From: Terriglobia bacterium
GTDB lineage: Bacteria; Acidobacteriota; Terriglobia; JAJPHL01
Direction of reading: 5' to 3'
Length of the DNA stretch: 47,124 nt
NCBI GenBank assembly: GCA_021325275.1
Contig: JAJPHL010000061.1
Coordinates: 1-47,124, forward strand
Of this stretch, positions 1 through 47,124 are shown one piece after another. The position numbers and the translations under genes are program-made. The notes below the pieces were generated by a model, which worked only from the letters and a program-made list of their open reading frames with translations, searched no databases and had not been told where the DNA came from. How positions within the stretch are numbered: position 1 is the first letter of the stretch; each line of letters begins with the position of its first letter.

Positions 1-191
1 CGTGCCGACCGTCGCGCAAAAAAGAACTGGGCTTTAGCCCCTGCGATTCGCAGGGGCTAAAGCCCTGAACTTGAGAGTCAGCGTGCGGCACGGCTGAAGC
101 CGTGCCCTGATACGAACCAAGCAAGCGCCGGAACTTTCGATTCTTCACCTAAGGACCAAGGATGCTTTAGACAACTCGCAGGCAACCCACT
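1..191. repeat. Palindromic dispersed repeat, family 1, copy A (cut by window edge)
   Basis: This non-coding element is built of hairpins. Positions 29-65 form an 18-bp perfect stem around one base (GGGCTTTAGC...GCTAAAGCCC). Positions 87-106 form an 8-bp stem with a TGAA loop (GGCACGGC/GCCGTGCC). Positions 164-191 carry the element's end sequence. Read in reverse complement, it matches 23748 to about 23945 nearly base for base, including both hairpins. The first bases (CGTGCCGACC) are half of a further GGCACGGC hairpin that is complete in copy B, so the element starts left of the window. It looks like a REP-like or MITE-like non-autonomous repeat. The long open frame on the minus strand here is not a gene. 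Confidence 0.85.
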
Positions 192-208
192 AGTCGTAAC
201 AAGATCTT

Positions 209-526
209 CCGATCCCGTGGGAGTCTGTGCGACAACTGAGCGCCGAGCCTGCGACAGCAGGCAGCAGCGTCTAGCCCAGAGCGCGCGCCGAAGCGCTTTG
301 GCTTCGGCGAAGCTCTGGGTTCGCGTCGGAGGAAAGGAAAGCCCACGACGTGGGCGACAGGACCTGGCGCTGAGCCTGCCGCCCACTTTGTGGGCTTTCA
401 ATTCTTGTGATCGGTGACCCAGGGCCGGCCCGCGAAAAGGGCGCGGTCTGCGCCGCTGGGCTACCCGCTGCCGCCTGCTATCGCAGGCTCGACGCTCCGT
501 TGTCACACAGACTCCTCCGGGATCGG
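209..526. repeat. Large imperfect inverted repeat, family 2, copy A
   Basis: The left arm begins at 209 (CCGATCCC, then GAGTCTGTG and GACAAC). It pairs with a right arm ending at 526 (GTTGTCACACAGACTC, then GGGATCGG). Arm similarity runs for about 60 bp, through CGAGCCTGCGA, AGCAGGC and TAGCCCAG. The middle holds secondary hairpins, for example AAGCGCTTTGGCTTCGGCGAAGC near 290-313 and an arm pair built on AAAGCCCAC/GTGGGCTTT at about 337-400. The end sequence GAGTCTGTG(T/C)GACAAC recurs at both ends of the 4181-4473 element, so both belong to one family. No transposase lies inside. No gene is supported between 192 and 683. Confidence 0.8.
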
Positions 527-683
527 GAATATGCCTGTCGAGTAAACCGGCGGTGTCGCAAAAATCGCTCAACCACCCGCTACAAGCCGTGATCGCGCAC
601 CGCGGGATCAAAAATTCAACTGAGAAAAATAGGAGAAAAATGAGGGCGGCTTGGCTGTCCTCCCGGATTCTAATCCTGCGTAG

Positions 684-1163
684 ATGTACCATGAGCAAGA
701 GCCACCTATGGGGGAATCGAAAACGCTATCGGCGAGCAATCTCTTGAAAATTGTGACGGGATTCGGAACATGCGTAGCTTGCTGGGTTATCGCGCAACCA
801 TCCATCTGGGCAGTCTTATGGCGCCGTGGAGATTTGTTTACGATCGTTTTGGCGCCAATCGTGTTTCCGGTTGTGATTATCGAAGGACTAAGGATACTTG
901 TCTGGCGGGTGCGGCTCGAGGACGGCTTCATCGAGATCCGATCGTTGACCGGATCTCTCGTTCGAAAGGTGACCGACATTGCCCGCTTGGAAAAACGCCC
1001 TCGTCAACTCCGCGTTACGTTTAACGACAGGACGTCGAGGACAATCCCGTCGTTTGTCGGTGACCTGTTTAGCCTTCAAGAGGCTATCGCACCTCCGTCA
1101 TTGGAAGAGAACAATGGGAACGCAGGGACATCCAGTGCCGTTCGAGAAACAGGAGGCCCATGA
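684..1163 (+). CDS. Small membrane protein with a bacterial-PH-like C-terminal domain
   Basis: This is a 159-residue protein. Two hydrophobic segments (about residues 20-42 and 50-72) form a membrane hairpin. They are followed by a short beta-rich cytoplasmic region of about 60 residues (WRVRLEDGFIEIRS... VTDIARLEKRP... LRVTFNDRTSRTIPSF). That layout is typical of small bacterial proteins with a PH-like domain after paired membrane helices. The gene stands alone between repeat clusters. Translation may start at 684 or at the in-frame ATG at 708; neither has a strong ribosome binding site. The role is unknown. The domain assignment is by pattern only and could be wrong, but the hydrophobic layout and codon use support a real gene. 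Confidence 0.65.
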   Translation: MYHEQEPPMGESKTLSASNLLKIVTGFGTCVACWVIAQPSIWAVLWRRGDLFTIVLAPIVFPVVIIEGLRILVWRVRLEDGFIEIRSLTGSLVRKVTDIARLEKRPRQLRVTFNDRTSRTIPSFVGDLFSLQEAIAPPSLEENNGNAGTSSAVRETGGP

Positions 1164-1371
1164 AATGGGCGCTCGACACCGCGGTTTTCGATCCGAACGA
1201 CGCTGTCGAGCGCCCGGCTTCGCGGGCTTCCATTCCTTCGGGAATCTTCCCAGCGCTTCGCTTCGCAAAAAACGCTCGGCGCGCGCCGCTGGGCTTTATT
1301 CGAGGCGCCCGCATTCGCGGGCTTGGAAATTCGCTTTTGTCCATTGCCAAGCAAAATGTCCGGCGTAGCCG
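1156..1371. repeat. Cluster of short hairpins
   Basis: The gap between the PH-like gene and the mutarotase-like gene holds at least five small inverted repeats in about 215 bp. They are GCCCAT/ATGGGC (1156-1170), GCGCTCGACA/TGTCGAGCGC (1169-1178 with 1204-1213), ATTCC-TTCG-GGAAT (about 1231-1244), CCCAGCG/CGCTGGG (about 1249-1292) and CCCGC-ATTC-GCGGG (about 1308-1321). They could act as transcription terminators for one or both flanking convergent genes, or be another eroded palindromic repeat. I see no gene between 1164 and 1447. Confidence 0.55.
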
Positions 1372-1447
1372 GCACCGATACAGTAGCCCACCAGGTTCGG
1401 GATCAGCCTGTCTGCCTAAGGAAACCCATTTCCCACAGAGTTGAGCC

Positions 1448-2431
1448 TTACGGCAGCGTGTAGAACTGGTACTCGATCCGCCAATCTGCTTGCTTCCCCG
1501 GCTCGATTCGCAAATCAACGTAGGCTTCAGGAGAAACATTCGAGCGGATCGACCAGAAAGCCATCTTGGCAAGAGGCCGGTTTCCGGTTTGATGCACGGC
1601 GGTTCCCGTCTTGCGATTCTCCACGCGGATGTCGTAATCCTTGGACGTCGACCCGAATCCCTCCAACTCGGTGTACACGCTTTGACCCGGCTGCAATTCT
1701 TGCAAATAGCGCACTTCCCGGCCCCGCGTTTCCGCCAATCCGTTCAGCGGGCGCGCGGCGCGCGGTTCGAAGGCGAATCGGATCACAAAGTCCGGACCGG
1801 ATGGCTGGCCGTCGAGCATGAAGAAGTTGTGTTCGTACACGCTCGTCGCGATGGTCTTGCGGCCGGTGTTTTCCAAGTGGTGCTCCAAAACCAGTTTGTC
1901 TCCCGCCAGCAGGATTTTCTTGCGATAGAGATAGGCATAACCCGCCGTGTCGCCGAGTTGCTGTGTGAATTCGATCCAGTCCGAGCCTTTCTGCGTCGTC
2001 CACTTGCCGGAATCGGCGATCTCGTAGGTGTGGAACTGCTGGAAAGCTTGGTCGTCCGGCTTGCGGATGGCGCCGACGCCGATCTTGACGAAGGCCTCCC
2101 CAGGCTTGACTTCCGTAAACCCGAGTCCGGCGCCATTGGTGAGAAACTCTTCTACCGGACCGCTGATCGCGTCGTGAGTCTTGGGATCGTAGTGGTCGAA
2201 CCATTTTCCAAAGTAAGTGTGACCCTTCCATTCCAAAGTGGCGATGACGCCGGACCAATCGAAGCGCGTCGCCCGGTAGTATCCGGACTGGGCATCGGGA
2301 AGGTATAGCTTGGCGTGGATTTGGGAATTGGAAATCTCGGCCTCCGGAAACTGCGCGGTGGCGGTCCCTCCCAGAAAAATAACCATCAACATCAACGCGA
2401 ATAACGTTTGCGCCATCCTCGCCCTCTTCAA
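1448..2431 (-). CDS. Secreted protein with galactose-mutarotase-like fold
   Basis: This is a 327-residue exported protein with an N-terminal signal peptide (about residues 1-27, ending near TATAQFPEAE). The body reads like the aldose 1-epimerase/galactose mutarotase superfamily: long beta strands, a central HTYEI.....W region, and near residue 195 the motif VYEHNFFMLDG followed by PDFVIRF. It lacks an obvious full catalytic His/Glu set in the usual spacing, so it may bind or process carbohydrate without being a canonical epimerase. The next gene is divergent, with about 150 bp of shared upstream DNA. A second possible start lies five codons inside (MAQTLF). Substrate unknown. Confidence 0.7.
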   Translation of the reverse strand: MKRARMAQTLFALMLMVIFLGGTATAQFPEAEISNSQIHAKLYLPDAQSGYYRATRFDWSGVIATLEWKGHTYFGKWFDHYDPKTHDAISGPVEEFLTNGAGLGFTEVKPGEAFVKIGVGAIRKPDDQAFQQFHTYEIADSGKWTTQKGSDWIEFTQQLGDTAGYAYLYRKKILLAGDKLVLEHHLENTGRKTIATSVYEHNFFMLDGQPSGPDFVIRFAFEPRAARPLNGLAETRGREVRYLQELQPGQSVYTELEGFGSTSKDYDIRVENRKTGTAVHQTGNRPLAKMAFWSIRSNVSPEAYVDLRIEPGKQADWRIEYQFYTLP

Positions 2432-2578
2432 CGCCGATCTTCGGCTCCATCATCAGCCAGCAGGCCCGATCGCAAGTCGATGATACGCGATCCGCCGGAC
2501 ACGGCCACAAATGTTTGCTCTGGGAAATCGAGCTCCACGCGCTGGCTCGCAGCCGCCGTTTTGGAGTATCATCTGCCG

Positions 2579-4165
2579 ATGCATACAACTCGTCTCGCGC
2601 GTACATTGGCAATCATCGTTTCGCTTCTCTTCTTGTTTCTGACGCTGAATTTCCCCACCTCGGCTCAAGGACGCCAGGGAACGGCGGCAACCCCACAAGC
2701 GCCGGGCGCGCCCCCCGGCGGACGTGGAGGCGCGGCGACTCCCGCCGCGGTGATCGGCGGCGAAATCGACGAAACACCGGTGGTCACGCATCACAGCGTG
2801 ACGGTCCACGGCAAGCCGATCAACTACACCGCGACCGTGGCGCAGATGCCGCTGAAGGATGCCTCCGGCGAAACCGAAGCGCACATCTTCTACATGGCAT
2901 ATACGCTCGACGGAGTGGCGGACGCGGCAAAACGTCCGCTGACTTTCTGCTTTAACGGCGGACCAGGGTCGGCGTCCATGTGGGTGCATATGGGCGGGAT
3001 GGGGCCACGCAGCCCGAAGCTGGAACCGAACGGCAGCATGCCGCCACCGCCCTACCAACTGCAGGACAATCAGGATACATGGCTCGACCAGACCGACCTC
3101 GTATTCATCGACCCGGTGGGAACAGGTTACAGCCGCGCCAAGACCATCGAAGTGGCGCGGCGCATGAACGGCGTCCAGGGCGATATCCAGTCGGTGGGCG
3201 AATTCATGCGCATGTATATCGCCCGAAATAATCGCCAGCTTTCTCCGCTGTTGATCGCAGGCGAGAGTTATGGAACGTTTCGCGCGGCGGGACTCGCCGG
3301 GTACCTGATCGATCGCGGCATCGCGTTCAACGGCATCGTTCTCATCGGTACGACGCTCAATCTGGAAACCATCTGGAGCCGGAGCGACGATCTGGTCTAC
3401 CAGTTGCTCCTGCCAACCCAAGCGGCCGATGCCTACTATCACAAAAAGGTCGCGGCCGATTTGCAGCGGAAGGACCTATCGTCATTTCTCAAGGAAGCGG
3501 AGAGCTTTGCGATGGGCGAGTACGCGTCCGCGCTCGCCAAGGGCGATGAGATTGCTCCCGCCGAGCGTAAGGCCGTCATCGACAAACTGGTGCGTTTTAC
3601 GGGACTCGAACCCCGTTATCTGGAAAACACCAACATGCGTTTCGATGTCTCGCATTTCTCGCGCGCGCTGCTGCGCGACAAACGACTCACCATTGGCCGC
3701 TACGATGGCCGTCTCACGGGTCCCTCCGGGCTCAATGTGGGCGAGACCAGCGAGTTCGATCCTTCCAGTACGCTGATCACTCCGCCGTTTACGGCCGCCT
3801 TCACGAACTACATCCGCACCGAACTCGGGTACAAAACCGACATGTACTACTATCCGAGCGGCGGTATTCAACCGTGGGATTACGCCGTCCAAAACGGTTT
3901 CGGAGATACGACAGCCATGCTTCGCAACGCGATGGTGAAGAACCCTTACATGAAGGTGATGGTGGCCGCGGCGTACTTCGATCAGGCGACACCATACTAT
4001 GCCGTCGAGTACACGTTCAACCACATGGGGCTGCATCCCGAGATGCACAAGCGGATTTCTTTTGAGTTCTACCAATCGGGCCACATGCTGTACATCGACA
4101 GTGATTCGCACGCCAAGCTGAAGCGCGATTTTAGCGAGTTTCTATCGAGGGCCGTCGGAAAATAA
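2579..4165 (+). CDS. Secreted serine carboxypeptidase-like protein, peptidase family S10
   Basis: This exported alpha/beta-hydrolase of 528 residues belongs to the S10 family, which removes C-terminal amino acids. After a signal peptide (about 1-30) comes a Gly/Pro/Arg-rich linker (GAPPGGRGGAATP). Family marks follow: FNGGPGSASMW near residue 125 (oxyanion loop), GESYG with the nucleophile at about Ser230, YFDQATPY with the acid at about Asp468, and YQSGHMLY with His at about 502. The full triad is present, so the enzyme is probably active. The open frame runs further upstream, but the signal peptide sets the start at 2579. The next annotated feature downstream is the inverted repeat at 4181. 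Substrates are probably extracellular peptides (inference). Confidence 0.92.
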   Translation: MHTTRLARTLAIIVSLLFLFLTLNFPTSAQGRQGTAATPQAPGAPPGGRGGAATPAAVIGGEIDETPVVTHHSVTVHGKPINYTATVAQMPLKDASGETEAHIFYMAYTLDGVADAAKRPLTFCFNGGPGSASMWVHMGGMGPRSPKLEPNGSMPPPPYQLQDNQDTWLDQTDLVFIDPVGTGYSRAKTIEVARRMNGVQGDIQSVGEFMRMYIARNNRQLSPLLIAGESYGTFRAAGLAGYLIDRGIAFNGIVLIGTTLNLETIWSRSDDLVYQLLLPTQAADAYYHKKVAADLQRKDLSSFLKEAESFAMGEYASALAKGDEIAPAERKAVIDKLVRFTGLEPRYLENTNMRFDVSHFSRALLRDKRLTIGRYDGRLTGPSGLNVGETSEFDPSSTLITPPFTAAFTNYIRTELGYKTDMYYYPSGGIQPWDYAVQNGFGDTTAMLRNAMVKNPYMKVMVAAAYFDQATPYYAVEYTFNHMGLHPEMHKRISFEFYQSGHMLYIDSDSHAKLKRDFSEFLSRAVGK

Positions 4166-4180
4166 GGCGCGGCGTCCAAG

Positions 4181-4473
4181 GAGTCTGTGTGACAACTCAG
4201 CTCCGAAGGGGCGCGCTATGACAGCCCAGGTCGAAGCCGGAGCGTTTTTTGCTCCGGCGCAGGCCTGATTGGGTTACAGTGCGGTAGAACGAAGCGCTGA
4301 AAGCGCGATTCAAAAAATCAGAGCGACTCAGGCGAATGAGGTTTGGGTCGTCCTTTCAGGACTCCATTTCATAATCCAACTCGACCCAGGCCTACGCCGG
4401 AGCAAAAAACGCTCCGACTCCGACCTGGGCTGTCATAGCGCGCCCCTTCGGGGCTGAGTTGTCACACAGACTC
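4181..4473. repeat. Large inverted repeat, family 2, copy B (87-bp arms)
   Basis: The arms 4181-4267 and 4387-4473 are 87 bp each and match at 83 of 87 positions when one is reverse-complemented. All four mismatches are transitions. Each arm starts at the outer end with GAGTCTGTGTGACAACTCAG and contains an inner hairpin (CCGGAGC-GTTTTTT-GCTCCGG). The 119-bp loop (4268-4386) codes for nothing recognisable. As RNA it would fold into a very stable stem and could terminate the S10 transcript. The shared outer ends and intact arms suggest a mobile, MITE-like origin. Copy A at 209-526 has the same outer ends but different inner sequence. Confidence 0.85.
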
Positions 4474-4474
4474 T

Positions 4475-4514
4475 TAAGGGCGTCCGCGGTTCCGTAAGGG
4501 CGTCCGCGGTTCCG
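4475..4514. repeat. 20-bp tandem duplication
   Basis: The unit TAAGGGCGTCCGCGGTTCCG occurs twice head to tail (4475-4494 and 4495-4514) with no mismatch. It sits directly against the right arm of the large inverted repeat and just after the stop codon of the minus-strand gene that ends at 4525. It is probably a slippage duplication. Confidence 0.9.
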
Positions 4515-4524
4515 CCTCTCCTTT

Positions 4525-5775
4525 TTACTGGCAACCCGCCTTCTGCACGGGAGAAAGCTGCGTCAGCAAAGCCGTGTTGGGATAACTGTATGCGCCGCCG
4601 ATGGCGTCGGAGGGCGACTTGAATTGAAACCACGGCAGCAGCGCCTCGCTCTGCGGATGGTAGGTGAAGCCGCCGATGGTCACCGGAGTGGTGGCTCCCG
4701 GGAGGCCTTCGACCACGTCTCCCGTCTCAAGATCGTTTTGGCAGTTGCCGTTGGGCGCCAGCCACCACGGCGTTATATTGTGCACGCCGTCACTGGCGAC
4801 GAACGGATCGTTCAGCGTCTCGACAACCTCGTGACTGTGCGCAGTGACGTCAACGAACGAAGGGCCGAAGAGCCCCGGCGAGATCCAACTCGAATAGTTG
4901 ACCACGTAGCGCTTCTCAACGTTGCCGTTGGAAGCGTCTCCCGGTTCGAAATCGTAGCTGTGAAAGCCGAGAGTGCAGCAGCCCGTCTGGTCGAAGAGAA
5001 ACGTATTCGGAAACAGGAACGTAGAGATGTCCTGGGTGGTGACCTCGCCGGCGTTCTCCGCCGCGCCGATGGGGGTGGTGGTGTCGCTGGCCACGGCCGG
5101 GAACAGCGCGTTCACAAACGTGTTGGCGTCCACCAGTACGAAGGCGCAGCAGGTTCCGTCCGGGTTCAAGGCAAAGAGATACGTACCGCGGATCAGCGTC
5201 ATCACGCGCGGCGTCTTGACGCTTCCGGCGAGCATCGTGTGCCAGTCGGCCTTGGCCTTGGAATAGTACTCGGCGCGCTGCACGGCGTCGCCGAACTGGG
5301 TGGGGGTCGAGCTGCTGGAATACGTGGAATTCTGAAAGACGGGCGATCCCATCACCAGCGGCACGAATTGCGTGGCGTCGGAATAGAGCCGTTGCCCGTT
5401 GACGTAGCGCGGCGAACCGTCATAATTGCGCAAATCCAACGAGACCGGCACGACAGGCGCATTGATGGTGGTGGTCCGTCCCATCTGCGGCGGGTTTCCG
5501 ACGGTATTTGTGTACCACTCGCGGTTGGGATTCCCGTTGGCATCGTAACCGTCGGCAAAGTAGTGATCGCTGAAATTCACAAGTGAGTCGATATTGGGAA
5601 TGCCGAAGCGCGCGTGGGCTTGGCCGTTTAGATGCGCGTGCGGGGTGACCACCCGAAACTTGCCGTGGGCGGTCGAGAGCGCCGCAACCGTTATTTGATC
5701 GTTATCGGCGGCGAAAGCGGAAGCCATGGAAACAAATCCCAAACAGGCGATGGCAGTGCAGGCGAAACGTGACAT
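4525..5775 (-). CDS. Secreted protein of unknown function with an HExxE motif
   Basis: This is a 416-residue exported protein with a signal peptide (about 1-23, ...ASAFAADND). The body has few charged clusters and several Cys residues in CC pairs (TCCAF, GCCTLG). The clearest feature is TAHSHEVVETLNDP near residue 310, an HExxE arrangement, followed about 30 residues later by an acidic stretch (NDLETGDVVEG). The same layout, HE..E then a downstream acidic/Cys segment, occurs in secreted EXORDIUM/PHI-1-type and related putative zinc-binding proteins. This is resemblance only; I cannot name the family with confidence. It may be a secreted metallopeptidase-like protein or a cell-wall protein. 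It is monocistronic, reading toward the inverted repeat. Confidence 0.6.
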   Translation of the reverse strand: MSRFACTAIACLGFVSMASAFAADNDQITVAALSTAHGKFRVVTPHAHLNGQAHARFGIPNIDSLVNFSDHYFADGYDANGNPNREWYTNTVGNPPQMGRTTTINAPVVPVSLDLRNYDGSPRYVNGQRLYSDATQFVPLVMGSPVFQNSTYSSSSTPTQFGDAVQRAEYYSKAKADWHTMLAGSVKTPRVMTLIRGTYLFALNPDGTCCAFVLVDANTFVNALFPAVASDTTTPIGAAENAGEVTTQDISTFLFPNTFLFDQTGCCTLGFHSYDFEPGDASNGNVEKRYVVNYSSWISPGLFGPSFVDVTAHSHEVVETLNDPFVASDGVHNITPWWLAPNGNCQNDLETGDVVEGLPGATTPVTIGGFTYHPQSEALLPWFQFKSPSDAIGGAYSYPNTALLTQLSPVQKAGCQ

Positions 5776-5887
5776 TTTCGAATCTCCTCCGGCCGACTGA
5801 ATTTCGGCTTGGGTTGCTACGCTACCACAAAGCCGCCACCTCGGCTCAGCTTTTCGGGGAAAACGGGACCGGCATCGCTAGGTCGCT

Positions 5888-6934
5888 TTACTCAGGAACG
5901 TCCAGGAACTTCCGCGCGTAGTCCAACGACCTCGCTACGGAATCGTCCTCGAGTTTCAATTGCGCCTCGGCGCTTATTCCCGTAATTCGCGGAAGAGGGT
6001 TCTTCGGTTTGTTCCTTTGCACGATTTCCAGCACTCGAGCCAGGTCGCGTCCAGGTAGGGGGCTGAAGGAATCATCGAAGGTCGCCCAGTATTTGTCGGT
6101 GAAGACCGGAATCTTGAGCGGATCGCGTGTGATCATTTCAAGATCAAGCGGGATATCCGGGTCCTTGGTCCGCAGCGTCGCGACCATCCCTTTCAGATCG
6201 AGAAAGCCTTCACCTAGCGGCACTTCAGACAGCAAGAAGCCATCCTCGTAGGCTTCCACCGCCATGTCTTTCAGGTGACACGCGACGGCGTAAGGCAGAA
6301 GGTTGCGCAGCGTCTCTCGCGGGTCTTCGCAGAGCGATACGTTATTGCCAAAATCGAAATGCACGCCCACCCATTCGCTGCCCACGCGCTTGAGCCAGGC
6401 GGCTTGCTCCGCGGACCGCCAGCCTTTGTGATTTTCAATGCCCAGGCGGATGCGGTGTTTGCGCAAAATCGGCTCGGCCAGCGCGATGGACTTCTGGCAG
6501 CGCTCGAAGTCCTTCTGAAAGGCGTCGAGCGTTGTGAAGTCCTCGTAGCGGCGGCCGGTCATGGCGGCGTGCAGTGAGAACGCGCCGCATTCCACAGCGG
6601 CTTTCACCGCGCTATCGAAAGACGCAACACCGGATTCATCGCGAGGATAGCCAACCTCTAGGATCACGCGCATGCGGTTGGCTTCGATCTTCTGCCGAAA
6701 TGCCTTGAGGGCCGCCGGATCGGTTGACGGCAAGCGCGTTTCCACCACACCCAGACCCAGGTTGTGACAGTGTTCGACGAAATCGAAGGGCGTAGCGGCT
6801 TCGCGCGCGGCTCGTGAGCGAATCGGGAAACCGGCGGGCGCGCCTCCGATGTTCTTCATCCTCTTTGGCGCCGCCGTTGCAGACATCACCAAGGAGGCAG
6901 CGCCGATCGCCAGTGCTGTTCTTCGCGTGATCAT
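5888..6934 (-). CDS. Exported sugar phosphate isomerase/epimerase-type TIM barrel protein
   Basis: This 348-residue protein of the xylose-isomerase-like (AP endonuclease 2 family) TIM barrel group starts with a twin-arginine leader (MITRRTALAIGAASLV...SATA), so it is probably folded in the cytoplasm and exported by Tat. Expected metal-site segments are visible: LGIENHKGW near residue 170, WVGVHFDFGN near 200 and ACHLKDM near 230. Members isomerise or epimerise sugars or inositols using a divalent metal. It is the last gene of a three-gene operon; its start codon overlaps the stop of the PQQ dehydrogenase by 4 bp (ATGA). The context suggests it acts on a product or substrate of periplasmic sugar oxidation (inference). 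Confidence 0.85.
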   Translation of the reverse strand: MITRRTALAIGAASLVMSATAAPKRMKNIGGAPAGFPIRSRAAREAATPFDFVEHCHNLGLGVVETRLPSTDPAALKAFRQKIEANRMRVILEVGYPRDESGVASFDSAVKAAVECGAFSLHAAMTGRRYEDFTTLDAFQKDFERCQKSIALAEPILRKHRIRLGIENHKGWRSAEQAAWLKRVGSEWVGVHFDFGNNVSLCEDPRETLRNLLPYAVACHLKDMAVEAYEDGFLLSEVPLGEGFLDLKGMVATLRTKDPDIPLDLEMITRDPLKIPVFTDKYWATFDDSFSPLPGRDLARVLEIVQRNKPKNPLPRITGISAEAQLKLEDDSVARSLDYARKFLDVPE

Positions 6935-8502
6935 TTTGTGTTCACTCCCACAAGCTTGAACGCGAAGAGCGTGTCGCCCGCACCAACCAAGAGATACTGA
7001 TGGCCGTTGAGCGTGTACGTCAATGGTCCATTGCTAACGGGGCCCGTTCGAAAATTCCAGAGGATGCGTCCGCTGGCAGGATCGTAAGCCAGCAAGTTCC
7101 CTGCGGGATCGCCGGTGAAAAGCAATTTGCCGGCGGTGGTCAAAATGCCCGCAAAGGAATTGCCGCCACTCGGATATTTGTGTTTCCAGGCGACGTTGCC
7201 GGTCTTATAGTCCAAGGCCAGCAAGATGGGTTCCGAAAATCCGCCTGAGCCTGAACCGCCATATCCCTGCGGCTGCGGATCGGGATCGGTGAGATAGCCG
7301 ATGCTGTAACCCTCTCGGGCGTTAACGTAGAACAATCCCGTTTGCGGATTGAAGCTGGGCGGCGGCCAATTGGTTCCACCGCCTCCGGGCGTGTTGATCA
7401 ACGATCCATCCACTTTGGGTTCCTTGGCGGGATCAGGAATGGGTTGGCCCTTGGCATCGACACCCTTCATCCAGTCGACACCAACGTAACCCTTCGTGAC
7501 TAAGTTTTCTCCCGTCGCTCGGTCGAGCACGGAAAAAATGCCATTGCGCGCGGCCTGCGCCAGCATCTTGCGCGGCTTCCCGTTGAAGAGTCCGTCGAAC
7601 AAGACGGGCGTTTCTACGTTGTCCCAGTCGTGAGTATCGTGCGGCGACGGCTGATGGTACCAAACCAATTTGCCGGTATCGGCGTTGAGCGCGACGATGG
7701 CAGCGGTCCATAGATTGTCGCCCTTGCGTCCCTGACCTGCGTAAACAGGATTGGGATTTCCTGTTCCCCAATAGAGCAGATTCAACTCCGGATCGTAGGT
7801 GCCCGTCAGCCACGGCATGCCTCCACCGTGCTCCATGGCAGAAGGATTCGGCCACGTCTCAGCGCCCGGCTCTCCTCTTCTCGGCGTGGTGTTCCAGCGC
7901 CATTGCAGTTCGCCCGTCTCGGGATCGCGTGCTTCGAGATAGCCGGGAACATCCATGGCGTCCCCACCCATCCCGACAATGACGTGATTCTTCACCACCA
8001 GCGGGGCACTTGTGCAGAAGTATTGCATCTTCTCATCGGCGATCTTTTTCCTCCACCGCTCTTTGCCGTCCCTCGAATGCAGCGAGATGAACCAGCAATC
8101 GGGCGTCATGAAGTAGAGCCAATCGCCGTACATGCCCAGACCGCGGTTCCCGATCAGGTGACCGCCCGAATCCTGCCAACTGTAATGCCAGATCTCTTCA
8201 CCAGTGCGTGCGTCGACGGCCCAAGCATGATCGGGAATCGAGAAATAAAGAACTCCATTGACCATCAAAGGCGTGGACTTGATGGTCGGATTCCCGACGC
8301 CGCGTTGCGGTCCAACGTTATTGATGCGATAGAACCAAGCCAGCGAGAGGTTGCCGATATTTGCGGAGTTGATTTCCGTCAAGGAGCTGAAGCGCCGGCC
8401 TGAATAGTCGCCGTTGTAAGTTCGCCAGTCGGTGGAGCTGCCTGGGCCGGCCTCTTGGCCAAAGAGCAAAAGCGGAATCCAGAGTGCGATCAGCGTCTTC
8501 AT
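6931..8502 (-). CDS. PQQ-dependent alcohol/sugar dehydrogenase (quinoprotein)
   Basis: This is a 523-residue exported quinoprotein with a short signal peptide (about 1-16). It is an eight-bladed propeller with repeated W-type motifs, for example WAVDARTGEEIW near 90, ALNADTGKLVW near 270, ALDYKTGNVAW near 435 and AYDPASGRILW near 480. The segment PHDTHDWDN near residue 290 matches the Asp-rich region of the methanol/ethanol dehydrogenase family. It would oxidise an alcohol or aldose in the periplasm using PQQ and calcium. The preceding gene is a cytochrome c (4-bp overlap), the likely electron acceptor. At 523 residues it is somewhat shorter than methanol dehydrogenase large subunits (about 600). 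Substrate not determined. No PQQ biosynthesis gene is in the window. Confidence 0.88.
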   Translation of the reverse strand: MKTLIALWIPLLLFGQEAGPGSSTDWRTYNGDYSGRRFSSLTEINSANIGNLSLAWFYRINNVGPQRGVGNPTIKSTPLMVNGVLYFSIPDHAWAVDARTGEEIWHYSWQDSGGHLIGNRGLGMYGDWLYFMTPDCWFISLHSRDGKERWRKKIADEKMQYFCTSAPLVVKNHVIVGMGGDAMDVPGYLEARDPETGELQWRWNTTPRRGEPGAETWPNPSAMEHGGGMPWLTGTYDPELNLLYWGTGNPNPVYAGQGRKGDNLWTAAIVALNADTGKLVWYHQPSPHDTHDWDNVETPVLFDGLFNGKPRKMLAQAARNGIFSVLDRATGENLVTKGYVGVDWMKGVDAKGQPIPDPAKEPKVDGSLINTPGGGGTNWPPPSFNPQTGLFYVNAREGYSIGYLTDPDPQPQGYGGSGSGGFSEPILLALDYKTGNVAWKHKYPSGGNSFAGILTTAGKLLFTGDPAGNLLAYDPASGRILWNFRTGPVSNGPLTYTLNGHQYLLVGAGDTLFAFKLVGVNTK

Positions 8503-9332
8503 TTCAACGTGGCCAGATACGCGGTGAGGTTGTGCATGTCCGCGTCGGTGTATTTGTCGAGCAATTGGCGATGGGCCGCGAGGCGGTCCGGGATTTCAAC
8601 CTTCAATCCTTCCCGCAGCCAGGAGTGAAACACGCCTGAAGCGTCGTACATGGAAATGTTGATGTCGTCGATTCGTTTCAATGTGCCTGAGACGGTTTGT
8701 CCCGATGGCAGCGTGACCGTGACCTTCTGTGGAACCGGTGGGCCACCCGGCCACACCAATCGATTCTGCAACTGGTCGGGCTGCGGATACTTGCTGGCAA
8801 TGTGGGCGAGATCGCCGCTCGCCGAGTGACAGGCGTTGCAACCGCCCGCGCCGTTGAAGTATGCTTCGCCTGCCTTGGCGTCTCCGGTGAGCACGTTGAG
8901 TCGCTTGTATACGCCGCGGTTCGCCACCAACTCCACCTGAAGGTGAAGAAACTGAGCGATATCACGCGCGTCGCTCGCGGCGATATTGGGAAATGCCGGC
9001 ATGCCCTTATCGGGGAAACCCTTGGCGATCGCGGCGGCAATCGATTCGCCTTTTTCGTCGTGGAGTACGAGCGGGGAACGGATCAAGTTCGGAGCTTCCG
9101 CGCCACGTGCATTGGCGCCGTGACAAAACGCGCAATTGGACGCGTATACTTTTTCCCCGCGAGCAGCGGCCACCGGATCGGGCGCCGGACCGAGCCCCAG
9201 AAATTCTCTCGTGGCGCCGCCGCCTCTGCCGCCTCGTCCCGCGGGAATCTCTTGCGCAGCCAGCGGCAGCGCGGCCAGGAGCGCCATGCATACATAGAAC
9301 TGCGGTGCGCGATACATGTTACGTATCAGCAT
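8499..9332 (-). CDS. Exported cytochrome c with two heme-binding motifs
   Basis: This 277-residue exported protein starts at 9332, or five codons later at 9317 (MYRAPQ...), followed by a signal peptide. An RGG-rich stretch (GRGGRGGG) follows the signal. The first heme motif CAFCH (about residue 73) has a later MPAFP whose Met is a likely sixth ligand. A second motif CNACH (about residue 168) follows. The C-terminal 90 residues (VSGTLKRIDDINISMYD... and DMHNLTAYL) are typical of cytochromes paired with PQQ dehydrogenases in acidobacteria. It is the first gene of the operon and overlaps the dehydrogenase by 4 bp, so it probably takes electrons from it toward the respiratory chain. Confidence 0.9.
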   Translation of the reverse strand: MLIRNMYRAPQFYVCMALLAALPLAAQEIPAGRGGRGGGATREFLGLGPAPDPVAAARGEKVYASNCAFCHGANARGAEAPNLIRSPLVLHDEKGESIAAAIAKGFPDKGMPAFPNIAASDARDIAQFLHLQVELVANRGVYKRLNVLTGDAKAGEAYFNGAGGCNACHSASGDLAHIASKYPQPDQLQNRLVWPGGPPVPQKVTVTLPSGQTVSGTLKRIDDINISMYDASGVFHSWLREGLKVEIPDRLAAHRQLLDKYTDADMHNLTAYLATLK

Positions 9333-9559
9333 ACACCGACCCCTGTTTCGATGAATCCTTTGAGTGGGTCATCGCGGCGCGCTCTTGCGGGCGCGTGAAA
9401 TCTTGAACCATGTCACCCGCTGATTCGTAGAACCTCATGATGCGCCGGCGCGCCGGTCCTTCGAAAACGACCGCGCGCGCATGGGCTGTTATCATGGCAT
9501 GGGTGTTTTTTACACCGTCGCGCGTGATCGCCGGCGGACGAACGAGGTTTCCTACTTCT

Positions 9560-11464
9560 ATGAATCGATCGATCAAAGTACGGATTTATCTGCTGGCCTG
9601 CGGTCTGGCTGTGGCCTCGACCGTCGCCGCACAAAGTGAAATCGCGGTGCAGCCGGCTCCCCACAATGATTTCAGTTGGCTCACGCACGCTTACCAGGCG
9701 CGATCGGTTCCGGCCGTCCGCCTGAACAATTCGCCGCGCCTGAATGCGCTGATCCACGATGGAAAACTCTATCTCACCGCCGACGACGTCGTGGCGCTGG
9801 CGATTGAGAACAACGTGGACGTGGAAGTTCAGCGCTACACGCCCTTGCTGGCCGACGAGGTGCTGCGGCGCGCGCGCGCCGGCGGAGCATTGCGCAGCGT
9901 CGGCGTGGGTGTCGCCGCGGGACCGCAGAGCGTGAGCCTGCAAGGCGTGACGACCAACGCATCGGGCGGAGTCGCGGTGTCGAACGGAGGCGTCGGTTCC
10001 GGCGGCGGCATCGTGACGCAGCTCGGTCCCAATATTCCCTCGCTCGATCCAACACTCGTGTTCTTCACCAACTTCGGACACACCACCACGCCGCAAAGCA
10101 ATACCGTGCTCACCGGGACCACGGCGTTGATTACCGATACTCGATCGTTCACCAGCATTTTTTCGAAGAACTTCGCGTTCGGCTTGACCGCCCAAGCCAC
10201 CTTTCAGAGCCAGCACATCAAGTTCAACAGCCCGTATTACGCGCTGAATCCCTTCACCTCAGGCGATCTCGACTTGCAACTGACGCAAAACCTGTTGCAA
10301 GGTTTTGGACGCGCCGTCAACACGCGAAATATCCGCGTCCAGAACAACAACGTCAAAGTCTCGCATCTCCAGTTCGAACAACAAGTGACGCTCACGGTGA
10401 GTGCCGCGCTGAATCTCTACTGGGACTTGGTGAGTTTCCGCGAAAACGTGCGCGCCCGCGAAGAAGCCGTGAAGTCGGCCGATGCACTGGTGGAGGACAA
10501 CAAGAAACAAGTGGCCAACGGATCGCTGGCCGGCATCGAGATCACCCGCGCGGAATCGCAACTCTACGCCAGCCGCCAGGATTTGGTCATCGCGCAGACG
10601 AATCTGTTGCAGCAGGAAACGATTCTCAAAAACGTTCTGTGCCGCGATGGCATCGCCGCCGCGGGACTGTCCAATGTGACGGTCGTTCCACTGGACCGCA
10701 TCTCCGTGCCGGAAAAGGACGAGCTCCCTTCCGAAGACGAATTGGTCCGCCAGGCCCTGGCTCACCGGATCGAGCTCTCGCAGGCGCGAATCAATCTGGA
10801 AAGCAATGAGATGAATTTGGTCGGAATTCGCAACTCGCTGAAGCCGACGCTGCAAGCCTTCGCGGAGCTAACCAACAACGGACTGACCGGCGAACTGAGT
10901 GCGCTCGGGGCGGCCTCTCCCGGCGTGGGCTATCTGGCGGGGGGATACGGAAATTTGTTGGGCGAAATCTTCCGCCGCAATTATCCCAATTATTCCGCGG
11001 GAATCTCTCTCAACATTCCGTTCCGCAACCGCGCGGCACAGGCCGACTACGTCACCAGCCAACTGGAAATCCGCCAAAATGAATTGAATCTTCGGAAGAG
11101 CACCAATCAAGTGCGGCTGGACGTGCAAAATGCTTTGATTGGAATCCAGCAGGCACGCGCGCGGCTCGACGCGTCTTCCCGAGCGCGCGTGCTGGCCGAA
11201 GAAACGCTGCGCGGCGATCAGCGAAGATATGGGTTCGGCGCGATCACCGCCTTTCAGGTGATTCAGGACCAGCGCGATCTCGCCAACGCCAACAACACCG
11301 AAACGCAAGCCATGGCCAACTACGAGCATGCGCGGATCTCGCTCGATCAAGCGATCGGCGCGACGCTGAGCGTGAATCATGTTTCGGTCGACGAGGCCGA
11401 GAAGGGCGTCATGAGCCGCACATCCACGGTGCCGGCCGACGTTCTGAAGGGAGCACGCCCATGA
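9560..11464 (+). CDS. TolC-family outer membrane protein, first of a tandem pair
   Basis: This is a 634-residue exported outer membrane efflux-type protein. The signal peptide (MNRSIKVRIYLLACGLAVAS...AAQ) fixes the start at 9560; the frame is open upstream to 9437 but without a leader. The N-terminal half has the typical ALAIENNVDVEVQRY helix start, then a Gly/Ser-rich insertion (about 130-175). The rest shows long helices with the internal duplication of TolC proteins (around 300-380 and 520-600, QARARLDASSRARVLAEETL). Such proteins form trimeric channels for type I secretion or efflux. It overlaps the next gene, a paralogue, by 4 bp. It is longer than E. coli TolC (about 490 residues). Confidence 0.88.
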   Translation: MNRSIKVRIYLLACGLAVASTVAAQSEIAVQPAPHNDFSWLTHAYQARSVPAVRLNNSPRLNALIHDGKLYLTADDVVALAIENNVDVEVQRYTPLLADEVLRRARAGGALRSVGVGVAAGPQSVSLQGVTTNASGGVAVSNGGVGSGGGIVTQLGPNIPSLDPTLVFFTNFGHTTTPQSNTVLTGTTALITDTRSFTSIFSKNFAFGLTAQATFQSQHIKFNSPYYALNPFTSGDLDLQLTQNLLQGFGRAVNTRNIRVQNNNVKVSHLQFEQQVTLTVSAALNLYWDLVSFRENVRAREEAVKSADALVEDNKKQVANGSLAGIEITRAESQLYASRQDLVIAQTNLLQQETILKNVLCRDGIAAAGLSNVTVVPLDRISVPEKDELPSEDELVRQALAHRIELSQARINLESNEMNLVGIRNSLKPTLQAFAELTNNGLTGELSALGAASPGVGYLAGGYGNLLGEIFRRNYPNYSAGISLNIPFRNRAAQADYVTSQLEIRQNELNLRKSTNQVRLDVQNALIGIQQARARLDASSRARVLAEETLRGDQRRYGFGAITAFQVIQDQRDLANANNTETQAMANYEHARISLDQAIGATLSVNHVSVDEAEKGVMSRTSTVPADVLKGARP

Positions 11465-13317
11465 AGCTGCTTTCTACGCGCGCATCGATGGCGATCTTAC
11501 TCTGTATGCTTTCCACGGCGCAGGGATGGGGTCAGCAGAGCTCCATCGCGCCGCAGGCCCCGCCGGCCCCCAGGATCTTGCAACCGTTCTTGCCTCGGAT
11601 TGTGCCTCCGGTGCGGATGGAAAACTCCACGCGCCTCGCGGATTTCCTGCGCGACGGCACCATCTATCTCACGGCGCAGGACGCCATCGCGCTGACGCTG
11701 GCGAACGACGTGGACCTGGAAGTGGCGCGGTACAATCCTTTGATCGCGCAGTGGCAAGTGGTGCGCTCGCTCGCGGGTGGCGCGCTTCCCGGAGTGCCGA
11801 GCAGCGCTTCGCAGGCGGGCTCGGTGGCATCCGGTCAAGGTGTGGCGGGAAGCCAAGCCGCGGCGGGCGTTTCCAATGGAAACTCGCAAGGCAGCAACCG
11901 CAGCGCGAATGCCACGATTTCACAGGTGGGTCCGGTGGTGCAAACTCTCGACCCTTCGTTCCAAGGCGCCGCGACTTTTTCACACACCAGCGCTCCGCAA
12001 CCCAATGCCACTCAGAGCCAGACCCGAAATCTGATCGCCGGAACACGCGCCTACACCGGAACCGTCTCGGATGGCTTTCTCAGCGGCGGCAACGCTTCGG
12101 TCAGCTACAACGATCACTACCTTTTCGAGAACGTGCCCACGGACGTGCTCAATCCATCGGTGGCGCCCGTATTGTCGCTGAATGTGCAGCACAATCTTCT
12201 GAATGGTTTTGGCATCGCCGTGAACAAGCGCAACATCATGGTGGCCCGGATCGGCGTAGAAACGGCGCAACTGAACTTCCGGAATCAACTTGGATCTCTT
12301 ACGGCCCAAGCGCTGACCTCGTATTACACTCTCGCCGCCGACTATCTAAGCTTGAAAGCGGCCGAGGACGCGCTGGACGTGGCGCGCACGTTCGAGAAAA
12401 ACGTAAAACGCCAAATCGAATTGGGATCCGCGGCGGGCTTCGACCTGATCTCCGCGCAAACGCAGACGGCCACCGCCGAACAGACGGCCGCCGACGCGAA
12501 GGCGTCGTTGGAGACGCAGCAACTTCAACTCAAGCGATTGCTCAGCAAGAGCGCCGCCGCCGATCCAGTGCTCGCCAAGGCGCCCATCGTCCCCACGGAT
12601 CAAATCACCATTCCGGAGAAAGACGATTTGCCTTCGATTTCCGATCTGGTGCAAGAAGCGATCGCGCATCGCCCCGACTTGGCCTTGGATCTTGCCAACG
12701 AGCGGTCCGCTGCCGCGTCGTCGCTGGGAACGCGGAACGGCCTGCTGCCGACGCTGCAGGTTTCAGGCGGCACGAGCCAGGCCGGTCTCGCCGGCGCGCC
12801 GCGCTCGGCCATTGCGAACGCGTCGAACGTAGGCGGCATCGGCACGGCGCTGGGCCAGGTCTTCGGGCGGGATTTTGCCAGCAGAAACGGCGGTGCGGTT
12901 TTCTTCACGCAAGTCGGAAATCGCCAGGCGCAGGCGGATTACGCGATCGATCAGTTGCAAATGCGCCAGACGCAACTAGGCACGCGCAAGGATTTCGCGC
13001 AAGTGCAGGTGGATCTGATGAATTCGGTGATCGCGATGCGGCAGGCACGCGCGCAATACGACGCGGCGGTCCACAACCGCATTCTCCAGGAACAACTCTT
13101 CGCCGGCGAGCAGAAAAAGTATGAGGCAGGATCGGAAACGCCCTTCGGCGTCACACAGGAGCAGCGCGACCTGATCAGTGCGCGGTCGCAAGAGCTCGCC
13201 GCGATGGTGGCCTACAATTCGGCGCGGATCAACCTGGAGCAGGTGCGGGGAACGATTCTGGAGACGTATCACGTTTCCGTCGACGACGCGCTGGCGGGCC
13301 GCCAGGGGTCGAAGTGA
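11461..13317 (+). CDS. TolC-family outer membrane protein, second of a tandem pair
   Basis: This 618-residue paralogue of the preceding gene has a signal peptide (about 1-24, ...TAQGWGQQ). It shares distinctive segments with it: TLANDVDLEVARYNPL (compare AIENNVDVEVQRYTPL), LLNGFGIAVNKRNI (compare LLQGFGRAVNTRNI), IPEKDDLPS (compare VPEKDELPS), and the closing pattern ending HVSVDDA/HVSVDEA. It has the same Gly/Ser/Asn-rich insertion (about 110-155). Start ATG overlaps the upstream stop (ATGA), so the two are translationally coupled, suggesting co-assembly or a tandem duplication kept for two substrates. No periplasmic adaptor gene lies next to the pair. A short direct repeat (GCAAAATTCAGT twice, about 13430-13455) lies in the otherwise empty gap after it. 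Confidence 0.88.
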   Translation: MKLLSTRASMAILLCMLSTAQGWGQQSSIAPQAPPAPRILQPFLPRIVPPVRMENSTRLADFLRDGTIYLTAQDAIALTLANDVDLEVARYNPLIAQWQVVRSLAGGALPGVPSSASQAGSVASGQGVAGSQAAAGVSNGNSQGSNRSANATISQVGPVVQTLDPSFQGAATFSHTSAPQPNATQSQTRNLIAGTRAYTGTVSDGFLSGGNASVSYNDHYLFENVPTDVLNPSVAPVLSLNVQHNLLNGFGIAVNKRNIMVARIGVETAQLNFRNQLGSLTAQALTSYYTLAADYLSLKAAEDALDVARTFEKNVKRQIELGSAAGFDLISAQTQTATAEQTAADAKASLETQQLQLKRLLSKSAAADPVLAKAPIVPTDQITIPEKDDLPSISDLVQEAIAHRPDLALDLANERSAAASSLGTRNGLLPTLQVSGGTSQAGLAGAPRSAIANASNVGGIGTALGQVFGRDFASRNGGAVFFTQVGNRQAQADYAIDQLQMRQTQLGTRKDFAQVQVDLMNSVIAMRQARAQYDAAVHNRILQEQLFAGEQKKYEAGSETPFGVTQEQRDLISARSQELAAMVAYNSARINLEQVRGTILETYHVSVDDALAGRQGSK

Positions 13318-13555
13318 ACCCCGGGCGTCACACTGGAATCTCTTGGGCGGCCGGCAGCAGCGCTACCACGCGCGCAATGCTATGGAACGGTCTGAACAAT
13401 TCCTGAAGACACAGGCGCGCATCCTTAAAGCAAAATTCAGTAGGCAAAATTCAGTCGTCATTTCTTCAGCCGATCTTCATCAATTCTCGTTACCGTAGAC
13501 ATAGGCCCGTGGCGATCTCTTTCGAAGATGCGCAACGACCCGAACGAGGACTGCT

Positions 13556-14488
13556 ATGACAACTGAAACGACAAAGTTGAAGATGAAAGTTTGGTTCGCA
13601 CTGGCCGCACTTGGATTGGCCGCGTTCCTGGCGACAACAGGCGGCCGAGCTTTAGCCGCGAGGTGGCTACGCTCTTTGCGCGTGCAGAAAGTCCAAGCGG
13701 TGAACGTCGACCTCACGGCGTTCTCCGATCCGAATGCGAATCCGGCGCTCCACCAGATGGTGGCGGCGATGATCTCCGACAAGGTCAACATTACTGCGAA
13801 TGAAAAAGATCAGCCTGCCGACGATGCCGCAGCGGCTGGACGTTTGGCGGGTTTCCAGGTTCGGCTTCTGAAAGCGCGCAAGGACGCTCCGAAACTCGTT
13901 GTCACGGGGCAACACGCCGTGCGTGTCAATGTAGACCGGGCGCGGCTTCAGGAAATCATCAAGGCGGCCGGCCATCCGGAAATAGTTCTTCCGGATTCGA
14001 TCGAAGGATCTGCTTTTACAGTGCAACTCCCGCGCATGGTTCATGCGCGATACGGAAATTGTCCCACGCCGGTCACCGCGACGAACGCCATCGCCAGCCA
14101 AGTGATCGAAACACCGTCGTCGGGAACGGAATACGCCGACTGCATTCGTTTGAACGAAGGGCCCAGTCCCATCGTCGGAGTCCCGGCCGGTCTGGACATC
14201 GCCAAACTCGCCGAAATCGGTCTGCAGGTTGCGGGTATGACACCCAGTCAAGCCGACGACTTCTTCCACACGGTCGACTGGAAATCGACGCTCACGCTTT
14301 CCGTGCCGCGACGCTTGCGATCGTTTGAACAGGTGAAGATCGCCGGGGTGCCCGGAACTTTGCTCACGCTCTCTGGCCGCCGTGGACCCGGCTACACGCT
14401 GCTGTGGGCCAAAGACGGAATCACGTATGCGTTGATCGGCTACGGAGACGCGAGCCGCGCGGTCGCCTTGGGAGACTCGCTGCAGTGA
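13556..14488 (+). CDS. Membrane-anchored extracytoplasmic protein of unknown function
   Basis: This is a 310-residue protein with one N-terminal membrane segment (about residues 12-30) and the rest probably outside the cytoplasm. The C-terminal 60 residues (IAGVPGTLLTLSGRRGPGYTLLWAKDGITYALIGYGDASRAVALGDSL) resemble the DUF4367-type ending of membrane-anchored regulatory proteins. A good ribosome binding site (GAGGA, about 13545) precedes the ATG. Its stop codon overlaps the GTG start of the ABC ATPase (GTGA), so it heads the exporter operon. It may sense or aid transport; it does not look like a standard membrane fusion protein, since no coiled-coil hairpin is apparent. Family assignment is tentative. 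Confidence 0.7.
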   Translation: MTTETTKLKMKVWFALAALGLAAFLATTGGRALAARWLRSLRVQKVQAVNVDLTAFSDPNANPALHQMVAAMISDKVNITANEKDQPADDAAAAGRLAGFQVRLLKARKDAPKLVVTGQHAVRVNVDRARLQEIIKAAGHPEIVLPDSIEGSAFTVQLPRMVHARYGNCPTPVTATNAIASQVIETPSSGTEYADCIRLNEGPSPIVGVPAGLDIAKLAEIGLQVAGMTPSQADDFFHTVDWKSTLTLSVPRRLRSFEQVKIAGVPGTLLTLSGRRGPGYTLLWAKDGITYALIGYGDASRAVALGDSLQ

Positions 14489-15402
14489 GCACGCCCGCGG
14501 TTCAAACCACCAGTCTGCGAAAGAAATTTGGCGATAAGGTTGCCGTTCGCAACCTTTCGCTGGAGGTTCCGCGTGGTTCGATCTTCGGTTTTCTCGGTCC
14601 CAATGGCGCCGGCAAGAGTACATCGATCAAAATGCTTCTCGGACTGGTGAAGCCCACCAGCGGGGAGGCGATGGTTCTCGGCGCGCCGGCAGGCAACGTG
14701 GAAGCGCGCCGAAAAATCGGTTTCCTGCCGGAAGACTTCCGTTTCTACAGTTGGCTCACGGCGACCGAGCTCCTTTCCGTGCATGGCCGTTTGTCGGGAG
14801 TTTCGGTCAAGGCGTTGCGCGATCGCGTGCCGGCCTTGATCGAGCTTGTCGGTCTTACGCCGCATCGCGAAAAGCGTCTGGGCAGCTTTTCCAAAGGAAT
14901 GCTCCAACGCATTGGACTGGCGCAGGCGTTGATTCACGAGCCCGAACTGGTTTTTCTCGATGAACCAACTTCAGGACTCGATCCGATGGGACGCCGGTTA
15001 GTGCGCGACATCATTCGGACTCAGCGGGAACGGGGCGCCACGGTTTTCTTGAATTCACACTTGCTCAGCGAAATCGAAGTTACGTGCGATGAGGTGGCGT
15101 TCATCCGCGAAGGCGAAGTGATCGCCACCCGCCATCTGCGCGGAAATCGCGGTGGCGAGACGCAAGTGCTGGTTCGCGGCCGTCACCTTACTTTGCCAAT
15201 GCTGGCGGACCTTCCAGGCTGCACGGCGCCGCCAATTCTCGACTCGGACCAAGCGACGCTCACCATCAGCTCGCACGATTTGCTGCCGGAAATCCTGCGC
15301 CGGCTGGTTTCGTCGGGAGCGGAAATCTCCGAGTTCACGCCCCAACGGATGTCTCTCGAAGAGTTGTTCATCAATCTCATGGGCGAGGACCGAGGCCTGT
15401 GA
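14485..15402 (+). CDS. ABC transporter ATP-binding protein (ABC-2 exporter type)
   Basis: This is a 305-residue ATPase with Walker A GPNGAGKST at about residue 40, signature SFSKGMLQRIGLAQAL at about 135, Walker B LVFLDEP at about 155, D-loop SGLDP and switch His (NSHLL). The 80-residue C-terminal extension is typical of the CcmA/NatA-type family that energises ABC-2 permeases. The start chosen is the GTG at 14485, overlapping the upstream stop; the reading frame remains open further upstream but without homology. It forms an exporter with the permease gene, which starts within its stop codon (GTGA). Substrate unknown. Confidence 0.95.
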   Translation: MSTPAVQTTSLRKKFGDKVAVRNLSLEVPRGSIFGFLGPNGAGKSTSIKMLLGLVKPTSGEAMVLGAPAGNVEARRKIGFLPEDFRFYSWLTATELLSVHGRLSGVSVKALRDRVPALIELVGLTPHREKRLGSFSKGMLQRIGLAQALIHEPELVFLDEPTSGLDPMGRRLVRDIIRTQRERGATVFLNSHLLSEIEVTCDEVAFIREGEVIATRHLRGNRGGETQVLVRGRHLTLPMLADLPGCTAPPILDSDQATLTISSHDLLPEILRRLVSSGAEISEFTPQRMSLEELFINLMGEDRGL

Positions 15403-16229
15403 ACGTCTGGATCATGGCGGGAATTACGTTTCGAGAAGCCGCACGAAAGCGCATCCTTTGGACCGCGCTCATCGCGGGCGCCGGCTTCCTGATGGTCTTC
15501 GGCGTTGGATTGCACCTGCAAATCGCCGACTTTCGCGCGTCAACGCCCGCGTTTGTGCGCTATCAGATCCTGAGCGGCATGTTGATGGTGGGACTCTACA
15601 CCGTGGACCTGCTGGCGGTGGTGATGACCATCCTGACCTGCGTCGACACTCTCGCGGGAGAGATTTCCTCGGGGACGATTCAAGCCATCGCCATGAAACC
15701 GATGGGAAGATGGCAAATCTTGATCGGCAAATGGCTGGGATTTGCCGGAATGCTCGCGGTCTACGTGACAATGATGTTCGGCGGCACGATCGCCGTCGTG
15801 CAGAGCGTCGCCGGTATGACTCCGCAACATCCGCTGCGCGGCGCGTTGCTGGTCTTCCTGGAATGCTTGATCGCGCTATCGGTGTGCTTCATGTTCGGCA
15901 CTTGGTTTTCGACGCTGACCAACGGAGTGATCGTTCTCGGCCTGCACGGATTGGCGTTCATGGGGGGATGGCTGGAACAAATGAGCGGATTCACCGAAGG
16001 CGAGCGTTTGTCGTTGGCGGGAACCGTGGTGAGCCTCTTGATGCCCACCGAAGCGGTCTGGCGGCGCGCAGCTTTTGAAATGGAGTCGCCGCTAGCCGGC
16101 TCGCTCCCCCAGTTTGCGATCTTTTCCGATGTGTCGTTGCCAAGCCCGGCCATGATTGGCTACGCGGTTTTCTATCTTGTAATTGTACTGTCGGTGGCGA
16201 TCTATCACTTCCAACAGCGCGATTTGTGA
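15399..16229 (+). CDS. ABC-2 type transporter permease
   Basis: This is a 276-residue integral membrane protein with about six hydrophobic segments, the first at about residues 20-40 and the last at about 250-268 (AVFYLVIVLSVAIYHF). The segment GEISSGTIQAIAMKPMGRWQILIGKWLG (from about residue 87) is the coupling-type motif of ABC-2 permeases. It starts with GTG inside the stop region of the ATPase gene. The protein ends with a short charged tail. It and the ATPase make a half-transporter pair that would dimerise. The next gene is convergent 34 bp on. Whether it works with the upstream TolC pair is not shown by sequence. Confidence 0.92.
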   Translation: MNVWIMAGITFREAARKRILWTALIAGAGFLMVFGVGLHLQIADFRASTPAFVRYQILSGMLMVGLYTVDLLAVVMTILTCVDTLAGEISSGTIQAIAMKPMGRWQILIGKWLGFAGMLAVYVTMMFGGTIAVVQSVAGMTPQHPLRGALLVFLECLIALSVCFMFGTWFSTLTNGVIVLGLHGLAFMGGWLEQMSGFTEGERLSLAGTVVSLLMPTEAVWRRAAFEMESPLAGSLPQFAIFSDVSLPSPAMIGYAVFYLVIVLSVAIYHFQQRDL

Positions 16230-16263
16230 ACGCACCGCGTTGGTCGCAGTTCGCCGCCTCGTG

Positions 16264-18096
16264 CTATTTCTTCGACGGGCGGTGCAGCGTTCTGGCTCTG
16301 CTCTCGAGGATCGCGGTATGAATCTCTCGCGCCGCTTGCATGCCGGTTTCGTACGCGCCGGGGAAAGATCCGTTGTAGATGGCCCGCGAAGTCGCTTCAC
16401 CCGCGAAATACAGATGTTTCGGGCCCTCCGCGTCTTCGTCCATGCCAGGTTCGCCGACCGGCTTGCGCAACGTCTCCCGCATGTCCCAATAACCCGGCTC
16501 CGGCACCGAGTACGCACCGAGCGAAGTTTCGTCCAGACTCCAGCGGGTTACGTGAATCTGATTGCTTTGAATGGCCTCATTCACAGGTTGCTTGAACATG
16601 TTCACCAAGGCCTTGCGCGCCGTTTCGATCGCCGGCTCATCGCAACTGAGTCGCGCCCCGGAGCCGGACGCCTGCTGCGCACAGCGTTCCTCGAAAGCCT
16701 TGGCCTGATCGCCGCCGAAAAATCCGATGGCCATGGTCTTCCCCAGCGGCTTGAGCACGAACGCCATCACACCCCTCTTTCCAGCGACGGAGCTGCCGGC
16801 GATGGAACTGGACGCAGGTGGTTCTCCCTTGCCCGGTTCCAATGGAAAAATATTTCCCTGATACACAACCCAGGAACTATTCGGTATCTTGGGAAAGACG
16901 TCGCGCGAAAAAGGGACGATCACTTTTTGCAGATTTCCCATCTGCAGGTGATCGATGGCCGTTTGCTTCCATTCCGGCAACGGCGGATGGAATGCGATCC
17001 GCTTGGCACGGAGCACGCCGGTTGATACAGTCACCAGCGCATATTTCGCGCGATAAACGCGGCCACCGGCTCGAATCTCCGCGCCAATCGTCTCGCCGTA
17101 CTGGACGTCGCTGACCCGCGAATTCAAGCAAACCGGCAAACCCTCCCCAATTTTCTGAACAAAGCGGCCGAATCCTTGCGCGATCAAATCGTCGTCGGAA
17201 GCCTCGAAGTGGGCGGCATCGTACGCGGATCCCTTGCGGAGTTCCGTGGCGCTCTCCAGCGGTCCGGCGTTCGCCGCGAGCATGGCCAGCACGTCGTGGA
17301 ATTCCGAGCGAGCGGGCAAGTACGTCACTCCGTCATCCGGAGTAACGCGAATTCTGGGAGTCTCCGTTCGGCAAGCGCTTTCGGCCATGGCCGAATTCTT
17401 CACCAGTCCCGCCGCCGCACACAGCCGCCGCGCCAACGCCTGATCCGGCACGGTGCGATTCAATTGGCGGCACAAATCGTCGACCAACTCCGGACGCGCC
17501 GCATCTTGGCTCTCGCCGATCTTGGCTGTCGCGCTACAAAACATCTGCGTCGTGGAGTGCTGATACTCGGCGGCGGCCGCGGCGTTTTCCAGCGCCGCCT
17601 CATATTCCTCGGACGCCTCCTCGAAACGGCGCCGCTCGGCTTTGCTGCTGATCCGGTCATCGATGTAGAACGGGACATCGAATTCCGTGCGCTTTCTTGT
17701 GAAACCCAGCGCGTCGGCCAGCGGCACCAAAGGATTGGTGGGAACGCCGTGCAGCCAGGCCCCGCCGTAATCGATCGGCACACCTGCGATATCGGCGGTA
17801 TAGGCTCGTCCGCCAATGCGGTCGTTCGCCTCCAGGATCAAAACGCTGTGACCGAGTCGCCGTAGTTCCTTGGCCGCGGTCAGTCCCGCCAGTCCTGCGC
17901 CGATCACCACGACATCGTAGCGCGTGTTGGAATCGCTGCAATGGGCGTCGCCGAGCGGTCGCGGGACCAGCGGTGGACCGCCGGTGGTCTGGCTCACCAG
18001 CAGCGTGGCGGCCGCACATACGGCGATCGCCCGAATCATCGCGGAGAACCAAGTAACGCGAGTCGCGTTTGGCGAGTGAAAAGTTTGGAATGTCAT
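16264..18096 (-). CDS. Exported flavin-containing amine oxidase
   Basis: This 610-residue protein belongs to the monoamine oxidase/polyamine oxidase family, using FAD to oxidise amines to imines with release of hydrogen peroxide. The dinucleotide-binding motif is [19 protein letters not shown], then [14 protein letters not shown] (about residues 67-100). The C-terminal FAD contact is [24 protein letters not shown] (about 570). An N-terminal hydrophobic stretch ([15 protein letters not shown]) is likely a signal peptide or anchor; an alternative start is the ATG at 18039. It includes a helical insertion near residues 150-200 ([12 protein letters not shown]). Transcribed divergently from the DJ-1 gene. 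Substrate unknown; no partner gene is in the same operon. Confidence 0.88.
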
Positions 18097-18295
18097 CGTT
18101 CATCCTCACATTCACGCGAGCGCCGCCCACTGGTCCCTGCGATCAAGAAGGAACGATCGACGATTCATGGCTCCCGCTGAATTGGGAAACGAGAGCATTC
18201 TAGCTTAGCTGGAACACACGATCCACACGTAATCGCTCGGGCGCGGTAGAATGGACCCTCCGCGACTGGATTTCCACATGACAGGAGGATTTGCA

Positions 18296-19003
18296 ATGGC
18301 AAAACTGAAAGTCGGCGTACCTTTATACCCAAATTTCGATTCGTTGGATGTTTGCGGACCATATCAAACATTCACGTATGCCAACATGGATTGCTTCATC
18401 ATCGGGCCGGATACGACCAACGTTGTGACGTCCTTTGAAGGCGTGTCGATCCGGCCGAACCAGGCGTTCGACGGCTGCCCGCAAATGGATGTGCTTTTCG
18501 TACCGGGAGGATCGAATCCCGTCGAAGATGTGATTCTCAAAGGACAGCCGGGAAACAACAGCTACTTGGATTTCCTGGCGAAGCAAGCGAAGTGCGCGAC
18601 GTGGGTCTGTTCCGTCTGCACCGGATCGCTGCTCCTGGCGGCCGCGGGGCAGCTCAACGACTATACCTGCACCACGCATTGGGTCTTCAAAGACGTGTTG
18701 CGCCTCTTCAAGTGTCAGGTGGTGGACGACTATCGGCGATACGTTCGCAGCGGAAACCGCATCACCGGCGGCGGAATTGCCTCGGGACTCGACGAGTCCT
18801 TTTACATCGTGAGCGTGATTTTCGGAATCGATGTGGCGCGGATGTGCCAACTCAAGATGCAGTATCGGCCCGATCCAATCATTCACTGCGGCGATCCTGG
18901 CGACATCGATATTCGCGATAATCCGGGCATGGTGCAACAAGTGCTGTCGGAATGGGGAGCGGATGAAGCGCGTAAGGCCGTCGCCCAATGGTTGGCGAAG
19001 TAA
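18296..19003 (+). CDS. DJ-1/PfpI family protein, isonitrile hydratase-like
   Basis: This is a 235-residue cytoplasmic protein with a strong ribosome binding site (ACAGGAGGA, about 18281-18289), which sets the start at 18296. The glutamine-amidotransferase-like fold is shown by DVLFVPGGSNPV (about 65-75), the nucleophile elbow WVCSVCTGSLLLAAAG with Cys at about 108, and CTTHWVFKDVLRLF just after. The Cys followed later by TTHW matches the AraC-like DJ-1 subgroup that includes isonitrile hydratase (InhA), which converts isonitriles to N-formamides. The conserved GGGIASGLDESFYIV helix follows near residue 165. No AraC DNA-binding domain is attached. Activity on an isonitrile is inference. Confidence 0.85.
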   Translation: MAKLKVGVPLYPNFDSLDVCGPYQTFTYANMDCFIIGPDTTNVVTSFEGVSIRPNQAFDGCPQMDVLFVPGGSNPVEDVILKGQPGNNSYLDFLAKQAKCATWVCSVCTGSLLLAAAGQLNDYTCTTHWVFKDVLRLFKCQVVDDYRRYVRSGNRITGGGIASGLDESFYIVSVIFGIDVARMCQLKMQYRPDPIIHCGDPGDIDIRDNPGMVQQVLSEWGADEARKAVAQWLAK

Positions 19004-19114
19004 AATACGTCTTCGCGCCGCCTGAAGTTAATTCGCAAAAAAATCACGAATCCGAATAGATTTTCGGACTTGTAAAGGTTATACTGCGGCCATTCTGCTC
19101 AGGGGATATCCACA

Positions 19115-20725
19115 ATGACCACGACAAACTCAATGATCACACGCCGCCGATTCGTTTCGACGGCGGCCATGGCTGCGGGAGCCGTGACGCTTCCGCTGGG
19201 ACGCGCTTTCGCGCAAGGCAAAGCGAAATACACGCGGTACAACGCCACGAGTCCCGGTGGGCTGGCGGCGCTGGCCACTTACGCCAAGGGCGTGGAGGCC
19301 ATGCTGAAGTTGCCGGCCACCGATCCGCACAACTGGTTCCGCAACGCCTTCGTCCATCTCATGGATTGCCCGCACGGCAACTGGTGGTTCTACGTCTGGC
19401 ATCGCGGATATCTCGGATATTTCGAACAAACCATCCGCGCGCTCACCGGCGACAATAATTTCGCGATTCCCTACTGGGACTGGACCGCGCTTCCCCAGAT
19501 TCCCGATCCCATGTTCGATGGCCCGCTGAATCCGCAGAGCAAGTTTTTCGAGCCGTACACTTTCAACATCGCGGTTTTCAATTCGTTCATCCAGCCGACC
19601 ATGACATCCTATTGGAACAGTCTGAGTCCCGCGCAACTCGCGCAACTGGCGCCCCGCGGATACACCTCGCCCGACACCATGTGGAACGACGTCAACGGCA
19701 ACGGTGTTTCCGGGAATATCAGTTTCGCTACCACGTGCGGATCGCGCTACTTGACGCGCGATAATCCGAAGCTGGACCCCGCCACGGCGAAAAACGCCGA
19801 GCCCTTGACACTCTACGGCGGCCTGGGCGCCACGGAGTTTTACAGCACGCAAAAATTCCTCAGCTTCAACAGCTTTAAGACCACATCCCATGGAACGCCG
19901 CCCGGCGGCAAGGGATCGTTTTTCTCCGTGCTGGAAGGGTTGCCGCACAATTCGATTCACAACTACATTGGCGGCTTCGGTCCGCTCGATCCGGGACCTT
20001 ACGGCAACATGACCAACAATCTGTCGCCGGTGGATCCGGTGTTCTTCCTTCATCATTCGAACATGGATCGCTTGTGGGATCTGTGGACGCGCAAACAGAA
20101 AAAACTGAACCTGCCGTATCAACCCGCGGATGCGGACAAAAAAGCGTACAACGACGAGCCGTTCCTGTTTTACGTCGATGCCAGCGGTAAATTCGTCGGC
20201 ACGGCGCACGCCGGCGATTACTTCGACACCGCTCGGTGGGATTACGAATACGAACCGGGTTCGGGCAGCGACATTCTGAATCCGCCGACCGCGCCTTCGC
20301 TGAAGCACGGGTTGCCGTTGCGCGGCATGCCGCACGGGAACGCGGCGATGGTCTCGGTGCCGTCCAGCGCGGTGAAGAGTCACTTGGCCGCTGGAGCAAC
20401 CGCGGCGACGTTGTTCCTGGAAATCACCTTGGCGCATCCCGGGCCCGGGAATGGACGCGAGTTCGATGTGTTTGTGGGCGCGCCCGCGAACGCCACGAAT
20501 CTCGGACCCGACAGTCCTTTCTTCGCGGGGACGATTGCATTCTTCGCGCATGGATCGCACACGATGGGCATGAACTCCGAGTCGACGTTCGTGCTTCCGC
20601 TGCCGGAATCGGCCGAGGCTTTCCATAATCTCTCGGCGGCGAACGCTGCGGTAAACGTGCGAGTGTTGCCGCGCGGCAAGGGCAAAGCGCCCGTTCTGAC
20701 ATCGGTGACGGTGGAGCGCCGATAA
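19115..20725 (+). CDS. Tat-exported tyrosinase-family copper oxidase
   Basis: This is a 536-residue type-3 copper protein. The leader MTTTNSMITRRRFVSTAAMAAG carries a twin-arginine motif and ends near ...GRAFAQG. The CuA site is the segment HLMDCPHGNWWFYVWHRGYLGYFE (from about residue 83); the CPH triplet could form the Cys-X-His thioether known from fungal tyrosinases. The CuB site is HNSIHNYIGG (about 285) plus DPVFFLHHSNMDRLW (about 310). PYWDW lies between. A C-terminal beta domain of about 170 residues follows, resembling the shielding domain of polyphenol oxidases. It would hydroxylate or oxidise phenols outside the cytoplasm. A small exported protein follows 20 bp downstream. Confidence 0.92.
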   Translation: MTTTNSMITRRRFVSTAAMAAGAVTLPLGRAFAQGKAKYTRYNATSPGGLAALATYAKGVEAMLKLPATDPHNWFRNAFVHLMDCPHGNWWFYVWHRGYLGYFEQTIRALTGDNNFAIPYWDWTALPQIPDPMFDGPLNPQSKFFEPYTFNIAVFNSFIQPTMTSYWNSLSPAQLAQLAPRGYTSPDTMWNDVNGNGVSGNISFATTCGSRYLTRDNPKLDPATAKNAEPLTLYGGLGATEFYSTQKFLSFNSFKTTSHGTPPGGKGSFFSVLEGLPHNSIHNYIGGFGPLDPGPYGNMTNNLSPVDPVFFLHHSNMDRLWDLWTRKQKKLNLPYQPADADKKAYNDEPFLFYVDASGKFVGTAHAGDYFDTARWDYEYEPGSGSDILNPPTAPSLKHGLPLRGMPHGNAAMVSVPSSAVKSHLAAGATAATLFLEITLAHPGPGNGREFDVFVGAPANATNLGPDSPFFAGTIAFFAHGSHTMGMNSESTFVLPLPESAEAFHNLSAANAAVNVRVLPRGKGKAPVLTSVTVERR

Positions 20726-20745
20726 GAAAAGGCGATAATAGATGT

Positions 20746-21135
20746 ATGCGGTTGATCGTAATCGCCGCGATGGCGCTGCTAATTCCCGCGCAATCTGCTC
20801 CGGCCGCCGGCGGACGAACCGTGGCGCTCGAGTTGCCTCATTCGCTGCGCGCCGGTGAGACGGTATTTGTGGAGATCACGACGGGAGTCCTCAAGCGCGG
20901 CGCGGAAATCCTCGTTCAGACGGAGAAGGGCGAGTTGCTCGGCAAAATCTCACCGTACGCCGTGCCCGCGGGACGAGAGTCCGGCACATATTCAATCCCG
21001 GTGCCGCGCGAGGCCGTTTCCAACCATCGCCTGTCGATCAAACTTTTTCTCTCCGAAGGGTCGAGCAAACGCGCGCCCACGGAGAAGGAAGTGAAAGAAA
21101 TTCACGTGCGCGTGAAGCCCGCCGAGCCAAAGTAG
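20746..21135 (+). CDS. Small exported protein following tyrosinase
   Basis: This is a 129-residue protein with a signal peptide (about 1-20, ...PAQSAPAAGG). The mature part of about 105 residues is predicted beta-rich (TVALELPHSLRAGETVFVEI, AEILVQTEKGELLGKI, GTYSIPVPREAV, RLSIKLFL) and looks like a single immunoglobulin-like or cupredoxin-like sandwich without Cys. I do not recognise a family. It starts 20 bp after the tyrosinase stop, so they are probably co-transcribed. Bacterial tyrosinases of the MelC type need a small helper protein (MelC1) for copper loading and export; this could play that part, but no His-rich copper site is visible. Confidence 0.7.
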   Translation: MRLIVIAAMALLIPAQSAPAAGGRTVALELPHSLRAGETVFVEITTGVLKRGAEILVQTEKGELLGKISPYAVPAGRESGTYSIPVPREAVSNHRLSIKLFLSEGSSKRAPTEKEVKEIHVRVKPAEPK

Positions 21136-21140
21136 GCGGC

Positions 21141-21314
21141 TCAACGAGGTGGAGCGATCGTGGGAATGAGACCTCTGCCGTTGCGGCGATACACGGAGAA
21201 ATCGTCGCGGTCAACCGCGATGACTTGCGAGTCGCGATGTAGTTCGGTCATGCGGACGATGCAAGCGTCCGCGAGATCCATGTCCCGGTTCTGGGAATCG
21301 ACATATTGTCGAAA
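21141..21314 (-). pseudogene. C-terminal remnant of a PIN-domain toxin-like gene
   Basis: Read on the minus strand, about 57 codons end in TGA at 21141-21143 and are preceded by an in-frame TAG (21315-21317). The residues include QYVDSQNRDMDLADACIV, then VIAVDRDDFSVYRRNGRG. This is the closing part of a PIN-domain ribonuclease: the conserved DLADA acidic pair and the VDRDDF-VYR motif are clear. The N-terminal two thirds, including the first catalytic Asp, are missing, and no partner antitoxin gene is seen. It is therefore most likely a decayed VapC-like gene. The fragment lies convergent to the small exported protein gene. Confidence 0.75.
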
Positions 21315-21382
21315 CTAGCCGGGACAGGCCGCTGCGCACGTTCTCAACGAAAAGCGTCAAACGTCCGGACAAATCCCGCCGC

Positions 21383-22600
21383 CTATGGTTTCAGGTCAAA
21401 TGCCTTGATCGTCTTGCGATCCCGCGCGTAGAGCGTTGATCCGGCGAGCGTCGGCGGCGTCCACGATTGGCCGTCGAAGATTTGGGCCTTCGCTTCGATT
21501 TTCAGTCCGCTGCCGCCGTCGGTGGCGAGCATCAAATTGCCGTCTTCATCGAGGAGAATCAAGTGATCGCCCACGCGCAGCATCTCGGCGCGTCCCACTG
21601 CGCGATCCTGCCACGCGACTTTGCCGGTCTTGAGGTCCAGCGCCGTGAAGACCGCCGTCAGGTCGCCGCTCGATCCGTAGAAACGGTCGCCGAGACGCAT
21701 CGCGTTCGTGAAATGAATGCGCAAACGCCGGCTGTACCACTGTTCTTCCGCTTTCGTCTTGCTGAGTTTTAGCAAACGGCTTCCACCTGTGTACGCGGAC
21801 GAAAGAAATAGCAGATTTTCGTCGGCACTGTAGATCGGCAACGCAACATTTAATCCAAATTCCGTCTCGTGCGGGAAACTCCACAACACTTTGCCGTTCT
21901 TGGGATCGAGCGCGACGATGTCTTTATACAAGAACGCCAGCACTTGTTCTTCACCGCCGTTGCGGATCAGCACCGGCGACGACGTCGAGTTCTCGAAGCC
22001 CGGCGTGCGCCAAACAATCTCGCCATCCGATTGCCGGAACGCGACCACCGATTCGTCCTTGCCACCGATCATCATGATGATCGTGTCGCCGTAAGCCAGC
22101 GGACTACAAGCATATCCATTGTCGCGGAGAGTCCCGTGATACTCGCCGATCACGTCGTGCATCCAAATCGCTTTGCCGGTTTCGCGGTCGAGCGCGTGGA
22201 GCATCCCGGTGGTGCCGGCAATGAAAACGCGGTCCGCGGTCACTAGGGGCGTGGCGTGCGGGCCGGGACCGGCCGAAAAAGTGTAGCCTTTCGTCGGCGC
22301 GTTGTAAGGAAACTCCCACAGGGTCTTGCCTGTGGCCGCGTCCAGGGCGATGGCGATTTCCTGATCGCCCTTGCGATACATCGTGTACAGCTTGCCGGCG
22401 TACAGCGAGATCGCCGAATAGCCTTCGCCCAGCGGGCGGCTCCAGATTTCACGCGGACCCTTGGCGTTCCACGGCGCTGGAACCGGCGCGTCGACCACGA
22501 AGTTGCGATGCGGTCCGCCGAACTGTGGCCAGTCGGAGGATTGCGCCGCAGCCAGTCCGCTTAGCAAAAACAGCGCGGCAAGGGCGGCACGATTTCTCAT
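21383..22600 (-). CDS. Exported PQQ-like beta-propeller protein
   Basis: This is a 405-residue protein with a signal peptide (about 1-19, ...GLAAAQSSDWPQFGG). It has repeated propeller blades with the pattern A-LD--TGK-LW: IALDAATGKTLWEF (about 80), ALDRETGKAIWMH (about 135), ALDPKNGKVLWSF (about 230) and ALDLKTGKVAWQD (about 320). The opening SSDWPQFGGPHRN is the usual start of secreted PQQ_2-repeat proteins in acidobacteria and planctomycetes. It lacks the Asp-rich dehydrogenase segment, so it is probably a BamB-like scaffold or binding protein and not an enzyme. Its ATG overlaps the stop of the YHS-domain gene by 4 bp, so both are in one operon. Confidence 0.85.
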   Translation of the reverse strand: MRNRAALAALFLLSGLAAAQSSDWPQFGGPHRNFVVDAPVPAPWNAKGPREIWSRPLGEGYSAISLYAGKLYTMYRKGDQEIAIALDAATGKTLWEFPYNAPTKGYTFSAGPGPHATPLVTADRVFIAGTTGMLHALDRETGKAIWMHDVIGEYHGTLRDNGYACSPLAYGDTIIMMIGGKDESVVAFRQSDGEIVWRTPGFENSTSSPVLIRNGGEEQVLAFLYKDIVALDPKNGKVLWSFPHETEFGLNVALPIYSADENLLFLSSAYTGGSRLLKLSKTKAEEQWYSRRLRIHFTNAMRLGDRFYGSSGDLTAVFTALDLKTGKVAWQDRAVGRAEMLRVGDHLILLDEDGNLMLATDGGSGLKIEAKAQIFDGQSWTPPTLAGSTLYARDRKTIKAFDLKP

Positions 22601-23634
22601 GGCCTCGCCAGCGGCTTCTCGAATACCGCAGGCGCGATCTTGGGATTCAGCGCGATCGCGGTGATCACGATCGACTGCGCGTGCCCCGTATCTTGGTCGA
22701 CAATCTGCGTGACCTTATACGGCAGCATCAAGTTGTCTGTCTTGCGAAAATCCGAATACTGAAATTCGATGTTGCCAAAACCCGCGGCTCCGGCGCGACC
22801 GTAATAACGGAGCGCGGCCACGTTGCCGGTTTGCGGATCCAAAACCAGCGTCGAGCGATCGCCCATCCACTCGACGTCCACGGCGTTGGCGTCATGCGCC
22901 GCGGCGCGGAATCCCGGCTTGTTGCGCGCTCGCAAAAGCGCCAGCGGATCGCGGCCGATCTCATGCAACAGGTCCGCGACCGCTTCGGCGGACAAGTCAC
23001 GCGCGCCACCGGGCGTGATCATGAATCCAGCGCCGTCCGCGATGGTTTGGGTAACATGGATCTTCTCGCTGAACGTGCGCTCGACATGGAAGCGATTCGG
23101 ATACGCGATCGTTCGCACTTCCTTGTTGCGCTCGCGCGTTTCCTGATAGACCGCAACTCCGTCGACCGCGCTCGCTCCGCCCATCGCGTTCACGGCGCGA
23201 TCCAACAGTTTCTTCGCGGCGGCAGCGGATGCGGGCGAGGATTCCAGCGGCTTGAGTTTCGGCTGTTTCGCTTCCAGGTATTTCTCAGGCGTGGCCATAA
23301 ACGCCTTGTGACAATCGCTGCTGCCGAAGACGTAGATCTTGCCTTCGTAAACGTAGTACGTATCCGCGTCGCCGCCGGTCTGCGGACCCATTCGCGCGCA
23401 CGTGCCGCCCAGTTGGATCTCGTATCGCGACGGATCTTTCTCGAACGCCGCTTTGTTTTCGGCATTCGCGAACGTGTATCGAAAGCGTCCGCGAATCACG
23501 GAAAACTTCTTGTCACCGTCCTCCTGGCGCCCCTGCACCAGCGCGACAGGATCCAATCCTTCCAGGGGAATTACGGGCGCTTGCGCCGCCGCCAGCGCCG
23601 CCGCCGCCAAAATCAGCATCAGTCGTTTCATCAA
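22597..23634 (-). CDS. Exported YHS-domain protein with LolA-like C-terminal half
   Basis: This 345-residue protein has a signal peptide (about 1-18). Residues about 20-125 look like a YHS-type domain: LDPVALVQGRQEDGDKKFSV, RYTFANAENKAAFEKDPSRY, then Cys residues (GGTCARMGP, GSSDCHKAFMATPEKYL) that could bind metal. Residues about 135-345 resemble the outer membrane lipoprotein-sorting (LolA-like) beta fold common in acidobacteria (RAVNAMGGASAVDGV, STLVLDPQTGNVAALRYY, NLMLPYKVTQI). YHS domains are linked to copper or other metal handling in several families. It starts the operon with the beta-propeller gene. The combined architecture suggests a periplasmic metal or lipid carrier, but the function is not known. 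Confidence 0.75.
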   Translation of the reverse strand: MMKRLMLILAAAALAAAQAPVIPLEGLDPVALVQGRQEDGDKKFSVIRGRFRYTFANAENKAAFEKDPSRYEIQLGGTCARMGPQTGGDADTYYVYEGKIYVFGSSDCHKAFMATPEKYLEAKQPKLKPLESSPASAAAAKKLLDRAVNAMGGASAVDGVAVYQETRERNKEVRTIAYPNRFHVERTFSEKIHVTQTIADGAGFMITPGGARDLSAEAVADLLHEIGRDPLALLRARNKPGFRAAAHDANAVDVEWMGDRSTLVLDPQTGNVAALRYYGRAGAAGFGNIEFQYSDFRKTDNLMLPYKVTQIVDQDTGHAQSIVITAIALNPKIAPAVFEKPLARP

Positions 23635-23747
23635 GAGATCCCTCCTCTAGCCACTCGACAAGAGCGTACCGCGACTCCTGTCGAATGCCAAGGGGAGAGA
23701 TGTAAAACGCTGTTAACGCGCGTCGGCCGTCCCGGAAGTTGTAGACT

Positions 23748-24029
23748 AGCGGGCTGTCTGCGAGTCGTCTACAGCATTCTTGGTCCTTAGGTGAAGAATC
23801 GAAAGTTCCGACGCCTGCTTGGTTCGTATCAGGGCACGGCTTCAGCCGTGCCGCACGCCGGCTCTCAAGTTCAGGGCTTTAGCCCCTGCGAATCGCAGGG
23901 GCTAAAGCCCACTTCTTTTTTGCGCGACGGTCGGCACGGCTGAAGCCGTGCCCTGATACAGAGCGCGACAAAACGAACGCGATCCATCCCGGACCGAAAG
24001 CGCTATAGACAACTCACAGACGACCCACT
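23748..24029. repeat. Palindromic dispersed repeat, family 1, copy B (complete, with inverted ends)
   Basis: This copy is complete. Its ends form an imperfect terminal inverted repeat: 23748-23775 and 24002-24029 match at 22 of 28 positions, all differences being transitions (consensus AGYGGGYYGTCTGYGAGT, then YGTCTAYAGC). Inside are hairpins at 23833-23852 (GGCACGGC/GCCGTGCC), 23874-23910 (18-bp stem, GGGCTTTAGC...) and 23933-23952 (the GGCACGGC hairpin again). Its left 200 bp match positions 1-191 in reverse orientation. The element fills most of the gap between the YHS-domain gene start and the glycosidase stop. It has MITE-like form with REP-like content. No coding sequence is inside. Confidence 0.85.
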
Positions 24030-24043
24030 GGTCCGCTCGCCCG

Positions 24044-26197
24044 TCAAGGCCGTCCGGCGATAACGATACGCAATCCCGCGCCGCTGCGATCCTCGATCGA
24101 CACGCGCACGTTTGGACCGGGCTTCGGCTGAACGGAAACATTGACCGTCGAGCCGTGCACGGTTTGCGAAATCGTCCAAGGACCAAAGCGCAATCCCGAG
24201 ACATCGGCCTTGGGCGCGGCGGTGTATCGCAGATGCAGTAAGGAATCGCTGGGCGCTTCCACCGATTCGAGACCGATGCGCGAGTCGTACAGCGTTTTCA
24301 AATAATAGATAGACGCAGCCATTTCGTCGGACTGGCCGCTGGGCAAGAGGCGCGACGGCAATCCGTCGTGCGGATCGAAATTCTCCCAAAGGGTCGCGCC
24401 GTGCTTGGCGCCTTCAAACATCATGCGCACCATGCGATCGCCCAATTCGTTGGCGATCGCGAACTCGCCGGAGCGGCGCAATCCTCCGTAGATGATCGCG
24501 TTCGAGAAAACCCACACGGGACCACGCCAATAGACCGACGAATAATCGGCGAGCTTGTCGCCGATGCGTTGGCCGGTCTCGGGCGATCCCGTGGTATTCG
24601 CGAACCACTTCGGCTTCATGAATTGCGGAGACTTCAGCGATACCGACGGCACCGGAAACGGTGTCCAAAACTCGGCGGGATCTTTCAGCCGTTCGATGAG
24701 GGCCGCGCGTTTCTCGCGCGGCAATTCCGGATCCCAGAGAGGAAATAGTCCTTGGATCGCGTACACCGGCACGCGCGACGCGCCTTTGAACGGAAAATAA
24801 AACTGGCCCGCGGGATCCCAGAAGCGATCCATTCGTGTGCGCCACGTTTTTTCTTGCGCGTCCCATTGGCGGGCGTCTTCCTCGCGACCCAAGACGCGAG
24901 CGATTTCGTGCAAGTATCCGGCGTCGGCGAAAAGCTCGACGACTAAATCGACGTGCGCGTCCGTTCCGTCGTCGAACGCCGGCGAATTGTCCATGCCGCT
25001 CTCATCCGGCTGCTTCCAAAACGGCAAACCATCCGGGCGCGTGCGATCTTTCTCGAACCAGCGATGCAGCGAGGCCAATTTCGGATAGACACGCTCCAGA
25101 AACGCGCGATCGCCATGGGCGATGTACAACTGATAAGCGGCCCAGGAGAGCAACGGCGGCTGAGAAATCGCCGAGCGGCCGTGCGGCGTGGTCCAATGAT
25201 CCACGAAACCGCTGGCGTCCTGCTGCGCCAACACCGCTTCGATCAAACGTCCGGCCCACACGGGATCACGGTATCGCAACACTTCTGAAACGAACGCCGC
25301 ATCCCACAACCACAGACCGTCGATTCCCCACGGCGCGCTCGTGCCCATGAAAAACGGATACGGAATGTTGCCCGCCGCGTTTTCCGCCAACGCGCGCAGA
25401 CGTTCCCACATGATCCGGTGAAACAAATTCATTGGCGCGTCGTGGAAATCGAAATTCGGAACGCGCGCGTAAAACTCCGTGGACTTGCGCGCACGCTCGT
25501 CGAGCAATCGATCGAACGGCGCGGTGGCGGCGGCTGAAGTCAGCGTGGATTCGGGACCGAAGCCGAGAGAAAACTCGATGACGCCGCCCGTGCCGCCTGG
25601 CGGCGACATGCGCCACGTGTAGGGAACGCCGTCGATCATCGTGTTCGCCTCCCGCGGTGCGGTATGGCGCTCGAAATCCTTCAAGTGACCCGTTTCATCC
25701 TCTTGAATTGCGCTGCCCATCAACGTAGCTTTCACGCCTGCGCCGGAGATTCGCAGGCGCGACCGCAACAAATGCGCGTTGACGGCCATCGTCGTTTGCG
25801 CCACGCGTACGCCGGCAAATGGCGAATACTCGATCGTCACGGCGTCCGACTGCATGCGCGTCATCCGCGCGCCGCCGACACCGGATGTGAACGGTGGGCA
25901 AAACTCCTGCCCGTTTTTTGCAAAGCAAACGTACGCGGCGATCGCGGGTCCAAAGCGCACAATGCCCATCGCGCCCGTGACCAACCCATTCGAACGCCAC
26001 TGGCCGGGGATTTTCTTTCCGCCGAAATCGGCGGCTTCAGGGTCGAAATCGAAGGCCGGATGAATTTCCGCAATCTCCGCGCCGCGATGCGCCGGATCGA
26101 CCGGAAGCGCGTAACTCGATACGTCGATTGCCTGCGCGGAAGCGCCGATCGTGAGTGCGAGGGCGACAATTGGAAAAACTCTCATCAGCTTGTTCAT
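24044..26197 (-). CDS. Exported glycoside hydrolase, trehalase/GH63-like (alpha/alpha six-hairpin) fold
   Basis: This is a 717-residue protein. Start 26197 gives a signal peptide (MNKLMRVFPIVALALTIGASAQA); the frame continues upstream but that part overlaps the previous gene. Residues about 290-680 are an alpha/alpha toroid: GIDGLWLWDAAFVSEVLRYRDP (about 345), RTRPDGLPFWKQPDESGMDNSP (about 450), YWRGPVWVFSNAIIYGGL (about 580) and HGATLWENFDPHDG (about 620). These match GH37/GH63/mannosylglycerate-hydrolase-like inverting glycosidases, with Asp in the SGMDNSP region and Glu in WENF as likely catalytic residues. An N-terminal beta domain precedes it. Start overlaps the stop of the RMD1 gene by 4 bp. 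Substrate unknown. Confidence 0.85.
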   Translation of the reverse strand: MNKLMRVFPIVALALTIGASAQAIDVSSYALPVDPAHRGAEIAEIHPAFDFDPEAADFGGKKIPGQWRSNGLVTGAMGIVRFGPAIAAYVCFAKNGQEFCPPFTSGVGGARMTRMQSDAVTIEYSPFAGVRVAQTTMAVNAHLLRSRLRISGAGVKATLMGSAIQEDETGHLKDFERHTAPREANTMIDGVPYTWRMSPPGGTGGVIEFSLGFGPESTLTSAAATAPFDRLLDERARKSTEFYARVPNFDFHDAPMNLFHRIMWERLRALAENAAGNIPYPFFMGTSAPWGIDGLWLWDAAFVSEVLRYRDPVWAGRLIEAVLAQQDASGFVDHWTTPHGRSAISQPPLLSWAAYQLYIAHGDRAFLERVYPKLASLHRWFEKDRTRPDGLPFWKQPDESGMDNSPAFDDGTDAHVDLVVELFADAGYLHEIARVLGREEDARQWDAQEKTWRTRMDRFWDPAGQFYFPFKGASRVPVYAIQGLFPLWDPELPREKRAALIERLKDPAEFWTPFPVPSVSLKSPQFMKPKWFANTTGSPETGQRIGDKLADYSSVYWRGPVWVFSNAIIYGGLRRSGEFAIANELGDRMVRMMFEGAKHGATLWENFDPHDGLPSRLLPSGQSDEMAASIYYLKTLYDSRIGLESVEAPSDSLLHLRYTAAPKADVSGLRFGPWTISQTVHGSTVNVSVQPKPGPNVRVSIEDRSGAGLRIVIAGRP

Positions 26198-27333
26198 GGC
26201 AGAATGTGAAAAAGGCCCAAGACCAACTCCAGCACCAGAATCAGCAGAATCGCCAGTTCCATGAATTCCATCCGAAACGTGCCGACCTCGTCGATCAACG
26301 ACCGGTACAACACCTCGGCCGATTCCAACTTGTGATCGACCAGCGTCTTCCATTCGTTCAAACCTAGCTTTTGCGCCGCCAGGCGATAGGCGCGCGATCC
26401 GAAAATGTCACCGAAAAACTTCAGGCTGTTTTCCGATTTCTCCGTCAGCTCGGAAATCTCCACGTACAGCGTGTTCAACCTTCGCGCGGTGCGCCGGTAG
26501 CTGTATCCGCGCAGGAGATCGGCGGTGCGTCCGCGCCGGTTGGCCATCTCGTCGTAAACCGTGCCTAACTGCGCCGTCAAAATCTCGTCGTAGTAGCGAT
26601 ATTCAAGCAACTGCGAGTTCGCAAATTCGAAAATCTCCGCGGTCGTCTCGAGACCCGCGGGATTGTCGAAGACAAACGCGGCATTCCAGCTTGCTACGAG
26701 AAGGTCGTCCGGGTAATAACTCAAGGCCCCGCTCATCACTTCCGCGACTTCGAGGTCGCTGAGGGTACTCGTATCCGCGCGCAACAACTGAGCGATCGCG
26801 CCGCTGTGCGTTCGAGCCAATTCCGCGGCATCGCGAAGGTCGCCCTCCCGCCCGTCTCCGGCCCGCCCGTCGCCACAGGGATGCACACCGAAAATCGCGT
26901 AATCTTCCATCATCCGCACGGTGTGCGCTTTCACCAGCGCCGTTTGCAAGTTGCTCAGCCGGCGATCCAACGTCGCGGCCACCGCCGCTTCCAAATCCGA
27001 ATCGCCGACCACGGCGGCGCTCAGCGCCACAAACTCTTTCCAGCTTCCGCTGAATGGCGTTTGCAGCGTCACGCTGACCACGCCGTAATCGTAAAACTTG
27101 AAGCGGCACTGGAATTGGCAGCGCGATTTCCATTCGAGCGGTTCGGCGGTAACCAGCAGCGGCGGATTTTGGAACTGAAGGTAACCGGGCGCTCCGTACT
27201 TGAAAGCGAGGCGCGCTTTGCTGGACTCCGTTCCCAGGAGCCGCTGCAACGCCGCCAGGTCGATGGCTTCACAGGTTTCGTAGAGGTAATAGAGAACCGC
27301 AACACCGGACGCGATCTCGGCTCGCTCGTCCAC
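26194..27333 (-). CDS. RMD1/YagE family protein (DUF155)
   Basis: With the GTG start at 27333 this is 379 residues; an ATG at 27414 would give 406 but lacks support, and neither has a clear ribosome binding site. It matches the RMD1/DUF155 layout: an N-terminal mixed region (ERAEIASGVAVLYYLYETCEAIDL), an acidic helical middle, an arginine-rich helical segment (YEDEMANRRGR type, here YDEMANRRGRTADLLRGYSYRRTARRL), and a C-terminal membrane helix ending in LLILVLELVLGLFHILP. Yeast RMD1 family members are mitochondrial or nuclear-division proteins; bacterial roles are unclear. It is coupled by a 4-bp overlap to an exported glycosidase, an unexpected partner, and lies divergent from a small gene. 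Confidence 0.7.
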   Translation of the reverse strand: MDERAEIASGVAVLYYLYETCEAIDLAALQRLLGTESSKARLAFKYGAPGYLQFQNPPLLVTAEPLEWKSRCQFQCRFKFYDYGVVSVTLQTPFSGSWKEFVALSAAVVGDSDLEAAVAATLDRRLSNLQTALVKAHTVRMMEDYAIFGVHPCGDGRAGDGREGDLRDAAELARTHSGAIAQLLRADTSTLSDLEVAEVMSGALSYYPDDLLVASWNAAFVFDNPAGLETTAEIFEFANSQLLEYRYYDEILTAQLGTVYDEMANRRGRTADLLRGYSYRRTARRLNTLYVEISELTEKSENSLKFFGDIFGSRAYRLAAQKLGLNEWKTLVDHKLESAEVLYRSLIDEVGTFRMEFMELAILLILVLELVLGLFHILP

Positions 27334-27429
27334 GAGTCGATCATATCGCGGATTGCATTCTCGCGGATTCTCCTCCGTGGATGCGCAAGTTGGAGAGCCG
27401 ATTGCACACAACATCCGCGAGGAGAACGT

Positions 27430-27600
27430 ATGCCCAGAGGAAAACACTTGCGGGGAGTCAGCAGTAAAGAACAGCGCCAGTACGAACACATCAAGGAAAG
27501 CGCAGAGCACAGTGGACGCTACGGCGCCCGCGCCAAGGAAGTCGCGGCGCGCACGGTGTTAAAGAAACATCGCCAGGCCGGACACTCCAAGGGCCACTGA
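27430..27600 (+). CDS. Small basic protein, 56 residues
   Basis: The frame begins at an ATG with a good ribosome binding site (GAGGAGAAC just upstream, about 27418-27426). The product is basic and helical: MPRGKHLRGVSSKEQRQYEH, then IKESAEHSGRYGARAKEVAA and RTVLKKHRQAGHSKGH. The layout (MPRGK..., KE-R-YEHIKES, A-E-AARTV-K) is that of small proteins often annotated as plasmid-stabilisation-like or as KGG/ChaB-like stress proteins. That label is from memory of the pattern and is uncertain. The gene lies divergent from RMD1 and convergent with the UBP zinc-finger gene about 100 bp on. It could be a DNA-binding or stress-induced protein. Confidence 0.65.
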   Translation: MPRGKHLRGVSSKEQRQYEHIKESAEHSGRYGARAKEVAARTVLKKHRQAGHSKGH

Positions 27601-27698
27601 GATCGCGCCGCATTGAGACTCAAACGGGCTGCGCGTCGCGCAAAGGGATTCTCTTTGCGCGCAGACTGTTTCACGGGCGTTCCGGCGCGCGCCCGCTC

Positions 27699-27956
27699 CT
27701 ATTCCCATCCAACTTGATCGATGTAGCACCACTTCCAGTTTTCGCCGGGCTCGAGCGAACGCACAATCGGATGACCGCTCGAATGAAAATGCTTCGTGGC
27801 GTGCTTGTTCTTCGAGGAATCGCAGCAACCGACATGGCCGCACGAAAGGCACAGCCGAAGATGGACCCACGTGTCGCCCATCTTGAGGCATTCCTCACAG
27901 CCTTTCGTCTTTGGATGAACGTTGGCGATTTGATTGAGATGTTTGCATTGGTCCAT
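27699..27956 (-). CDS. UBP-type zinc finger protein
   Basis: This is an 85-residue protein that is almost entirely a UBP-type (BUZ-type) zinc finger. Cys/His ligands are clear: CKHL near residue 4, CEECLKMG near 20, LRLCLSCGHVGCCDSS near 35-48, KHFHSSGHPI near 55-62, and a C-terminal WKWCYID. In eukaryotes this finger binds the free ubiquitin tail; bacteria lack ubiquitin, so the ligand here is unknown. It is divergent from the cNMP-binding/thioredoxin-reductase-like gene, with about 70 bp between their likely starts. In many bacteria these two families occur together or are fused, which supports a shared function. Confidence 0.88.
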   Translation of the reverse strand: MDQCKHLNQIANVHPKTKGCEECLKMGDTWVHLRLCLSCGHVGCCDSSKNKHATKHFHSSGHPIVRSLEPGENWKWCYIDQVGWE

Positions 27957-28026
27957 GCCAACACTCTATCGCCCCGGCGTGAAGGAAACAACGCTGGTGA
28001 TAAGATCAAGTTTGAGCGAAATCTTC

Positions 28027-29733
28027 ATGCGCGGCAAACCAACCGATCCGATTTTGCAGACAGCTTCCACGGGAAGTCGGCCGGAACTCGCGTTTCCGCG
28101 TCTGACCGACGACATGATTCTGCGCCTGCGGAAATACGGTGTGGAGGAGACGCTCCCGCCGGAAACCCGGATCTTTAGCGTGGGCCAGCGCGATGCAGAA
28201 ATGTTCGTGGTCTTAGACGGCGAGATCCGTGTTGTTGTTTCCAATAGCGCGGGAACGCCCGAGACGGTCGCCACGCAAGGGCCGGGCGAATTCACCGGCG
28301 AGTTGAATTTGTTCACCCCGCGCCATACTCTGGCCGACGGTTTCACCGCTTCGGAATGCCGCTTGATCCGCGTTTCGCGCGACGAGATCCGCCGCATCAT
28401 GAGCTCGGAAGGCGACATCGCCAACCTCATCATGCAAGCGGCGATTTGGCGCCGCATTTATTTGATCGACCATTCGATTTCCGGTGTCACGATCCTCGGT
28501 CACGGCCACGACGCGGGAACCATCGAGTTGCGGCGATTTCTGACGCGCAACAGTTATCCACACCGCGTGATCGATCCAAGCGAGGAGAAAGCCGACGAAC
28601 ACCCGGATGCAACCCGCGCGGAATCCTACGCGGGAGTGGCGCTGCCCGCGATTCTTTTCGGTAATGGACGCATTCTCGAGCGACCGAGCATCGCGCAAGT
28701 GGCCGACGAACTGGGGATCACTGTGTCGCTTGATCCGAACGCTGTGTACGACGTCGCCGTGGTCGGCGCGGGTCCCGCGGGATTGGCGACCGCCGTGTAC
28801 GGAGCATCGGAAGGACTCTCCGTTCTCGTCGTCGAGAGTGTCGCGCCCGGCGGACAAGCGGGATCGAGCTCGCGAATCGAAAACTATTTGGGATTTCCCA
28901 CCGGCGTGTCGGGTTTGGAGCTGGCTACGCGTGCGCAATTACAGGCCCAGAAGTTCGGCGCGCTGATGGCGATATCGCGCGACGTAGTAGCGCTGGAACA
29001 TGTCGACGACTTTCACTGCTTGACGCTCTCCGACGGACACCGGGTTCTCTCGCGATCCGTGGTGATCGCGAGCGGCGCGCGGTACAGCAAATTGGCGGTG
29101 GAAAATTACGATCGCTTCGAGGGTTGCGGAATCCATTACGCCGCCACGGGCATGGAAGCGACGCTGTGCCGGAACGAGGAAGTGGTGGTCGTGGGCGGCG
29201 GCAATTCCGCAGGTCAGGCGGCGATCTTTCTTTCCTGCACCGCGCGGCACGTCCACATGCTGATTCGCGGAGATTCGCTCTCCGCGACGATGTCGAATTA
29301 TCTGATCGAGCGAATTGAAAACTCCAAGCGGATTACGCTGCATCGGAATTGCGAAATCGATCGCGTCGAGGGCGACACCGCGCTGGAACGCGTCGGTTGG
29401 ATGAACAAGAAATCCGGAGGCCGCGAGATTCGCGAAGTGGGAGCGCTTTTTGTGATGATCGGCGCACAGCCGTGTTCCGCGTGGGTGGGATCGGTCGTCG
29501 CCCTCGACTCCAAAGGCTTCATCCTGACCGGAACCGAAAACTGCTTCGAAAACTCGCGCTATGCGACGAATGTAGCCGGCGTTTACGCCGTAGGCGATGT
29601 GCGCGCCAACTCCATCAAGCGCGTGGCGTCCGCGGTAGGCGAAGGATCGGTGGTGGTGTCCGACATCCATCGCTATCTCGCCGAGCATCGCGACGCCCAT
29701 CCTCCACCGACCGTCTCGGCTGCGCCTGCCTGA
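28027..29733 (+). CDS. cNMP-binding/thioredoxin-reductase-like flavoprotein
   Basis: This is a 568-residue, three-part protein. Residues about 30-150 form a cyclic-nucleotide-binding beta-barrel domain (ETRIFSVGQRDAEMFVVLDG, GPGEFTGELNLF). About 155-235 is a thioredoxin/glutaredoxin-like domain without a CxxC (VTILGHGHDAGTIELRRFL). About 240-560 is a thioredoxin-reductase-like flavin/NADPH domain: DVAVVGAGPAGLATAVYGAS, APGGQAGSSSRIENYLGFP, EVVVVGGGNSAGQAAIFL and GVYAVGDVRANSIKR. At the usual CxxC site the sequence reads CGIHYAATGMEA, so the redox-active dithiol is absent. The chosen start is the ATG at 28027. The Trx-like part lacks catalytic Cys too, so electron transfer probably differs from ordinary thioredoxin reductase. 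Confidence 0.88.
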   Translation: MRGKPTDPILQTASTGSRPELAFPRLTDDMILRLRKYGVEETLPPETRIFSVGQRDAEMFVVLDGEIRVVVSNSAGTPETVATQGPGEFTGELNLFTPRHTLADGFTASECRLIRVSRDEIRRIMSSEGDIANLIMQAAIWRRIYLIDHSISGVTILGHGHDAGTIELRRFLTRNSYPHRVIDPSEEKADEHPDATRAESYAGVALPAILFGNGRILERPSIAQVADELGITVSLDPNAVYDVAVVGAGPAGLATAVYGASEGLSVLVVESVAPGGQAGSSSRIENYLGFPTGVSGLELATRAQLQAQKFGALMAISRDVVALEHVDDFHCLTLSDGHRVLSRSVVIASGARYSKLAVENYDRFEGCGIHYAATGMEATLCRNEEVVVVGGGNSAGQAAIFLSCTARHVHMLIRGDSLSATMSNYLIERIENSKRITLHRNCEIDRVEGDTALERVGWMNKKSGGREIREVGALFVMIGAQPCSAWVGSVVALDSKGFILTGTENCFENSRYATNVAGVYAVGDVRANSIKRVASAVGEGSVVVSDIHRYLAEHRDAHPPPTVSAAPA

Positions 29734-29773
29734 TATGGTAGAATGCCGAATTGCGAAAGACGTTATTTCGGCA

Positions 29774-32665
29774 ATGAAACGACTCTTAACCCTTATATTT
29801 CTTCTTACGATTGCTGCGGCTTTGCACGCCCAATTAGCAAAGGCAACGGTAATTGCCGGCGGCACGTGGCAGTATTTGGCGCCGTTCGTCGGCAAGCCCG
29901 CGACCAGCGCACCGTTTGGCTACGTGAGCAGTCTGACGATTGATCCGGCGGGCAATCTTGTCTTTGTCGACCAAAGCAATTTTACAGTCGGCAAGATTTC
30001 GTCGCAGGGCATCTTGATCTCGCTGGCGGCGGGTCCGTTCACAGGCGTAGGCGAGAACATTCCAACTTTCGCTAGCGGCTTCTTTCCCAGTGCGGTCAGC
30101 GACGCCGCCGGCAATGTTTATTTCTCAGAACCGAATTCCTACGACGTCAAGAAAGTGACGCCAAATGGCACCGCTAGTGTCTTCGCGGGAACGGGACGCG
30201 CGCCGAACGGCTCCGATCCGCCCTCCAACCTCGCGACACAGACGCCGTTGGTCCCAGAGAATCTAGGGATCGATGGCGCGGGTAACGTGTATATCTATGC
30301 CGGAGCGGTTTACCAAGTAAATCCGACCGGTCAGATCAACCGAACTCCTGCCGGTGGAACATACGGGCGGATGGCCGTGGATGCGGCGGGCACGATCTAC
30401 GTCGCATCGAATGAAAACGACTTTTACAGCAGCAGCAGGAACGTCATTGTATACGATGGCACGCAACAAACCACGGTTACGGCGCTGAATGGCGTGTTCA
30501 TGCTAGGAATCGCTGTCGATTCCCAAGGCAATATTTATGTCACCACGTTGTCTCAAGTCCTGCGCGTGAACAAACTGAGCACGTCGACGTACGCTTCCAC
30601 CGCGACAGTGGTCGCCGGCACCGGCACGCAGGGATTTTCGGGCGACGGCGGACCGGCCACGAAGGCCACGTTCAGTTTCGGCATGTCGTTCAACGTCGCC
30701 GGCGGCGGCATCGCCGTGGATTCGACGGGCAACATCTACGTGGGCGACTGCAGCAATTCCCGCATTCGCAAGATCGACACCAACGGAACCGTGACTACGT
30801 TCGCGGGCTCCGGCAATGGAAGCCGATCGATCGGCGACGGTGGCCCGGCCACTTCGGCACTTTTCGGATCGATCACTGCTCTAGCGTCCGATTCCGCCGG
30901 CAACTTATATACCCTTGACCCAAACTCAGGCGGGATCGTCCGACGAATCGACGCCACGGGTACGATTAACGCATTTGCCGGGAGCAGGCAGGGCAGCACG
31001 GCGGACGGGATTCCAGCGACACAGGCGCAAATCTCCGCGTTTTCCATGGCGTTTTCTCCGGCGGGAGAACTGTGGTTCACCACGCAAACCGGACTCCGCA
31101 AGATCAACGCGGCGGGAATCATCACAACTCCGCTTACCTACGTCGCGAATGGCGCGATAACTAGCGATGTGTTCGATTCCTCGGGCAATCTTTATGCAAT
31201 CCAGGCCAACCGCGTCATCATAAAGTACTCCCAACTTTCGTCCAACTTGCCGACCGGAACAGCCACTTCAACCGTTGTGGCCGGCTCGGGCGCAACGTCG
31301 AGCAACGGCACCGGCGACGGCGGACCGCCGCTCAACGCTCCGTTGGATCCGACCTCGCTGGCGATCGACCACTCGGGCAACCTGTTCATCGCCGACGGAG
31401 CAAATAATTTCAAGATCCGAGAGCTCACGTCCTCTGGTGTTCTGAGCACGTTCGCAATCGGATCGGGGTCGAGCGCCTACCCTCAGACGGGGAGGCTGGC
31501 GACCGATTCCGCGGGAAACCTCTTTGTGATCGGAAGTGTGCAACTCGCCAATCAACCCTACCAACAGGAGATCGTCAAGGTGTCTCCTTCGGGGGCTGTT
31601 AGTACCATCTTCACCACCGCCAGCACCGACCTCAACTTCGGGATCGCCGCCTTCGACTCCTCCGGACACCTTTATGTCACCGCGTCCGACGGCAACGGAG
31701 TGACGCAGGAGATTTTCCGCTTCGATGCGCTGGCGCCTTCGATTACGTCGTTCTCGCCGAGCTCCGCAACGTCTGGCGCAAAGGCGTTCACCTTGACAGT
31801 CACGGGAAGCGGATTCGATGTCGATTCCATGGTGCAGTGGAACGGCTCCTTGCGCACGACAACGTATGTGAGTTCGACGCAACTCACCGCGCAGATCACC
31901 GCCGCCGACATCGCCACCGCCGGAGCCGCGAACATTACGGTTTTCAATCCCGGCTTGGGCGGAGCAACGTCGTCTCCGTTTAGTTTTAACTTTGGCGCGC
32001 CGGTCTTTACCTCCGCCAGCATCGTCAATGGCGCGAGTTTTCAGGCGGGCGTCGCGCCGGGATCGATCGTTTCTATTTTCGGAAGCAACTTAGCGACGGC
32101 CACAACGGTGGCGGCCACGCTTCCCTTGCCTGCGTCGCTGGGTGGAACGAAAGTCACGTTGAATGGGACCCCTTTGCCATTGTTCTTCGTGTCGCCGGCA
32201 CAGGTCAACGCGCAACTTCCCTTCTCCGCGTCTTCGGGGCCGCTCGTGATCAACAACGCTTCGGCTTCGCTCTCGCAATCGATTGTTGTGACGAGCAGTA
32301 GTCCCGGAATCTTCCGCACGACCGGGCTGCAAGGCGCAATCTTGAATCCGGATTACACGCTCACTGACGCGACAAATCCGGCGCGCGGTGGCAGCATCGT
32401 GATGATGTATTGCACGGGACTCGGCGCCGTCACGCAATCGGTGACCGAAGGCAGCCCCTCTCCGGCCGCGACAACAGTGGTGACGCCGCTGGTTTACGTC
32501 AACGGGTCGTTGGCGAACGTGGTGTATTCGGGACTCGCGCCGGGATTCGCAGGACTCTATCAAATCAATTTCGTCGTGCCGCCAAACTCCCCGATTGGAA
32601 CGAGCACGGTGATGCTTCTGATGAACGGGATCACCAGCAATAGTGCAACGATGGCCACTCAGTAG
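29774..32665 (+). CDS. Secreted NHL-repeat protein with Solibacter-type C-terminal domain
   Basis: This is a 963-residue protein. The signal peptide (MKRLLTLIFLLTIAAALHAQ) sets the start at 29774. Residues about 20-640 hold many NHL-like propeller repeats with the pattern G(G)GIAVDS.GNIYVGD..NSRIRKI and FSGDGGPATKA. A single IPT/TIG-like Ig domain follows (about 650-735, ITSFSPSSATSGAKAF...GSGFDVDS). The last roughly 230 residues (ASIVNGASFQAGVAPGSIVSIFGSNLA..., AQVNAQLPF..., VMMYCTGLGAVTQSVTEGSPSP, FAGLYQINFVVP) are the TIGR03437 domain typical of Solibacter and relatives. It is probably exported and bound to the cell surface. A paralogue follows 2 bp downstream. Confidence 0.9.
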   Translation: MKRLLTLIFLLTIAAALHAQLAKATVIAGGTWQYLAPFVGKPATSAPFGYVSSLTIDPAGNLVFVDQSNFTVGKISSQGILISLAAGPFTGVGENIPTFASGFFPSAVSDAAGNVYFSEPNSYDVKKVTPNGTASVFAGTGRAPNGSDPPSNLATQTPLVPENLGIDGAGNVYIYAGAVYQVNPTGQINRTPAGGTYGRMAVDAAGTIYVASNENDFYSSSRNVIVYDGTQQTTVTALNGVFMLGIAVDSQGNIYVTTLSQVLRVNKLSTSTYASTATVVAGTGTQGFSGDGGPATKATFSFGMSFNVAGGGIAVDSTGNIYVGDCSNSRIRKIDTNGTVTTFAGSGNGSRSIGDGGPATSALFGSITALASDSAGNLYTLDPNSGGIVRRIDATGTINAFAGSRQGSTADGIPATQAQISAFSMAFSPAGELWFTTQTGLRKINAAGIITTPLTYVANGAITSDVFDSSGNLYAIQANRVIIKYSQLSSNLPTGTATSTVVAGSGATSSNGTGDGGPPLNAPLDPTSLAIDHSGNLFIADGANNFKIRELTSSGVLSTFAIGSGSSAYPQTGRLATDSAGNLFVIGSVQLANQPYQQEIVKVSPSGAVSTIFTTASTDLNFGIAAFDSSGHLYVTASDGNGVTQEIFRFDALAPSITSFSPSSATSGAKAFTLTVTGSGFDVDSMVQWNGSLRTTTYVSSTQLTAQITAADIATAGAANITVFNPGLGGATSSPFSFNFGAPVFTSASIVNGASFQAGVAPGSIVSIFGSNLATATTVAATLPLPASLGGTKVTLNGTPLPLFFVSPAQVNAQLPFSASSGPLVINNASASLSQSIVVTSSSPGIFRTTGLQGAILNPDYTLTDATNPARGGSIVMMYCTGLGAVTQSVTEGSPSPAATTVVTPLVYVNGSLANVVYSGLAPGFAGLYQINFVVPPNSPIGTSTVMLLMNGITSNSATMATQ

Positions 32666-32667
32666 CC

Positions 32668-35568
32668 ATGCAGAATCGTCAACTCTTCGTCATCGTGATG
32701 CTGTTGGCGGCGAGCACGGTCAGCGCGCAGTCTCTCGCGAAGGCCACGATCGTCGCGGGCAGCCCGTGGGGATTTCCGGCCTCGGCGATCGGAGCGTCCG
32801 CGAACAGTGCGCCGCTGGGACTCGTGACGGACGTCGCGGCGGGTCCCGATGGAAGTGTCTACGCCGTCGACTTCACCAATCAGCAGATTTGCAAAATCTC
32901 AGCGCAGGGAATATTGACGGTCGTCGCCGGCGGTCATAGCAGCGTGCCGTTCTCGTTCCCGGCCTCGTCGGCGATTCTCCAAATCGGCCTCGCCGTTGAC
33001 CAAGCGAACAATCTATACTTCACTCAACTGAATCCACCGCAAGTCCTCAAGCTAACACCCGCGGGGGGGTTGACAGTCTTCGCCGGCAACGCCTTCACAG
33101 GATTCGCAACCGACGGAGCACCGGCGACTTCAACATCGTTGATGCAGCCGTCAAGTTTGGCAATCGACAAGATGGGGAACGTTTACATCGCGGACGGAAA
33201 CTATGTGCGGGTCGTTCATACCTCGGGAATCATGAACACCGTCGCCGGCGGCGGAACTCTCACACCGATCGACATTATCCCGACGACCGCGAGTCTCATG
33301 GGTCCGATGCACATCACGGTCGACTCTGCCGGAGACCTGTTCATCGCCGATGGCACGGGAATCCGCAACGGTGTTTTCGTCTCCGAGCGCCTTTTCGTGG
33401 CGGCAGGCGGCTTGATTCAACCGATCACGGTGCAGAGTTCCCTTCCGCCATTCGGACTGGCGATCGACTCAAAGGGAACCCTCTATTACGCGACATGGGC
33501 CGGTGTGGAACGCCTTCGTCAACTCGGCCCTACTGTTTGGGAAACGCAGCCCACTCAATTCGCAGGATCATCGCCGAACAGCAGTGGATTCTCTGGGGAC
33601 GGTGGCCCGGCTCTTAGCGCGCTCTTCAATACGATTCTCCCTTCGACCTCCACCGTTCCCTACGGTGGGGCGGGTCTGGCGATCGATGCATCCGACAATC
33701 TCTACCTGGCGGACACCGCCAACGCGCGCATCCGGAAGATCTCGACTGTCAGTTCGCTTTCGAACATCGTCTCGACCGTCGCGGGAGGCGGGCCGTACAA
33801 ATTTAGTGGCGACGGCGGTCCGGCCAACGCCGCGAACATGTGGGCGCCCATGGGATTGGCCTTCGACAAAGGCGGCAATTTGTACATCGCGGAAAACTTC
33901 GGGAATCGCGTGCGAAAGGTCACGCCGTCGGGAACGATCAGCACCGTGGTTGGCAATAGCTTGGCCGCGAACAGCGGAGACGGCGGCCCGGCGGCCAGCG
34001 CGTCGATCAACGCGCCGGTGCAAGTCGCGGCGGATTCATCCGGCAATCTATTTGTCGCGGAGTCCGGAGTGATCCGCGAAGTTTCGAGCAAAGGAATTGC
34101 GTCAACCGTCACGAGCTCGGCCGGCCGGACAGTCGCAGTGGACTCGTCCGGCAATCTGTACTCCAACGGGCAAAACGCTCTCGTGAAGGTTGGGGTTCCC
34201 GGCGGCAGTGTAACGACGATCGCGCTGCCAGGTCTTTCGAAAGTGACGCCGTCCGGACTCGTCTTCGACTCCGCAGGCAATCTCTTCGTCGGCGACACAA
34301 CAAGTCTCGAGATTTACAAACTCACCGCGACAGGATCCCTGACTGCCATTTCAGGCGCACCAGGGAGCTCGGGCGGCGACGGCGGCATGGCCGCACAAGC
34401 GTTCGTTCATCCCGGAGCGTTGGCGATCGACTCCTTGGGCAACATCTACAACATCAGCAACAGCACTGGCGTGCGAAAGATCACGCCCTCCGGCCTCGTC
34501 AACACAATCTTCGTCCCCCCATCGCCAGACTTGCTCGTGACCGGCATTGCCGTGGATTCCGGGGACCATGTATATGTTTCGTCCTACGACGACTTGGTCT
34601 ATCGGCTAGATGCGGCTGCGCCGACGCTGGCATCGATTTCCCCAACGTTGGCCAGCACCGGCAATCCCATCACGTTTACGGTGAGCGGCTCCGGATTCGA
34701 CGTGGATTCCGAAGTCATGTGGAATGGCGCGCCTCGCCGGACGACGTACGTCTCGTCCAAACAATTGACGGCCGCGATTCCGGCAACCGATCTCGCCACG
34801 TTGGGCTCCGCATCCATTACGGTGCTGAATCCTGCTTTGGGCGGCGCGTTGTCCGCGGCAACGTTGAAGTTTCAAATTGTCAGCGCTGCGTTTTCTTCTT
34901 CCGGCGTCGTGAACGGCGCGAGTTTCGTCGCGGGACTCTCGCCGGGATCGATCATTTCGATCTTCGGCACGAACTTGGCCAAGGGAACAAACGTTGCCAC
35001 CACCGTGCCGTTGCCCGCGTTACTCGGCGGAACAACGGTGACGCTGAACGGCACGCCGATGCCGTTGCTCTACGCCGGACCCACGCAGATCAACGCGCAG
35101 GTTCCGTTTAACGCGACCGGAACAGCGAACTTGACCGTCACAACGGACTCGCCGACCACGCAATCGGTGACGGTGACGCCGGCGAGCCCAGGAATTTTCC
35201 AAACGGGCGTGGGCGCCCAAGGCGTGATCGTCGACAACAACACGTTTGCGTTGGCGGACGTGAGTCATCCTGTGGCAGCGGGTAGTTTCATCGTGATTTT
35301 CTGCACGGGACTCGGCGCGGTGAATCCGCCGGTGGCCGAGGGAACGGCGGCGCCTTCGTCTCCGCTGTCAAACGCCGTGACCCTGCCGCAGGTTTTGTTC
35401 GGCACCTCAAACACGCCAGTCACGCCGCTATTCGCCGGCTTGGCGCCGGGATTCGCGGGACTCTATCAAGTGTCGGTCCAAGTGCCGGCGAGCGCGCACG
35501 GAACGACGCGGGTGTCGCTGAACTCGAACGGAGTCGCGAGCAATAGCGTGACGTTCGAAGTGCAATAA
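32668..35568 (+). CDS. Secreted NHL-repeat protein with Solibacter-type C-terminal domain, paralogue
   Basis: This is a 966-residue paralogue of the preceding gene with the same order: signal peptide (about 1-20, ...SAQSLAKA), NHL-like repeats (FSGDGGPALSALF, NLYLADTANARIRKI), IPT/TIG domain (ISPTLASTGNPITFTVSGSGFDVDS), and TIGR03437 domain (SGVVNGASFVAGLSPGSIISIFGTNLA, TQINAQVPF, IFCTGLGAVNPPVAEGTAAPS). The start is 2 bp after the upstream stop, so both are probably translated from one transcript. The C-terminal halves are far more alike than the propellers. A minus-strand gene converges on its 3' end with a 2-bp gap. A role in surface binding or secretion is inferred; no catalytic motif is seen. 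Confidence 0.9.
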   Translation: MQNRQLFVIVMLLAASTVSAQSLAKATIVAGSPWGFPASAIGASANSAPLGLVTDVAAGPDGSVYAVDFTNQQICKISAQGILTVVAGGHSSVPFSFPASSAILQIGLAVDQANNLYFTQLNPPQVLKLTPAGGLTVFAGNAFTGFATDGAPATSTSLMQPSSLAIDKMGNVYIADGNYVRVVHTSGIMNTVAGGGTLTPIDIIPTTASLMGPMHITVDSAGDLFIADGTGIRNGVFVSERLFVAAGGLIQPITVQSSLPPFGLAIDSKGTLYYATWAGVERLRQLGPTVWETQPTQFAGSSPNSSGFSGDGGPALSALFNTILPSTSTVPYGGAGLAIDASDNLYLADTANARIRKISTVSSLSNIVSTVAGGGPYKFSGDGGPANAANMWAPMGLAFDKGGNLYIAENFGNRVRKVTPSGTISTVVGNSLAANSGDGGPAASASINAPVQVAADSSGNLFVAESGVIREVSSKGIASTVTSSAGRTVAVDSSGNLYSNGQNALVKVGVPGGSVTTIALPGLSKVTPSGLVFDSAGNLFVGDTTSLEIYKLTATGSLTAISGAPGSSGGDGGMAAQAFVHPGALAIDSLGNIYNISNSTGVRKITPSGLVNTIFVPPSPDLLVTGIAVDSGDHVYVSSYDDLVYRLDAAAPTLASISPTLASTGNPITFTVSGSGFDVDSEVMWNGAPRRTTYVSSKQLTAAIPATDLATLGSASITVLNPALGGALSAATLKFQIVSAAFSSSGVVNGASFVAGLSPGSIISIFGTNLAKGTNVATTVPLPALLGGTTVTLNGTPMPLLYAGPTQINAQVPFNATGTANLTVTTDSPTTQSVTVTPASPGIFQTGVGAQGVIVDNNTFALADVSHPVAAGSFIVIFCTGLGAVNPPVAEGTAAPSSPLSNAVTLPQVLFGTSNTPVTPLFAGLAPGFAGLYQVSVQVPASAHGTTRVSLNSNGVASNSVTFEVQ

Positions 35569-35570
35569 GC

Positions 35571-36275
35571 CTACGGTTTCTGCGCGAAGATTTCGCCTCT
35601 TTGGAGCGCTTTCAACACCGACATGTTGCGATACTTGTCCTCTAAGAAACGATTTCCCTGCTGCTCGTGTAGGCGCTCTGATCCGGCTGGGTGAAACGCT
35701 GTGCCGTCGTAGGTGAATTTCGTCACTAGAAGATAGCACGTGTAGACAAACGCCTTGCCGTGCTTTTCGCCACGCTTGCACACAACGTCCGCGTCATAGA
35801 CGGCGTTCTTATAAACCGCGAAGTAGGATCGCTGCATTCGGCCGCGCTCGAACGATTTGACGAGGCGCAACTTCTTGTTTTCGATCTTGTAGAAATCAAA
35901 ATAGGTTTGGAATCCCGAGCCGCCCCCAGAAGAGATGCTTCTGAATAGAAGCAGGGCGACGCCATCCACGTTTTCGATGGTCATGCCGTCGAAGTAATTT
36001 GGGAAACCGTCCTTGTCCTTCTGAGGAAACACGCGATCCTCGACGGCGATTTTCTTGCCGGCGGCCACCAGGAGGAGCACGACGGGCTTCGACTTGATGC
36101 CGGCGTCATCGGCATCGTCTAGCGCGACGAGATATTCGCGCGATTTCAGGCCACACGAGATTGTCTTCTCGACCTTGTAACCTTGCGGGACGAACTCTTT
36201 CAGAGATTCGGGCGAGAGTTGCGCTTGCGCGGCGACCGCCGCAAGGAAAAGCGCAACTCCCCCAAACCGCATCAT
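35571..36275 (-). CDS. Secreted protein of unknown function
   Basis: This 234-residue protein has a signal peptide (about 1-18, ...AVAAQAQ). The mature part begins SPESLKEFVPQGYKVEKTIS and contains beta-rich segments (EYLVALDDADDAG, KPVVLLLVAAGKKIAVEDRV, SYFAVYKNAVYDADVVCKRG, YTCYLLVTKFTYDGTAFHPA). Three Cys residues are spread through it. I do not recognise a family; the alternating polar/charged strands suggest a propeller-like or jelly-roll fold. It ends only 2 bp from the end of the plus-strand NHL paralogue, and starts 4 bp after the stop of the double-domain amidohydrolase, so it probably shares that transcript. Confidence 0.7.
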   Translation of the reverse strand: MMRFGGVALFLAAVAAQAQLSPESLKEFVPQGYKVEKTISCGLKSREYLVALDDADDAGIKSKPVVLLLVAAGKKIAVEDRVFPQKDKDGFPNYFDGMTIENVDGVALLLFRSISSGGGSGFQTYFDFYKIENKKLRLVKSFERGRMQRSYFAVYKNAVYDADVVCKRGEKHGKAFVYTCYLLVTKFTYDGTAFHPAGSERLHEQQGNRFLEDKYRNMSVLKALQRGEIFAQKP

Positions 36276-36279
36276 GGCG

Positions 36280-39051
36280 CTACTTCTTGGCAGCCGGCGC
36301 TGCGGAAGCAGCGGGTTTTGGACGGCTCATGTATTTCTGGTACAAGCGATACTGCTTGTTCGCTTCCAGATTCACCTTGCGGCCGTCGATGTATTCCTCC
36401 AGGACCTTCGTGCGAATCTCCAGAGGATCGCCGGTCGTCACAATCAAGCTCGCCGACTTGCCCACTTCGAGCGAGCCCAATTGATCGCCGACGCCGAGAA
36501 TCTGCGCCGGATACAACGTCACTGACTTCAGCGCTTCGTCTTTTGGCAATCCGAAGGCCGCCGCCATGCCCGCTTGGAACGGCAGGTCGCGCGTGCGTCC
36601 ATCGTCGGCGTTACCCGTGCCCATGATGCAGAATTTCACTCCCGCATCGAAGAGCTTCTTGGCGATCGTGTACGCTTCGTCGTAGGGATCGCTTTCCTTC
36701 CCCGGCAATTCCAGGATCGGACCGACGATCACGGGAACGTTGTTTTCCTTCAGGAACGCCGCCGCGCGCCACAGGTCGCCGGCACCCGCGATGATGGGAC
36801 GCACGCCTTCTTCCTGCGCCCATTCGACCGCACTGCGAATCGCCCGCGGCTCGTTGGCATGGATGATCACCGGAACTTTGCCGTCGATCACCGGCAGCAG
36901 CGCTTCGAGCTTGATATCCATCTCGAAATGCGGACCCGCCACGGCTTTGGCGGGTTGATACGCGCGCGCGTCTTCGAAAATGTCGCGGATCGCCTTGATG
37001 GTCCGATCGCGCGCTGTCGTATCGTCGCCGCCGGCGGCGCCGCCGCCGAAGCCGCCGCCGCGTCCACCGCGACCGCCGCCGAAGCGCGGCCAATTGATCT
37101 GCAATGATACGCGCTGCACGGCGTTCATGTCCTCATATGTCCAGCCGTCGAGGCGCGTCAACGAGGACGTCCCGCTGATGATTCCGCCCTCGGGCGCGGT
37201 GTTGGCGTGCGTGATTCCCGTGGTGCGCGCAACGGCCAGCAAGTCGGAATCCGGATTCACCGCTAAGTACGGCGTGATGTTCGGATTCATCGTGCCGGTT
37301 TCCGCAACGTCAACCGTTCCCTGCGCGCCTTGTCCGACTTCGGTGATGCCCATCACGGAAAGCGCTTCGATCATGCCGGGATAAACGTGTTTGCCCGCGC
37401 CGTTGATTAGCGTGGCGCCGGCGGTCGACACGCCGTGGCCCACGGCAGTGATTTTGCCTTTGCTGAAAACGATGGTGCCGTTCTGAATTTCAGGACCCGA
37501 CACCGGATGGATCGTCGCGCCGACAATCGCAATCGTCGGACTCGACGCGCCAAGTTTGTCGTGATACTCCGCCGCGACAAACGACGGAGCCGGACGATGC
37601 GGCCGCGCTTCCAACGTCGACGCTTGCGCGCCCGCGCCGCCGCGGCCTGCTTGCGGAGCGCCAGCCGGTGCTCCTGCGCCACCGCGTCCGCCGCGGCCCG
37701 CGCCCGCCGCCACGTCGCTGGCCTTCACTTTGGCGATCAGGTCCTCGCGTTCTTTCTCGAGTCCCGCGCGCGCGGCCAAATCTTCGGCGCGGTCGAATTC
37801 CTTCACGCCGTCCACCCAGGTTTGCTCCGCAATCGTGTACGAGGAAAGCGGATGGCCCGACCAGATCACGAAGTCGGCGTCTTTGCCGGGTTCGAGTGAA
37901 CCGGTGTGTTTTTCTATGCGCAGCTGAATCGCGGGATTAATCGTATTGAACTTGATCGCTTCTTCCTCGGGAACGTCGCCCCAACGAACCGCCTTGCCGT
38001 CTTCGAGATTCAAGCGGCGCGCGAGTTCGTCGGAATCCGAGTTGAAACTGACCACCACGCCGCGCTTTTGCATGATCGCGCCGTTGTAGGCGATGGCGTC
38101 GTACGCTTCCATCTTGTACGCCCACCAATCGCTGAACGTCGAGGCGCCCACGTTGGCAGCGGCCAACTCGTCGGCCACTTTATAGCCTTCCAGGACGTGC
38201 TGGAACGTGGCCATGTGAATTCCGAACTCCTGCGTCAAGCGCAAGAGCGCGAGGATTTCGTCGGATACATACGAGTGGCTGTGGATCAAACGCTTGCCCG
38301 TGAGAATTTCGCCGATGGCTTCCAGTTGCAAGTCGCGGCGCGGCGGAACGGCATGGGCCTTGGCGTTTTCACTCAGGCGATTGTAGTCGTCCCACTCTTT
38401 CAGATAGTCGCGCGCGGCAGTGAAGCGTTCGCGAATCGATTCGTTCACGCCCATGCGGGTTTGCGGATAGCGCACGTTGCCGGCGATGGCGGCGAGTTGT
38501 CCGCCGTTCGACCGCTTGGGATTTTCGCCGAGGGCGAACTTGATGCCCTCGGGCGCGTCCTTGATCAGCATGTCCTCGGCGCTGGAATGCCAGCGCAATT
38601 TCACCGTGGCGTTCTGTCCGCCGATGGAATTGGCCGATCCGTGCAGCAAGTTGCAAGCGGTGGTGCCCCCGGCCAACTCGCGATAGATGTTGATGTCCTC
38701 GGGATTGATGACGTCGCGAATGCGAACTTCCGCCGTGACGTTGTTCGACCCTTCGTTGACGCCGCCGCGGATCGCCGAGTGACTGTGGCAATCGATGATG
38801 CCGGGCGTGACGTGCTTGCCCGCCGCATCGATGACGATGGCGCCGGCCGGCGCGGTGAGTCCCTTGCCGACCTTGGTGATCTTGCCATGTTCCACCAGAA
38901 GATCGGCGTTTTGCAGTGTGCCTTGCGATGAAACGGTCCAGACCGTGGCGTTTTTCACGAGCACCGCGGCGGGCGCAACTTTTTGCTGCGCGGAAACGGA
39001 AACGCAAAGCGCCGCTGCAGCGAGAATGAGATTTTTGAGAGCGGTTTTCAC
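36280..39051 (-). CDS. Exported amidohydrolase with two catalytic-type domains, second degenerate
   Basis: This is a 923-residue protein with a signal peptide (about 1-21). Domain 1 (about 25-430) is an imidazolonepropionase-like amidohydrolase with a complete metal site: [10 protein letters not shown] (about 85), [10 protein letters not shown] (about 255), [10 protein letters not shown] (about 280) and FNSDSDELA (about 340), then [14 protein letters not shown]. Gly/Arg/Ala-rich linkers follow (GRGGRGGAG). Domain 2 (about 500-900) repeats the fold: [17 protein letters not shown] in place of an HxH, then [13 protein letters not shown]. The second metal site appears lost. The gene overlaps the following amidohydrolase by 4 bp and could be one enzyme plus a regulatory domain. 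Substrate unknown; hydrolysis of cyclic amides or peptides is possible. Confidence 0.88.
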
Positions 39052-40577
39052 TTCGCACCTCCGAGATTTTGGTTTTCAGCAGGCGGCGCCGCGCCGCCGC
39101 GGCCACCTTGGCCGCCGCGACCCGCGGGCGGAGGCGGCGCTTGAATATATTCCACGCCGTCGACGTAAACGCGGACCACGTGGGTGTTGGCGCCGAACAA
39201 ATCGCCGTCGGTCACGATCAAGTTGGCGACCTTGCCGGCTTCCACCGTGCCCATTTGCTTGTCGACGCCCAGCCACTTGGCCGGCTCGGTGGTAACTTTC
39301 GCCAGCGCCTCATCGGCGGGCAATCCGGCGTCGATCATGCGGCGGACATTGCGTGGAAAATCCGTGGGCGTGCGCACGCCCCGCGAGGAAATCACGAACG
39401 GGATTTTGGCGTCGAGCAGTTTTTTCGCCGTCGAGGGCGCGTTCACGAAGCGGCGCAGTTCGCGCGTGTCCGCTTCCGCGGCGTCGTCGGCGTCGGTGAC
39501 GCGCGGCGCATCGGGCATCGCGGCGCTCAGCACCAGCGAGCGCCCGGTGGCCTTCACGCGATCGAGCAATTCCCACGTGTCGGCATCGGCGCCCATCATC
39601 GCCTTCAAGTGAAATTCGTTGGCGATGCGATTCGCCGCCAGAATGTCCTCGGCGGCTTCGGTGTCGAACATCACTTCCTTCGCGCCGGTCACCACCGGAA
39701 CGAGAGCCTCAAACGACGGACTATCTTCGGGACGCTTCAGTCCCGTGGGATTCGCCGCGTAACGCTGCTGCCACGTGTGGAAACGCTGCGTGTCGAGCAT
39801 CGCCTGACGAATCGACGAGATGATGCCCATCAAACTTCCGGGATATCCACCACCACCGCCGCCGCCACCGAATCCGCCCCCGGCACTGATTTGAATGTGC
39901 TGAAAAACGTGATCCTTCACGATGATGTCACCCACCGGCACGCCGTCGCGCAAGTTGATCACCGCGCTTTCACCCTTGATGATTCCGCTGTCCGGCTCCA
40001 CGAGAACTGTAGTGAATCCAATGGCGCGATAGCGCTCGGAATCCGACTGCGTGGTCGCCGCCGCCGGCGCTGCCGCCGCGCCGCCGCGACCGCCGCCTCC
40101 ACGACCACCGCCTGCCGCCGCTGGGGGCGCCTCGCCTTCAAACGGCACCAGCAGCGAACGCGCGTCGAGCTCGGGATGAATGCGCGCGATCGCGTGATTC
40201 GCTCCCGGCGTGGGCGCCGCGGGAGTGGCCGCTGCAAGCAGTGCCGCTGCACCGCCGCGTCCTCCTCCGCCGGCATTCGCATTCGCCGCCGCGCGACGCA
40301 ATCCGATTGTCGTTTGCGCGTCGATCAATCCGGCGTACACGGTTTTTCCGGAGCCGTCGATTTCCACCGCGTCCTTGGGGATCGCCGCGTTCGCGCCCGC
40401 CGCTTCAATCAAGCCGTCGCGAATAATCACGTTGCCCTTGGCGACAACCTTGCCTGGCGCAACCACGATGCGAACGTCTTTGATCGCGTAGATGCGCGGC
40501 CGTTCGGCGAGTATGGATCCGGCCAGGACGCAGAGAACTGCGGCGCCGGCCAGAAGAAATGGCAGTCGTTTCATCAT
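39048..40577 (-). CDS. Exported amidohydrolase-like protein lacking the HxH metal ligands
   Basis: This is a 509-residue protein starting at 40577 after a ribosome binding site (GAGGATCATC), with a signal peptide (about 1-24, ...[10 protein letters not shown]). The amidohydrolase scaffold is visible at [35 protein letters not shown] (the position where HxH is expected, here no His), and near the C-terminus [36 protein letters not shown]. Gly/Arg-rich inserts occur at about residues 85-105, 150-175, 235-250 and 480-500. Sequence order and missing ligands match the second domain of the coupled neighbour, so it looks like a diverged, probably non-catalytic relative. It is the first gene of the operon. 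Confidence 0.82.
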
Positions 40578-40680
40578 GATGATCCTCGTTGAAATTCCCC
40601 GATTGTTGCAAACCCGTTGAAAGTAGAAATGATAGTCCCGTTTGAAGGCGCGATGCAAACGGAAACGGGTGCGCGGCAAT

Positions 40681-40724
40681 TATTCTTTACAGAGTACGCA
40701 AATATTCTTTACAGAGTACGCAAA
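40681..40724. repeat. Perfect 22-bp tandem duplication
   Basis: TATTCTTTACAGAGTACGCA plus AA occurs twice without mismatch at 40681-40702 and 40703-40724. It lies in the 305-bp non-coding gap (40578-40882) between the divergent amidohydrolase operon and the coiled-coil membrane protein. It is more AT-rich than its surroundings. It could be a duplicated operator or a recent slippage event; a regulator cannot be named from sequence. I see nothing else coding in the gap. Confidence 0.9.
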
Positions 40725-40882
40725 GCACTCGCGAGGCATGAGTTAGCAGCGCTGCAACCAGCCGGTAGCGGCGGGCGTCTCTACGTGTATCAGTCGTAAT
40801 TCGGTCCAAAGAGTGCCGCTGAATCAAAAGCCGAAGTTCGGCTGGATGTGCCGCTTCGTTGAATCCCAGTGGGAGGCACGCG

Positions 40883-41338
40883 ATGTTTAACCGAAAAAAG
40901 ATTGTCGCCGCTGACGAGAGCGCGAATAAGTCGCCGGAGAAAGTAAGCGACACCTCCGTCAGCCAGAAACCTCAAATTGTCGTGGTTCGCCGCGAATCGC
41001 ACTCCGGTACACTCTTCCTCGTGCTCATCGTGACGGCAGCTCTCGCCGCCACCGGCTTGGCGATCAACCATCGGCAAGATACGCAACAGGACGAGATCGC
41101 GCGCGTCGCGAGATTGCAGAATACCGTCAATCAACTCCAATTGCGATTGGCGGCCGCTGAAGACTCGCAGCGCTTGGCCGAGAATCGTGTGAGCGAATTG
41201 AACGATCGGTTATCGCAACTGGAGAACCGTACGGACAATACGCGCGCGGCGAAGCCGACGCCCACAAAAACGGAGCATCCCGGCCGCCGCGCCCGCTTAG
41301 AGACGACCGCCTCGACGCAGTGGCCTACTCGGCCCTAA
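40883..41338 (+). CDS. Single-pass membrane protein with coiled coil
   Basis: This 151-residue protein starts at 40883 after a GGGAGG ribosome binding site. Residues 1-40 are polar (cytoplasmic, ...VVRRESHSG), about 43-63 form one membrane helix (LFLVLIVTAALAATGLAI), and about 68-115 are a heptad-patterned coiled coil (QDEIARVARLQNTVNQLQLRLAAAEDSQ..., VSELNDRLSQLENR). The tail is basic and Pro/Thr-rich. The topology is that of a cell-envelope or division-associated anchor protein, but I recognise no family. Its 3' end overlaps that of the convergent rhamnosidase gene by 14 bp. Confidence 0.75.
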   Translation: MFNRKKIVAADESANKSPEKVSDTSVSQKPQIVVVRRESHSGTLFLVLIVTAALAATGLAINHRQDTQQDEIARVARLQNTVNQLQLRLAAAEDSQRLAENRVSELNDRLSQLENRTDNTRAAKPTPTKTEHPGRRARLETTASTQWPTRP

Positions 41339-43961
41339 AGCGATACGTTCCCGATCCCACCGTGACCGTGAACTCGCTGGGACTGCCCTTGATCGCGACG
41401 ATTCCGTCGCCGGACGCTGAGGCCATTCCCTCGCCCGCGGCGAGCGGCTTTCCGCCTTCCGTGAATTTGCCGGAGAATTGCCGCGGCTTCGGCACGTGAA
41501 TTTCCGCTTCGCTGCCCACGGGAATCGTGACTTCCATCGCTACGTGATTAGGCGAGCGATCCCACGACACGGCGACCAAACCTCTTTCGGTTTCGATTGA
41601 TCCTGAAGCGTACGTGAGATCGTCGACCATGCGCGGCTGCACGATAATCCGCGCAAATCCTGGACGCGCCGGATCGTAGTTGATGCCCGCCAGCGACTGA
41701 TACATCCATCCCGCCACGCTGCCGAACATCGGGTGATTGTGCGAATTCATCGATGGTCCGGTGCGCTCCTGCCACAATTCCCATAGCGTCGTGGCGCCGT
41801 GCGAAATCATGTAGCCCCAGCTTGGAAATGTCGTCTGCGACGCCAATTCGTAGGCCAGATCGGCGCGTCCCATCTGCGTGAGCAGCGGCAACACGTATTT
41901 CGTTCCGAGGATGCCCGTCGTCAGATGCGTGTTTTTCTCATAGACAATCGAGTCGGTCAAGTGCGATCGCGCCTGCCCCGCGGTTTCCCTGGGCGCGAGA
42001 CCGATCCACAACGCCAGCACTTGCGACGTTTGGCTGCCATTGCCGTAGGCGCGAATTTCGGGATGGTAGAAGCGTTTCTGGAACGCTGCTTTTATCGCAT
42101 CGTTCTCGCGCTCGAATGCCGCGGCATCATCGGACTTTCCGAGGATCTTCGCGACGCGCGCCGCGACCTGCGCGCTGTAGGCATAGTACGCGGTGGACAC
42201 GAGCGGTCCCGGCGTCGGCTCGACGGGAACCCAATCGCCATAGTTGTAATGTTCGACGATGGAATCCGTCGAGAGTCCACGGAGCCAGCCGACCCAGCGT
42301 TTAATGCCGTCGTAATTCTCTTCCAGCACGCGGCGATCGCCGTAGTAATCGTAAACGTAACTCAAGATCAGGGGATACGCCGATCCCCACGCGGGATCGC
42401 TGCGCGCGCCGCCGCGATGCGACGGCACAGTGTCGGGAATCATGCCTTGATCCGACTGAGCGTCGCGCATGTCGCGCAAGAAATTCGTGTAGAACGCGGC
42501 CATATCGAAATCCCAAATCGCCGATTCCGCGGCCAGATGCGCGTCGGCGGTCCAGCCTTCGCGCTCGTCGCGCTGATTGCAGTCGGTGGGAATGCTGTGC
42601 AGGTTGCTGAGGATTCCCCACTGCGTGATGCGCTGAATATCGTTCAACACCTGATTGGAACTGGAGAATCCGCCGACGGACGCGACGTCCGTGTTGGCCA
42701 CGCGCGCTGTGATGGCATTAGCGGGCGGCACGCCGGGGAATCCCGTGACTTCAACGTAGCGGTAGCCGTGATAGGTGAATTGCGGCTCCCAAATTTCGTC
42801 TTCATCCGGTTGACCAGCGTGTGGTCCATGCAGGATGTAGGTATCGGTGGCCAGCGCGGCGCGTAGATTTTCCGTGTTCAGCATTCCATCCGGCTGCAAC
42901 AGTTCGGCGTGACGCAAGCGCACTTTCGTTCCCGCCGGCCCACGCACGCGCAGGCGCGTCCATCCGCTGAAGTTTTGTCCAAAATCGTAAACGTAAACGC
43001 CCGGCGCGGGATTGGTGCGCTTCACGGGTTGCAGGGTCGCGCGCACGCGCACCGGCGGCATCATCATCGCCGAGAGCGTCGCGGTAGACGTGGTGGTTTT
43101 CACCGGCTCCCAGCCATTGGCCTTGGCGTTGAAATTCGCGTCCCCCCAGTTCGGCGTTTCCATGCGCGCGTCGTACGTTTCGCCGTTGTAGACACTATCG
43201 GAAACTACGGGGCCGGGATGCATGCGCCAATCCGCGTCGCTCGAAATGGAAATCGTTTTGCCGTCGGCCGTTTCGATGTTCAACTGCACAATTCCCGTGC
43301 GCGGCGCGAATCGCCCTTCGCCCAACTGCAACCCAATGGTGTTTCCGCCGAAGTGAATGCGATTCGTAACGTCGTAGGTCGCATAAAGGACACGCTTGGT
43401 GTATTGGGTGTATCCGGGATCGAGAAAATGATCGCCGACCTTCGTACCGTTCAAGAACAATTCGTAATATCCGGCCGCGGCCACGTAGGCACGCGCGCGC
43501 TTCACCGTGCCGGGCACGGAAAATTCGCGGCGCATCAGTTCATTGCCGCCCAGCCACTGCCCTTTCCACTCGGACGCCGAGAGTAATCCCATCTCGAACC
43601 ACGCGGGATCGCTGCGGGCGCTCGCTTGATTCTCTTTGTCCCAGTAAGTGACGCGCCATTCGTAACGATGTCCGCTCTTGAGCTCGTGACCACCGTATTC
43701 CACGAGCGAAGATTGCGGCGACGCGACGCGCCCGGAGTCCCACACGGGCCCGCCATCGTCATCGTTGACGGTGATTTGATACGCGCTCTGCGCTTGCCCT
43801 CGCGCGGTGTGCTGCAGCTCCCAGGAGAATCGGGGCTTGGTCACGTCGATGCCCAGCGGATTTTTCAGATGCTCGACACGAAGGTTGGTCGGCGCGAGCG
43901 GTCCGGCCGCGGCGGTGGCGGCTACAATTCCAAGAACGAGAGTGAGTTTCGCAATGCGCAT
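41325..43961 (-). CDS. Exported alpha-L-rhamnosidase, glycoside hydrolase family 78
   Basis: This is an 878-residue protein with a signal peptide (about 1-19, ...AATAAAGPLAP). Domains in order are an N-terminal fibronectin-like region (LAPTNLRVEHLKNPLGIDVTKPRFSWEL), beta-sandwich domains (about 130-400, including ARAYVAAAGYYELFLNGTKVGDHFLDPGYTQY split over strands), and the alpha/alpha barrel (about 440-780) with the GH78 motif DCNQRDEREGWTADAH (about 465) and HGATTLWELWQERTGP (about 715). A C-terminal beta domain closes it. The Glu in DEREGW and Glu in LWELW are the expected catalytic acid and base. It would release L-rhamnose from plant glycosides or pectic chains. The 3' end overlaps the coiled-coil gene. 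Confidence 0.93.
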   Translation of the reverse strand: MRIAKLTLVLGIVAATAAAGPLAPTNLRVEHLKNPLGIDVTKPRFSWELQHTARGQAQSAYQITVNDDDGGPVWDSGRVASPQSSLVEYGGHELKSGHRYEWRVTYWDKENQASARSDPAWFEMGLLSASEWKGQWLGGNELMRREFSVPGTVKRARAYVAAAGYYELFLNGTKVGDHFLDPGYTQYTKRVLYATYDVTNRIHFGGNTIGLQLGEGRFAPRTGIVQLNIETADGKTISISSDADWRMHPGPVVSDSVYNGETYDARMETPNWGDANFNAKANGWEPVKTTTSTATLSAMMMPPVRVRATLQPVKRTNPAPGVYVYDFGQNFSGWTRLRVRGPAGTKVRLRHAELLQPDGMLNTENLRAALATDTYILHGPHAGQPDEDEIWEPQFTYHGYRYVEVTGFPGVPPANAITARVANTDVASVGGFSSSNQVLNDIQRITQWGILSNLHSIPTDCNQRDEREGWTADAHLAAESAIWDFDMAAFYTNFLRDMRDAQSDQGMIPDTVPSHRGGARSDPAWGSAYPLILSYVYDYYGDRRVLEENYDGIKRWVGWLRGLSTDSIVEHYNYGDWVPVEPTPGPLVSTAYYAYSAQVAARVAKILGKSDDAAAFERENDAIKAAFQKRFYHPEIRAYGNGSQTSQVLALWIGLAPRETAGQARSHLTDSIVYEKNTHLTTGILGTKYVLPLLTQMGRADLAYELASQTTFPSWGYMISHGATTLWELWQERTGPSMNSHNHPMFGSVAGWMYQSLAGINYDPARPGFARIIVQPRMVDDLTYASGSIETERGLVAVSWDRSPNHVAMEVTIPVGSEAEIHVPKPRQFSGKFTEGGKPLAAGEGMASASGDGIVAIKGSPSEFTVTVGSGTYRFRAE

Positions 43962-44081
43962 GAGGGCATTGTGCCATAATGCGCACCATGCGAAGCACCA
44001 CTTACTTCATTGTGAAAACGGCGGAGTCGAAATAAAGGGAATTCCCGCGCGACGGCGTCCTAACGATTGAGGAGAACAATC

Positions 44082-45026
44082 ATGCCCACGAAAAGCGAAA
44101 TCACGCAGGCCGCCAAACAGGCCGGCGAGCGAAACGCGGCGGAAGTCATGGCGCGCCGCGCGGTAGCACTCCGAAACCGAAGCGCGGCGCTGGCCGCGCA
44201 TCCTAGCACCTTCAACCTTGCGGCCGCAGCCGCGGCGCCTGGTGCGCCCGCCGCCGCGCCGGCCAGCTCGCAATCGAAGGGATTTCTCCTGGCGGCCGGC
44301 GACTCCTGGTTCGACTATCCGGGCTACGACGTCCTGGCCTCCCTGCACGACGATTTTGGCTACAACGTTGAATCTTCCGCGGCGCACGCCGGACAACCGA
44401 TGGAAACGCTTGCCTACGTTCCGGGAACCTACGACGACATCGCCCGCGATCTCGAAACGATCATCGCGCGCGGCGGGACGCCGAAAGCCGTACTGCTCTC
44501 GGGCGGCGGCGACGACATTGCCGGGAAGGAATTCGGCATGCTCCTCGACAGCGCCATGTCGGCGACAGGCGGCTGGAACAAGGAAATCGTCGACGGCGTG
44601 ATTAACGAGCGCATCGCCGGCGCTTACAAATCGACGATTCTCTCGATCACCAGTCTTTGCCAAGCGAAGCTCGGACGCGTCGTGCCGGTGCTCGTTCACG
44701 GCTACGACTACGCCGTCCCGGATGGACGTGCGTTCCTGCTATTCATCAAAGGTCCTTGGCTGAAGCCGGGTTTCGACGAAAAGCTCTTTTCGGATTTGAC
44801 TGCCAACACCGCGATGATTGAAGCCATGATCGACACGTTCAATGCGATGTTGACGGATCTCGCCGGAGAGCCGGAGTTCGCCCACGTGAAATACATCAAC
44901 TTGCGGAAAACGCTTCCGAACGACGCCACTCACAAGGATTGGTGGGCCAACGAACTGCATCCCACGCACAAGGGCTTTCTCGCAGTAGCCACGAAGTTTG
45001 CCGCCGAGCTGGATTTGCTACCATAA
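44082..45026 (+). CDS. SGNH/GDSL-type hydrolase-like protein
   Basis: This is a 314-residue protein starting at 44082 after an AGGAGAAC ribosome binding site. The first 70 residues are basic/helical then Ala/Pro-rich (NLAAAAAAPGAPAAAPASS), with no signal peptide. The hydrolase domain begins at about 72 with the block I motif LLAAGDSWFDYPGYD (nucleophile Ser about 78). Block III is LLSGGGDDI in place of the common GxND, and the closing block is ANELHPTHKGF with catalytic His near residue 300. It is probably a lipase/esterase-type enzyme. A prolyl oligopeptidase starts 7 bp after its stop. The N-terminal tail of unclear use could direct it to a partner. Confidence 0.8.
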   Translation: MPTKSEITQAAKQAGERNAAEVMARRAVALRNRSAALAAHPSTFNLAAAAAAPGAPAAAPASSQSKGFLLAAGDSWFDYPGYDVLASLHDDFGYNVESSAAHAGQPMETLAYVPGTYDDIARDLETIIARGGTPKAVLLSGGGDDIAGKEFGMLLDSAMSATGGWNKEIVDGVINERIAGAYKSTILSITSLCQAKLGRVVPVLVHGYDYAVPDGRAFLLFIKGPWLKPGFDEKLFSDLTANTAMIEAMIDTFNAMLTDLAGEPEFAHVKYINLRKTLPNDATHKDWWANELHPTHKGFLAVATKFAAELDLLP

Positions 45027-45033
45027 GCTCTGG

Positions 45034-46923
45034 ATGCGAGGTCTTCGGTTTGCGTTTTTATTCCTCTCGGCGGCGGTGTTCGCGCAGCGCCCCATGCGGC
45101 CTAGCGATCTTTTTCAGCTTCGGCAAGTGGGAGAGGTGGCATGGTCGAGCGACGGCCGTTACGCGTCGATTGAGTTTTCGCGGCCCGGCGCGGCGATCGG
45201 AAACGGCGTTCCGACAAACGAAATCGCCCTGCTGGATGTCAAGACGCACGCGCTGCGCGTCTTAACCTCGCCCGCGCAAGAGTACATCGGATTCTTCAAC
45301 GCGACATTTTCGCCGAACAGCCGGCAACTGGCGTATCTCTCTGTCGATCACTCCGCCGCTGTGCGTGTGTGGGTCTACACGATCGGCCAGGCGGCGCCGG
45401 CGATGTTGCCGGAGCTCGACGCGCGCACTGGATTCGGCGAAGCGCCCGTTACGTGGCTCTCGAACGGCCGGCTGCTCGTGAGCGCCTGGGACGCGGGCGC
45501 GGACAAATCGGGCGATCTGTACTTCAACGTCTTGCGGGGACGAAACGCCGCCGAACTCTGGAAGCGAGCGTATGACGCGAAGGAAGCGGCCGTTTCTGTC
45601 GTGGAGTCCCGCGGACCGCGCGTCGCCGCGCCAACGGGACGACTGGTCGTGGTGAACCCAAAGACGCTGGAGGCCAAGACGCTCGCGCGGGGACCGATTC
45701 ATCACGTGACCGTCTCATCGGACCGACGCGTTGTTTCCTACTTCCAAGAGGATTGGAGCAGGCCGATTGCCGATTACTTCGATCCATCGAGAGATGTGGA
45801 AGCGGCCTACGCCGCGGTGAACTGGGGAACCGAGCGCCATGTGATTTCCGCGACGACCGGCGAACCCGTGGACCTGTCCCAAATGGCGAACGTGCCCGCC
45901 CCTCCCACGCCGCAACTGAACATCCCGCTGCCGCGCGCCGACGCGCGCCGTTTGTCGCTCTCGCCCACCGGCGACACCGCGTTGTTCATCGCCAACGCCA
46001 GCGGCGGGTCACACTTGTGGCTGTCCGGCAGCAGCAAAGAGATTTGGCACGCCAACGAGTGGGTCCGCGAAATCGCGCCCGGCCAGGCGCAGCGCCTCGA
46101 CTACAAGGCCGGCGATGGAACGCCGTTGATCGCGTGGCTCCTTCTGCCTCACGATCACAATGGAAGCGCGAAACTGCCGATGATCACCATGATCTATCCC
46201 GGCACGACGTATCGCGACCGCGAACCGTCCAGTTTTTCAATCTATACGTCCAGCTTCGAACATCCGCAATTGTTCGCAGCGCTCGGTTACGCGGTGCTGA
46301 TGGCCGGCATGCCCGCGCCGAAAGATCCAACGGAGTTCCACTCGATGCGATCGCATCTCAACGGCGTGATGCCCGCCGTGGACGCCGCCGTCGCCACGGG
46401 AATCATCGATCCCGATCGAATCGCGGTGCAAGGACAAAGCAACGGCGGCTTCGCGGTGCTCAGTTTGATCACGCAAACGAATCGATTTCGTTCCGCCATC
46501 TCGAGCGCGGGATTCTCCGACCTCACCAGTTTGTACGGCGTGTTCTACGGACAATATCGCTACGGCGATTCGGGACCGCCCGTGAAAGCGCAACTGCTGC
46601 GCATGCTGCAAATGGAGCGCGGCGAGTACGCGTACGGCGGACCGCCCTGGGCGTTCCAGGAGCCTTCATCGCGATATCTCGACGACAGTCCCATCCGCCA
46701 CGTAGCGGACGTACACACGCCCATCATGATGATCGCCGGTGAGCAGGACTTTGTTCCGATTCAACAGGCGGAGGAGTGTTTCACGGCCATGCTGCGCCAA
46801 GACAAGCGCGCCGAGCTGGTGCGTTATCAAGGCGAGTGGCACACGATCGCCAATCGCGCCAACGTGCTCGACATGTGGAAGCGGATCGAAGCTTGGCTCG
46901 GGGAAACAATGGCGGCGCGCTAG
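45034..46923 (+). CDS. Exported prolyl oligopeptidase-family peptidase (S9)
   Basis: This is a 629-residue protein with a signal peptide (about 1-17, ...SAAVFAQRPMRP); start 45034 is 7 bp after the SGNH stop. The N-terminal half is a propeller with WD/PD40-type segments (YIGFFNATFSPNSRQLAYLS, VTVSSDRRVVSY, RRLSLSPTGDTALFI). The C-terminal alpha/beta-hydrolase carries PMITMIYPGTTY, the nucleophile motif VQGQSNGGFAVL (Ser about 470), IAGEQDFVP (Asp about 570) and GEWHTI (His about 605). The full triad is visible, so it probably cleaves short peptides outside the cytoplasm. The close spacing suggests co-transcription with the SGNH gene. Confidence 0.92.
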   Translation: MRGLRFAFLFLSAAVFAQRPMRPSDLFQLRQVGEVAWSSDGRYASIEFSRPGAAIGNGVPTNEIALLDVKTHALRVLTSPAQEYIGFFNATFSPNSRQLAYLSVDHSAAVRVWVYTIGQAAPAMLPELDARTGFGEAPVTWLSNGRLLVSAWDAGADKSGDLYFNVLRGRNAAELWKRAYDAKEAAVSVVESRGPRVAAPTGRLVVVNPKTLEAKTLARGPIHHVTVSSDRRVVSYFQEDWSRPIADYFDPSRDVEAAYAAVNWGTERHVISATTGEPVDLSQMANVPAPPTPQLNIPLPRADARRLSLSPTGDTALFIANASGGSHLWLSGSSKEIWHANEWVREIAPGQAQRLDYKAGDGTPLIAWLLLPHDHNGSAKLPMITMIYPGTTYRDREPSSFSIYTSSFEHPQLFAALGYAVLMAGMPAPKDPTEFHSMRSHLNGVMPAVDAAVATGIIDPDRIAVQGQSNGGFAVLSLITQTNRFRSAISSAGFSDLTSLYGVFYGQYRYGDSGPPVKAQLLRMLQMERGEYAYGGPPWAFQEPSSRYLDDSPIRHVADVHTPIMMIAGEQDFVPIQQAEECFTAMLRQDKRAELVRYQGEWHTIANRANVLDMWKRIEAWLGETMAAR

Positions 46924-46991
46924 CGTTTCCGCGTCACGCCGGAATGTTTCTTCATGCAGTCCGGGCAAATGCCGTGCGTCGCGATGGCCAT
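46920..46991 (-). pseudogene. C-terminal remnant of a gene cut off at the insertion sequence
   Basis: On the minus strand the frame reads MAIATHGICPDCMKKHSGVT, then RKR and stop (TAG at 46920-46922). An in-frame TAG also lies directly before the first ATG codon. The piece THGICPDC with its two Cys is a common ending of longer signalling proteins (PAS/response-regulator-linked ThGiCpeC tails). This is therefore most likely the last 20-odd codons of such a gene, separated from the rest by the insertion sequence starting at about 46993. It could also be a chance match; length is too short for certainty. Confidence 0.45.
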
Positions 46992-46992
46992 C

Positions 46993-47124
46993 TAGGGTTA
47001 AGACCCAATTAACGATTTTGAGATTCAACGGGTTGGTCAACCGAATCGGGGGGCCAACACATGCGGGCGAACTTGTTTTGGTTTAGCGACGGGCAATGGG
47101 CGAGGATTGAGCCGTTTATTCCAA
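46993..47124 (+). mobile_element. Left end of an insertion sequence, IS5-like
   Basis: The sequence changes character at about 46993: GGGTTAAGACCCAATTAACG opens a less GC-rich non-coding leader, and a transposase frame begins at 47061. The short motif GGGTTAAGACCC is partly self-complementary and probably belongs to the terminal inverted repeat. The exact border and target duplication cannot be fixed because the right end is outside the window. Confidence 0.65.
47061..47124 (+). CDS. IS5-family transposase, N-terminal fragment (runs off window)
   Basis: The ATG at 47061 opens a frame reading MRANLFWFSDGQWARIEPFI up to the window edge. The motif FW-SD-QWARIEPFIP is the well-known start of IS5-family (IS1031/IS427-type) DDE transposases, which insert and move the element by cut and paste. 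Only 21 codons are visible, so the family call rests on this motif alone. The catalytic DDE residues lie outside the window. Confidence 0.75.
   Translation, partial: MRANLFWFSDGQWARIEPFIP

Follow-up and report, generated by a model that had tools for sequence, protein, structure and literature searches.

The element analysed here occupies positions 4181–4473 of a 47,124-bp stretch of DNA (hereafter referred to as the window), which is contig 21 of the 6.86-Mb, 75-contig draft genome of a Terriglobia bacterium. It stands between two convergent genes, and a second element of the same family, enclosing a different inside, lies near the start of the window.

209–220, plus strand: CCGATCCC followed by GTGG, the left half of the palindrome that flanks element A
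221–514, no strand assigned: second family member (element A), 294 bp, which encloses another inside ('inside A')
515–526, plus strand: CTCC followed by GGGATCGG, the right half of that palindrome
2408–4165, plus strand: upstream neighbouring gene (called open reading frame), ending 16 bp before the element
4181–4473, no strand assigned: whole element ('inside B'), MITE-like hairpin, 293 bp
4181–4267, plus strand: left arm, 87 nt
4181–4196, plus strand: left terminal inverted repeat GAGTCTGTGTGACAAC, exact
4268–4386, no strand assigned: inter-arm stretch between the two 87-nt arms, 119 nt
4387–4473, minus strand: right arm, also 87 nt, pairing with the left arm at 95% complementarity
4458–4473, plus strand: right terminal inverted repeat GTTGTCACACAGACTC, exact
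4525–5775, minus strand: convergent neighbouring gene (called open reading frame), ending 52 bp after the element

The inverted repeat with 87-bp arms that the earlier note had described at 4181–4473 is present, with a global arm identity of 0.954, and a smaller palindrome can be read inside the left arm (GCCGGAGC-GTTTTTT-GCTCCGGC). The longest open reading frame in the whole 293-bp element encodes 62 amino acids, and there is no transposase gene. With up to three mismatches allowed, an 18-mer of the end has four sites in the window, compared with 0.01 expected, two of them in 4181–4473 and two in 221–514. The two elements do share their ends, as the earlier note had stated, but not at the bounds that it had given for the second (209–526): element A has its 16-bp ends at 221–236 and 499–514 (the shared end at 221 carries one mismatch, GAGTCTGTGCGACAAC) and is therefore bounded at 221–514, whereas 209–220 and 515–526 form a flanking palindrome in which 9 of the 10 stem positions are complementary. 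The inner sequences of the two elements differ, as had been claimed, with no mutual match at an E-value of 0.01. The 8-mer core GAGTTGTC, proposed to be shared with the ends of a further repeat family (family 1), is present, but the link is weak, as the two strands of the window together contain five occurrences of the 8-mer (two in 4181–4473), compared with about 1.4 expected by plain base counting.

Directly after the element, positions 4475–4514 of the window hold a 20-bp unit, taagggcgtccgcggttccg, in two tandem copies. On the minus strand, a T-run follows a near-perfect hairpin at 22–72 (GGGCTTTAGCCCCTGCGA...TCGCAGGGGCTAAAGCCC), and a similar sequence, CGCAGGGGCTAAAGCCC, adjoins an element at locus L013.

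Copies, insides and nesting in the own genome

Across the own genome, a search for the 16-bp end GTTGTCACACAGACTC with up to two mismatches gives 68 sites, compared with one for the reversed control pattern, so the end is not absent elsewhere. When matches of at least 90 nt within the fetched loci are counted as full or partial copies, inside B is found at 12 loci, comprising four near-complete copies (in the window, L017, L040 and L011) and eight partial ones; inside C is found at 15 loci, full or partial; and inside A at four, near-complete in the window, L024 and L042 and in pieces in L021. At least three insides are enclosed by the same ends in this genome, and the flanking sequences of complete copies diverge immediately beyond those ends. 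Together with the 4-bp target duplications and the transposase-bearing form found in other genomes (see below), these observations support the earlier suggestion of a modular or mobilised hairpin family.

At several loci the ends are stacked, repeating outward about every 28 bp and mirrored on both sides. L009 has five left and five right ends and holds two insides, L011 has six left and three right ends, and L018 contains a bare 52-bp palindrome in which two ends adjoin back to back. A stem of B copies encloses a palindromic copy of approximately 50 bp, as well as inside C copies, in L009, in L031 and at one junction in L036, an arrangement in which the B copies appear to be older than the palindrome and the C copies that they contain. 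In L028:160–585 and L031:643–1069, an outer repeat surrounds inside B, and its ends (CTAGTGTAGTGCGTCA... and the inverted CTAGTGGGGTGCGTCA...) match each other; this outer repeat is probably another MITE hosting nested elements. Each of the contigs C2, C10, C43, C45, C54, C55, C57, C60 and C69 begins or ends no more than a few hundred bases from such an element, and assembly breaks beside elements may hide further copies.

The earlier note had held that selection or recent gene conversion is needed to keep the arms so alike. Either correction or selection predicts higher arm identity within a copy, and we therefore compared the arms of three A, four B and ten C copies. Mean arm identity within copies (A, 0.873; B, 0.893; C, 0.867) is close to the left-to-right identity between different copies (A, 0.868; B, 0.888; C, 0.869), and on average neither process is needed; comparisons of the same arm across copies yield 0.911/0.846 for A, 0.920/0.913 for B and 0.897/0.866 for C. 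The window copy, at 0.954, has the highest arm identity of the four B copies (others, 0.833–0.920), which could reflect recent correction in that copy. On these sequence comparisons, we read the near-identical arms as probably inherited from a master element.

Related ends, transposases and target sites in other genomes

An exact 18-mer scan of a genome collection covering 84,980 species yielded 11 stretches, all 11 titled Acidobacteria or Terriglobia. Both ends (up to three mismatches) are present in 6 of the 11, giving element lengths of 110–338 bp; in the other five, no second end was found at that threshold, and L062 has a more diverged one by eye. Counts of end sites with no more than one mismatch in the 12 genomes examined further are 166 in G401, 130 in G403, 40 in G404, 21 in each of G122 and G400, and 11, 7, 5, 2, 2, 1 and 1 in the rest, and the control gives one match in total across the 12. 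A phylum sample of 396 genomes, searched at up to two mismatches, contains 15 genomes with a match, and more than one match occurs only in the own genome (G000; 62) and G122 (18), indicating that the family is patchy. Single matches in the remaining 13 genomes were given no weight, as 19 genomes match the reversed control; one of the 13, G266, has a second end (L084) and is included in the set of target sites described below.

Comparison of 15 representative insides, two IS included, produced few matches at an E-value of 0.01. The insides of L060 and L150 (both in G401) and L141 (G404) match at 80–84%, insides A and C have common stretches of 22–27 nt, L065 matches inside B over 38 nt at 79%, L056 and L057 match over 17 nt, L059 and L063 over 26 nt, and the two IS (L120 and L066) match each other.

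Both of these IS belong to the IS1182 family. L120:1426–2824, in G400, spans 1,399 bp, has a single stop within its reading frame and is flanked by the target duplication TATA; its ends have one and zero mismatches of 16, and the right end is identical to that of the window element over 18 bp. L066:797–2135, in G242, encodes an intact 400-residue transposase, which scores 306.6 bits against the IS1182 model NF033551 (cut-off, 270) and has the Pfam domains DDE_Tnp_1, DUF772 and DDE_Tnp_1_6. The ends of L066 have GAGTCTGTGTGA (12 bp) in common with those of the family but carry two and three mismatches over 16, and its target duplication, TTCA, lies in the loop of AGCGGGC-TTCA-GCCCGCT. Among 13 genomes searched, the IS1182 model exceeds its cut-off in these two (G400 and G242), and, among the matches fetched, such ends occur at loci there only. 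The IS1182-like loci L067–L078 were rejected as carriers of the ends, none having fewer than four mismatches. G242 also contains ten copies of a second IS1182-like transposase (a 361-residue frame in eight and a longer 797-residue frame holding two), three fetched loci of which (L112, L121 and L128) are without GAGTCTG ends.

In the own draft assembly, the search with the IS1182 family model found no transposase with these ends; it gave one partial match, on C17 (E = 8.5e-11), without them, and a search with the L058 transposase fragment (L058 record JAIQGH010000027) gave no match. An end lies no more than about 350 bp from the high-end break of own contigs C2, C10 and C57 and from the low-end break of C55, so a transposase-bearing copy could be missing from the assembly.

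We examined target sites in 42 elements of other genomes with both ends (12-mer, up to two mismatches) 30–1,600 bp from each other and with 16 bp of flanking sequence; the set, cleared of duplicates and of rows with a single end, covers fetched loci, including 20 places in G403 picked from the end-site list. An exact 4-bp direct duplication is present in 25 of the 42 (10,000 shuffles of the right flank: mean, 3.2; maximum, 10), and exact 3-bp and 5-bp direct repeats in 0 and 1 of the 42, respectively. The 8-bp flanking stems match at 5.38 of 8 positions, compared with 3.79 in shuffled flanks (maximum, 4.57). In these other genomes, as for IS1272, the palindromes entered have no common sequence. 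In G403, 9 of 17 rows are flanked by an exact CCCCGCCA on one side and an exact TGGCGGGG on the other, indicating that one palindrome was used repeatedly there.

The signal is weak in the own genome, which has a direct 4-bp duplication at 1 of 15 outermost pairs (shuffled mean, 0.07), and its flanking stems match at 6.0 of 10 positions versus 5.3 in shuffled flanks (95 of 5,000 shuffles as high). Copy L017, which has the same inside B and is 92% identical to the window element, is flanked by the duplication TAAG between CACGGC and GCCGTG. Element 4181–4473 itself has neither a target duplication (CAAG/TTAA) nor a palindromic flank (4 of 10 stem positions). Loop letters are exactly inverted at 2 of the 15 outermost pairs, a count reached by 955 of 5,000 shuffles, and by eye also in stacked units (for example, GAAG/CTTC). 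The hairpin AGCCCC-GAA-GGGGC is open in L011 and filled with inside C in L009, and GCCCC-GAA-GGGGC is open in L028 and filled with a 50-bp palindrome in L031; in neither pair do the loop letters form a clean duplication. Such letters, like the inverted ones, are not accounted for by simple insertion, and we can only guess that one side was overwritten by the complement of the other.

The Rfam family Acido-Lenti-1 (RF01687) matches the B stem of the window element at 24.3 and 19.0 bits, below the gathering cut-off of 37, so the element is not a member; the GAGTCTG-ended MITE of G122, by contrast, contains a match of 55.2 bits, above the cut-off (L085:1559–1604). Among the matches listed for G122, an Acido-Lenti-1 match is found no more than 110 bp away from 20 of the 21 end sites, and 14 of 92 matches are at such elements, most copies thus being elsewhere. 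With 150 candidates scored per genome, there are 107 matches in G122, 59 in G242, 11 in G000, 8 in G404 and 7 in G401, and none in G400, G403 or any of 14 control genomes. Acido-Lenti-1 was therefore rejected as a general part of the family, since G400 and G403 have the ends yet zero matches. Other Rfam matches (MIR7725, mir-3156, Metazoa_SRP and similar) are below their cut-offs and were taken as what a long hairpin yields. Acido-Lenti-1 is itself a dispersed repeat in G122 and G242, with some inverted pairs separated by 130–260 bp. Instead of an RNA gene, it may represent mobile hairpin DNA; the paper that introduced it describes a probable RNA that is probably not cis-regulatory (PMC2864571).

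Origin of the element and competing explanations

We consider it probable, at roughly 0.8, that element 4181–4473 is a non-autonomous, MITE-like relative of IS1182-family IS, moved by a transposase supplied in trans and inserted into a hairpin loop. A MITE family with IS1182-type ends is well supported, and we infer that this copy belongs to it. An IS1182-type transposase would recognize the ends GAGTCTGTGTGACAAC, and the element would have entered the loop of a DNA hairpin, usually with a 4-bp duplication, as seen in other genomes and at one of the 15 own-genome sites, that of 4181–4473 not being among them. As the elements are themselves hairpins, they would also serve as targets, giving rise to nested ends and mosaic insides.

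Gene context was assessed with a home-made codon-usage gene caller at 21 sites, in 20 fetched own-genome regions and the window; 221–514 is without a left neighbour, leaving 20 sites for testing. The elements lie between convergent genes at 11 of these 20 sites, compared with 11 of 72 other gene pairs in the same regions (Fisher P = 0.0006); location downstream of at least one gene shows no significant excess (18 of 20 versus 55 of 72, P = 0.23), and none of the 21 sites lies in or overlaps a called gene. The convergent excess could arise from hairpins at gene ends. It fits insertion into terminator hairpins, which are reported insertion targets of TnSha1/IS1272 (PMC4923244), and also fits purifying selection against other sites. 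The same excess, with the element only 16 and 52 bp from two convergent gene ends, would also suit a hairpin kept by selection as a bidirectional terminator or stable RNA, its spread being secondary. As RNA, the element has a very strong predicted fold (−216 kcal mol−1, z = −23.4), and the arms of the window copy are the most alike among the four B copies. Any inverted repeat folds strongly by nature, however, and mean arm likeness is no higher within copies than between them. A terminator consensus scan of 4181–4473 finds only one 5-bp stem with a T-run (4306–4294, minus strand), no Rfam family exceeds its cut-off there, and, among ten families, IS1182 has likewise been reported in excess between convergent genes (PMC9208149). 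We therefore regard selection for a terminator or RNA as an improbable origin.

Two further explanations seem less probable again. Local formation of the inverted repeat by strand switching in replication (quasi-palindrome duplication) would account for inverted loop letters at some own-genome junctions (GAAG/CTTC and TTCG/CGAA) and for the mirrored end units of about 28 bp, which resemble one arm copied onto the other; yet dispersed copies have the same boundaries and different flanks, target duplications occur in other genomes, and the arms are on average not homogenized within copies, making this origin very unlikely. Even less credible is a REP/BIME-type family moved by a TnpA-REP (RAYT, IS200/IS605-like) single-strand transposase, the short, intergenic, nested palindromes notwithstanding: the elements have true terminal inverted repeats and, in other genomes, 4-bp duplications, and an IS1182-family DDE transposase is found between such ends. 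IS200/IS605-type elements are not known to have terminal inverted repeats or target duplications.

The element stands out for its nesting, for insides that can be exchanged and for relatives that insert into the loops of hairpins. For such hairpins, which exceed 100 end sites in some acidobacterial genomes, the preferred reading would provide a transposase family, an end sequence, a target rule and a 4-bp duplication. More tentatively, and with odds short of even, an IS1182-type transposase in Acidobacteria may drive a self-nesting, hairpin-seeking system, in which gene-less elements sharing the same 16-bp ends enter hairpin loops, including their own, nest like Russian dolls, swap insides, and capture and spread host hairpins, Acido-Lenti-1 among them. 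If so, in some genomes at least, the Acido-Lenti-1 'small RNA' would travel as cargo of a mobile element and would not be an ordinary RNA gene; in one genome, an Rfam RNA family of unknown function is already tied to a mobile element. The family also offers natural material for asking whether IS1182 transposases recognize DNA structure rather than sequence.

Comparison with known systems

In the portions of the openly licensed PMC literature that we consulted, we found no description of this acidobacterial family. Its closest parallels are IS1182-family insertion sequences, above all IS1272 and TnSha1 of staphylococci, for which two papers describe 16-bp terminal repeats, hairpin targets that have no common sequence and are often terminators, and, for IS1272 (IS1182 family), stem-loop targets and a tandem 25-bp duplication of the left end, resembling the stacked ends seen here (PMC5678879, PMC4923244). 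The convergent-gene excess is likewise shared with the IS1182 family (PMC9208149). In contrast to IS1272, which reportedly takes the place of the hairpin or deletes part of it and leaves no target duplication, 25 of the 42 elements of other genomes have an exact 4-bp duplication with their flanks kept, as ISPse1 seems to do, its entries in one table (16/16 and 4) being taken as inverted-repeat and duplication lengths (PMC3281130). The window element also differs from IS1272 and TnSha1 in having no transposase gene.

Like bacterial MITEs, the element is short, gene-less and multicopy, with terminal inverted repeats, target duplications in relatives and a transposase-bearing element with such ends. 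Unlike bacterial MITEs in general, the family has several unrelated palindromic insides per end type, in the own and other genomes, and ends stacked about every 28 bp in several loci. With Acido-Lenti-1 (RF01687), the window element shares a related hairpin that scores below the gathering threshold, whereas the hairpin of the G122 MITE scores above it.
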